Made by a program: the position numbers and the translations under genes
Shown: positions 1-35,850 of the stretch, piece by piece
Layout of the letters: each line of letters starts with the position of its first letter
Numbering within the stretch: the stretch's first letter is position 1
Notes under the pieces: model-generated
The model's database searches: none
Told to the model about the DNA's origin: nothing
Seen by the model: only the letters and a program-made list of their open reading frames with translations
Source of the DNA: Terriglobia bacterium
GTDB lineage: Bacteria > Acidobacteriota > Terriglobia > UBA7540
Assembly (NCBI GenBank): GCA_020073545.1
Contig: JAIQEZ010000042.1
Location: 1-35,850 of the forward strand
DNA: 35,850 bases
Direction of reading: 5' to 3'

Positions 1-48
1 GGGCAGAAGGGGGTAGATGCAAACGCAGAGGTTCGCCTCCGGGAAACT

Positions 49-666
49 CTAGTGAGCTGGTGGCCGGGTTCGCCGTTTCCATGTACCTTCCCCGTACCGC
101 TCGTCCTGTCTCAGGCTGATCTGCTTATTGGGATAAAACCCGAACACTCCCGCGTCCCCGAGCGGCCCAACCTTGCGGCCCTCGTATTCAGCGCCAATCG
201 CTTCGCACGCATCCTCAATAACCAAGAGGCGCCGCCTCCGAGCAATGCTGAAAATGGGTGACAGGTCTGCCGGGCATCCAAAAGTGTGTACGACGAGAAT
301 AGCGCGCGTTCTGGGAGTAACCGCTGTCTCGATTTTCTCGGGATCAAGGTTCAAGGTTTTCGCATCGACATCTACAAAGACCGGGACGGCCCTTTCGTAC
401 CGAACGGCGTTAGCGACGGCAATGAAAGCAAACGATGGCACGATCACTTCGTCGCCTTCGGCGATGCCCAGGGCCCGAATGCACAAGTGCAGCCCACTGG
501 TCCCCGAGTTCACGGCGATGGCGTGCGCTGCCCCCGTGTAACTGGCCACAGAGTTCTCAAATTCCTCGAGCTTCGGTCCGAGGCTCAATCGAGGGGTGCG
601 CAGCACGCTGGTGACCGCCTCGATTTCGCTTTCGGTAATGTCCGGGGAAGAGAGAGGTATTCGCAT
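49..666 (-). CDS. DegT/DnrJ/EryC1-type sugar aminotransferase, C-terminally truncated or frameshifted (LegC-like)
   Basis: A PLP-dependent aminotransferase that would transfer an amino group to a 4-keto nucleotide sugar made by the neighbouring dehydratase. The first ~180 residues are typical of the family: the N-terminal IPLSSPDI segment, the AVNSGTSGLHL cofactor pocket, the EDACEAIGAEY stretch with the PLP-contacting Asp, and GFYPNKQ, whose Lys forms the Schiff base. Family members are about 370-400 residues; this frame stops after 205, and the last ~20 residues (after PNKQ) do not look like the expected TTGEGG continuation. A frameshift or small rearrangement just after the active-site lysine is likely, and the remainder would run off the window. 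The start codon directly abuts the stop of the upstream epimerase, so the two are co-transcribed. Family call is firm; exact sugar is inferred from context. Confidence 0.8.
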   Translation of the reverse strand: MRIPLSSPDITESEIEAVTSVLRTPRLSLGPKLEEFENSVASYTGAAHAIAVNSGTSGLHLCIRALGIAEGDEVIVPSFAFIAVANAVRYERAVPVFVDVDAKTLNLDPEKIETAVTPRTRAILVVHTFGCPADLSPIFSIARRRRLLVIEDACEAIGAEYEGRKVGPLGDAGVFGFYPNKQISLRQDERYGEGTWKRRTRPPAH

Positions 667-1833
667 CTAAGCTGGCGCCTTGGCGGCTGAGGTGGGGTAT
701 TTGATGAGAAGTTCCTGTGAGAGAGGAACCGTGGTCAGGACCCGCACGATCCTCTCGGACGCGTGCCCGTCGCCGTAAGGGTTTGTCATCCCTCGCAACG
801 ACCGGCGGAACTCCTCGCTTCTTGCCACTCGAACCGTCTCAAGAATGGATTGGGTCTCCGGGGAACATTCCAAAACGTTTCGAGCGCGCTCCCGGCCCTC
901 TTGTCTAAGCCCGATATTGACCGTGGGCAGAGCGAACGAAGGTGTTTCCATAATTCCGCTGCTCGAGTTGCCGAGCAACAGATCCACTTGCCGGAGGAGA
1001 CTCCAGTAGGTGAGTGAGTCCAGATTGACGAACAAGCGTCCCTGTCTGCCTCTGGAGAGGAAGGATCGGGTCCGCTCGATCAGAGCCCGGCTGCCGGCGT
1101 CCGCATTCGGATAGCAGAACAGAATCTGCTCCGGCAGGGACTCAAGGGCGGCAAACAGCGCATCCGCTTCCTGGGTCGTGTCACGAAGAAGGGTGACGGG
1201 GTGGTAAACCACCAAGGTGGTGGGCCGGCTGAGATCCAACTGCAGCCGGGATTCCAATTGTTCACGAGTGAACAATGTCTGGCGGCGGAGGTGGTCCAAA
1301 GAGGGAGCGCCGGTCCGGTGGACACGCCACTCCTCTTCGCCCATAGCGATGACTCGCAGGCGGGCTGACTCGGTTCCCGTGAAGTGGATGTGGCTCATTT
1401 TCGTGACGGCATTCCTGACGGCATCATCGATGGCGCCCGCACTGATCTCTCCTCCTTCGATATGCGCAATCGGAATTCGCAATGCCAGCGCCACTGAAGC
1501 CGGGGCCAGCAGTTCGTACCGGTCCGCGATCAGCAAAAGCAAGTCCGGGCGCATCTGCCCGAGGGCATCGGCCAGACTCAGCGTCGCCACGCCGATGGTT
1601 TTCGCCATCCCAACGTCCGTGTCGGAACTCAAAAGGCACTCGATGCGCGCATCTATCCGGAATCCATCCTTCTCAATCTCCCGGACCGTGCACCCGAATT
1701 CCGGCGACAAGTGCGATCCGAGCACGGCGATTCGCAGGTCGACTTCAGGGTGCGCGGCGAGGTCGCGCAAAGGCCAGTAGAGGTGGGAATAGTCAGCGCG
1801 GGAGGTGGTGAGAACAGCGATTTTTCTGGTCAT
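667..1833 (-). CDS. neuC: UDP-GlcNAc-type 2-epimerase, hydrolysing (NeuC/LegG family)
   Basis: A 388-residue GT-B-fold enzyme that hydrolyses a UDP-HexNAc with inversion at C2, releasing a ManNAc-type sugar for nonulosonic acid synthesis. The N-terminus KIAVLTTSRADYSHL, the central IADRYELL and the HIEGGEISAGAIDDAVRN block are characteristic of NeuC-type hydrolysing epimerases, as is the later LLGNSSSGIMETPSF nucleotide-binding loop. It overlaps the stop codon of the upstream dehydratase in an ATGA junction (1830-1833) and abuts the aminotransferase start downstream. With those neighbours the substrate is more probably UDP-2,4-diacetamido-trideoxyglucose (LegG role, legionaminic acid) than UDP-GlcNAc (sialic acid); the sequence alone does not settle this. 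Confidence 0.88.
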   Translation of the reverse strand: MTRKIAVLTTSRADYSHLYWPLRDLAAHPEVDLRIAVLGSHLSPEFGCTVREIEKDGFRIDARIECLLSSDTDVGMAKTIGVATLSLADALGQMRPDLLLLIADRYELLAPASVALALRIPIAHIEGGEISAGAIDDAVRNAVTKMSHIHFTGTESARLRVIAMGEEEWRVHRTGAPSLDHLRRQTLFTREQLESRLQLDLSRPTTLVVYHPVTLLRDTTQEADALFAALESLPEQILFCYPNADAGSRALIERTRSFLSRGRQGRLFVNLDSLTYWSLLRQVDLLLGNSSSGIMETPSFALPTVNIGLRQEGRERARNVLECSPETQSILETVRVARSEEFRRSLRGMTNPYGDGHASERIVRVLTTVPLSQELLIKYPTSAAKAPA

Positions 1834-2990
1834 GCCTGCCTTGTCTTGATCTCCGAATCGTTTGATAACTCGAGCAATACTGCGCTTGGCTGGTACTCAG
1901 GAACGATGCTGCAGAGTATGCGAATCAGCGCTACGAGGTCGCGCCGACGCAAGCTCTCTGTTAGTTCTGCAATGGCTGTCTCCAAATCGCCCCGCGACAA
2001 CTGCGGGCCACTTACCCGGTGAAGTCCGCAAATGCCCCGGCCCTCCCTCGACTCTCGTGTCGAGACCAACTGCTCTACCATCTTGTCGCCGGCACGCAAG
2101 CCGATAAAAGCAATGGGAATATCGTCGCCCGGCGTGAGGCCGGTATTTCGTATCAAATGTTCCGCCAGGTCCAGGATTTTGAGAGGAGGCCCCAGTTCAG
2201 GAACCCAGATACCCCCGCACGAATCCAGAGAGGCGGCAGTCAATACCAACCCCACAGTCTCACGCAGGGTAAGAAAGTATCTGCGCACCTCAGGGTGGGT
2301 CACCGTCACCGGCCCGCCCCGGCTGATTTGCTGGAGGAAAAGCAGACCTACACTGCCTCGGGAACCCAGCACGTTTCCAAGGCGGACGCTGCTCATGCGC
2401 GTCTTCTCGTTAGTGAGCGCCATCAGGACAAGTTCCGCCACCCGCTTCGACACTCCCATCACACTCTGCGGATTTACAGCCTTGTCCGTGGAGATCACGA
2501 TCAGCTTCTCGGCCGCGTGTTGGGCGACGGTCTTGGCCAGCACATAGGTGCCCAGGGCATTGTTCCGGATCGCCGCCAGGGGATTGGCTTCCATCAGCGG
2601 GACGTGCTTGAAAGCTGCGGCGTGATAAACAATTTCCGGGCGGTGCTGCGCAAAGATGGCGTCCATCAACGGACGATCTGCAATGTCGCCGAGAATTGGG
2701 ATACGTGGCGTTCCGCGCGCGAGGTCATTCAGATCGGTGTGGATTTGATAGAGGTTCTGTTCGGAGCTCTCGAGGAGGAGCACCAGCCGGGGGCCGGACG
2801 TGGCAATCCTCATCGCCAAGGCAGACCCAATGGAGCCGCCAGCTCCCGTCAGGAGGATGGTCTTCCCTGCATTCGCCGCCTGGAACTTCGCTACATCGCC
2901 CTCGATGTATCGCCGGCCGAGAAACGTCTCCCAATCGTAGTTATCCAACTCCCGTGGCATGATGGAGGTCCAATCAGGATTATAAGGCAT
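1830..2990 (-). CDS. UDP-GlcNAc 4,6-dehydratase, soluble CapD/LegB type
   Basis: Short-chain dehydrogenase/reductase-fold nucleotide-sugar dehydratase of 386 residues, first committed enzyme for 2,4-diamino-trideoxy sugars. It has the NAD-binding glycine motif TGAGGSIGS (about residues 48-56), YHAAAFKHVPLME, and the catalytic stretch ISTDKAVNPQSVMGVSK in which Met replaces the usual SDR Tyr, a hallmark of the CapD/FlaA1/LegB group. It lacks the N-terminal membrane domain of the long CapD proteins. It is first in a minus-strand operon with the epimerase (ATGA overlap) and aminotransferase. Two starts are possible, 2990 or 2960; neither has a strong ribosome binding site. Dehydratase, epimerase and aminotransferase together argue for a legionaminic-acid-like pathway. 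Confidence 0.85.
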   Translation of the reverse strand: MPYNPDWTSIMPRELDNYDWETFLGRRYIEGDVAKFQAANAGKTILLTGAGGSIGSALAMRIATSGPRLVLLLESSEQNLYQIHTDLNDLARGTPRIPILGDIADRPLMDAIFAQHRPEIVYHAAAFKHVPLMEANPLAAIRNNALGTYVLAKTVAQHAAEKLIVISTDKAVNPQSVMGVSKRVAELVLMALTNEKTRMSSVRLGNVLGSRGSVGLLFLQQISRGGPVTVTHPEVRRYFLTLRETVGLVLTAASLDSCGGIWVPELGPPLKILDLAEHLIRNTGLTPGDDIPIAFIGLRAGDKMVEQLVSTRESREGRGICGLHRVSGPQLSRGDLETAIAELTESLRRRDLVALIRILCSIVPEYQPSAVLLELSNDSEIKTRQA

Positions 2991-3163
2991 CAGGGACTAT
3001 TATCACCGGATTGCAGGATTTCTTGTGATAAGCGGGGCGAGGCTCAGCGAATCAGGCCGCTACGCGAACGTTTGTTGGTGAGTTCGCGCATCGTGTACAA
3101 TGAATCCCCGGGCTCAACCATCTACTTCGCCCGCAGGAGAGGAGTCCTCCTTTACGGACCTGC

Positions 3164-5398
3164 ATGTCGAATCTGCTCGATCAACTCAATCCCCAGCAGC
3201 GCGCCGCCGTAGAACGAACCGAGGGCCCGCTGCTTATCCTGGCCGGAGCCGGCAGCGGGAAGACGCGCGTCATCACTTACCGCATTGCTTTCCTTATTGA
3301 AGCCAAGGGCGTGCCGCCCGAAAGCATCCTGGCAGTCACTTTCACCAACAAGGCCGCAGACCAGATGAAGGAGCGTGTGGCCAAGCTGCTGGGTGGCCGC
3401 GTGGAGTTGCGCCCGGGCGCTCCGCATGTTTCCACCTTCCATTCCTTCTGCGTCAGTGTGCTACGACGGCACATCGAGCGCCTCGACTACAGCCGCGATT
3501 TTTCGATTTACGACGAGGATGATCAGCAACGGGTGATGAAGACCTGCATCCAGGAACTGGGCCTCTCGGAACAAATCGCCTCGCCGCGCAGCGTGCTCTC
3601 GCGGGTCAGCTACGCGAAGAATCGTGGCCTCGCACCCGAGGAGCTGTACCGGCAAGCGCCGGACGACACAGTTGAGAAAGTCGCGCAGCTCTTTGGCCGC
3701 TATGAGTTGAAACTGCGACAGGCGAACGCCCTGGACTTCGACGATCTGCTGCTCAAGACCGTAGAACTCTTCTACCAAGCTCCGGAAGTCTGCGAGGCAT
3801 ACACCCGGCGCTTTCATTACGTCCTGGTGGATGAGTATCAGGACACCAACCGCACACAGTACGATTTGATTCGGCAGCTCACGCTGCTTCATCAGAACCT
3901 GTGCGTGGTGGGCGACGAGGACCAGTCGATTTATCGCTGGCGCGGGGCGGACATTCAGAACATTCTGAGTTTCGAGAGGGATTACCCCGGGGCCGAGATT
4001 TTTCGCCTGGAACAGAACTATCGTTCCACGCAGAATATTCTGGACGCCGCCACGGCGGTGGTCAGCCGCAACCTGGCGCGCAAGGGAAAGACGCTATGGA
4101 CAGACCGCGATGGCGGCGACCGCATCGGTCTTTATGAAGCCTGCAACAACGAGCAGGAAGCGGAGTTCGTGGCCGGCGAAATCGCGCGCGCTCTCGCGCA
4201 GGATGCCGGCTGGAGTCTCGCTGCCCTCTACCGCACGAACGCCCAGTCGCGCGTGCTGGAAGAAGCTCTGCGGCGCCAGGGTATCGACTACCGCCTGGTG
4301 GGCGGATTCAGTTTCTACGCGCGTGCAGAAATCCGCGACGCGCTCGCTTACGCGCGGTTGGCGGGCAATCCCCGGGATTCAGCGGCGTTCCTGCGCATCG
4401 TCAACACTCCGGCGCGAGGAATCGGCGAGACCACGCTCGGCGCGCTCCAGGCAACCGCACGCCAGCAGAAACTGAGCCTGTGGGAGGCGCTCGAGCAGGA
4501 ACTCGCCGCGCGGCATCTCCCGGCGCGGGCGCTCAAAGCACTGGAAGGCTTCCACGCGCTCCTCAAGGAACTGATCGCCGACCGAGAGCACCTGCTGATG
4601 GGGCAATTCTTCAAGAGCATTCTCGACCGCACCCGCTACGTCGAAATCTTGAAGCTGGAAAATCTGCCGGAATCGCAGGACCGCATCGAGAATCTTCAGG
4701 AACTGGTGAACGCCGCCGCAGAAGCCGAGGAGCGCGGCATCACGTTGGCGGAGTTCCTGGACCACGCGGCGCTGGTTTCCGATGCCGATGATTACGACGA
4801 ACGCGCGCGCGTCACGTTGATGACTCTACACAGCGCCAAGGGGCTGGAATTCAACGTCGTGTTCCTGGTCGGGATGGAAGAAGGCCTGTTTCCGCACAAA
4901 CTTTCCCTCAACGATGAGGCAGGCCTCGAAGAGGAGCGGCGACTCTGTTACGTGGGCATGACGCGGGCGCGCGATCGGCTGGTCCTTTCCTGGGCGCGGC
5001 AACGACGTGCGTACGGAAGGGACTCATTCGAGGGAAGCCGGCGGTCGCGCTTCCTGGATGAAGTGCCGAGCGAACTGCTGGAACCTTTGAGCGGTAATGC
5101 CTTCGCAGTAAAAGCTCGCACGACTTGGGAAAATGCCGTAAACTCTGTCGCCGGCGCGGAGCGATTCCTGCACGAGCGGGGACGCGCGATAGGCGGCCAG
5201 GTGGGATTCGACCGGAGAGAAACCCGGCAGCAGTCCGCGCGGTGGAAACTCGGAAGCAAAGTCCGGCATCCGAAGTACGGGATCGGCACGGTTCTTAACT
5301 GTGAGGAAGACGGCGAAGACACGAAGCTGACCATCAGTTTTCCGGGCTACGGCCGAAAGAAACTGGTGGAGCGTTATGCAGGGCTCGAAAAAGTCTGA
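3164..5398 (+). CDS. pcrA: ATP-dependent DNA helicase, UvrD/PcrA family
   Basis: A 744-residue superfamily 1A 3'-5' DNA helicase acting in nucleotide excision repair, recombination control and clearing of stalled transcription. The Q-motif NPQQ lies at residues 9-12, Walker A AGAGSGKT at 27-34, Walker B DEYQD at 223-227, motif III GDEDQSIYRWRGA, motif IV EQNYRST, and motifs V-VI TLHSAKGLEF and YVGMTRARDRL. The C-terminal ~50 residues (GSKVRHPKYGIGTVL and following) match the Tudor-like RNA-polymerase-interacting tail of PcrA, favouring PcrA/UvrD over Rep. Length is normal. The gene starts a plus-strand run opposite the sugar operon. A purine-rich stretch (about 3133-3142) lies upstream but is distant from the ATG. 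Confidence 0.95.
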   Translation: MSNLLDQLNPQQRAAVERTEGPLLILAGAGSGKTRVITYRIAFLIEAKGVPPESILAVTFTNKAADQMKERVAKLLGGRVELRPGAPHVSTFHSFCVSVLRRHIERLDYSRDFSIYDEDDQQRVMKTCIQELGLSEQIASPRSVLSRVSYAKNRGLAPEELYRQAPDDTVEKVAQLFGRYELKLRQANALDFDDLLLKTVELFYQAPEVCEAYTRRFHYVLVDEYQDTNRTQYDLIRQLTLLHQNLCVVGDEDQSIYRWRGADIQNILSFERDYPGAEIFRLEQNYRSTQNILDAATAVVSRNLARKGKTLWTDRDGGDRIGLYEACNNEQEAEFVAGEIARALAQDAGWSLAALYRTNAQSRVLEEALRRQGIDYRLVGGFSFYARAEIRDALAYARLAGNPRDSAAFLRIVNTPARGIGETTLGALQATARQQKLSLWEALEQELAARHLPARALKALEGFHALLKELIADREHLLMGQFFKSILDRTRYVEILKLENLPESQDRIENLQELVNAAAEAEERGITLAEFLDHAALVSDADDYDERARVTLMTLHSAKGLEFNVVFLVGMEEGLFPHKLSLNDEAGLEEERRLCYVGMTRARDRLVLSWARQRRAYGRDSFEGSRRSRFLDEVPSELLEPLSGNAFAVKARTTWENAVNSVAGAERFLHERGRAIGGQVGFDRRETRQQSARWKLGSKVRHPKYGIGTVLNCEEDGEDTKLTISFPGYGRKKLVERYAGLEKV

Positions 5399-5424
5399 AT
5401 TCAATCCTACGGGAATCTGTGGTT

Positions 5425-5583
5425 ATGAACACAAAAAACATCAAAGGCAAGGAAGAACGCAAGAAGCTGAAGCGCGCGGCGCGGAAGAAGCAACCGCCCA
5501 AACCGAAGCGGACGGAGCCTCGTGGCTCTCGCAAGCCCAAGGTCAAGAAAAAGGGACCGGGCGCCCCACCGCGGCGGAAATAG
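5425..5583 (+). CDS. small, very basic hypothetical protein (52 aa)
   Basis: An ATG-initiated frame of 52 codons placed 26 bases after the helicase stop. About half of the residues are Lys or Arg, with many Pro and Gly; the sequence begins MNTKNIKGKEERKKLKRAAR and ends PPRRK. Nothing hydrophobic is present, so if made it would be a soluble nucleic-acid- or ribosome-binding type of peptide. The upstream GGGA is a weak ribosome binding site. The sequence after the stop changes immediately into palindromic repeat DNA, which suggests the frame marks a real gene boundary. I do not recognise a family; it could also be chance coding in purine-rich DNA. Confidence 0.45.
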   Translation: MNTKNIKGKEERKKLKRAARKKQPPKPKRTEPRGSRKPKVKKKGPGAPPRRK

Positions 5584-5590
5584 AAGCTCA

Positions 5591-5730
5591 GTGACAGGTG
5601 ACAAGTGACGAGTGGCGGGTGACAAGTCACAAGCGTTCAGCGATCAGCACTCAGCAGGCAGCTAAGGCACTCGCTGAATGCTGAAAGCTAAACGCTGAAG
5701 CTTGCTCGTCACTGTCCACTGCTCACTGCT
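5591..5730. repeat. intergenic imperfect palindromic repeat element
   Basis: The gap between the helicase region and the permease is filled by short near-repeats. Outer part: iterations of GTGACA/AGTGAC-like units (5591-5623), mirrored by 5708-5730. Inner part: 25-base arms at 5632-5656 and 5672-5696 that pair as an inverted repeat with about 20 of 25 matches. The whole block could fold as one long cruciform. Similar CAGC/CACTCAGC-type repeats are, from memory, dispersed in intergenic DNA of acidobacterial genomes; copy number here cannot be seen from one window. Confidence 0.6.
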
Positions 5731-5745
5731 TTTCAGAGGAGCCCC

Positions 5746-7296
5746 TTGGCGAGCCAACTTTTCCAAAAGAAGAGTATTGACAAGCTTATTGCCGAGGCGG
5801 AATCGCCTGAACACCAACTTCGCAAGTCACTGGGGCCGTGGTCGCTGACCGCGCTGGGAATCGGCGCCATCATCGGCACCGGGATCTTCATTCTGACCGG
5901 CACCGCCGCGGCGGGCGAGGTCCTGGAGGTGCATTCGATCCTGAAGGCGCCGCTGCTCGATGCCATGCTTCACGGAGCGAAAGCGCTCGGGACCGCCGGG
6001 CGGCCGGGCGCGGGGCCGGGGATTGCGCTGTCGTTTCTGCTGGTGGCGATCGCCTGCGCGCTGGCGGGGCTTTGCTACGCGGAACTCGCCTCCATGATTC
6101 CCATTGCGGGAAGCGCCTATACGTACGCGTACGCCACGCTCGGCGAGATTCTGGCCTGGATCATCGGCTGGGATTTGATTCTGGAATACGCGGTCAGCAA
6201 TATGGCCGTGGCGGTCGGGTTCTCCGCTTATATTGACCGCCTGCTGCGCGGCTTTGGGATTGAGTTGCCGCGCCAGATGATGGAACCGCTATTCGTGGAG
6301 GGCAAGTACACGGGCGCCTATTTCAACCTTCCGGGCTTCCTCATTGTGATGATCCTCACCGTGATCCTGGTGATCGGGATTCGCGAGAGCGCCGGCGCCA
6401 ACAACCTGATGGTTTGCGTGAAGCTCCTGGCGATCCTGATTTTTGTTTTTGCCGCTTCGCGCTTCATCCACGCTTCAAACTGGAAACCTTTCATGCCGAA
6501 CGGCTGGCAGGGCGTGTTGACGGGCGGAGCGATTGTCTTCTTCACGTACATCGGATTTGATTCCGTCTCGACCGCCGCCGAAGAGTGCAAGAATCCGCAG
6601 AAAGATGTGCCATTCGGCATCATCGCCTCCCTGGTGGTGTGCGCCACGCTTTACGTGACCGTGGCGCTGGTCCTGACGGGAATTCAGCACTGGCCGACGC
6701 TGCGTAACGCCGCTCCCGTGGCCAACGCGCTGGTGGCGATCGGCCTGCCGAACGTGATGAAGTGGGTTTCGATCGGCGCGCTGACGGGGATGATCAGCTC
6801 CCTGCTGGTCTTCCAATTGGGGCAGGCCCGCGTGTGGTTTGCCATGTCGCGCGATGGCCTGCTGCCGCGGGTCTTTTCAAAAGTGCACGTGCGCTTCCGC
6901 ACGCCACATGTGAGCACCTGGGTGGCGGGATTCTTCGTCGCCATCCCGGCCGGCATCTTCGACATCGGCACGCTGGCCGATCTTTCCAACATCGGGACCC
7001 TGTTCGCGTTTGTGCTGGTCTCATTGGGTGTACTGGTGCTGCGCCGGACGCAACCGGAGCGCCGGCGGTCGTTCCGCACGCCCTGGGTTCCCGTCGTGCC
7101 CATTCTCTCGATCCTTTCTTGCATGATCCTGATGGCCAGCCTGCCGGTGGAAACCTGGGTGCGTTTCCTGGTGTGGCTGGTCATCGGTTTGACGATCTAC
7201 ATGACGTACAGCCGCCACCGTTCGGAATTCGGCCGGGCGGCACAGGCGGCTGCGGCGGCGGGAACTGCTCCGGTGAACGTAGATCCTGCGCGGTGA
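5746..7296 (+). CDS. amino acid permease, APC superfamily (cationic amino acid transporter-like)
   Basis: A 516-residue inner-membrane secondary transporter with about 12-13 hydrophobic segments. The first helix carries the APC substrate-binding signature GIGAIIGTGIFILTG (about residues 38-52), followed by a longer-than-usual loop (residues ~57-90) before helix 2, as in the YfnA/CAT-like branch. SMIPIAGSAYTYAY and the FFTYIGFDSVSTAAEE segment are also typical. The start is a TTG at 5746: it is preceded at good distance by AGAGGAG (5735-5741), and no in-frame ATG lies nearby before the conserved region. It stands alone between repeat DNA and the secreted phospholipase-like gene, so the transported amino acid cannot be deduced. 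Confidence 0.88.
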   Translation: MASQLFQKKSIDKLIAEAESPEHQLRKSLGPWSLTALGIGAIIGTGIFILTGTAAAGEVLEVHSILKAPLLDAMLHGAKALGTAGRPGAGPGIALSFLLVAIACALAGLCYAELASMIPIAGSAYTYAYATLGEILAWIIGWDLILEYAVSNMAVAVGFSAYIDRLLRGFGIELPRQMMEPLFVEGKYTGAYFNLPGFLIVMILTVILVIGIRESAGANNLMVCVKLLAILIFVFAASRFIHASNWKPFMPNGWQGVLTGGAIVFFTYIGFDSVSTAAEECKNPQKDVPFGIIASLVVCATLYVTVALVLTGIQHWPTLRNAAPVANALVAIGLPNVMKWVSIGALTGMISSLLVFQLGQARVWFAMSRDGLLPRVFSKVHVRFRTPHVSTWVAGFFVAIPAGIFDIGTLADLSNIGTLFAFVLVSLGVLVLRRTQPERRRSFRTPWVPVVPILSILSCMILMASLPVETWVRFLVWLVIGLTIYMTYSRHRSEFGRAAQAAAAAGTAPVNVDPAR

Positions 7297-7503
7297 GCGT
7301 CCGGCATCGGTCGCACGAGCCGCGCCGGAAACTTGTCCGGCGGGAATACCCGACTCGCGGGCGGGCGACCAGCGATTAAGGGCTTGGCAACGACAGGCGC
7401 GAGGAAATGCGTTAGAATCAAGTGCGTTATGCCGAGCCTTGGAGAGCCTCCGCCGAGGAGGCGCTGCAAGGAGCGTAGATCTTCTCAGGTCCTCAAGGCA
7501 GTC

Positions 7504-8343
7504 ATGTTACGCAGGCTGTTCCCTTTGCTGCTCGCGATGCTGGCGCTATGGTTGACCTGCCCAGGCTACCTACGCGCCTGGGGTCCCACCGCGCACGACA
7601 TCGTCAACACCTGGGCCATCCAGACCCTTCCTCCGGAAATGCGTTCCTTCTTTCAAAACAACCAGCCGTTTCTGGTTGCGCACGCGAATGACCCCGACGA
7701 GGCGATGAGAACAGACCGCTTCGAGCGTAAGCGGCATTACATCTACCTGGACAAGTACGGGATCTTCCCCTACCCGACGCTCCCGCATGTTTATCAGCGC
7801 GCGACGGAACAATTCAGCACAGGGCGCATCAACCGGGATGGCATGCTGCCGTGGCAGATCGGTGAGTTCAGTCTGCGTCTAACCAAGGCGATGAAAACCG
7901 GGAAGTGGGAGGAAGTGAAACTGGATGCCGCCGCACTGGCGCATTACGTGGCGGATGCGCATGACCCGTTGCACACCACGCAGAATTTCGATGGCCAGTT
8001 GACCCAGCAGACGGGGCTGGAGGACCGATTTGACATCCGCCTCCTCGATCGATACTCGAGGTTCTTTGTCATGCACCCGGAAGATGCCGTGAAGATTAGC
8101 GACCCAACAGAGTACGCTTTTCAAATGTGCCTGGAGGCCAACATCTGGGTGGACTCGATCGTGTGGTCGGACCTGCACGCGCGGGAAGGCTTGCGGGATT
8201 ACACCGACGAATACTTCGATCGATTTTACGGCCTGGTGGGAGCGACCGTGGTGCGGGAGATCAATGTGGCGGCGCACGACGCTGGCTCTTACTGGTACAC
8301 CGCGTGGCTGAACGCCGGCCGGCCTCAACTCCCCGCGCGATGA
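7504..8343 (+). CDS. secreted zinc-dependent phospholipase C / S1-P1 nuclease fold protein
   Basis: A predicted exported hydrolase of 279 residues. A classic signal peptide (MLRRLFPLLLAMLALW, then cleavage near LRA-W) leaves Trp26 as the mature N-terminus. This matters because the free amino group of this Trp ligates zinc in the family. Further ligand candidates follow: His31 in AWGPTAH, the HYIYLD segment, and the HYVADAHDPLH motif (H-x3-D-x3-H-P-x-H pattern) with a following Asp. These match the three-zinc phospholipase C/P1 nuclease fold; substrate (phospholipid or nucleic acid) is undecided. The frame is open upstream to 7333, but the start at 7504 is chosen because it places the signal peptide at the N-terminus. 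Confidence 0.75.
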   Translation: MLRRLFPLLLAMLALWLTCPGYLRAWGPTAHDIVNTWAIQTLPPEMRSFFQNNQPFLVAHANDPDEAMRTDRFERKRHYIYLDKYGIFPYPTLPHVYQRATEQFSTGRINRDGMLPWQIGEFSLRLTKAMKTGKWEEVKLDAAALAHYVADAHDPLHTTQNFDGQLTQQTGLEDRFDIRLLDRYSRFFVMHPEDAVKISDPTEYAFQMCLEANIWVDSIVWSDLHAREGLRDYTDEYFDRFYGLVGATVVREINVAAHDAGSYWYTAWLNAGRPQLPAR

Positions 8344-8430
8344 TCCTATCCTTTGACAATGTTCGCCCTTTGCCAGCCGCAGGTTGACAAGTGGCTGGCC
8401 GCCAGGCCGAAGCCGGCTCAGGCAATCCCC

Positions 8431-9462
8431 ATGCCCGACCTCAAGTCTTCACTTCAGTCCTTCATCACCCGACTGCCCAAAGTCGAGCTGCACGTGCACT
8501 TGGAGGGCGCGGTGCGGCCCGAGACTTTGCGCGAGCTCGCGCTGAACAAGAGCGGGCTGAGGCAGAAAGTGGGCGAATGGATCAGCGAGCGGCGCGCGCA
8601 GCAATATCGTTACGGGAGCTTTCAGCAGTTCCTGGTGGCTTTTGGAATCGTGACGCTGCTGCTCGAGAAGCCCCAGGACTACGCGCTGGCGACCACGCGC
8701 CTGCTGGAGTGGTTGGCAGAGCAGAACGTGCAATACGCGGAGATCATCTTCTCCGCCGGCGTCGTGCTGTGGAAGAAGCAATCCGTGGACGCGGTTTTCG
8801 AGGCCGTGGCCGGGGCCGCTGAAGAAGCGGAGCCGCGCACCGGCGTGCGGGTAAGATGGATCTTCGACGCGGTCCGGCACTTCGGGCTGGACCACGTGCG
8901 CGAGGTGCTGCGCTGGGCAGGGCATTACCGCTCGCGGGGCGTAGTGGCCTTTGGGATCGGCGGCGATGAGGAACGCGGGCCCGCACGACTTTTTCCGGAT
9001 ATCTTTCAAGAAGCACGCGACCAAGGACTCCACGGCGTGGCGCATGCCGGCGAGGCTTGTGGGCCGGAAAGCATTCGCGACGCCGTAGAACTGCTGGGCG
9101 TGGAACGCATCGGCCACGGCCTCACTGCCATCCGCGATCCCCACGTGATGACTTTGCTGCGCGAGCGTCGGATTCCCTTGGAAGTCTGCCCTACCAGCAA
9201 CGTGGCCACGGGCTTGATCGCGCGGTTCGAAGACCACCCGCTGCCGAAGTTCCTGGAAGCGGGTCTGGTGGTAACGCTCAATTCCGACGATCCCGCCATG
9301 TTCGGGACGAGCTTGCAGGAAGAATTCCTGGAAGCCGCGCGCTGCTTCGGGTTCAGCCGCGAGACGCTCGCGGCGCTCTGCATAAACGCCGCGCGCGCTT
9401 CGTTCCTAGGCGAGGACGAGAAGCAGAAACTCTGCGAGGAGATTATGCGGGCGGCGACGTAG
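8431..9462 (+). CDS. adenosine deaminase family protein
   Basis: A 343-residue amidohydrolase-superfamily TIM-barrel enzyme that deaminates adenosine or a related 6-aminopurine nucleoside. Seen: the metal-binding HVHLEGA motif (His21, His23), GVAHAGE with the third metal His, the RIGHGL catalytic His segment, EVCPTSN, and LNSDDPAMF with the metal-binding Asp pair. Length fits the family. Some bacteria, including many without MenF-type menaquinone genes, use members of this family as aminodeoxyfutalosine deaminase, so adenosine specificity is not certain. An upstream TTG (8353) would extend the protein by 26 residues; the ATG at 8431 fits family N-termini better. Its 3' end overlaps the convergent thioredoxin-domain gene by 20 bases. 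Confidence 0.82.
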   Translation: MPDLKSSLQSFITRLPKVELHVHLEGAVRPETLRELALNKSGLRQKVGEWISERRAQQYRYGSFQQFLVAFGIVTLLLEKPQDYALATTRLLEWLAEQNVQYAEIIFSAGVVLWKKQSVDAVFEAVAGAAEEAEPRTGVRVRWIFDAVRHFGLDHVREVLRWAGHYRSRGVVAFGIGGDEERGPARLFPDIFQEARDQGLHGVAHAGEACGPESIRDAVELLGVERIGHGLTAIRDPHVMTLLRERRIPLEVCPTSNVATGLIARFEDHPLPKFLEAGLVVTLNSDDPAMFGTSLQEEFLEAARCFGFSRETLAALCINAARASFLGEDEKQKLCEEIMRAAT

Positions 9463-10807
9463 CGCCGGTGGCCGCGGCTGGCTGGTGGAGAGCTTCGCGC
9501 AGGCGCTTGTCGAGTTCTTCGACGAAACTTTCGGGGTCCAGACCTTCCTGACGATACACGACACGGCCCGCGCGGTCGAAAATCACAACCGTCGGGAGCC
9601 CGACCACACCGAGCAGTTGATCCAGACCCAGCGCGTACGCCACCGGCACGCTCCAGCCTTCCTCCTTGAGAAAGGCCGGCACGCTGCTGCGATCCTCATC
9701 CACATTCACGGCCAGAAAAGCGGCGCCGGATTCCATGCGAAAGTTTTCCCTCACGCGCTCGAAGAGTTTGCCTTCCAGGCGGCAGGGACCGCACCAGGTC
9801 GCCCAGAAATCCATCACCATGACCTTCCCACGATAATCCGCCAGGCGCAGCGGCGTGCCATCCGTCCGCTCCAGGACGAACTCGAAGGGGTCGTGGCGGC
9901 CGGCGTTCTGAGGGTGCTCGTTTGAAAAGCGCCCCGCGAGCTGCTGCATGAGCTGGTCGTAGCGCAACAGGACCATGTCTCCCATACCCTTCTCGGAACG
10001 GTGGAGCGCCACGTAGGCGCTGCCCAGCTTGCGGCGAATCTCTTGACGATGAGAGGGGTCGGGATCTTTCTCCGGAAAGGCGAACGCTGTGAGGTAGTAA
10101 TCCACGCCGCGGGCGGAATCGCTTTTTTTCGACGCCACATCTCCCAGGTGTTCGGCGGTGCGGGAGCTGGGATAAGCCTGGTAGCTCTGCTCATAATCGG
10201 CCAGGGCCTTGTCGAGCTCACCGGAATCTTCATAAAGCGTGGCGCGATGCGTATACACGGCAGCGAGGCGTCGGGGCCATTTCTCTTGCCCCCCTTTTTC
10301 CGATGACTTCGGGGTGGGAGTCTGATCGCTTAATTTTTCGCCGACCACAATCAGGCGCGTGGCGTAATCGATGGCGCGTGCCCGGCTGGTCGCATCGTTC
10401 TGCCGCTCCAGGGCCTCGATGAGCATGGAAAGCAGACCCGGGTCGTCGGGACTCATCTCCAGCAGCATCTCACCGTATTTCACCGTGACGCCCGGAGCAT
10501 TGGCTTCCATCGCCTCGCGGCAAATTGTGCGCAGAACGAGTTCGCGCCGGGAAGTTTTGGGGAAGCGCGTCAGGAAGTCTTCCAGGTTTTTGATGAGGGC
10601 TTGAGGATTGTTCTCCGCCGACTGGAAGGCTTCTTGCAGCGCTTTCCCTTCGTCCTCAGAAGGGGTTTTGGCAGGTAGCTTTTCCTCCACGGGTTTCGCC
10701 GCGGATTGCGCCGCACCGAGAGGAAGCTGTCTGCAGGCCGCGACCAAGCACAAGCCGAGGGCGAGCCGCAGAGTGATCCTTACCCCCCACACATTTCTTG
10801 TTTCCAT
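9443..10807 (-). CDS. exported TPR-like protein with C-terminal thioredoxin (TlpA/ResA-like) domain
   Basis: A 454-residue envelope thiol-disulfide oxidoreductase. The start at 10807 gives a signal sequence with a lipobox-like VAAC (Cys25), so it may be a lipoprotein; an alternative is signal-peptidase I cleavage near GAAQS. Residues ~45-290 are helical and TPR-like (repeating Ala/Leu/Tyr patterns such as ADYEQSYQAYPSSRTAEHL). Residues ~310-430 form the thioredoxin fold: the active site WCGPC is at 338-342 and the cis-Pro occurs in GLPTVVIFD. TlpA-like proteins usually keep cytochrome or envelope thiols reduced in the periplasm. The TPR-Trx fusion suggests a partner-bound reductase; no partner gene is evident beside it. 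Confidence 0.8.
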   Translation of the reverse strand: METRNVWGVRITLRLALGLCLVAACRQLPLGAAQSAAKPVEEKLPAKTPSEDEGKALQEAFQSAENNPQALIKNLEDFLTRFPKTSRRELVLRTICREAMEANAPGVTVKYGEMLLEMSPDDPGLLSMLIEALERQNDATSRARAIDYATRLIVVGEKLSDQTPTPKSSEKGGQEKWPRRLAAVYTHRATLYEDSGELDKALADYEQSYQAYPSSRTAEHLGDVASKKSDSARGVDYYLTAFAFPEKDPDPSHRQEIRRKLGSAYVALHRSEKGMGDMVLLRYDQLMQQLAGRFSNEHPQNAGRHDPFEFVLERTDGTPLRLADYRGKVMVMDFWATWCGPCRLEGKLFERVRENFRMESGAAFLAVNVDEDRSSVPAFLKEEGWSVPVAYALGLDQLLGVVGLPTVVIFDRAGRVVYRQEGLDPESFVEELDKRLREALHQPAAATGATSPPA

Positions 10808-10935
10808 AGCGGCTAAATCTCCGCGAAGGGCCGATTTACCTAATCTAGAGGCAAGCCTGGGATGGGTCAAGGCAATTCCCCGGCGACAGGGAACGGCGCA
10901 CGGCTGCTATAATGCGGAACTCGCAAGGAGAGGGA

Positions 10936-11649
10936 ATGAAATCATCACACATTCGCGCCATTTTCTTCGACGCGGGCAACACGCTGCTTTATCCGCGCCT
11001 CGACGAACGGGCTCGGGATCTCGCCGCGCAGGCCTTCCCGGCGCGCGTGGAAGACTTCCACGCCGCCGAGCGCGCCGCCAAGCAGAAGCTCGACGCCTGG
11101 CTGTGGCCGCAGATCCGCAAGGGCGAGGTGCCGCGAACCATCGACCACTACTACTGGGCCGAGTACTTGCAGGCGCTGATGGGCTTGATCGGCGCGCCCG
11201 AGCACGAGCACGCGCGCTTGATTCGCGTGGTGGCGGAGGGGTTCCGCAACATTCGCTCCTGGTCCGTGGTGATGCCGGAGACACCGGGTTACCTCGCGTC
11301 CCTCAACGAGCAGGGCTACTTCCTCGGAGTCATTTCGAATTCGATAGGCACGATGGAAGATCAACTACAACACGAGGGCCTGCGCGACTACTTCCAGGTG
11401 GTTTTCGATTCCGCCATCGTCGGCGTGGAGAAGCCGAATCCGGAGATTTTCCACCTCGCGTTGCGCAGCGCGGGAGCTGCGGCGCACCAGGCCGTCTTTG
11501 TGGGCGACACGTACGCAACCGATGTGGGCGGCGCGCAACTCGCCGGCTTGCACGGCGTGCTCATCGATCGCGTGGGCGCTTACCCGCAGGCCGAATGCCC
11601 GCGCATTACGTCGCTGCCGGAATTGTCGAAGATCTTGGAAGGGCTCTGA
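10936..11649 (+). CDS. HAD-superfamily hydrolase
   Basis: A 237-residue haloacid dehalogenase-like phosphatase. All four HAD motifs are visible: motif I FFDAGNTLL (nucleophile Asp), motif II VISNS, motif III Lys in VEKPNPEIF, and motif IV VGDTYATD. The ~90-residue helical cap between motifs I and II places it in subfamily I (YjjG/phosphoglycolate phosphatase-like). The ATG at 10936 is chosen because AAGGAG (10925-10930) lies 5 bases before it; an upstream ATG at 10912 overlaps a TATAAT (10908-10913) that may be the -10 box of its own promoter. Divergently oriented from the thioredoxin-domain gene. Substrate unknown. Confidence 0.85.
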   Translation: MKSSHIRAIFFDAGNTLLYPRLDERARDLAAQAFPARVEDFHAAERAAKQKLDAWLWPQIRKGEVPRTIDHYYWAEYLQALMGLIGAPEHEHARLIRVVAEGFRNIRSWSVVMPETPGYLASLNEQGYFLGVISNSIGTMEDQLQHEGLRDYFQVVFDSAIVGVEKPNPEIFHLALRSAGAAAHQAVFVGDTYATDVGGAQLAGLHGVLIDRVGAYPQAECPRITSLPELSKILEGL

Positions 11650-11720
11650 CCCATACTTCTCTTGGCGGCGAGTAGGGTTCTGCCGCTTAGTCTCAAGCCG
11701 ACCCGCTACCCGGGAAGCTG

Positions 11721-11740
11721 GCGCTTGCTTAGGCAAGCGC
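11721..11740. terminator. perfect 8-bp hairpin with TTAG loop
   Basis: GCGCTTGC and GCAAGCGC arms enclose a 4-base TTAG loop, 71 bases after the hydrolase stop. No T-tract follows, so it may be a weak or Rho-assisted terminator, or a palindromic repeat. A related GCTTGC/GCAAGC hairpin occurs inside the gene at 16846-17709. Confidence 0.4.
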
Positions 11741-11869
11741 GTATGAAGTACACTCCTTCCTGCAGTAAGGGCACAATCCCAGGTTCTCAGCTTATATAGG
11801 ATTTAATTCCGCGCCGCGGTGCGCCAGCTTCATTCCTGCTTCATCTAACGTCTATGTGGAGGAGGAACT

Positions 11870-12928
11870 ATGCAAATCGATCAAGCCAAGCTCGAAAAGT
11901 TTATGGGCCAAGCCCTCGGGGAACTTGGCGCAGGCATGAACGCGGCCCTGGTGTTCATCGGCGACAAGCTGGGGTTATACAAGGCGATGGCAGGAGCGGG
12001 GCCGATGACATCGGCGGAGCTGGCCGGGAAGACCGGCACCCACGAACGCTACGTGCGCGAGTGGCTGAACGCCCAGGCCGCCGGGGGGTTCGTCACCTAC
12101 GATGCTGCCACGGAACGCTATACACTGCCGAATGAACAGGCCTTTGCGCTGGCGGTCGAGGACAGCCCCGTTTACCTGCCGGGAGCTTATCAAGTCATCG
12201 CCGCTGTCATCAAGGATGAGCCGCGCATCACGGAGGCGTTTCGAACCGGAACCGGCGTGGGCTGGCATGAACACTGCGCCGACCTATATCAGGGCACTGA
12301 GCGCTTTTTCCGGCCGAACTACGCCGCTAACCTGGTGAGTTCGTGGATCCCGGCGCTGAACGGCGTGGAAGCGAAATTGAAGGCCGGCGCCAAGGTCGCG
12401 GACGTGGGTTGCGGGCACGGAGCCTCAACCCTGCTGATGGCGAAGTCCTACCCAAAGTCGCAGTTCGTCGGCTTCGATTATCACGCGCCCTCAGTTGAGC
12501 ATGCCTGGAAGGCCGCGGAAAAGGCGGGTGTGCAGGACCGGGTGGGATTTCAAGTGGCGTGGGCCAAGGAGTTCCCGGGCAAGGGGTACGACCTGGTGGC
12601 GTTTTTCGATTGCCTGCACGACATGGGCGATCCGGCCGGGGCGGCGGCCCACGTGCGCCAGACCCTGGCGTCGAATGGGACGTGGATGATCGTCGAGCCC
12701 TTCGCGCACGATCGCGTCGAGCAAAATCTGAATCCCGTCGGGCGGGTGTTCTACGCGGCCTCCACGATGGTCTGTACGCCCGCATCCCGCGCGCAGGAAG
12801 TGGGCCTGGCATTGGGCGCCCAAGCGGGCGAGGCGCGGCTGCGCGACGTGGTGACGCAAGGTGGGTTCAAGAACTTCCGCCGCGCTGCCGAGACGCCTTT
12901 CAATCTGGTGTTTGAAGCGCGGCCGTGA
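11870..12928 (+). CDS. class I SAM-dependent methyltransferase with N-terminal winged-helix domain
   Basis: A 352-residue methyltransferase. Residues ~20-95 form a winged-helix/dimerisation region (GPMTSAELAGKTGTHERYVREWL) as found in the Rv2258c-like group, and the Rossmann-type domain begins near residue 170 with motif I VADVGCGHGAS (Asp178). VAFFDCLHDMGDP corresponds to motif IV. The architecture resembles O-methyltransferases acting on small or secondary-metabolite substrates, but no substrate can be inferred. The start is well supported: GGAGGAGGA (11858-11866) precedes the ATG. Convergent with the sugar kinase at 13167-14078; single-gene unit by spacing. Confidence 0.85.
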   Translation: MQIDQAKLEKFMGQALGELGAGMNAALVFIGDKLGLYKAMAGAGPMTSAELAGKTGTHERYVREWLNAQAAGGFVTYDAATERYTLPNEQAFALAVEDSPVYLPGAYQVIAAVIKDEPRITEAFRTGTGVGWHEHCADLYQGTERFFRPNYAANLVSSWIPALNGVEAKLKAGAKVADVGCGHGASTLLMAKSYPKSQFVGFDYHAPSVEHAWKAAEKAGVQDRVGFQVAWAKEFPGKGYDLVAFFDCLHDMGDPAGAAAHVRQTLASNGTWMIVEPFAHDRVEQNLNPVGRVFYAASTMVCTPASRAQEVGLALGAQAGEARLRDVVTQGGFKNFRRAAETPFNLVFEARP

Positions 12929-13166
12929 AGCCAGGTGAAAATCAAAACTCGCGTGCTGACGCGGGCCCTGCTTTTCAGGTCCACGATTTCGCGGGTAAGG
13001 AAGAAACCCTCACCCGCCCTCGTACCTCGGGTACCCTCTCTCCCGCAAGAGGGCTGATGCCCCTAAATGCTTTGAGCGCAACCCGCATCGGTACGGGTCC
13101 GGCAAAGGCAGTCGCGACAAGTTCCGCCGTGTCCTGACGTTTCCCCCGCCTCGCGGGTGCGCGCCT

Positions 13167-14078
13167 TCAACCTGCTGGCGAAGGGGGGGATTGCTTCGAG
13201 AGGGCCCGAACTTCCTCAAGGGTCCAGGGTGGAATGGCTCCCGGCCGGCTGGCGACCAGGGCCGCGAGGCGATTGGCGAAATCGGCAATCGCCGCCGGAG
13301 ACCAACGCATGCCCAGGCCATGCACGAAGGCGGCGGCGAAAGCGTCGCCCGCTCCTACGGTGTCCTGTGCCCGCACGGCGTAGCCGCTCGCTTCGACATA
13401 TTCTTCGCCGACCAATAGCACGCAGCCTTTCTCGCCGCGGGTGACGCACACCGACTCCCAACCAAACTCGTGGGCATAACCACGGCAAAAATCCCCGAGA
13501 GACCGCCAGGCTGGACCCAACATCTGGTCGATCACCCGAGCCTCATCTTCATTCAGTTTGACCACCTGGGCGCGCGCCATCAGCTCACGCACGAGAGGCG
13601 CCTGGTAAGAATCCTTGCGCAGGTTGACATCATAGAAAAGCCGCGCGCCGCCAGGGGAAGCAATCAGCCTATAGGTCAGTTCTCTCGCTTGCAGGCTCAT
13701 CTGGAATAAGGTTCCGAAATAGATCCAATCGGGTTTTGGGGATAGGAGCCCAGCCACGTCGCGATCGGCAAGCCCCGGGGCGTCATAAGCCGCGGGATGG
13801 TGAATGGTGAATTGCGGTTGACCTGCCGCATCGAGCTCGACCGTCACGACGCCCGTCGGGTGTGTCTCAAGCGCGCGAACGTAACGCGTTGAGAGGCCCA
13901 TTTCCGCCATGCGCGCCAGAACGCGCCCGCCCCGTTCGTCCCTTCCCACGGCGCTCACAAAGGATACGGTGTGCCCGAGCCGGGAAGCGTGGGCCGCAAA
14001 GTTGAACGGCGCTCCACCCAGGTATTCCCTATTTCCGATCACGTCCCACAAGACTTCACCGATACTGACGATTCTCAC
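13167..14078 (-). CDS. PfkB-family carbohydrate kinase (fructokinase-like)
   Basis: A 303-residue ribokinase-fold sugar kinase. It starts SIGEVLWDVI, has the substrate-side GGAPFNFAAHASRLG loop, a central DVNLRKDSY segment, NEDEARVI, and the C-terminal ATP/anion-hole motif DTVGAGDAF with the catalytic Asp. The spacing and the GGAPFNFA loop resemble bacterial fructokinases. The start is a GTG at 14078 preceded by CGGAGG at suitable distance; no better ATG exists upstream of the conserved strand. It stands alone, with no transporter or isomerase neighbour to name the sugar. Confidence 0.85.
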   Translation of the reverse strand: MRIVSIGEVLWDVIGNREYLGGAPFNFAAHASRLGHTVSFVSAVGRDERGGRVLARMAEMGLSTRYVRALETHPTGVVTVELDAAGQPQFTIHHPAAYDAPGLADRDVAGLLSPKPDWIYFGTLFQMSLQARELTYRLIASPGGARLFYDVNLRKDSYQAPLVRELMARAQVVKLNEDEARVIDQMLGPAWRSLGDFCRGYAHEFGWESVCVTRGEKGCVLLVGEEYVEASGYAVRAQDTVGAGDAFAAAFVHGLGMRWSPAAIADFANRLAALVASRPGAIPPWTLEEVRALSKQSPPSPAG

Positions 14079-14399
14079 TGGACGGCCTCCGGTGCTTGGG
14101 CGGTGCTTTCAGCCTTTCACGCGCTCCTTCGAGGGGCACAGCATACACCTTTTTTTGTTCAACGCCTTCGCTGGCGGTCTTTCCTCATGGTCTGCCCTAA
14201 CGCGAGCAGACCCTAATTAATGATCGGGTCCCATCACGCAATAAGTAGTCCATCGGGCCATTTGGTGGCCGCGTTCCGTCGCAGGAGTCTGCGCGACACT
14301 GTGGACAGAAAGTCGCGTCCCCGCAAAGCGCTTCCCGTCCCAGCAGGTAGCGTGCTAGCCTTTCTCAGGTTGTGAAAAGTCGTGCAAGGGGGCATATCT
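14079..14399. other. non-coding intergenic region
   Basis: A 321-base divergent intergenic region. I see no gene. It contains a small hairpin around 14191-14212 (GTCTGC/GCAGAC arms, 10-base loop) and an AT-rich CTAATTAATGA stretch just after it, in the region where a promoter for the downstream PLP enzyme would be expected. No convincing -35/-10 pair or known riboswitch was recognised. Confidence 0.4.
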
Positions 14400-15704
14400 A
14401 TGGAGACGCGCAAACCGCATCGTAAGAAAGAAGATTACAGGCTGCGCACGCACTTGATTCACGGGAACTATGACAGCAAAAAGTGGGACTACAACCATCA
14501 CGTGGTGCCGCCGGTTTCGCACACCACGGCGTACCGGTTGAGTTCGCTCGAGCGCGGGGCACGTGGTTTTGTGCAGTTCGCCTCGGCGGACGAGGCGCTG
14601 AGCGGCCACATCCCAATCTACATCTACGACCGGCTGGATGAGCCTACGCGCTCGATGCTGGAAGAGAACTTGGCCTACGCGGAAGGCGGGGAGATTTGTG
14701 TGACCTTCGCGAGCGGCATGGCGAGCATCAGCGCGGCCCTGGGCACGGCGTTGCGCCAGGGGCAGGAAGTAGTAGCCCACCGGATTCTTTACGGCTGCAC
14801 CTACAGTCTGATGACCAACTGGCTGCCGCGCTTCGGCGTGCAGGTACGCTTCGTCGATTTCCTGCATCCCGAATCGCTCGCGGCGGAGATCACGCCGGCG
14901 ACCCGCGTGCTCTACTTTGAAACCCCCATCAATCCCACCATGGAGTTGATTGACATCGCGGCCGTCCGGCGCGTGGCGGACCAAGTGAATGCAGGCCGCG
15001 AGGAGAAAGATCGCGTGCTGGTGATCGTGGACAACACCTTTGCGACGCCTTACTGCCAGCGGCCGTTGCGGCTGGGCGCGGATATCGTGGTGGAGAGTCT
15101 GACGAAGGGGCTGGGAGGTTTCGGCACCGACATGGGCGGCGCGGTGATTGCTTCCCGGGATTGGTACAACTCGGTGATGCTGTTTCGCAAGGATGTTGGC
15201 GGCATCCTTTCACCGCGCAGCGCCTGGGGCGTCCTGGTATATGGCCTGCCCACGCTCGCCACACGCATGACCAACATGCAGAAGACCGCGCAGCGCGTGG
15301 CGGACTTCCTGTGCAAGCATCCCAAGGTGGCGAGTGTGAGCTACCCCGGCGCCGAGAGCTTCTCGCAAAAGGCGCTGGCCAGACAGCAGATGATCAACCC
15401 CGATGGCAAATTCGCGCCGGGCAGTATGGTGTATTTCGTCCTGAAGGGTGAGAATGCAAAGCAGACCCGGGCGGAAAAGCTGGTGGACTACCTGGCCGAG
15501 CACGCCTATTCGATCACGCTGGCCGTAAGCCTGGGACAGATCAAGACGCTCATCGAGCACCCGTTTTCGATGACCCACGCGGCGTTGCCTGACGAGCAGA
15601 AGCGCGCCTTCGGGATGCACCCGGAGGGCGTCCGGCTTTCGATCGGTCTGGAGGACTGGCACGACATCATCCGCGACCTGGAACTGGCCCTCGAGAGAGT
15701 GTGA
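14400..15704 (+). CDS. Cys/Met-metabolism PLP-dependent enzyme (methionine gamma-lyase / cystathionine synthase-lyase family)
   Basis: A 434-residue fold-type I PLP enzyme of the trans-sulfuration family, catalysing gamma- or beta-elimination/replacement on homoserine, cysteine or methionine derivatives in the cytosol. Visible features: IYDRLDEPTRSMLEENLA (the Y-R-x-xNPT region, here with Asp-Glu in place of Asn-Pro), FASGMASI phosphate loop, ETPINPTM, VDNTFATP with the PLP-ring Asp, and the Schiff-base Lys236 in VESLTKGLGGFG. The lysine motif deviates from the usual TKYxxGHSD, so this is a divergent branch and the exact reaction is open. The ATG at 14400 follows AAGGGGG (14386-14392); a GTG at 14382 is less likely. 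The Sec peroxiredoxin lies downstream with its own promoter. Confidence 0.85.
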   Translation: METRKPHRKKEDYRLRTHLIHGNYDSKKWDYNHHVVPPVSHTTAYRLSSLERGARGFVQFASADEALSGHIPIYIYDRLDEPTRSMLEENLAYAEGGEICVTFASGMASISAALGTALRQGQEVVAHRILYGCTYSLMTNWLPRFGVQVRFVDFLHPESLAAEITPATRVLYFETPINPTMELIDIAAVRRVADQVNAGREEKDRVLVIVDNTFATPYCQRPLRLGADIVVESLTKGLGGFGTDMGGAVIASRDWYNSVMLFRKDVGGILSPRSAWGVLVYGLPTLATRMTNMQKTAQRVADFLCKHPKVASVSYPGAESFSQKALARQQMINPDGKFAPGSMVYFVLKGENAKQTRAEKLVDYLAEHAYSITLAVSLGQIKTLIEHPFSMTHAALPDEQKRAFGMHPEGVRLSIGLEDWHDIIRDLELALERV

Positions 15705-15810
15705 CAGGGTTGGCGCGCGAAAGGCGTAGGAAGTCACGGGTCGTACCCAGCAGCGTGTGCGGGGAGCGGGGGATTTGTGCTTTTGAGGAGTATCCGATAG
15801 GATGGAATGT

Positions 15811-15840
15811 TTGACTCACGCAGATTGTTGAACCTTATAC
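15811..15840 (+). promoter_or_regulatory. candidate sigma-70-type promoter of the peroxiredoxin gene
   Basis: TTGACT (15811-15816) and TTATAC (15835-15840) are 18 bases apart, or 17 if CTTATA is taken as the -10. Transcription would begin near 15847, leaving a very short leader before the AAGGAG ribosome binding site. Assigned by eye only. Confidence 0.4.
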
Positions 15841-15864
15841 CTGCGACCCAAGGAGAACGATGCC

Positions 15865-16470
15865 ATGACAGAAGTCCTCAAGCTCGGCCAGAAAGTGCCC
15901 GACTTCGAACTCACGACTTACGAACCGACCCGGCAGGATTTCGGCAAGTTCAGCCTGCAGGAGCAGATCGACAAGAAGCGCTGGACGGTTCTTTTCTTCT
16001 ATCCCGCCGATTTCACCTTCGTCTGAGCGACCGAATTCGCTGCTCTGGCAGAGCAGCAGGAGCGGTTGGTGAAGATGGGATGCGACGTGGTCACGGTCAG
16101 CACCGATACCCAGTTCGTGCATCTGGCGTGGCAGCGCAGCGAGAAGGAGCTGGCCCAGGTCCGGTACCCCATGGGAGCCGATCCCACGGGCAAGGTGGCT
16201 CGGCTGTTCGGCGTTTATGATGAGGCCACCGGGCTGGCTCTGCGCGGCACCTTCATCATCAACCCGCAAGGCGTGCTGATAAATTCGGAGGTGAGCTACT
16301 ACAACCTTGGGCGGAACATCGACGAGTTGGTGCGCAAGTTCAAAGCCAACCTCTACATGTCGAAGAAGACGAATGAGGTGTGCCCGTCAAAGTGGAAGGA
16401 CGAGGGCGACAAGACGCTGACACCCTCCGCCGCCATGGTCGGCCGGGTGCACGAGGCTCTGGGGAGCTGA
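15865..16470 (+). CDS. selenocysteine-containing 2-Cys peroxiredoxin (AhpC/Prx1 type), in-frame TGA at codon 54
   Basis: A thiol/selenol peroxidase that would reduce H2O2 and organic peroxides in the cytosol. The frame from the ATG at 15865 (AAGGAG at 15850-15855) runs to a TGA at 16024-16026, then continues open in the same frame to 16470, 201 residues in all. The TGA sits exactly at the peroxidatic cysteine of the P-x3-T-x2-C motif (FYPADFTFV, then TGA, then ATEF). The rest is an intact typical 2-Cys peroxiredoxin: the downstream catalytic-core Arg in LALRGTFIINP, and a resolving Cys173 in EVCPSKW. A hairpin fitting a bacterial SECIS follows the TGA. I therefore read residue 54 as selenocysteine. 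Gene callers will truncate it to 53 residues or begin at an internal ATG (16066). Alternative: a Cys-to-stop mutation or base error. Confidence 0.88.
16024..16057 (+). promoter_or_regulatory. bacterial SECIS-like recoding element (UGA plus hairpin)
   Basis: The TGA (16024-16026) is followed by a perfect 8-bp stem, GCTGCTCT (16039-16046) with AGAGCAGC (16050-16057), closing a 3-base GGC loop at 16047-16049. Twenty bases separate the TGA from the loop. Known bacterial SECIS elements have a small apical loop with a G among its first two bases about 16-37 bases after the UGA, and all of this is met. The stem also encodes part of the protein. Confidence 0.75.
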
Positions 16471-16484
16471 GCGCTCCGGACGTA

Positions 16485-16507
16485 ATCGGATGATCGGATC
16501 ATCGGAT
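16485..16507. repeat. three ATCGGAT direct repeats with embedded palindrome
   Basis: ATCGGAT occurs at 16485, 16493 and 16501 (8-base period), and GATGATCGGATCATC (16489-16503) is a perfect palindrome around a central G. It lies 14 bases after the peroxiredoxin stop. The remaining non-coding DNA up to 16845 shows no gene. Function unknown; possibly a terminator-like structure or a binding site. Confidence 0.4.
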
Positions 16508-16845
16508 CGCCAAGGTGCCGCAGGTCGCGTGAGCGTGCGGTCAGAGTGCTTTTCGACTGCGTAGGGGTTCATTCTCTCCTCGCCCTTTCCAGCGAGCCGA
16601 CAAAGACGGACCCAGCTCATTCGCTTCCGACGGGCGTGGGCCAGCAGTGCGCACCCCCTTGACGGCGGTCATGGACCCGCCCCTTGGCTGGGCCCAGGCT
16701 GTTTTGCTCGCTGCCCGGCTGAGCCCGGGCGTCCGCTCTCGCCTTTCTGCGGGCGCCACAGACATCGCGTCTTTTGCGAGGTCGGCGGGTTTCGCCGCAT
16801 GCACACTCAGTGGCCCACGCTTTTTCCCAAAGGATGGGGGCAGGA

Positions 16846-17709
16846 ATGGCGGAAACACAGCCTGGAAGTTTCGAGCGCGCGCTTTTGGGGCGCACGGGTC
16901 GGGAGGTAGGACGGCTCGGGATCAGTGCCAGTTATGGAGTGCCGGGAGAAGCCGTCGAGCGGGCCTTCGAGCGCGGCGTGAACTACATCTATTGGGGCAG
17001 CAGCCGGACCGACTCGTTCGGCGCTGCACTCAAGCGCCTGCGACCGCAACGCGACCGTTTCGTGCTGGTCATCCAATCGTACATGCGGGTTGCGCGACTA
17101 TTGGGTTGGAGCCTGGAGCGTGCCCTGCGGGCTTTGAACTTCGATCATGCTGACATCCTGCTGCTCGGGATGTGGAACAAGCCGGTGCCGCCAAGAATCC
17201 TCGACGCGGCGCGGCGGCTCAAGGAGCGGGGCTTGGCGCGATTCCTGGCGGTTTCGACACACAAGCGTACGCTGGTGCCTCAGCTTGCGGCCGGGCGCGA
17301 CTTCGACGTCGTCCATTTCCGCTACAACGCTGCGCATCCAGGCGCCGAAAAGGACATCTTTCCGCACCTGCCGGGCGCGAATCGGCCTGCCCTGCTTGCG
17401 CAGGCAAGCGGCGCAGGCAGGCCCGGATTGGTGTCGTTTACCGCTACGAGTTGGGGGCAACTGCTCGGCAAGGCGTCGCTCCAGGGATTCTTCAACGGCG
17501 GGCATCGGCTTCCCAAGAACGAGCCCGCGCCGACGGCCACCGACTGCTATCGCTACGTCCTGACCCGGCCCGAGGTGGACGTGTGTATGACCGGCTCGGC
17601 GGATGCGGCGCAAATGGAACAGGCGCTCGAAGCCCTGCGGCTCGGTCCGATGACCGAAGACGAACTGGCCTGGATGCGGCGCGTGGGCCGGGCGGTGGCA
17701 GGGAAATAA
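16846..17709 (+). CDS. aldo/keto-reductase-fold protein lacking the canonical catalytic residues
   Basis: A 287-residue protein that begins like an aldo/keto reductase (LLGRTGREVGRLGIS) and follows the barrel order of the family: GVNYIYWGS at strand 2, DILLLGMWN at the usual LLHxxD position, LKERGLARFLAVSTHKR, FDVVHFRYNAAHPGAE, and a C-terminal DVCMTGSADAAQMEQALEAL. The catalytic Asp-Tyr-Lys-His tetrad is not evident: Asp/Tyr of the GVNFFDTA(x)xYG motif becomes YIYWGS, and the His of LLH is Gly. It may be a non-catalytic or differently acting homologue. The ATG at 16846 follows GGGGG(CAGGA); an ATG at 16834 is possible. A palindromic insert lies within the coding frame (17384-17423). Confidence 0.72.
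   Translation: MAETQPGSFERALLGRTGREVGRLGISASYGVPGEAVERAFERGVNYIYWGSSRTDSFGAALKRLRPQRDRFVLVIQSYMRVARLLGWSLERALRALNFDHADILLLGMWNKPVPPRILDAARRLKERGLARFLAVSTHKRTLVPQLAAGRDFDVVHFRYNAAHPGAEKDIFPHLPGANRPALLAQASGAGRPGLVSFTATSWGQLLGKASLQGFFNGGHRLPKNEPAPTATDCYRYVLTRPEVDVCMTGSADAAQMEQALEALRLGPMTEDELAWMRRVGRAVAGK
17384..17423. repeat. 40-base palindromic element inside the aldo/keto-reductase-fold gene
   Basis: Outer arms GGCCTGCC (17384-17391) and GGCAGGCC (17416-17423) are perfect reverse complements; inner arms GCTTGC (17394-17399) and GCAAGC (17404-17409) close a GCAG loop. It stays in frame and encodes about 13 residues rich in Ala, Gly and Pro. This resembles an in-frame repeat insertion. Confidence 0.45.
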
Positions 17710-18049
17710 GCCCAAGAGCATGACTGCGTCCTGCGCCGATCGCCACGGCGCGACCTCTCCCTCCGTCTTCGCCGGGCTCGCAGTGATGTGCGCATTGACC
17801 CTCATCACGCTCCGCAGGGGCGCCCGGCCAGGGGTTCCCCGCGCCAAGCAAGTGGCTGCGGTAGTGGGCTTGAGCCGCCCCGCCGATTTGCCTCCCGCTC
17901 TGCGGGATCAGCAGGACATCCCCGAATCGTTTTTCAACATCCTGCCAAGTTGGTCCCTGCGGTCGGCCAGATCCTCATGGTAGGTTAGGCTTTGCACGGC
18001 ATGCTTGAGGGGTCCAGCATGACTGATCCCTTGTCCGGGTGGAAAGACT
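17710..18049. other. non-coding intergenic region
   Basis: A 340-base gap before the metallopeptidase. I see no convincing gene, RNA or strong promoter. Composition shifts here from GC-rich DNA to the somewhat more AT-containing peptidase gene. Confidence 0.35.
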
Positions 18050-19402
18050 ATGAGACTGTCTCCAAAACTTCATATCACTGCAGCGCTCTTGACAGCGTTC
18101 ATCGTAACGAGCGGAAACGCTGAAGAGAGAGCTCCTTTCCACTTACGCCTGCAGGTTCGAGTCGACCCCGCCTCACACAAACTCGAAGCTCAGGCAAAGA
18201 TTCAGCACCCTCCTTCGTCCCGATTCTATTTGCACAAAGGCTTGTCTATCCGTCAAGTGACGGCGGATGGAAAGCCCGTTTCATTCCACTCCGATCCTTC
18301 TGCGGCGCCCTTGCCTTATTCACCATCATCCGCGGTGGTGGTGGACGCCCAGGGCACTCAGCTCTTGGAGCTCAAATATGGCGGAGAAATCAGCGAGGTC
18401 ATCGGCGGAGTCAATATGATTACTCCGGACCTGGTCGAACTGGCCCTTTATTCGGCTTGGTTCCCGATGTTCGCGGGGACTAGAGAGTTTACATTTGAGC
18501 TTGAGGCGAACCTTCCCAAAGGATTGCTCACGATAACGAACGGCCAGCAGAAAGCGTCGCGGGAACAGGAGGGGCGCTCGATTACCGTTTGGACCTCCTA
18601 TGGCCCAGGAATGGACATTGTACTGCTAGCCTCTCCTCTCTTGCATCGGCTTGCAGGTGAACCTAAGGGCACTCAGGTTGACGTGTATTCCTATTGGCTG
18701 CCCGAGCAACTGCTGAAATCCAAAATTGAAGGACTGGCAGCGGGAATGCAGCGGCTCTCGAGGCTGTATGGACCACCACGGGTGAAAGGAGTACTCCGGT
18801 TGGTCTACTCACCCCGCAGCGGCTGGGGCTATTCCCGGCTCCCACTCATCGTCGTTTCCGAAGAGCGCGCCCAGCAGGTGCTGAGCCGAGACAACGGCGA
18901 GGCCAGGGACTTTCGTGACAATTGCCACGAGATGGCCCATTTCTGGTGGGGCATCGCAGATCCCAGTACCCCGGACGATTGGATCAACGAGGGGCTGGCT
19001 GAGTTTACCGCTTTCCGCCTCACGGAAGAGCGCTATGGAAAAGCCTTCGCTGATATGCGCATTGCAGAGTATCGGCAGAATGCCAGTAGTGGTAAGACCT
19101 CCAGTTCCATCGCAGAAACGGAAGGCACCTCCCCTGACCGGGAGGTCAACCGGTACGACAAGGCCACGTTGATGTTTTTGGAAGCGCGGCGTCGGTTTGG
19201 GGAAGAGCCGCTCGACAAGTTCCTCAAGGCGCTTTACACCCGCTATGCTGGAACAGGCGAAGCCGCGACAGCCCTCTTTCTGGAGGAAGTGGGAAGGCAA
19301 ATGGGAAAGGAGGCCCAGACTTTTTTCCGCGAGGAACTCTACGACAGACCACCCATGGGCTCCGGCGACAAGTCGGCGGCTGTCCCACGCCGCCAAAGTT
19401 GA
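18050..19402 (+). CDS. secreted M1-like (gluzincin) metallopeptidase
   Basis: A 450-residue exported protein. Residues 1-24 are a signal peptide (hydrophobic ITAALLTAFIVTS, cleavage near GNA-EE). The middle is beta-rich like the N-terminal domain of M1 aminopeptidases, and the zinc site HEMAH is at residues 293-297, with the third ligand Glu314 in NEGLAEF. The spacing between HEMAH and that Glu is 16 residues rather than the 18 usual in M1. A normal GxMEN exopeptidase motif is not seen (GWGYSRLPLIVVSE occupies the position), so aminopeptidase activity is uncertain. The C-terminal ~100 residues are helical, as in other M1-like proteins. Base composition is slightly lower in GC than in neighbours, and it borders an accessory region. 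Confidence 0.78.
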   Translation: MRLSPKLHITAALLTAFIVTSGNAEERAPFHLRLQVRVDPASHKLEAQAKIQHPPSSRFYLHKGLSIRQVTADGKPVSFHSDPSAAPLPYSPSSAVVVDAQGTQLLELKYGGEISEVIGGVNMITPDLVELALYSAWFPMFAGTREFTFELEANLPKGLLTITNGQQKASREQEGRSITVWTSYGPGMDIVLLASPLLHRLAGEPKGTQVDVYSYWLPEQLLKSKIEGLAAGMQRLSRLYGPPRVKGVLRLVYSPRSGWGYSRLPLIVVSEERAQQVLSRDNGEARDFRDNCHEMAHFWWGIADPSTPDDWINEGLAEFTAFRLTEERYGKAFADMRIAEYRQNASSGKTSSSIAETEGTSPDREVNRYDKATLMFLEARRRFGEEPLDKFLKALYTRYAGTGEAATALFLEEVGRQMGKEAQTFFREELYDRPPMGSGDKSAAVPRRQS

Positions 19403-19820
19403 CACCCAGAACCAGGAGCGGGCACGCGCCATTTTTGCCGCGCATGTCCTGTGTGCACGCGACGTCTGAGCACGGGGAATTGAGTGCCTTTTCGGGAGGT
19501 CCCGGTACTCGAGTCGGAAACGCCGGACATGAGCGCATGCACCGCGACATGTAAGTCGTGCGGTTTCATTGTGTTAAATGAGTGAGCACAAGACGCTAAG
19601 AAAGGGCGTTCATTTCTTAGGGTTGTTCATTTATAGTGAACAGCGCCAAGAAGTGAACGCAATAGCGGTCGCGTTTCAGTCTCCAAGTTCGACGATTATC
19701 GGGACCCTCTCGAGAACCTTGACCGGAGGGTCGTGACCCGGAAAGGCCGAAGTCGGAATCCGTAACGCAGCAAGGGCCGTGTTCTAACCCTGGCGGTTTG
19801 AGGCAATCTAACGCAGGGTC
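19403..19820. other. non-coding stretch between the metallopeptidase and the hsdS remnant
   Basis: No gene is supported here. It is relatively AT-rich around 19560-19660 and carries the nested inverted repeat described separately. It looks like scar DNA between older chromosomal genes and the arsenic island. Confidence 0.35.
19606..19660. repeat. nested inverted repeat
   Basis: Outer arms GCGTTCATTTCTT (19606-19618) and AAGAAGTGAACGC (19648-19660) pair with 12 of 13 matches, the exception being a G-T pair tolerated in RNA. Inner arms TGTTCA (19624-19629) and TGAACA (19637-19642) form a second hairpin in the loop. GTTCA recurs four times in both orientations. It could be a recombination site end, an operator or an RNA structure. 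Confidence 0.5.
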
Positions 19821-20372
19821 TTAGCCGCCCGACGCGAGCAGTTCCCCCACTTGTTCCTCGACCACCGCGACCAGTCCGTTCTCCTCTTCATCAGCTTACC
19901 TCCTCAGGGCGTTGGCACGCTCGACTTGATCGGCAATCTCTCCTTCGATGTCGGGAGCGAGCCTGGCCGCGGGAAAGTCGCCCAGGCCATTGGGGTCGCT
20001 CTCAGGCCCCTCGGTACCGAAGGCCCATCGGACCACGAGCGGGCGCCCGAACATCGGGTGGCCAAGAGCCATTTGAATGTAGCCGGGTGCGACACGCTCG
20101 GAACCGTCGGGCGGGACTATCCGAAGCAGATGTTTCGACAGAATCTTGTTTTCGTGCCACTCGTCTGCACGGACGACTCTGCCGCTAAGGCCATATATCT
20201 GTCCCGAGCATGCCATTAAGAGCCCGCCCGCTTTGACGTAGTATGCGTCGGCATCCTTGGACCTACGAAGCGCGTCAACGGGTATGCGCCGCGCGGGCGC
20301 AGAGCCGCTCTACCCAAAACATACACGGCGGCCGTCCCTTCCTCCCCTAAAACGGCACAGCAGAGACGGCGC
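19821..20372 (-). pseudogene. type I restriction-modification specificity subunit (HsdS)-like remnant
   Basis: Read on the minus strand from 20372, one frame gives an HsdS-like C-terminal target-recognition half: AYYVKAGGLLMACSGQIYGL, then HLLRIVPPD, APGYIQMALGHPMFGRPLV, and the coiled-coil entry IADQVERANALRR. A TAA interrupts this frame after NALRR; translation beyond it continues sensibly (ADEEENGLVAVVEEQ) to the next stop at 19821. Another in-frame stop (20373-20375) blocks the upstream side and no conserved N-terminal half is seen. No hsdM or hsdR lies in the window. This is therefore a decayed, orphan specificity gene. The family call rests on recalled motif patterns and is moderate. 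Confidence 0.5.
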
Positions 20373-20489
20373 TACAGGAGCGTGGGCCGGGAACCGCCCT
20401 CGGGGGTCTCACTCATCAGGCCACGTGCTCTGCGGGGGGTGTCCCGAAACACTGTCCTCCGCATGCATCTGCGGAACCTTTGGAAGGAC

Positions 20490-20518
20490 TTGACACGCCG
20501 GCCGTTTATATGCATAAT
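20490..20518 (+). promoter_or_regulatory. promoter of the arsenic operon
   Basis: TTGACA (20490-20495) and CATAAT (20513-20518) are 17 bases apart, almost the sigma-70 consensus. The arsR ATG is only 17 bases beyond the -10, giving a very short leader. A partial dyad (TGCATAATAGCGCA, 20511-20524) covers the -10 region and is a plausible ArsR operator, which would give autorepression. Confidence 0.65.
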
Positions 20519-20535
20519 AGCGCATGTGAGCTACT

Positions 20536-20946
20536 ATGGATGCGCAGGTTGAGCTTTTTCAGGCCCTCGGCGATGCCACGCGTTTGCGGTTGGTGAACCT
20601 GCTGACGCAGACCGGCGAGATTTGTGTTTGCGAACTGGTAGACGCGCTCGAGCTTCCACAGTACAACGTCTCGCGGCACCTGCAAATTCTCCTCAAGGCG
20701 GGTTGGCTGGAAGACCGCAAGGTGGGGAAGTGGGTTTACTACCGCGTGGCGCGGGATCTGAAACCCTATCACCGTTCCTTGCTGCGGGCTGTCGATCAAC
20801 TGCGCGAAGAGCGCGAGGACTTTCGCCGGGACGAGCAGCGAGCCAGCCGCCGCCTGAAGTTGCGCCGCGGCGGCGTGTGCTGCGTAGGGCTCGTTTCCAT
20901 CAGCGAGGGTGGGCACACCGCCCAGCGGCCGGGTACCGCAGGGTGA
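20536..20946 (+). CDS. arsR: ArsR/SmtB-family arsenic-responsive repressor
   Basis: A 136-residue winged-helix repressor expected to release its operator when it binds As(III). The metalloid site C30-V-C32 lies in the ICVCEL motif at the start of the recognition region, matching the CVC site of ArsR. The DNA-recognition helix is LPQYNVSRHLQILLKAGWL and the wing is DRKVGKWVYYRV. A C-terminal extension contains a vicinal Cys pair in RRGGVCCVGL that may provide a further ligand. It heads the arsenic island directly behind a near-consensus promoter with a possible overlapping operator; arsM follows 71 bases downstream. Confidence 0.92.
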   Translation: MDAQVELFQALGDATRLRLVNLLTQTGEICVCELVDALELPQYNVSRHLQILLKAGWLEDRKVGKWVYYRVARDLKPYHRSLLRAVDQLREEREDFRRDEQRASRRLKLRRGGVCCVGLVSISEGGHTAQRPGTAG

Positions 20947-21017
20947 TGCCGGGCGAGCGATGCCTGGCCTCATACCGACGGTGCGTGGCGGAAATCATTC
21001 TGAAAGGAAAAAAGACA

Positions 21018-21794
21018 ATGCCACAAGAACCACAGGGAACGGATTCCGAGACGATCAAGAAAGCTGTAGAGAGACATTACGCGGCCATCGCGCGGGGGGA
21101 AATCAAGAGTTGTTGCGACACGGCGAAGGCGGCGCCGGAGAACCTTTACAACATCGCCACCCAAACGCCCGGTTACAACGCCCAAGAACGGGCGGCACTG
21201 CCCGCGGGCGCGGACCTGGGACTGGGCTGCGGCGACCCGACGGCGGACGCGGACTTGGCGCCCGGCCAGACGGTGCTCGACCTCGGAAGCGGGGCCGGCG
21301 TGGACTGCTTCCTGGCGGCGCGTCGCGTCGGTCCAATGGGCCAGGTCATCGGTGTGGACATGACCGACGCCATGCTCGAAAAGGCGCGTGCCAATGCCGA
21401 GCGCGGCGGTTTTACGAACGTCGAGTTCCGCAAGGGCGAAATCGAAAACCTCCCCGTGGAATCGGGCACGGTGGACCGCATCATCTCGAACTGCGTCATC
21501 AATCTGGCGCCGAACAAGGCTCGGGTCTTTGCGGAAGCCTTTCGCGTGCTGAAGCCGGGAGGCCAGATCTCGGTTTCCGACATCGTTTCCTTCGGCGACG
21601 TGCCCGCCTCGATCCGCACGGACCTCGAACAATGGGCGGGCTGCGTGGCGGGAGCTCTCGACCGGGAGGAATATCTCCGGGTGATACGCCGCGCGGGTTT
21701 CAGTTCGGTGAGCGTCCTCAAGGATGTGGCTTACGACTACCTGCGCGGACGGGACTACGGCTTCGCCAGCGTTACGGTACGCGCGGTGAAATGA
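21018..21794 (+). CDS. arsM: arsenite S-adenosylmethionine methyltransferase
   Basis: A 258-residue enzyme that methylates As(III) stepwise to mono-, di- and trimethyl forms, which can leave the cell as gas or be exported. The SAM motif VLDLGSGAGVDC begins at residue 86. The three arsenic-binding cysteines of the family are all present: Cys71 in GLGCGDP, Cys159 in SNCVINL, and Cys209 in WAGCVAG; a vicinal pair Cys32-Cys33 lies near the N-terminus. The ATG at 21018 follows AAAGGA (21003-21008). The frame is open far upstream but overlaps arsR there. Same transcription unit as arsR. Confidence 0.93.
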   Translation: MPQEPQGTDSETIKKAVERHYAAIARGEIKSCCDTAKAAPENLYNIATQTPGYNAQERAALPAGADLGLGCGDPTADADLAPGQTVLDLGSGAGVDCFLAARRVGPMGQVIGVDMTDAMLEKARANAERGGFTNVEFRKGEIENLPVESGTVDRIISNCVINLAPNKARVFAEAFRVLKPGGQISVSDIVSFGDVPASIRTDLEQWAGCVAGALDREEYLRVIRRAGFSSVSVLKDVAYDYLRGRDYGFASVTVRAVK

Positions 21795-21801
21795 GGGGAA
21801 T

Positions 21802-21819
21802 CCAAGCCTGACGGCTTGG
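21802..21819. terminator. 7-bp hairpin after arsM
   Basis: CCAAGCC (21802-21808) and GGCTTGG (21813-21819) enclose TGAC, seven bases after the arsM stop. No T-run follows, so it may attenuate rather than terminate transcription into the lipoyl-protein block. Confidence 0.4.
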
Positions 21820-21956
21820 CCTCCCGGAAAGTACGCCCGTGACCAGGGGGCAGGCTCGTGGGAAGTTGAAGTATTCGGTCCGGCTGGGGGCTGGCTGGCA
21901 CAAAGCCAACTACCTCCCCAGGGAGGGACGTTAGTCATTCTGCCTTGGAGTCATCC

Positions 21957-22406
21957 ATGCGAGGAGACATTTTGAAGATAACCGTCGACAAGTTCACCTT
22001 CCTGGTTCCGGCGGGTTTGTTTTATAGCGAAGCGGGCGTTTGGGTGAAACTCGAAGGCAACCGTGCACGACTGGGCTTGACTGACTTTGCCCAGCAGTCC
22101 AGTGGGGATGCCGCCTTCGCCAATGTGAAGCCGGTCGGTACAAGCCTCCAATTGGGCGACGAGTTCGCAGACATCGAGACGGTGAAGGTCAATGTCAGCT
22201 TCCCTTCTCCGCTGAGAGGGACGATCGCAGAGGTGAATTCCTCCCTGGCAGAAGCGGCCGAGGTTCTTAACCAAGACCCTTACGGCACGGGCTGGGTGGC
22301 AGTGGTGGAACTCAGCGATTGGGAGAGCGACCGTGTCCACCTGCTCGATGCGCAGGCGTACCTTGCGCTCGTCAAAAACCAGGCCGAAGCGGAGATGAAG
22401 AAATGA
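21957..22406 (+). CDS. GcvH-like lipoyl-domain carrier protein
   Basis: A 149-residue protein with the hammerhead lipoyl fold of glycine-cleavage H protein: GVWVKLEGNRARLGLTDFAQ near the N-terminus, then IETVKVNVSFPSPLRG, in which Lys77 occupies the lipoylated lysine position, and NQDPYGTGWVAVVEL near the end, as in GcvH. No glycine-cleavage genes are nearby. H-like proteins outside glycine cleavage serve as carriers in other redox systems. Lipoate is a dithiol with high affinity for As(III), so a carrier or buffer role in arsenic metabolism is possible (inference). ATG 21957 has GGAG 6 bases before it; TTG 21972 with GAGGAG is an alternative. It overlaps the next gene by ATGA. Confidence 0.75.
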   Translation: MRGDILKITVDKFTFLVPAGLFYSEAGVWVKLEGNRARLGLTDFAQQSSGDAAFANVKPVGTSLQLGDEFADIETVKVNVSFPSPLRGTIAEVNSSLAEAAEVLNQDPYGTGWVAVVELSDWESDRVHLLDAQAYLALVKNQAEAEMKK

Positions 22407-22813
22407 GAGAGAAGGTTCTGATTATTCCGTGTAGCGGGATCGGGAAGAGTCTTGGTTCGGTGGCAAGAGAAGCTTCCTATATGGTGACGGAGGAGTTATG
22501 TCGCGATAGGACGCGATTAATGCCCCTTGCTTTATTAGTGTTGGGCGACAAGGAGACGCGGACCGAGCTTTCCAGCGCGGAGGTCATTACGATTGACGGC
22601 TGCGTGAAGGCATGTGCCGCCAAAGTAGTTGAAGGGACGGGAGGCACGGTAGCGCATGGCCTGCAGGTTCTGGATGTGTGCCGCCGGCATCCCAAGTTGA
22701 AGCCTTCCGGCATCTCCGAACTCAACGAAAGCGGTCACGAACTGGCCCACGCCTTAGCCGAGGAGGTAAAGGAACTGGTGGAAGACATGACGGGAGGGTT
22801 GAGCAATGCCTGA
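22403..22813 (+). CDS. DGC-motif putative zinc-binding protein, first copy
   Basis: A 136-residue protein of the DGC domain family (named for a conserved Asp-Gly-Cys). Cysteines likely to bind metal are Cys10 in IIPCSG, Cys67 in IDGC (65-67), Cys71 in the following VKAC, and Cys93 in LDVCRRHP. No signal peptide or membrane segment. The family has no firmly established biochemistry; zinc binding is the usual prediction. It overlaps the GcvH-like gene (ATGA, 22403-22406) and the second DGC gene (8 bases), so the three are translationally coupled. Clustered cysteines next to arsenic genes suggest metalloid or thiol handling, which is inference. Confidence 0.78.
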   Translation: MREKVLIIPCSGIGKSLGSVAREASYMVTEELCRDRTRLMPLALLVLGDKETRTELSSAEVITIDGCVKACAAKVVEGTGGTVAHGLQVLDVCRRHPKLKPSGISELNESGHELAHALAEEVKELVEDMTGGLSNA

Positions 22814-23528
22814 GCTTCCCACGAAAAAGGTTGGCCTAATCGCTTGCTCGGGGGAAGAGATTCCGGAGGGCACCGTGACCCGGCTGGCAGTACGAAAGGT
22901 GCTGGAATCGTTGCGCCCGCTGCATACAGTAACGATCTGCCTGCCGTTATTCCTCGCCGGCGGCGAAGGTGACCGTGCCTTCGCCCGTTTCCACCCGACC
23001 ATCGCCATTGACGGTTGCGAAAAACGATGCGCCGCTCGCGGCACGGAAATGTTCAGCGGCAAGCCAGCGGTCAGTATCGTTGTTAGCGATTCAGTGTCTG
23101 CAGAGTCTGCTGGACTGGGAACCGCACGCCGATTAAGCGAGAAAGGCATGCATGTGGTAGGCGATGTTGCCGATCAAATTGCACGGCACGTGGACCACCT
23201 GCTGGACCTCAAGTGGGATCGCCGAAGCGGCGGGCCGGTCGACGGTTCCACGCCTCAAGAAGAATCCAAACCTCGACAGGCCGCCTGCTCATGTGGCTCT
23301 GGAATTCCCTCACAGGTTCTGCGCGTCGCGGGGCGGGAGGTCACGCTCATTGCGCTCCCCCTCATTTTTGCCCAGTTTCGCGAGGCGGGAAAGCTTCCAA
23401 GCGACTCTACGAAGGCCCAATTGATCGAGGCGGTCAGAATCTACAATCTGATCCCGGATGATGAAGAGTCCGCTTACGCGCGGGCGGTTACGGAGGAATA
23501 CGCCGCATTCTGCCGTGGGGGAAATTGA
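22806..23528 (+). CDS. DGC-motif putative zinc-binding protein, second copy with C-terminal extension
   Basis: A 240-residue paralogue-like protein. The N-terminal half repeats the DGC pattern: Cys14 in IACSGEEIPEGTVTRLAVR, Cys45 in ICLPLFLAGGE, D69-G70-C71, and Cys75. A linker rich in Pro, Gln and charged residues leads to a CSCGSG pair near residue 155 and an ~80-residue helical C-terminal domain of unknown function (LPLIFAQFREAGKLP... TEEYAAFCR). The two DGC proteins share layout but are not close copies, so they may form a heteromer. It overlaps its neighbours on both sides, including a TGATG junction with the OsmC-like gene. Confidence 0.75.
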   Translation: MPELPTKKVGLIACSGEEIPEGTVTRLAVRKVLESLRPLHTVTICLPLFLAGGEGDRAFARFHPTIAIDGCEKRCAARGTEMFSGKPAVSIVVSDSVSAESAGLGTARRLSEKGMHVVGDVADQIARHVDHLLDLKWDRRSGGPVDGSTPQEESKPRQAACSCGSGIPSQVLRVAGREVTLIALPLIFAQFREAGKLPSDSTKAQLIEAVRIYNLIPDDEESAYARAVTEEYAAFCRGGN

Positions 23529-23980
23529 TGTCGCGAACTGCCACGTATCACACGAGGGTTAGCTGGAAAGGGGAACACTGGGGGCATATTCAGATGGGCA
23601 ATGGGCCGGAGATGGATTTTTCGGCCCCGCCCGACGTGCAGGGGCACTCCGGTGTGTTAACCCCTGAAGATGCCTTCGTCGCCGCCGTCAACACCTGCGT
23701 CATGATGATGTTCATCTGGGCTGTCGAGCGGTTCAAGCTGGACCTGGTCTCGTACGATTGCAGCGCTGAGGGCACGAAACTCATGGAGCTGGATCGCACG
23801 GAAATCTTTACCTTGGTTGTGCTTCGTCCCAGAATTGTCATTCGCGCGAAGGACGAGATGAGACCCGCTGTCGAGAAGCGCACGCGGCGGGCGCTGGAAT
23901 CGGCGCAGAAGTACAGCCTGGTTGCCAATTCCGTCAAATCAGAGATCCGGGTCGATCCGGTAGTCGAGATAGTCTCATGA
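23528..23980 (+). CDS. OsmC/Ohr-like family protein
   Basis: A 150-residue OsmC-fold protein. Family traits: N-terminal strands YHTRVSWKGEHWGHI, the GVLTPEDAFVAAVNTC helix with the first active-site Cys, and the C-terminal ALESAQKYSLVANSVK helix. OsmC and Ohr enzymes use two cysteines to reduce organic hydroperoxides. Here the second position, usually KCxxSNS-like, is Ser (KYSLVANS), so classic two-Cys peroxidase chemistry is not expected unless Cys in YDCSAEG substitutes. A ligand-binding or one-Cys role is possible. Start ATG at 23528 overlaps the upstream stop by one base, indicating translational coupling to the DGC pair. Confidence 0.82.
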   Translation: MSRTATYHTRVSWKGEHWGHIQMGNGPEMDFSAPPDVQGHSGVLTPEDAFVAAVNTCVMMMFIWAVERFKLDLVSYDCSAEGTKLMELDRTEIFTLVVLRPRIVIRAKDEMRPAVEKRTRRALESAQKYSLVANSVKSEIRVDPVVEIVS

Positions 23981-24021
23981 AGACAGTGGCTATGCTCGCA
24001 TGCCTCAACATGGAGGTCTGA

Positions 24022-24267
24022 ATGTTATCGATCAAAGTGCTTGGCCCTGGTTGCACGAACTGCGTCAAGGTGGCGCAACTTGCGCAACAGGCAGTGGCTA
24101 CTCTGGGGGTGGAAGCCCACATTGAGAAAGTAACTGAAATTCCTGAGATCAGAAAATATCGGATTCTCGCAACCCCCGGACTGGTGATTAATGAGAACGT
24201 GGTCTGCGCCGGGCGCATCCCCACGGCAGCCGAAGTCACCACATGGGTCGCGAACGCGTTAGTGTGA
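24022..24267 (+). CDS. mini-thioredoxin / small redox-active disulfide protein
   Basis: An 81-residue thioredoxin-fold protein with the active site GPGCTNC (Cys11, Cys14) right after the first strand and a cis-Pro in LATPGLVIN. Proteins of this size and motif are typically encoded near metal, sulfur or arsenic transporters. It could reduce the OsmC-like or DGC proteins, the lipoyl carrier, or the thioredoxin-coupled ArsC encoded downstream (inference). It follows the OsmC-like gene by 41 bases on the same strand; a third Cys occurs in NVVCAGR. Confidence 0.85.
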   Translation: MLSIKVLGPGCTNCVKVAQLAQQAVATLGVEAHIEKVTEIPEIRKYRILATPGLVINENVVCAGRIPTAAEVTTWVANALV

Positions 24268-24528
24268 AGCACCAGGAGAAATCTTGCGGCACTGAACTCG
24301 ATGACGGACATGTCCCAGAACGGGCTTCGGCCGGTATGGATCGTTCCTCAACTAGGTAGGGTGAGGAACGAAATCACCAGGCCCGCCTGTCTCCTAGACT
24401 CGGGACAGCCCGACGGCGACTCTGTATCCGTGTCCGGCGTTTCGGAGAGTGCGCGGCATGGTCAAGAATCGCTCCAAGCCCCACACGAGGATCTCCAGAA
24501 TATAAGGGCAGGATCGGAGTAGATCTCG

Positions 24529-25611
24529 ATGGGACAGACGACAATGGAAGTGACCAGGAAGAAGCTGAACTTTTTTGAACAGTATTTGAGCGCCTGGGTG
24601 GCGGCGTGCATGATCGCCGGAGTGCTACTCGGGAAGCTGGTCTCCGGTCTGACCGATACCCTGCGACGGCTGGAATTCGGGCAGGGGAGCCATATCAATG
24701 CTCCTATCGCCGTGCTCATCTGGCTGATGATCATCCCCATGATGATGAAAGTGGACTTCACCTCCATCCGAAATGTTGGGAGACGACCGCGCGGGCTCCT
24801 GGTGACCCTCGTCGTGAATTGGCTCATCAAGCCCTTTTCGATGGCGCTCCTCGCATGGTTATTCTTCCGCCATGTCTTCGCGCACTGGATCAGCGTGGGC
24901 GAAGCCGACCAGTACATCGCCGGGACGATCATCCTGGCCGCGGCACCCTGCACGGCCATGGTTTTCGTTTGGAGTTATCTGACCGATGGCGACCCCGCCT
25001 ATACACTGGTGCAGGTGTCGGTGAACGACCTCATTATGCTTGTCCTCTTTGCGCCTATTGTCCGGTTTCTGGTAAGCGGAGCTTCTTCGCTTACCGTCCC
25101 GTTCAGGGTGCTCCTCTATTCGGTGGGTGCTTTCATCGTCATTCCTCTCGTCATTGGCGCTTCGCTGCGGGCTTGGTTCATCCACCGGCACGGGAAAGAG
25201 TGGTTCGAAAAGAGCCTGCTTCCGAAATTCGCACCGATAACAACCCTTGCGCTGCTGGCCACGCTCGTCTTCATCTTCGCCTTCCAGTCAGAGAACATCA
25301 CGGGCAAGTACATCCACGTGCTGCTGATCGCCGTGCCTATTCTGGTGCAGGTGTACCTGAATGCCACGCTGGCATATGGACTGATGCATTTCCTCAAGGT
25401 CCCGTATTCCGTGGCGGCTCCTGGAGCTCTCATTGGTGCGAGCAATTTCTTCGAACTGGCCGTGGCCACGGCGATTGCGCTTTTTGGCCCAGGGTCGGGA
25501 GCGGCGCTGGCGACAGTGGTGGGCGTGCTGGTGGAAGTGCCCGTCATGCTCTCCATTTGCGCGGCCTGCAACCGAACTCGGGACTGGTTTCCGGTAACCA
25601 GTACTAGCTGA
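24529..25611 (+). CDS. acr3: arsenite efflux transporter, ACR3 (BART superfamily)
   Basis: A 360-residue inner-membrane protein with about ten hydrophobic helices that exports As(III) using the proton gradient. The essential transport Cys is Cys141 in AAAPCTAMVFVW, and the conserved Glu of the penultimate helix is in GVLVEVPVML. FFELAVATAIALFG is also characteristic. Length is typical. ATG 24529 has CGGAG 9 bases upstream; ATG 24544 is a second candidate. The 261 bases before it hold no clear gene. It is the efflux arm of the cluster with arsR, arsM and arsC. Confidence 0.93.
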   Translation: MGQTTMEVTRKKLNFFEQYLSAWVAACMIAGVLLGKLVSGLTDTLRRLEFGQGSHINAPIAVLIWLMIIPMMMKVDFTSIRNVGRRPRGLLVTLVVNWLIKPFSMALLAWLFFRHVFAHWISVGEADQYIAGTIILAAAPCTAMVFVWSYLTDGDPAYTLVQVSVNDLIMLVLFAPIVRFLVSGASSLTVPFRVLLYSVGAFIVIPLVIGASLRAWFIHRHGKEWFEKSLLPKFAPITTLALLATLVFIFAFQSENITGKYIHVLLIAVPILVQVYLNATLAYGLMHFLKVPYSVAAPGALIGASNFFELAVATAIALFGPGSGAALATVVGVLVEVPVMLSICAACNRTRDWFPVTSTS

Positions 25612-25692
25612 ATCCTTCGGGTTTTTGGCCTCTCCTTTATGCGCCGAGCCAATGCCAACTATCCGATAAAACGTTGAGACGGCCTTTCCTCT

Positions 25693-25887
25693 GTGCGAGC
25701 TCTTGTTTTGTGTACTGGTAACTCGGCTTGGAGCCAAATGGCGGAGGGGCTTCTCCGGTCGCTCTCGAAGGGGGCCGTCGAAGTTGACAGAGCGGGCACC
25801 AGCCCATCCCGCGTCAATCCTCTGGCGATTGAAGCGATGAAGGAAGTCGGGATCGACATCTCTGGGCATCGGTCCAAGGGAGGATGA
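25693..25887 (+). pseudogene. truncated arsenate reductase copy (ArsC, LMW-PTP type)
   Basis: A GTG-initiated frame of 64 codons matching only the N-terminal half of ArsC up to SGHRSK, then Gly-Gly-stop. The phosphate-binding loop reads CTGNSAWS: the catalytic Arg of C-x5-R is Trp. The downstream redox cysteines are missing altogether. Together these make reductase activity impossible. It ends within the ribosome binding site and start region of the intact arsC that follows, and the two share the MAEG...[10 protein letters not shown] segments, so the pair looks like a tandem duplication in which the first copy decayed. Its translation could still couple to the second gene. Confidence 0.7.
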
Positions 25888-25889
25888 CC

Positions 25890-26309
25890 ATGATCAAACC
25901 CAAGGTGCTATTCCTCTGTACAGCCAACTCCTGCCGGAGCCAAATGGCGGAGGGTTTCCTCCGCCACCACGCGGGGGATCGCTTTGAGGTGTACAGCGCG
26001 GGCGCCAAGCCTGGCAAACTGAACCCCTCTGCCGTGGCAGTCATGAAGGAGTTGGGGATTGATATCTCCGGCCACCGCTCCAAAGACGTCGCCGAATTCC
26101 TCGGCCAGTCCTTCCATTATGTAGTCAGGGTTTGCGACAAAGTCCGGGACTTGTGCCCGGTTTTCCCGGGAGCCCTGTGGTACTTGGACTGGAGTCTGGA
26201 GGACCCGGCAGCCGCGGAAGGCTCGCCACCTCAGCGGATGAACGTCTTTCGCCGCGTCCGGGACGAAATCGAAGCGCGGGTTCTGGAGTTCGTGGCCAAG
26301 AATTCATGA
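25890..26309 (+). CDS. arsC: arsenate reductase, thioredoxin-coupled (LMW-PTP fold)
   Basis: A 139-residue enzyme that reduces As(V) to As(III) for export by Acr3 or methylation by ArsM. The P-loop C10-TANSC-R16-S is intact, and the redox pair Cys82 and Cys89 in VCDKVRDLCPVFPG sits at the positions known from thioredoxin-dependent ArsC. ATG 25890 is preferred because AAGGGAGG (25877-25884) lies at proper distance; ATG 25884 would be too close to it. The small CxxC protein at 24022-24267 is a candidate electron donor. Last gene of the arsenic island on this strand. Confidence 0.92.
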   Translation: MIKPKVLFLCTANSCRSQMAEGFLRHHAGDRFEVYSAGAKPGKLNPSAVAVMKELGIDISGHRSKDVAEFLGQSFHYVVRVCDKVRDLCPVFPGALWYLDWSLEDPAAAEGSPPQRMNVFRRVRDEIEARVLEFVAKNS

Positions 26310-26384
26310 ACGGAAGCCGCACCTCCGTTCACTTTGCGGTGCCGTAAGGGAGCCTGCAGCCTTGCAGGGAGGGAGGAGACGAAG

Positions 26385-26426
26385 GGGCGACGTCCCCCGG
26401 GGCTGCCCGCGAGAGACGCGTCGCCC
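26385..26426. terminator. hairpin between convergent genes
   Basis: GGGCGACG (26385-26392) and CGTCGCCC (26419-26426) are perfect arms around a 26-base loop that itself is GC-rich. Being between arsC and a gene on the opposite strand, it could end transcription from both sides; no T-tract is present. Confidence 0.35.
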
Positions 26427-26466
26427 TCTGCAGGAGTAGTAGCAGCAATGCGGCGCGGGGAGAAAC

Positions 26467-27147
26467 TCAGTTGCCGGCGCCGCGCAAGCGGTTCATGGCG
26501 CTAGTCTGCGCCGCGCTGTGAGAGATCTCCAGTGCCCGCGTTAACTGGTAGTTGAGCTGCGTTCCCGCCGGGATGGTCAGGTCCTTGCCACGGCGGCGCA
26601 AGCGATCGATGGTGGTCGCCGTGACGCCGAAAGTGGCGCCGATGAAGGGATGATGGAAGAGCAGTCCCAGCAGTGTGCCCCCGGCTGTTCCCCCGCCCAT
26701 CTCTTGCATATCGGGGACGCGGGAACTCGGGCCCTTAACGAGCCCTTCGCTGCCCACCACCTTGGCGTTTTCCGCTCCGTAGGCCGTCATCAGCACCGCG
26801 CTGAGCGGGAGATTGCGGCCATCGGGAAACCTGAGTTGCTCCACTGTCAGCCGCATCTGGCCAACGCCCTTGACGCGGCCGGGCTTGTCCATTTGCGCTA
26901 TGCGCCCCTCCAGCGTCGAACCCACGGGAATCGCCTCGCGACCGTCTACCATGACGGGCTCAGAGACGGTGGCGGCGAAAGCGTCGCCCTGATAATTCAG
27001 CTTGGTGGTCAGAGTCTGCGTGACGCGGCAATGCAGGATGGTCCCGGCGGGGATGGAGAACTGCTCTCCTCTCCCCGGCGTTTCTGCATATGCCAGTAGG
27101 ATACCTGCTGCGGCGAGGATAACGGCCAGCAAAGCGCGCTTGACCAT
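26467..27147 (-). CDS. exported hypothetical protein with duplicated beta-rich repeat
   Basis: A 226-residue protein with an N-terminal signal peptide (MVKRALLAVILAAAGILLAYA). The mature part has two related segments: FSIPAGTILHCRVTQTLTTKLNYQGDAF... near the start and LTIPAGTQLNYQLTRALEIS near the end, each with an IPAGT-x-L motif, and between them a Gly-rich hydrophobic stretch (GGGTAGGTLLGLLFHHPFIGATFG) that could insert into a membrane. Similar proteins, from memory, occur widely as uncharacterised proteins in Acidobacteriota. The start has GGAGGTGCAAC-type purines upstream (GGAGG at about 27155-27160). Function unknown; envelope location is likely. Confidence 0.6.
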   Translation of the reverse strand: MVKRALLAVILAAAGILLAYAETPGRGEQFSIPAGTILHCRVTQTLTTKLNYQGDAFAATVSEPVMVDGREAIPVGSTLEGRIAQMDKPGRVKGVGQMRLTVEQLRFPDGRNLPLSAVLMTAYGAENAKVVGSEGLVKGPSSRVPDMQEMGGGTAGGTLLGLLFHHPFIGATFGVTATTIDRLRRRGKDLTIPAGTQLNYQLTRALEISHSAAQTSAMNRLRGAGN

Positions 27148-27279
27148 GTTGCACCTCCTCCAGGTGATTTCATGGCCGGACCCTGGCGCTTTGTCCAGCT
27201 TGATTCGAACTGCGAGTGCGGGCTTGAAAGGTGAGAGGAAGACCCGTTCACGGTTGACCGGGTCTCCCCTCGGAATCAG

Positions 27280-28170
27280 TCAGTGCGTTCCCTCCGAACG
27301 CGCCGCCACCTCGGTGACACCCTTCGGGGTGCTGAGGTAGCCCTTCACCTGGTTGGATTCTACCTTATTCACCACGATTTCGTAGGGTTTTTTTGAGCCG
27401 CTCACATAGAAAAAGACTGGCTCGTTCTGGGTGCAGTCCTTCTTCTCTACTTGTACATCGTCCACGGTCATGGCCATGTTATAGCGATAGCGCTTGGCGT
27501 TGGTCTTTCTCAAGGCCAGTCCCACATTCGCGACACGGATGGATTGATTCTTGCCGACCGTGAATTCAAAGTACTCGCGCTCACCCAGTTTGCGCAGGTA
27601 TTCGATATCGTCGTGGTTCCGCGCGATGAGCGTGCCCAGCTCGCTGCGGGCCATACCCAGGTCCGCCGCCAAGCTGCTGACGGCTTTCTTGGTCGTGTCG
27701 AGGTCGGTCTTGTTGGTGGAAACGTCTTGCGTGAGCGCGCCGAGTTGTTTCTGATCGGCCTTCTGGGCCAGTTCCTGTTTGAGCTCCTCGGCTTGCTTGC
27801 GCTGCTGATCCTGGAGCTCCGTCACCATCGCATGGGCTTTGTGCAGTTCACCGCCCTGGGAGCCCACGCGCTTGGCCGCCTTGTCGAGCTCCGTCTTGAC
27901 CGCTTCCAGTTGCTGTGCGGTCTGCTGCTCCATGGCCGTCAGACGACCCGAGACCTGATCTTGGACTTGTGCCGTCAGGTCCTTTCGCAACTGGTTCTGC
28001 TGGGTCACCAGCTCGTCGCGTAGAGAGCTTACCCTGCTGATCGTGTAAATTTCCCCCACGGCCAAGGCCGCAAGGACGAGGAAAATCAGAATGAACTTGA
28101 TGCCGCTGCCCGCAGCTCCGGCGGGCTGGGTCGGCACACCTTGTTGTACTGGGACATCGTCGATCGCCAT
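27280..28170 (-). CDS. membrane-anchored coiled-coil hypothetical protein
   Basis: A 296-residue protein: a short cytoplasmic tail, one transmembrane helix (about residues 23-44, IKFILIFLVLAALAVGEIYTI), a long coiled coil (residues ~48-195, heptad-like with many Gln, Glu, Lys and Leu), and a C-terminal beta-rich domain of about 95 residues (REYFEFTVGKNQSIRVANVGL through GYLSTPKGV). The outward domain is probably periplasmic. The start at 28170 is well supported by AAGGAGTG upstream; the frame is open further upstream to 28272 without a binding site. Same strand as the signal-peptide protein 132 bases downstream. Not a recognised family. Confidence 0.65.
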   Translation of the reverse strand: MAIDDVPVQQGVPTQPAGAAGSGIKFILIFLVLAALAVGEIYTISRVSSLRDELVTQQNQLRKDLTAQVQDQVSGRLTAMEQQTAQQLEAVKTELDKAAKRVGSQGGELHKAHAMVTELQDQQRKQAEELKQELAQKADQKQLGALTQDVSTNKTDLDTTKKAVSSLAADLGMARSELGTLIARNHDDIEYLRKLGEREYFEFTVGKNQSIRVANVGLALRKTNAKRYRYNMAMTVDDVQVEKKDCTQNEPVFFYVSGSKKPYEIVVNKVESNQVKGYLSTPKGVTEVAARSEGTH

Positions 28171-28699
28171 GTTAGTCACTCCTTTTCTCTTTTTCCGAAC
28201 TTGCCTCGGGAAGCGTCGCGCAATGCACGCTACCCACTTTCCTAAGGATAGACACGGCACGCCTGGGGCCAACCGTGCCGCAGTCCAACACCTTATGTGT
28301 GAGTCAGTTACAGCTTCTGAAAGGGCGCCTCGCAGCCACCAGCTCCGCAGTTCTTACCACCTAAAGGTAAAAAATACGGTCGGACTCTTCGTCGGAGCCA
28401 GGGGCAAAAACCCTAAGTCGGGAGTTCCATATTGGGTCCCGAGAGGCTGACGATACACCCAGGGTTTCCATTTTTGAAGCTCCAGGCGCAGCGATTAAAG
28501 CATCCTCGGCGGCGGCGTGTCTGTTCAAGATTGCTCACTTGGGCGGGAAATCACTTCGGAACCCGGATCTGCCGCTCGTGCAGCCGATACCTCAGATACC
28601 GCTCCATCTCTCTCTCGCGTCCTTTCGGACGGATCGGTTTGACCCCCAAGCTTCGGCTGCCCCATTGGCAACTGCAGCGCCGCAATACGCCGCAACCTG
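28171..28699. other. non-coding region upstream of the coiled-coil gene
   Basis: No gene supported. An inverted repeat CGGCACG (28255-28261) / CGTGCCG (28274-28280) with a 12-base loop lies about 85 bases upstream of the coiled-coil gene and could be an operator or structure in its leader. The stretch near 28550-28700 may still contain decayed transposase DNA. Confidence 0.35.
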
Positions 28700-28937
28700 C
28701 TCCCAAAGAGCCGCCGCGTGAGGGGGCTCTCGGCCAGCGGAAGCTGTGTGTTCGTCCCTCGCCGTGAGTCGGTCCCGCCGCGACGGGCTGGGTGATGAGA
28801 ACACCGAGACCCAAACGTTCGTCCAACTCGCGAACCAGAATCAGACCACCATCCGAGGTGACCCGCGATCCCTGGAAATCGATCCTCAGAGAAGCGTTGA
28901 AGGAGAGCTGAAAGGGCTGGTTTTGCTTCTCACGCAT
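28700..28937 (-). pseudogene. IS1380-family transposase remnant (N-terminal part, frameshifted)
   Basis: Read on the minus strand from an ATG at 28937, the first ~45 residues match the IS1380 transposase start (FQLSFNASLRIDFQGSRVTS, then DGGLILVRELDERLGL). The frame then shifts by about 28790, where another frame continues the family pattern with TDSRRGTNTQLPLAE. Beyond about 28700 no resemblance is seen, and the remaining ~400 residues of a full enzyme are absent. It is a decayed insertion sequence fragment abutting the left end of the IS110-family element. Confidence 0.65.
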
Positions 28938-29006
28938 TATAAGGGGGCGCCCCTTTGGAGTAAGGTTTGAGCGCTGTCTCACTTCGCCCAGAAAGGAGCG
29001 CCCTCG

Positions 29007-30074
29007 ATGAGTAGTATCAAATACATCGGCATGGATGTTCACACGGCAACGATTTCCGTCGCCGTGCTCGATGCCGCCGGGAAGCTGATCATGGAATCGG
29101 TCATCGAGACCAAGGCCAGCACGATTCTCCAGTTGATCCAGGGATTGCGCGGGGACCTGCACGTCACGTTCGAAGAAGGCACCTGGGCGGCCTGGCTGTA
29201 TGACCTGCTCAAGCTCTACGTCACGAAGATCGTGGTGTGCGATCCGCGCCGCAACGCCCTGCTCAAAGAAGGCAATAAGAGCGACCGGATCGATGCGCGG
29301 AAGCTGGCCGAGCTGTTGCGCGCGAATCTTCTCCGCTCGGTCTATCACGGAGAGAAGGGCCTGCGCACGGTGAAAGAACTGGTCCGCAGCTATCTGACCT
29401 TCGGCAAAGATCTCACGCGGGTCATGAACCGGGTGAAGGCGATCTTTCGCAGCTGGGGCATTCCCTGTGGCGGCAAGAGTGTCTACAACCCGCGCCATCG
29501 TGACGAGTGGCTGAGCAAGATCGCGGAAGTCGGCGTGCGCCGCCGGGCGGAGCTTTACTACGACCAGCTCGATGCGCTGGTTTCCTTGCGCCAGCAAGCG
29601 CGGCGAAAGCTCCTGGCCGAGAGCCAGAAGCACAGTGCCTGGAAATTGCTCCGCTCGATTCCGGCCCTGGGTCCGATTCGCGTGGCCCTGCTGATGGGCA
29701 TTGTCCAGACGCCCCACCGGTTCCGCAGCAAGCGGCCGCTCTGGAAATACAGCGGGTTTGAGGTGGTGACGTACACCAGCGCCGATCACCGGCATGTCGA
29801 GGGACAGCTGGAACGATCCAAGAAACCGGTATCGGTTCGCGGGCTCGACCCCAATCACAATCACCATCTCAAGGATTTGTTCAAGGGTGCGGCGATCCAG
29901 GCCGCCACCCGGGAGGGTCCTTTCCGGGAGTTCTACGAGGCTCTGGTGGCGAAAGGGATGAGGCCAGAAATGGCCCGTCTCACCCTGGCGCGAAAGATTG
30001 CCGCGATCACGTTGACCGTTTGGAGGAAAGGCGTCGCGTTTAACGCCAAATATCTGAAGCCACAAACAGCTTGA
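29007..30074 (+). CDS. IS110/IS1111-family DEDD transposase
   Basis: A 355-residue recombinase. The N-terminal RuvC-like DEDD domain shows the first Asp in GMDVHTATI (Asp10), the Glu in TFEEGTWA, and the Asp pair in SDRIDARKLAELL. The C-terminal Transposase_20-type domain includes LRSIPALGPIRVALLMGIV, a helix-hairpin-helix-like segment, and KYSGFEVVTY. Length and all domains are intact, so the element may be active. AAAGGAG (28992-28998) precedes the ATG. Members cut and join DNA under guidance of an RNA made from the element's own non-coding end. Confidence 0.9.
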   Translation: MSSIKYIGMDVHTATISVAVLDAAGKLIMESVIETKASTILQLIQGLRGDLHVTFEEGTWAAWLYDLLKLYVTKIVVCDPRRNALLKEGNKSDRIDARKLAELLRANLLRSVYHGEKGLRTVKELVRSYLTFGKDLTRVMNRVKAIFRSWGIPCGGKSVYNPRHRDEWLSKIAEVGVRRRAELYYDQLDALVSLRQQARRKLLAESQKHSAWKLLRSIPALGPIRVALLMGIVQTPHRFRSKRPLWKYSGFEVVTYTSADHRHVEGQLERSKKPVSVRGLDPNHNHHLKDLFKGAAIQAATREGPFREFYEALVAKGMRPEMARLTLARKIAAITLTVWRKGVAFNAKYLKPQTA

Positions 30075-30496
30075 GTGTTTCTGTCCCGAATTCGTTCCAT
30101 CCCTGGGGATCTTTCCTGATGGTGGCGAGTCCGATTCTGGGACACTCGGGTTCGAGGGTGAGTCTCAACCCAATAGGTAGGCTCGGCGTGCCTCGGGCAC
30201 CCAGTCTCAATCTCACTCTAGGCCGCCTCGGATAACCCGAGAAAGCAATGGGCCACGAGTCCCTAATAGAACCATGGTTGCCACCTGACAACCGTTCTGC
30301 TTGTTGGTTTCAGAGCGGACTGGCTTCGTCGCGAAGAGGCGATGAAAACCGCTGGGAGACAAAACCGGAACTGCTGGACCGCAGTGTCCAGCCTTCGCGT
30401 GGATGGCGCGGTCGGTCAGAACCGGCCCTGTTTAATCACGTGGGGCTGGAAGGAAGAGAACGTCCAGCCGTGGGGGGAACTGTTTCTCTTGACTTC
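30075..30496 (+). ncRNA. candidate guide (bridge/seek) RNA region of the insertion sequence
   Basis: The 422 bases between transposase stop and right inverted repeat contain no credible gene but strong hairpins: GCTGGAC (30373-30379) with GTCCAGC (30386-30392), 6-base loop, and GGCTGGA (30445-30451) with TCCAGCC (30464-30470), 12-base loop. The arms of the two hairpins are nearly the same, so alternative pairing is possible. In IS1111-type elements the guide RNA is known to come from this 3' side. The precise RNA ends cannot be set from sequence alone. Confidence 0.45.
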
Positions 30497-30649
30497 CCCC
30501 CTTATAGAAGCCATTGGGTACTGACCTCCGGAGCGTCTTCATCGCGTTGACACCCGCATGAATATTGATGACGGCGACGATCCGAAGATTCGGAGGTACA
30601 GCTCAAGTTGGAAATAGGGGCTAAGAGCAGCGCAACATCAACGAGATCT

Positions 30650-32044
30650 TTATCCCGGGACGTCCGCCTTGGCTGCGGCGTGCTCCTTCTTGGCGAGGAC
30701 GGCCTGTCTTGCCTCTTGGCTTCCCTCCACCGTCATGTCGCGCATTCCGAGACCGACGCCGATCTTTCTGAGGAAGGCAGTTGGCGGCTCACCACCCGCA
30801 AAGACCCAGACATAATCGTTCGGAATTCCCTGCGACAAACCGTTAACTTCGAGGATAACGGAATCCGGTTTGAACTCCACGGGGATCGGGTTGAATATCA
30901 CCTCGACCTTCCCCTGGCGCATGCACTCTTCAATCCGCTGGGCGTTGCGCTCTTTGAGGCGGCTGAAGGCGCCCTTTCGATAGGAGAGCGTAACCTGGTT
31001 GCCGATCTGGTGCGCAAGTCCCATGGCTGCCTCGACGGCACTGTCACCTCCCCCCACCACGAGGATTTGCTTGTTGATGAAGTGATCAGCTTCGATCAAG
31101 CGGTACATGACCTTCGGCAGTTCCTCACCTTTGACTCCGAGTTTTCGCGGACTGCCGCTCTTCCCAATCGAAAGGACCACCGCGTGCGAGCGGTACTGGT
31201 TTTTGGTGGTTGTGACGGTGAAAATGCCGTCCTCTCCCTTCTTGATATCTTCCACCTTCTCGCCCTTACGAAAATTGAAATCGACGCGCTGCAGGACCTT
31301 ATACCAGAAGGCCATGAGCTCTTCCTTCGACAGCTCCATCTTCCTAAACTTTCCGCCCATTGGAAGTTCCACGGGACTTGTCATCACTAGCTTCTGGCGT
31401 GGATACTTCGCCACGGTGCCGCCAATTTCGCCCTCATCTACGGTAAGGTAATTGAGCTTTTTCTCGATGGCGCGCAGGGACGCACTGATTCCCGCGGGAC
31501 CGGCTCCCACGATCAACACATCGTAAACGTCGGGGACCGACCTTACCGGCCCCATGGCTGCGACTCGATTCGCGATGGTGTCGATGCAATCCCGCCCCTG
31601 GTTAATGGCGTTCTTGATCAACGCCAACCCACCGAGTTCCCCGGCAATAAACAAGTTCGCCATGCTTGTCTCATACTCGGGCGTCAGACGGGGCATGTCA
31701 GCGCCCATGCTCGGGCTGGCCATCACCATCGTAATGGCGCCGACAGGACAGGCATCGGCGCAGAGGCTGTGACCGATACACTTGTACCCATTGACGATGA
31801 CGGCCCTTCCCCCTATCACGGCAAGGACGTCACCCTCCGGACAGACCATCGTACAAGTTCCGCACCCGATGCAATGCGCGGCGTCGATATGCGGATGCTG
31901 GGCTTGAGGGCCGCCGGATAGCAGATTGCCCTTCTCCGCTGCTGCGCGCGCCCGCGTCTCCCTTGTCCTTAAGTTCTTAAGGTGGCCGCGCGTAAAAAAG
32001 AGCGTCACGAGCAGCGCCACGATTACTGAAAGCAGAGTTTCCAT
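30650..32044 (-). CDS. membrane-anchored ferredoxin-FAD/NAD(P) oxidoreductase fusion
   Basis: A 464-residue fusion. Residues 4-18 form a membrane anchor. Residues 58-69 (C58-x2-C61-x2-C64-x3-C68-P) are a complete [4Fe-4S] motif; residues 89-100 form a second, but its second ligand is His92 (CIGHSLCADACP). Residues ~117-150 resemble the FAD-binding end piece of disulfide reductases (ETSMANLFIAGELGG). Then comes a flavin reductase-like domain with GAGPAG at 180-185 and a second dinucleotide site VVGGGDSAVEAA, as in YpdA/TrxB-like enzymes, without a CxxC in the usual place. It would pass electrons between NAD(P)H, FAD and Fe-S at the inner membrane. Last gene of the minus-strand redox operon. 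Confidence 0.82.
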   Translation of the reverse strand: METLLSVIVALLVTLFFTRGHLKNLRTRETRARAAAEKGNLLSGGPQAQHPHIDAAHCIGCGTCTMVCPEGDVLAVIGGRAVIVNGYKCIGHSLCADACPVGAITMVMASPSMGADMPRLTPEYETSMANLFIAGELGGLALIKNAINQGRDCIDTIANRVAAMGPVRSVPDVYDVLIVGAGPAGISASLRAIEKKLNYLTVDEGEIGGTVAKYPRQKLVMTSPVELPMGGKFRKMELSKEELMAFWYKVLQRVDFNFRKGEKVEDIKKGEDGIFTVTTTKNQYRSHAVVLSIGKSGSPRKLGVKGEELPKVMYRLIEADHFINKQILVVGGGDSAVEAAMGLAHQIGNQVTLSYRKGAFSRLKERNAQRIEECMRQGKVEVIFNPIPVEFKPDSVILEVNGLSQGIPNDYVWVFAGGEPPTAFLRKIGVGLGMRDMTVEGSQEARQAVLAKKEHAAAKADVPG

Positions 32045-32052
32045 GGTTCCTT

Positions 32053-32265
32053 CTACCTAGCTGTAGCCAGATGGCCAACGACCAGCTTGCCCTCGTGGAT
32101 GGCGGTCTTGATCGGGCCTATCCCGCCCTGCTCCCGGGCAAGGAAGATCCCCGGCACGCTCACCTCGAGATCCTCCTGAAGGTGGGGGACCTTGACCGTC
32201 GGAAGCACGTCTTGCGTCGCCGGCGTAACGCCCGCGGCGATGAAACCGGCCAGAAACATTCCCAT
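32053..32265 (-). CDS. small oxidoreductase-module protein (70 aa)
   Basis: A short frame squeezed between the membrane protein (12 bases) and the ferredoxin-FAD gene (8 bases). Its second half (VSVPGIFLAREQGGIGPIKTA) is similar to residues ~124-150 inside the downstream fusion (TSMANLFIAGELGGLALIKNA), the FAD-pyrophosphate-contacting end piece of flavoprotein reductases. Its N-terminus is hydrophobic (MFLAGFIAAGV). It could be a stand-alone subunit, or the leftover C-terminus of a lost reductase. Tight operon spacing favours translation. Start 32265 or 32259. Confidence 0.5.
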   Translation of the reverse strand: MGMFLAGFIAAGVTPATQDVLPTVKVPHLQEDLEVSVPGIFLAREQGGIGPIKTAIHEGKLVVGHLATAR

Positions 32266-32277
32266 CTTCCCAAGACC

Positions 32278-33219
32278 TCACTTGATTCCGAACAGCAGCA
32301 CGACTCCGATGTGAATCAACGCCAGAACCACAAAGGAATAACTGAAAGGCTTGTGAACGATATGCCACAGGTGGAAGACCTGCTGCGAACGGGAAAGAAA
32401 GACCATGCGCTGGGAGATGACCGCCTGTTTCCTCGCGACGCCGATGACGCGTTCCAATTCCGCATTCCCTGAACTCAGCATGCCTCCGAGGGAGGTCAGT
32501 TGCCCCCAGAAACCCAGCTCCAGTCGGCGCAGGCGGGAAACCCAGTAGAGACGCCGGATGTCGGCCCACACCATGGCCAACAAAACGATGACGACCGCCT
32601 GGCTGCGGATTCTCTCTTCGCTGGGAACGCGAAAGAGTGGCCGGAGCCAGGCGGCAGAGAATAGTTTCTGCTCGGCAAGTTGCTCTGTCAGCCGGGATTG
32701 CTCCTCACGCGCTTCCTGCAGCGACAGTTCCGCGGCATTCAATCTTCTGGGGATCTGGGAATAGAGATATCTGCCCACCACTCCGCTGGCCGCAACCGCT
32801 GCCATGATCCAAAAGGCCATCCCCGCCAGCCCGCCAAACTTAAACGACGCATGGAAGGCAATGATGAAGGGCGCGGCAAGGCCAAGAAGTACGTGGAAGT
32901 CCAGCCAGTGTCGTGTGTTTCCCCTGCTCCGCATCCAGGCCGAGCTCTTGCGGATGGGGTAAAGAAAGACCCCAAGGAAGAGGAAGGTCCCGAGAATCCC
33001 GAGCCCCAAGCCCACCGACCCGCTGGGTCTGAGGACAAAGTGTTTGGGCGAGAAGGGGCGCTGGGTGGAGTCGAGGAGGTAGTAGTCGAATCCATAGAGG
33101 GTAAACGTGATGACCAGAAGCGCTGCGAAGCTGTAGCCGGCTCGCAATCTAAAGCGATGCCATCTCTCGGACCATGGCTTGGCGGTGGGGAGTGTGGACG
33201 TAGCGGTGATCGTACTCAT
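32278..33219 (-). CDS. His-rich integral membrane protein, cytochrome b / ferric-reductase-like
   Basis: A 313-residue inner-membrane protein with about six hydrophobic helices: three near the N-terminus, a pair around HWLDFHVLLGLAAPFIIAFH, and a last helix after FHLWHIVHKPFSYSF, ending ALIHIGVVLLFG. Histidines in HWLDFH, IIAFH, FHLWHIVH and LIH are placed as paired axial ligands would be in a b-type cytochrome. A charged helical loop (residues ~160-200, heptad-like) separates the halves. No CxxCH motif. The start at 33219 overlaps the previous stop by ATGA, preferred over an open extension to 33294. With the ferredoxin-FAD protein it could carry electrons across the membrane. Haem binding is inferred. 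Confidence 0.62.
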   Translation of the reverse strand: MSTITATSTLPTAKPWSERWHRFRLRAGYSFAALLVITFTLYGFDYYLLDSTQRPFSPKHFVLRPSGSVGLGLGILGTFLFLGVFLYPIRKSSAWMRSRGNTRHWLDFHVLLGLAAPFIIAFHASFKFGGLAGMAFWIMAAVAASGVVGRYLYSQIPRRLNAAELSLQEAREEQSRLTEQLAEQKLFSAAWLRPLFRVPSEERIRSQAVVIVLLAMVWADIRRLYWVSRLRRLELGFWGQLTSLGGMLSSGNAELERVIGVARKQAVISQRMVFLSRSQQVFHLWHIVHKPFSYSFVVLALIHIGVVLLFGIK

Positions 33220-34043
33220 GGCACTGAACCGATGTTCTCCTTGACGCTCGTTTCGAAGCGGTGGTAGGCGGTAAATCGATGCAGGTTCCGCCAATGTTGG
33301 TGCACGGATTCGACATCGATAACGGCCGATACGGGCAGCCAGTAAGCCCGGGAAGCCCCCTGGAATTTCACGGGTGCGTACTGGACTTCCGTCTGGAGAG
33401 ACCGCAACCCCACGTCCTCCATCGGGGACTCGAGGCTGGCGTTGATCCTCACGATGGTCCCGGAGGCCTTGTCAATGAAAGCTGTCCCTTGAAGATCGAG
33501 TGGATACTCGCGGCCGCGCAGCATGAGAGCTGTGGTGCTTCGCAGGCCCTTGATATGCTGAAAATGGACTTTGACGCAAGCGCGGCCGTCCAGAGGTTCC
33601 TCCCCCAGATCCACGAACTGATAATCCCCCGCGTAGTAAGGATGAAAGATCAGGAGCAAGGTGGAAAAACCGTTGGTGATCAGCAGGGGGACATTCCGGG
33701 AATGCCGTGGTCCCTCCTTGGACAGGCGGGATTCCACCATGATGGGCTCCCCAGAGGATGACTGGAACAGGACCACGTAGTCAAACAGCGAATTCTCTTC
33801 GTATTCCACCTTGCCATTCTTGCCCAACTTCGTTTGTGAGACAGACTCTTTGCATTCGACGTCCGAAAGTTGCACCAGGGATTCTCCGACCACTGCGGTG
33901 GTGTGGTCCAGTAAGGGATCGAGGCGCGAGGAAGCGCCCTCCGCACCTGCCGCGTGTAGGGTGCCGAGAGATACCAGGGCGCCCCCGGCAACTGCCAAGG
34001 CACAAATGAGCAATAGGGTTGAGAATCGTCTGCTGGTCATCAT
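33216..34043 (-). CDS. exported hypothetical protein of the redox operon (LolA-like beta fold possible)
   Basis: A 275-residue protein with a signal peptide (STLLLICALAVAGGALVSLG). The mature protein is beta-rich with alternating pattern and no metal or haem motif: residues ~85-130 and ~160-240 contain strands such as YVVLFQSSSGEPIMVES and GTAFIDKASGTIVRINAS. The latter resembles segments of outer-membrane lipoprotein-sorting (LolA/LolB-like) proteins, in which a residue contacts lipid; this is a weak similarity. A single Cys in the mature N-terminus (DVECKES) is notable. It overlaps both neighbours by four bases, so it is made together with the barrel and membrane cytochrome-like proteins. 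Confidence 0.6.
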   Translation of the reverse strand: MMTSRRFSTLLLICALAVAGGALVSLGTLHAAGAEGASSRLDPLLDHTTAVVGESLVQLSDVECKESVSQTKLGKNGKVEYEENSLFDYVVLFQSSSGEPIMVESRLSKEGPRHSRNVPLLITNGFSTLLLIFHPYYAGDYQFVDLGEEPLDGRACVKVHFQHIKGLRSTTALMLRGREYPLDLQGTAFIDKASGTIVRINASLESPMEDVGLRSLQTEVQYAPVKFQGASRAYWLPVSAVIDVESVHQHWRNLHRFTAYHRFETSVKENIGSVP

Positions 34044-35299
34044 TTGCCTCCCGCGTGAGCGCGCCGCTTTGTGTAGGAATCAAACCGGTAGCCGATACCG
34101 ATGTACCACTGGTTGTAGTTCTGAATTACCCCTTGCTGTCGCGTGAAGCCCGCATCGAAATAGATCGAGGACTTCGGAAACCAGTAGATGTTGGACCCCA
34201 GGCTCCGGTAGCTGGAATTCTGCGAAAGCGGGGAAATCAAATGCTGGTCCCCCGCCATGAATTCGCACCGGAAGTTCTCCCCGAATTCCCGCGACAAGGT
34301 GAGAGCGCTGTAGTTTCCATGACCGAATGAGCTATTGAACTGCGACCACCTCACATCTCCACGAATTCCCGTCTTCCAGATGCTGCCGAGGGTAACTCCG
34401 TACATCCGGTTCAAGGAACTGCGGGCGTCACCGGTCTGGGAACTCCTGCCCACGCTGCTGTACAGGCTGATCTTCTTCGGGAGGTCAACCCGGGCTCCCA
34501 CGCTGAGACCCTGAAAGAGAAGTTGGTCCACAAGTCCGGTGCTGATCAGGTTCGTATCAAAGGTCGGGATATCGCGGAAGTAGTTATGATTGAAGTCTAG
34601 CGAGAACCGTGGGTGCGGTTGAACCCGGACGGTCAGAAAACTGCGGCTCACCCCGGCAAGATTCTGGCCGTTACTATTGGGGACTCTCGCGCGGTCAGCC
34701 TGCAGGGAATGATAGATCGAGACCAGGTTCTTATAGAAAAGACCATTTTCCGTGAACAGAAACTGACGATCGGCCTGCCAGCCGAGGGTGCTGACGCCGA
34801 CTCCGAAGGTGCTGGTGTACCGGAAGGACTCAAAGCTCCCACCTTGAAAATTGACAAAACCACCTCCGATGCGGCGGTTCGGATCGTAATTCCACGAGGT
34901 CGGGTCCGGCGTGGTCCCCGCAAAGATGCCGAGCGTGGTGTTGGGTGCGACGCGGCGCCCGACGTAACCTCCGTCGATCGTATCGAGACTGCTGGCCCAG
35001 GGCAGGTAGAGACGACCGAAGCCCGCGACCCAAGGGGAGTTGGGGTTGTTGTAAGTCATCTGCAGGTGGTAAGTGCGGTTGATGACATCGTTCAGGGTCT
35101 GCAGGCTCCCGCTGCTCGACGCCGTGTTCAACCTGCCTCTCCAGTAACCACTCAGCCCCCAGTAGGTGCCGTTAATCCGGGAAATATCCGTTCTGATGAC
35201 CAGGCCCAGTTGGGTCGTGTTGGCAGAAAAAGGGCCGGTGCTTTGCAGCCCGCCGTACTCAAACCCGATCAGCGCGCGAGCGCGGTTGATTTCCGGAAG
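34040..35299 (-). CDS. outer-membrane beta-barrel protein, C-terminal part of a frameshifted gene
   Basis: A beta-barrel frame ending in GYRFDSYTKRRAHAGGK, with alternating aromatic/polar strands throughout: WVAGFGRLYLPWASSLDTID, FRYTSTFGVGVSTLGWQ, SFLTVRVQPHPRFSLDFNHN, and WYIGIGYRFD near the end, as expected for membrane-spanning strands. The frame is open and sensible well upstream of its first start codon (TTG, 35131): PEINRARALIGFEYGGLQ and TTQLGLVIRTDISRINGTYW continue the same barrel. This means the true start lies in the other frame, in the ORF from 35826, and a one-base slip in the C7 tract (35299-35305) separates them. It overlaps the exported protein gene by ATGA. Confidence 0.75.
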   Translation of the reverse strand, partial: LPEINRARALIGFEYGGLQSTGPFSANTTQLGLVIRTDISRINGTYWGLSGYWRGRLNTASSSGSLQTLNDVINRTYHLQMTYNNPNSPWVAGFGRLYLPWASSLDTIDGGYVGRRVAPNTTLGIFAGTTPDPTSWNYDPNRRIGGGFVNFQGGSFESFRYTSTFGVGVSTLGWQADRQFLFTENGLFYKNLVSIYHSLQADRARVPNSNGQNLAGVSRSFLTVRVQPHPRFSLDFNHNYFRDIPTFDTNLISTGLVDQLLFQGLSVGARVDLPKKISLYSSVGRSSQTGDARSSLNRMYGVTLGSIWKTGIRGDVRWSQFNSSFGHGNYSALTLSREFGENFRCEFMAGDQHLISPLSQNSSYRSLGSNIYWFPKSSIYFDAGFTRQQGVIQNYNQWYIGIGYRFDSYTKRRAHAGGK

Positions 35300-35826
35300 G
35301 GGGGGCGAGGCACAAAAGCTCGGGCCTCTTCCTCCAGCGCACCTCCCTCCGTGAAGGTAATGACCTGGGGATACTTCCGCGTGCTTCCCAGTTCCTTTTG
35401 CTCCATCGCCTTCTCGATCTCAGCTTCTCCCAGGAACGCCACGTCCCCGACTTTGACCTCCTCCGTTGACGAAAGCACCTCGCACACGGCTGAAACCCGG
35501 GCCACCGAGATCACGCGGATTTCCGCGAGGGCGCCTGAGGAGGGGGCAACGGCCTTCGGAGTCGATTTCTTTCCAGTTGGTTCCCGTTTGATTTGGAGCT
35601 TCATGCCTTCTTCCAGACTAGCGTTTTTCCCCCGGTCCAGGTACACTACCCCTGCCGCAACATACTTCACGTGGAACTCCGTTCGGAGGGTGGCGTCGGG
35701 AGCCTGGCCGGCGTGGCCACTGACGCCGGTTCCGAGAAACAGCACCAGGCCAAAACGAATCGTTCCGACGCCAATCCCTCTGCGGCGAAGTACGGCAGGA
35801 ATACGAAAACCCACTCTTTCAAACAT
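35269..35826 (-). CDS. N-terminal part of the frameshifted outer-membrane protein
   Basis: A 185-codon frame: signal peptide (GTIRFGLVLFLGTGVSGHA), then a ~110-residue domain with VKYVAAGVVYLDRGKNASLEEGMKL and EVKVGDVAFLGEAE, a pattern of small beta domains that report a 'level' or carry a binding groove, then a linker ITFTEGGALEEEARAFVPRPP. The last nine residues after PRPP are out of frame: inserting one C in the C7 run restores LPEINRARALIGFEYGG and joins the barrel frame. The whole product would be about 595 residues. First gene of the redox operon; only 24 bases upstream are in the window. Confidence 0.7.
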   Translation of the reverse strand: MFERVGFRIPAVLRRRGIGVGTIRFGLVLFLGTGVSGHAGQAPDATLRTEFHVKYVAAGVVYLDRGKNASLEEGMKLQIKREPTGKKSTPKAVAPSSGALAEIRVISVARVSAVCEVLSSTEEVKVGDVAFLGEAEIEKAMEQKELGSTRKYPQVITFTEGGALEEEARAFVPRPPFRKSTALAR

Positions 35827-35850
35827 AGACCCTTGTGCCTCGACGCTGGC

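Follow-up and report, generated by a model that had tools for sequence, protein, structure and literature searches.

A predicted selenocysteine-containing peroxiredoxin of the AhpC type in a Terriglobia bacterium

Peroxiredoxins with selenocysteine (Sec) are already known, and the gene described here adds a member. PrxU of Eubacterium acidaminophilum is a selenocysteine peroxiredoxin (Sohling et al. 2001, as cited in PMC9312934 and PMC13188914). A 2006 survey found 12 Sec-Prx proteins with the motif TxxU (PMC1794560), and in Blastococcus saxobsidens UAG serves as the Sec codon of an AhpC (PMC5330540). The original prediction, which assigned this locus to a known group as a new member, agrees with all four sources. 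A literature search, in which most subscription papers were out of reach, produced no paper describing the Sec-AhpC clade or the superoxide reductase-linked cluster presented below.

The stretch of DNA analysed, hereafter the window, is 35,850 nucleotides long and lies within contig C31 of a 5.28 Mb parent assembly (95.5% complete, 261 contigs). The gene product, P0001, was scanned against the NCBIfam models with Cys substituted for Sec. The best model was TIGR03137 AhpC (E 4e-55), followed by NF040737 PrxU (E 3.6e-52). P0001 fell short of both equivalog cut-offs, scoring 186.4 bits for AhpC (cut-off 272) and 177.4 bits for PrxU (cut-off 270). P0001 and PrxU belong to one superfamily, and in both the peroxidatic residue of PxxxTxxU is Sec. 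P0001 nevertheless lies outside that curated family as defined, and its clade covers Acidobacteriota plus about nine further phyla. AhpC provides both the best-scoring family and the best relatives of solved structure (PDB 1yf1, 4o5r, 5b8a). The match extends to both catalytic positions and to the C-terminal EVCPxxW region; P0001 differs by having Sec for the peroxidatic Cys, and no AhpF gene adjoins its gene in the window. The Sec-Prx and AhpC proteins of the two surveys (PMC1794560, PMC5330540) are likewise peroxiredoxin selenoproteins from bacteria and have a bacterial SECIS element. Compared with them by description rather than by sequence, the present gene uses UGA, and its SECIS sequence is nearly frozen.

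The TGA-containing frame and its homologues

The gene and its functional sites are as follows.

15865-16470, + strand: coding sequence of the Sec-AhpC peroxiredoxin, 201 residues; the final TGA (16468-16470) is an ordinary stop
16024-16026, + strand: TGA codon of the predicted selenocysteine 54, the peroxidatic residue, placed by the frame, the AhpC alignment and the homologue codons
16381-16383, + strand: TGC codon of resolving cysteine 173, Cys in 100% of 83 aligned homologues
15850-15855, + strand: likely ribosome-binding site AAGGAG, 9 nt 5' of the ATG, read from the sequence

The frame translates as M...PADFTFV-U-ATEF...EVCPSKW...LGS-stop, and the TGA at codon 54 is its sole internal stop. 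The product matches the PF00578 (AhpC-TSA) profile above cut-off (E 3.2e-36) and its alignment to solved AhpC chains is unbroken (1yf1, E 6e-48), with relatives of solved structure covering nearly the full chain. In these alignments codon 54 pairs with the peroxidatic Cys (FFYPADFTFVC) and Cys173 with the resolving Cys (EVCP). The sequence therefore has the features of a typical 2-Cys peroxiredoxin of the AhpC/Prx1 type, namely the AhpC-TSA domain, the PxxxTxxC motif with TGA at its Cys, and a resolving Cys in the C-terminal region. The original prediction had placed an in-frame TGA at the peroxidatic Cys of an otherwise intact frame with Cys173 retained, and both points held. It had also expected standard gene callers to misannotate the gene; under table 11 the longest ORF in the same frame after the TGA indeed begins at an internal TTG (16066).

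GTDB genomes, when scanned, gave 80 loci; 60 related genomes were searched as well and contributed two carriers in the window's family. Among 83 homologues with at least 60% identity, codon 54 was TGA in 69 and TGC or TGT in 14. An in-frame TGA at a position equivalent to Cys is one mark of a bacterial selenoprotein. The parent genome is a 261-contig assembly, in which a sequencing or assembly error could stand for a true TGC or TGT. Yet 68 other homologues, from different assemblies, have TGA at this same codon, and the SECIS hairpin described below lies downstream in TGA forms and is absent from Cys forms. We consider a read error, which the original prediction had named as something to be checked, to be exceedingly improbable.

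Selection was examined on either side of the TGA by comparing the window's gene with its relatives. dN/dS was 0.05-0.11 3' of the TGA, similar to the 0.09-0.14 found 5' of it. The outlier, 0.56 before the TGA for homologue L028, comes from an ungapped comparison that begins out of register. Purifying selection acts on the protein beyond the TGA, a pattern that a decaying gene would lack. The claim that downstream conservation argues against decay is thus sustained. A nonsense mutation in a decaying Cys-type AhpC would fit the one in-frame stop and the patchy occurrence of the gene in its family, but it sits poorly with the low dN/dS, the conserved length, the invariant resolving Cys and the conserved in-frame hairpin behind the TGA. 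We regard a pseudogene as very improbable. These comparisons confirmed 15865-16470 as a genuine, if predicted, selenoprotein gene, a product of neither decay nor sequencing error.

Sec decoding machinery and the SECIS hairpin

The parent genome was searched for the Sec machinery one family at a time. tRNA-Sec scored 69.1 bits, above the gathering score, with anticodon tca by ARAGORN. SelA (571 bits), SelB (359 bits) and SelD (388 bits) were also found, the last with its own in-frame TGA (VKAAGUAAKLS). With selA, selB, selC and selD all present, the genome has the equipment expected for a bacterial selenoprotein, and the organism is Sec-decoding in its gene content, as had been predicted. TGA doubles as an ordinary stop here, terminating both the peroxiredoxin gene and its upstream neighbour; Sec insertion therefore needs a local directing signal. 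The same double use bears on general codon reassignment, in which TGA would be read as another amino acid and not as SECIS-directed Sec. TGA is known to encode Trp or Gly in some bacteria. Here, however, it ends two adjacent genes, it is the terminator in 22/83 homologues, all non-TGA homologues have the catalytic Cys at codon 54, and the complete Sec machinery is encoded. Reassignment is accordingly given very little credence.

Two further loci in this genome were observed in passing. The SelD gene (G000:C19:23220-24146; L018, L144) is itself likely to encode a selenoprotein, with a strong hairpin 3' of its TGA (-19.0 kcal/mol in 48 nt). A second likely selenoprotein, G000:C32:13794-14171 (L142, minus strand), is Prx-like; it carries the motif FTGGUTKE, and its N-terminus is signal-like. 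Many genomes of the window's family have Prx-like homologues that contain an in-frame TGA.

A candidate for the local signal lies directly 3' of the peroxiredoxin TGA, where a SECIS is expected in a bacterial selenoprotein gene.

16039-16057, + strand: SECIS hairpin, stem G-CTGCTCT / AGAGCAG-C, apical loop GGC at 16047-16049, invariant core 16040-16056

All TGA forms carry the hairpin CTGCTCT-G[G/T]C-AGAGCAG 12-13 nt 3' of the TGA; homologue L084 differs in the lowest pairs. For the 48 nt from the window's TGA the predicted fold was -23.9 kcal/mol (z -3.6). Codons 59-64 read GCT GCT CTG GCA GAG CAG in 100% of the TGA forms that retain the residue. The columns flanking these six codons use two to six codons each in TGA forms, and in Cys forms most of the same six columns use two to five. 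Synonymous sites outside the hairpin approach saturation (dS 0.7-2.3); the hairpin's identity therefore reflects constraint and not recent spread. Stem covariation comes down to a single compensatory pair (L084), and with a stem so nearly invariant it can hardly be assessed. When the 17-mer core, with one base left free, was used as a query, it occurred in 10/396 genomes of the phylum, one copy each, and in these 10 genomes every occurrence sat in the Sec-AhpC gene, 13 nt after its TGA. The reversed pattern, used as a control, had zero occurrences in the 396 genomes.

From the intact frame, the conserved TGA, the hairpin, the machinery and the purifying selection, we infer that Sec is incorporated into the peroxiredoxin. 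We are close to certain that the gene encodes a predicted Sec-containing typical 2-Cys peroxiredoxin of the AhpC/Prx1 type, a likely peroxide scavenger whose UGA 54 would be decoded by way of the SECIS.

Distribution of Sec and Cys forms

The hairpin, the breadth of the clade and the patchy distribution extend the analysis beyond the original prediction. TGA forms span about ten phyla: Acidobacteriota, Rokuibacteriota, Methylomirabilota, Binatota, 'Deltaproteobacteria'/Myxococcota, Thermodesulfobacteriota (Geobacteraceae), Nitrospirota, Planctomycetota, Krumholzibacteriota and Bipolaricaulota. These labels are names given to metagenome bins and were taken from record titles. The same DNA occurs in a genome of the window's family (G035) and in an Acidobacteria bin (L023), which points to Acidobacteriota as the phylum of the window. 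No match to the gene was found among viral contigs, and its relatives in plasmid records were all under 60% identity. SelA was above cut-off in 34/36 TGA-form genomes, with a fragment in one more; it was present in 9/14 Cys-form genomes. The one TGA-form genome in which no SelA was seen, G463, is a metagenome bin, and the absence is most simply a gap in the bin.

The tree requires at least five Sec/Cys changes. Aquificota sequences form a single Cys clade. Two Nitrospirota Cys forms (L066, L070) are nested within a Sec clade; they retain the peptide ATEFAALAEQ while its codons are free, a combination that suggests reversion from Sec to Cys. A distant AhpC-type homologue in the window's own family (L107, G024:C242; 37% identity) also has TGA at the peroxidatic codon and probably represents another Sec-Prx clade.

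Within the window's family the gene is carried by 3/39 genomes and is dispensable, since 36/39 genomes do without it. In a genome of the same genus, G006, both flanking genes are present with a different 257-residue ORF between them, by eye a candidate TSUP/TauE-type membrane protein, and no peroxiredoxin remnant was found between the flanking genes. Given the few carriers and this other gene at the same place, the peroxiredoxin gene is often lost or exchanged. Eight same-genus genomes are without the gene, and the contig was accordingly considered as a contaminant. This was ruled out, as the flanking O-acetylhomoserine-sulfhydrylase-type gene has 79-87% DNA identity to same-genus genomes.

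Gene neighbourhood and predicted role

The peroxiredoxin gene is flanked in the window by genes for a Cys/Met-metabolism PLP enzyme (PF01053) and an aldo/keto reductase; stress genes and a reductase gene to serve it are absent from its side there. Genes that recur beside it in the Nitrospirota relatives encode a superoxide reductase of the desulfoferrodoxin type, a flavodiiron protein, rubrerythrin and a regulator of the Fur family. In the Aquificota Cys form a thioredoxin-reductase-like flavoprotein gene directly adjoins on the 3' side. The Nitrospirota and Aquificota neighbours support a role in peroxide removal or defence.

Two other parts of the window were recorded. A stretch of ~150-200 bp at 28736-28940 is an interspersed repeat: copies with 74-94% identity are present on several further contigs of the parent genome as well as in other genomes from the family. 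At 20524-21808 an ArsR-like regulator is followed, by eye, by an arsenite-methyltransferase-like protein; frame 20909-21808 as submitted had no match in Pfam and is probably the wrong frame.

The predicted Sec-peroxiredoxin likely scavenges peroxide. During translation the SECIS hairpin, 12-13 nt past the UGA, would recruit SelB and Sec-tRNA-Sec, and UGA 54 would then be decoded as selenocysteine. If AhpC biochemistry applies, the Sec54 selenolate would attack H2O2 or an organic hydroperoxide and so become a selenenic acid. This would condense with Cys173 (by homology, the one in the partner subunit), forming a selenenyl-sulfide, which a thioredoxin- or AhpF-like system would reduce.

We see about an even chance that these genes make up a distinct, so far unmodelled Sec-AhpC family of about ten phyla. 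In that family the SECIS would be nearly frozen as CTGCTCTG[G/T]CAGAGCAG, with synonymous sites held despite near-saturation elsewhere; the 17-mer would serve as a DNA barcode, and the Nitrospirota members would be part of a stress cluster with superoxide reductase, flavodiiron protein and rubrerythrin.

Standard gene callers would overlook or split a Sec-AhpC gene. The nearly invariant SECIS offers a clean natural data set for the requirements of SelB, and the repeated Sec/Cys switches on the tree permit testing when selenium use is abandoned. The host perhaps lives at low or fluctuating oxygen. A selenium-based peroxide defence is indicated in Acidobacteriota and in many uncultured phyla.

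Follow-up and report, generated by a model that had tools for sequence, protein, structure and literature searches.

Between the arsM and acr3 genes of a Terriglobia bacterium, five open reading frames encode a GcvH-like lipoyl carrier, two DGC-family proteins (DGC1 and DGC2), an OsmC-like protein, and an ArsE-type mini-thioredoxin. The set looks like a genuine, undescribed sulfur-based arsenic-defence module. We give an even chance to the reading that it is a conserved accessory module under ArsR control, which contributes to resistance to arsenic, and possibly to other thiophilic metalloids, is organized around a dedicated lipoyl carrier, and operates as a mobile-dithiol relay. The window, i.e., the whole stretch of DNA analysed here, comprises 35,850 nucleotides (assembly GCA_020073545.1, contig JAIQEZ010000042.1, positions 1–35,850, forward strand).

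Results

Layout of the arsenic locus

The five reading frames lie exactly where an earlier sequence-only reading had placed them (Table 1), and the junctions that it described are confirmed in the sequence. The gcvH-like gene and DGC1 share an ATGA (22403–22406), DGC1 and DGC2 overlap by 8 bases (22806–22813), DGC2 and osmC overlap by one base within TGATG (23528), and 41 bases separate the osmC stop codon from the thioredoxin ATG. With arsR, arsM, acr3, and arsC all present in the window, the locus is an ars operon in the sense of ArsR plus an efflux pump and/or an arsenate reductase in one cluster. The window's ArsR carries a CVC metal-site motif, and its acr3 is the sole acr3 found in the genome. 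Neither ArsF nor ArsG was detected among the nine window proteins scanned.

Table 1. Genes of the arsenic locus in the window and the evidence for their assignment.
Feature	Position	Strand	Evidence
arsR-type repressor, EICVCEL (CxC) alpha-3 motif	20536..20946	+	PF01022 1.3e-12; NF033788 87.5 bits, cut-off 55
arsM, arsenite methyltransferase	21018..21794	+	PRK11873 318 bits, cut-off 263
gcvH-like lipoyl carrier; Lys77 codon 22185–22187	21957..22406	+	PF01597 (GCV_H) 4.1e-30; TIGR00527 101.9 bits, below equivalog cut-off 115.85
DGC1	22403..22813	+	PF08859 2.9e-13; conserved Cys motifs
DGC2, DGC domain plus C-terminal domain	22806..23528	+	PF08859 1.5e-14; conservation; predicted structure
OsmC-like, relocated cysteine pair	23528..23980	+	PF02566 2.3e-9; alignments; PDB relatives 2onf, 2d7v
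ArsE/MTH895-type mini-thioredoxin (CTNC)	24022..24267	+	TIGR00412 88.3 bits, cut-off 62
acr3 arsenite efflux permease	24529..25611	+	TIGR00832 369.5 bits, cut-off 282.8
arsC, thioredoxin-type arsenate reductase family (LMW-PTP fold)	25884..26309	+	TIGR02691 137.5 bits, below cut-off 174.3; PF01451 3.8e-23

The block recurs across phyla

The same block occurs at no fewer than 94 distinct loci from at least five phyla (Acidobacteriota, Chloroflexota, Verrucomicrobiota, Kiritimatiellota, and Omnitrophota), mostly in MAGs and with loci of related genomes not independent of each other. On the same strand and at most 2.5 kb from DGC2, GcvH is encoded at 87, DGC1 at 89, and OsmC at 88 of these 94 loci. 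The overlaps recur as well, with a junction of −4 between GcvH and DGC1 (73/85 loci), of −8 between DGC1 and DGC2 (58/85), and of −4 or −1 between DGC2 and OsmC (63/84). Because the same genes with the same overlaps are found in distant genomes, the block is more than a chance arrangement. A tblastn search of the PLSDB plasmids with DGC2 gave no match. Gene fusions also occur: DGC and GcvH domains are joined in two genomes (L073 and L097), and an ArsM–ArsE fusion is found in L097.

Linkage to arsenic genes

Gene neighbourhoods provide strong sequence-level evidence that the block is associated with arsenic genes. The sequence-only reading had proposed this tie and would have regarded it as refuted if the block stood mostly without ars genes in other genomes. 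The survey did not refute it: of the 54 loci flanked by 5 kb or more on either side, 50 have an ArsR gene within 7 kb, and 41 have another ars gene (acr3, arsC, arsM, arsP, arsA, or arsD). The recurrent neighbours are acr3, arsC, arsM, arsA, and arsD. The 25 Acidobacteriota genomes with a cassette contain 26 full-length acr3 genes, of which 20 are located within 10 kb of the block, with a probability of ~3e-40 for at least 19 acr3 genes near the block under uniform placement. Moreover, acr3 exceeds the cut-off in 23/25 cassette genomes versus 92/190 others (p = 2e-5). The ArsR nearest to the cassette carries the CxC motif in 69 of 77 cases; such sites are also able to sense Cd, Pb, or Bi.

The linkage varies by phylum, as another ars gene is found within 7 kb at 18/19 full-flank loci in Acidobacteriota and at 18/30 in Chloroflexota. 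Stand-alone ArsR-Trx-GcvH-DGC-DGC-OsmC operons without a pump exist. At 12 of the 30 Chloroflexota loci, nearly all of which still have ArsR, no other ars gene lies within this distance, and direct hand-over to Acr3 or ArsM therefore cannot explain everything.

A lipoyl carrier distinct from canonical GcvH

Like the GcvH of glycine cleavage, the cassette protein comprises a GCV_H domain with the lipoyl lysine and has H-protein relatives in the PDB. Lys77 and the glutamate at −3 are 100% conserved in an alignment of 87 cassette copies. In contrast to glycine cleavage GcvH, the score of the cassette copy remains below the equivalog cut-off, DKFxF takes the place of the N-terminal HEW, and genes for P- or T-protein are not among the recurrent cassette neighbours. 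In the tree, 51 cassette copies are split from 16 canonical GcvH by one branch (SH-aLRT 95), forming a clade of their own rather than grouping with the canonical GcvH of the same genomes. A canonical GcvH is encoded elsewhere in the same genome, and lipA is present in the window's own genome.

An E3-like (dihydrolipoamide dehydrogenase) gene is positioned directly upstream of gcvH at nine loci and at no others; the dihydrolipoyl dehydrogenase of locus L148 exceeds its equivalog cut-off (515.8 vs 408.8). As E3 adjoins gcvH at only nine loci, a housekeeping E3 must be assumed elsewhere. Two further E3-like matches (L079 and L177) are CoA-disulfide reductase–rhodanese fusions and were dropped from this count.

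Conserved cysteines in the DGC and OsmC-like proteins

The thiol or dithiol character ascribed to the products is borne out, as the lipoyl lysine and the key cysteines are invariant. DGC1 and DGC2 match PF08859 with 50.2 and 54.3 bits, respectively (gathering threshold 27), and share invariant C-S-G and DGCxxxC motifs. These correspond to PCSGIGK (C10) and DGC-x3-C (C67, C71) in DGC1, while the DGC domain of DGC2 contains C14, C45, C71, and C75. Zinc binding is assigned to the family from annotation only. DGC2 further has a C-terminal domain of ~80 residues that opens with CxC (C161, C163); taken alone, this domain of the window copy gave no Pfam match and no convincing fold match. The predicted structure of DGC2 consists of an alpha/beta Rossmann-like core with a beta-hairpin and a three-helix tail. 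Its best second-look fold matches (Z ~8) are alpha/beta domains, namely the transketolase C-terminal domain, PDH E1-beta, and lumazine synthase. We take these model-based matches to reflect a Rossmann-like arrangement only, with no functional meaning.

In the OsmC-like protein, the expected cysteine pattern is retained only in part. The peroxidatic C57 is 100% conserved, while the second, resolving cysteine of OsmC/Ohr is an invariant serine (Ser130) in all 87 cassette copies, and a new invariant cysteine, C78, appears. Owing to this loss and gain, the protein is not a standard OsmC/Ohr peroxidase.

Discussion

The relay reading is supported at the sequence level by the packing kept across phyla, the invariant lipoyl lysine and cysteine clusters, the linkage to arsR, acr3, arsC, and arsM, the DGC–lipoyl and ArsM–ArsE fusions, and the adjacent dihydrolipoamide dehydrogenase at nine loci; from these features, we infer a lipoyl-dithiol chemistry. 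The GcvH-like protein would be lipoylated by the cell's own machinery, as the presence of lipA suggests, and either dihydrolipoamide dehydrogenase or the ArsE-type thioredoxin would return its dihydrolipoyl arm to the reduced state. The arm may dock on the OsmC variant and on DGC1 and DGC2, in which three or four cysteines would lie where the strands of the alpha/beta domain end. As a mobile dithiol, the arm would thereby accept or reduce arsenic bound to thiols, or cysteines blocked by arsenic, and could pass As(III) and/or electrons on to the enzymes of methylation, reduction, and efflux that the neighbouring genes encode. Somewhat more tentatively, the module may represent a lipoyl-carrier machine of a new class, at work neither in central carbon metabolism nor in sulfur oxidation, with a protein-bound dihydrolipoyl arm dedicated to metalloid chemistry, DGC proteins as partner enzymes, and a repurposed OsmC fold whose cysteine pair has moved.

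Arsenite is a classic poison of lipoyl groups; if the module is such a machine, the very group poisoned by arsenite would have been turned into a tool that handles it. The lipoyl cofactor would have a new use, in a dedicated carrier that is regulated by arsenic and has partners of its own, and the uncharacterised DGC family would gain a function. Further, the arsenic resistance of Acidobacteriota and Anaerolineae would include an undescribed module; both groups are common inhabitants of soil, sediment, and groundwater, settings in which the mobility of arsenic is important.

Alternatively, OsmC, together with AhpD-like neighbours, might clear organic peroxides that arise under arsenic stress, drawing electrons from the GcvH-like protein as a donor of its own. 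Ohr receives its electrons mainly from lipoylated proteins, which reduce OsmC and AhpC too (PMC4486171). As in that lipoyl-dependent system (Cussiol 2010; PMC4486171), genes for an OsmC-fold and a lipoyl protein stand together, at nine loci with dihydrolipoamide dehydrogenase, and AhpD-type CMD proteins are encoded near 18 loci. We nevertheless consider a peroxidase set unlikely: the resolving cysteine is an invariant serine, and the same change, C124S, left C. glutamicum Ohr inactive on cumene hydroperoxide (PMC4486171); the regulator is ArsR-type instead of OhrR; and the two invariant DGC proteins are left unexplained. The cassette also differs from that system in the new invariant cysteine elsewhere in OsmC and in a lipoyl donor of GcvH type instead of SucB. 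Similarly doubtful is a repair function, in which As(III) would be stripped from the lipoyl domains of PDH, OGDH, and GCS or from zinc sites, with the GcvH-like protein as sacrificial dithiol and the DGC proteins as arsenic acceptors. Arsenite binds lipoate (PMC10138600), the recurrent neighbours include no glycine cleavage or 2-oxoacid partner enzyme for the carrier, and the pump-less operons would fit such a role; however, no sequence feature marks other lipoyl proteins as clients, and genomics cannot separate repair from relay.

We see little probability that the block handles reactive sulfur (persulfide/sulfane) and merely shares the ars neighbourhood. In the sHdr pathway, a GcvH-like lipoyl carrier, LbpA, works in sulfur oxidation outside glycine cleavage, and the sulfane sensors sHdrR and SoxR are ArsR-type; the reductase–rhodanese fusions at L079 and L177 point the same way. 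In contrast, the recurrent neighbours of the cassette are arsenic genes, no hdr-type gene is among the neighbour clusters that were named, and the nearest ArsR mostly has the arsenite-type CxC motif. Very improbable, in our view, is a modification or biosynthesis module whose lipoyl carrier would present an arsenical or a sulfur group to a radical SAM/SPASM enzyme that makes or degrades an organoarsenical. At 23/94 loci, in Acidobacteriota and Chloroflexota alike, a TIGR04317-like radical SAM/SPASM protein is encoded no more than 7 kb away, but the genome of the window itself lacks it, as do most of the tested close relatives that keep the block, and we rejected it as a core part.

A search of open-access papers retrieved no description of a lipoyl-DGC-OsmC module. 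The claim of the sequence-only reading that no system with this set has been described thus stands for that part but not for the mini-thioredoxin (redox-active disulfide protein 2), which was described in ars operons in 2010 (PMC2963123). The authors who describe arsenite induction of a GcvH in P. pseudoalcaligenes, gcvH3, relate this gene to folate metabolism (PMC10138600); it is not in a DGC block and was set aside as a precedent. With ArsEFG, the cassette shares the ArsE-family thioredoxin and, near some loci, a CcdA-like (ArsG-like) membrane protein, whereas its core is not part of ArsEFG. Neither a glycine-cleavage nor an OsmC protein is mentioned in PMC2963123, as judged from a term search. 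Both that operon and the cassette include the TIGR00412 mini-thioredoxin, and CcdA-like proteins and thioredoxins accompany some cassettes too, but the cassette adds the lipoyl-DGC1-DGC2-OsmC core, which is packed far more tightly.

Organization and distribution of the cassette

The gcvH-like, DGC1, DGC2, and osmC-like genes are inherited together and translationally coupled, a thiol cassette centered on a dedicated lipoyl-type carrier and linked to arsenic genes. In the window (contig 31; genome size 5.28 Mb), all four and an 81-aa thioredoxin are encoded on the forward strand between arsM and acr3, and the gene junctions of the sequence-only reading agree exactly with the window sequence. 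An ArsR-family gene upstream carries the motif EICVCEL, whose CxC is of the kind that makes up the arsenite site of E. coli ArsR, and a thioredoxin-type arsC lies downstream. The latter overlaps a truncated arsC-like N-terminal copy, apparently a tandem duplicate in decay. Farther downstream, past the ars cluster, an ORF includes the beginning of a DDE transposase (PF13701, under the cut-off), suggesting a mobile-element remnant.

Of 396 sampled Acidobacteriota genomes, 28 contain DGC domains, most commonly as an adjacent DGC1-DGC2 pair. Neighborhoods from 40 loci, followed by 80 found by scanning 84,980 species genomes (the best-scoring 80 of 242, a non-random sample), yielded 94 distinct loci holding DGC2. 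On the same strand and within 2.5 kb of DGC2, GcvH is present in 87/94, DGC1 in 89/94, and OsmC in 88/94 loci, those without a partner being mostly cut by contig ends. GcvH and DGC1 overlap by 4 bases in 73/85 loci, DGC1 and DGC2 by 8 bases in 58/85, and DGC2 and OsmC by 4 or 1 in 63/84. The loci come from Acidobacteriota (33), Chloroflexota (56, mainly Anaerolineae), Verrucomicrobiota, Kiritimatiellota, Omnitrophota, and one unclassified host. The block is thinly spread: of 301 Chloroflexota genomes sampled, 3 carry it.

The claim that no such system had been described holds for the lipoyl-DGC-DGC-OsmC block, for which we found no description in the open-access library searched, but not for the thioredoxin, as thioredoxin and CcdA parts were already recognized in ars operons in 2010 (PMC2963123).

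Linkage to arsenic genes

The arsenic association, which the sequence-only reading had left to a neighborhood survey, recurs across genomes. Of the loci, 54 have 5 kb or more of sequence on both sides. Within 7 kb, 50 of these 54 carry ArsR, 28 acr3, 21 an arsC-family gene, and 8 arsM, and 41 have at least one of acr3, arsC, arsM, arsP, arsA, or arsD. The latter set is represented in 18/19 Acidobacteriota loci, which were collected irrespective of ars genes, and in 18/30 from Chloroflexota, where arsC-family matches were called with a custom profile and may in part be other low-molecular-weight phosphatases; ArsR accompanies 29/30 of these Chloroflexota loci. The nearest ArsR carries a CxC motif in 69/77 cases (CVC in 59). 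Of the 26 full-length acr3 genes in 25 cassette genomes, 20 sit no farther than 10 kb from the block, and acr3 exceeds the cut-off in 23/25 versus 92/190 other genomes (Fisher p = 2e-5, uncorrected for relatedness).

Stand-alone ArsR-Trx-GcvH-DGC1-DGC2-OsmC operons, some including dihydrolipoamide dehydrogenase, have no other ars gene within 7 kb (loci L155, L159, L164, L174, L142); thus, the regulated unit is the block itself. Moreover, single-DGC loci (L061-L067) share the recurrent form ArsR, ArsP-type permease, ArsE thioredoxin, and DGC, with the same thioredoxin as in the cassette. DGC proteins are therefore tied more widely to metalloid operons.

The carrier and its partners

All 87 cassette GcvH-like copies compared have the lipoyl lysine and a glutamate three positions before it (100% conservation). 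In a tree, the cassette form falls on one side of a branch (SH-aLRT 95) versus canonical GcvH of the same genomes. The window copy scores under the GcvH equivalog cut-off; its genome encodes a canonical GcvH elsewhere, together with lipA. GcvH-like carriers are also known in sulfur oxidation (LbpA). In two genomes, a DGC domain is fused to a lipoyl domain: a 284-aa protein in locus L073 (PF08859, residues 4-89; PF01597, residues 162-279) and a similar one in L097. Further, a dihydrolipoyl dehydrogenase (E3) or E3-like gene lies directly 5′ of gcvH in nine loci from several phyla (L119, L129, L142, L147, L148, L168, L174, L175, L178), with L148 scoring 515.8 bits against TIGR01350 (cut-off 408.8).

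DGC1 has three invariant cysteines (C10, C67, C71), and DGC2 has four as well as a C-terminal CxC domain. The predicted DGC2 model (mean pLDDT 88.4) displays a four-stranded α/β fold with only generic matches, and its cysteines are positioned at or just past strand ends. Cassette OsmC retains the first cysteine, C57, while the resolving cysteine is replaced by an invariant serine and a new invariant cysteine, C78, appears. In C. glutamicum Ohr the corresponding Cys-to-Ser change abolished organic peroxide activity (PMC4486171), which makes a standard peroxidase role unlikely for the cassette protein. Reduction of OsmC/Ohr by lipoyl proteins is established (PMC4486171).

Possible mechanism

The carrier arm would be lipoylated and reduced by Lpd or thioredoxin; its partners in an exchange of dithiol, As(III), or electrons would be the DGC proteins and the OsmC variant. 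Judged from sequence, this arrangement would fit relay, repair, and electron supply alike. We place about half of our confidence in the block acting as a relay or electron shuttle, the remainder being left to the rivals already listed or to something we have not thought of.

Neighbors and additional families

Genes for ArsA, ArsD, ArsP, AhpD-like proteins, and a CcdA/DsbD membrane domain are also found repeatedly near the cassette. In L097, ArsM is fused to an ArsE/MTH895-type thioredoxin.

Coordinates of features in the window and in surveyed genomes
Feature	Location	Position	Strand	Remark
arsM	window	21018-21794	+	5′ flank of five-gene block
acr3	window	24529-25611	+	3′ flank of five-gene block
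truncated arsC-like copy	window	25693-25887	+	64 aa; 4-base overlap with full arsC at 25884
transposase-like ORF	window	~28551-30065	-	PF13701
ArsM-thioredoxin fusion	L097	13205-14299	-	364 aa
thioredoxin domain, NosL-like stretch, alkylmercury lyase (MerB) domain	L177	6335-7810	+	492 aa; Kiritimatiellae
radical SAM/SPASM protein	L071	10197-11567	-	also L072, L074, L075, L076, L081, L084, L085, Chloroflexota loci
third GCV_H family	own genome (G000), contig C85	22615-22974		

A MerB-domain protein adjoins the cassette in L177. For 23/94 cassettes, the surrounding 7 kb include a radical SAM/SPASM protein that resembles the tungsten-oxidoreductase maturase TIGR04317, scoring 303 bits against a cut-off of 380. 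Cassette genomes also carry divergent GCV_H-domain proteins distinct from both canonical GcvH and the cassette copy; this third family (~55-77 bits, ORFs of 224-307 aa) often occurs in tandem pairs, as on contigs C17 of genome G401, C387 of G411, and C20 of G203.
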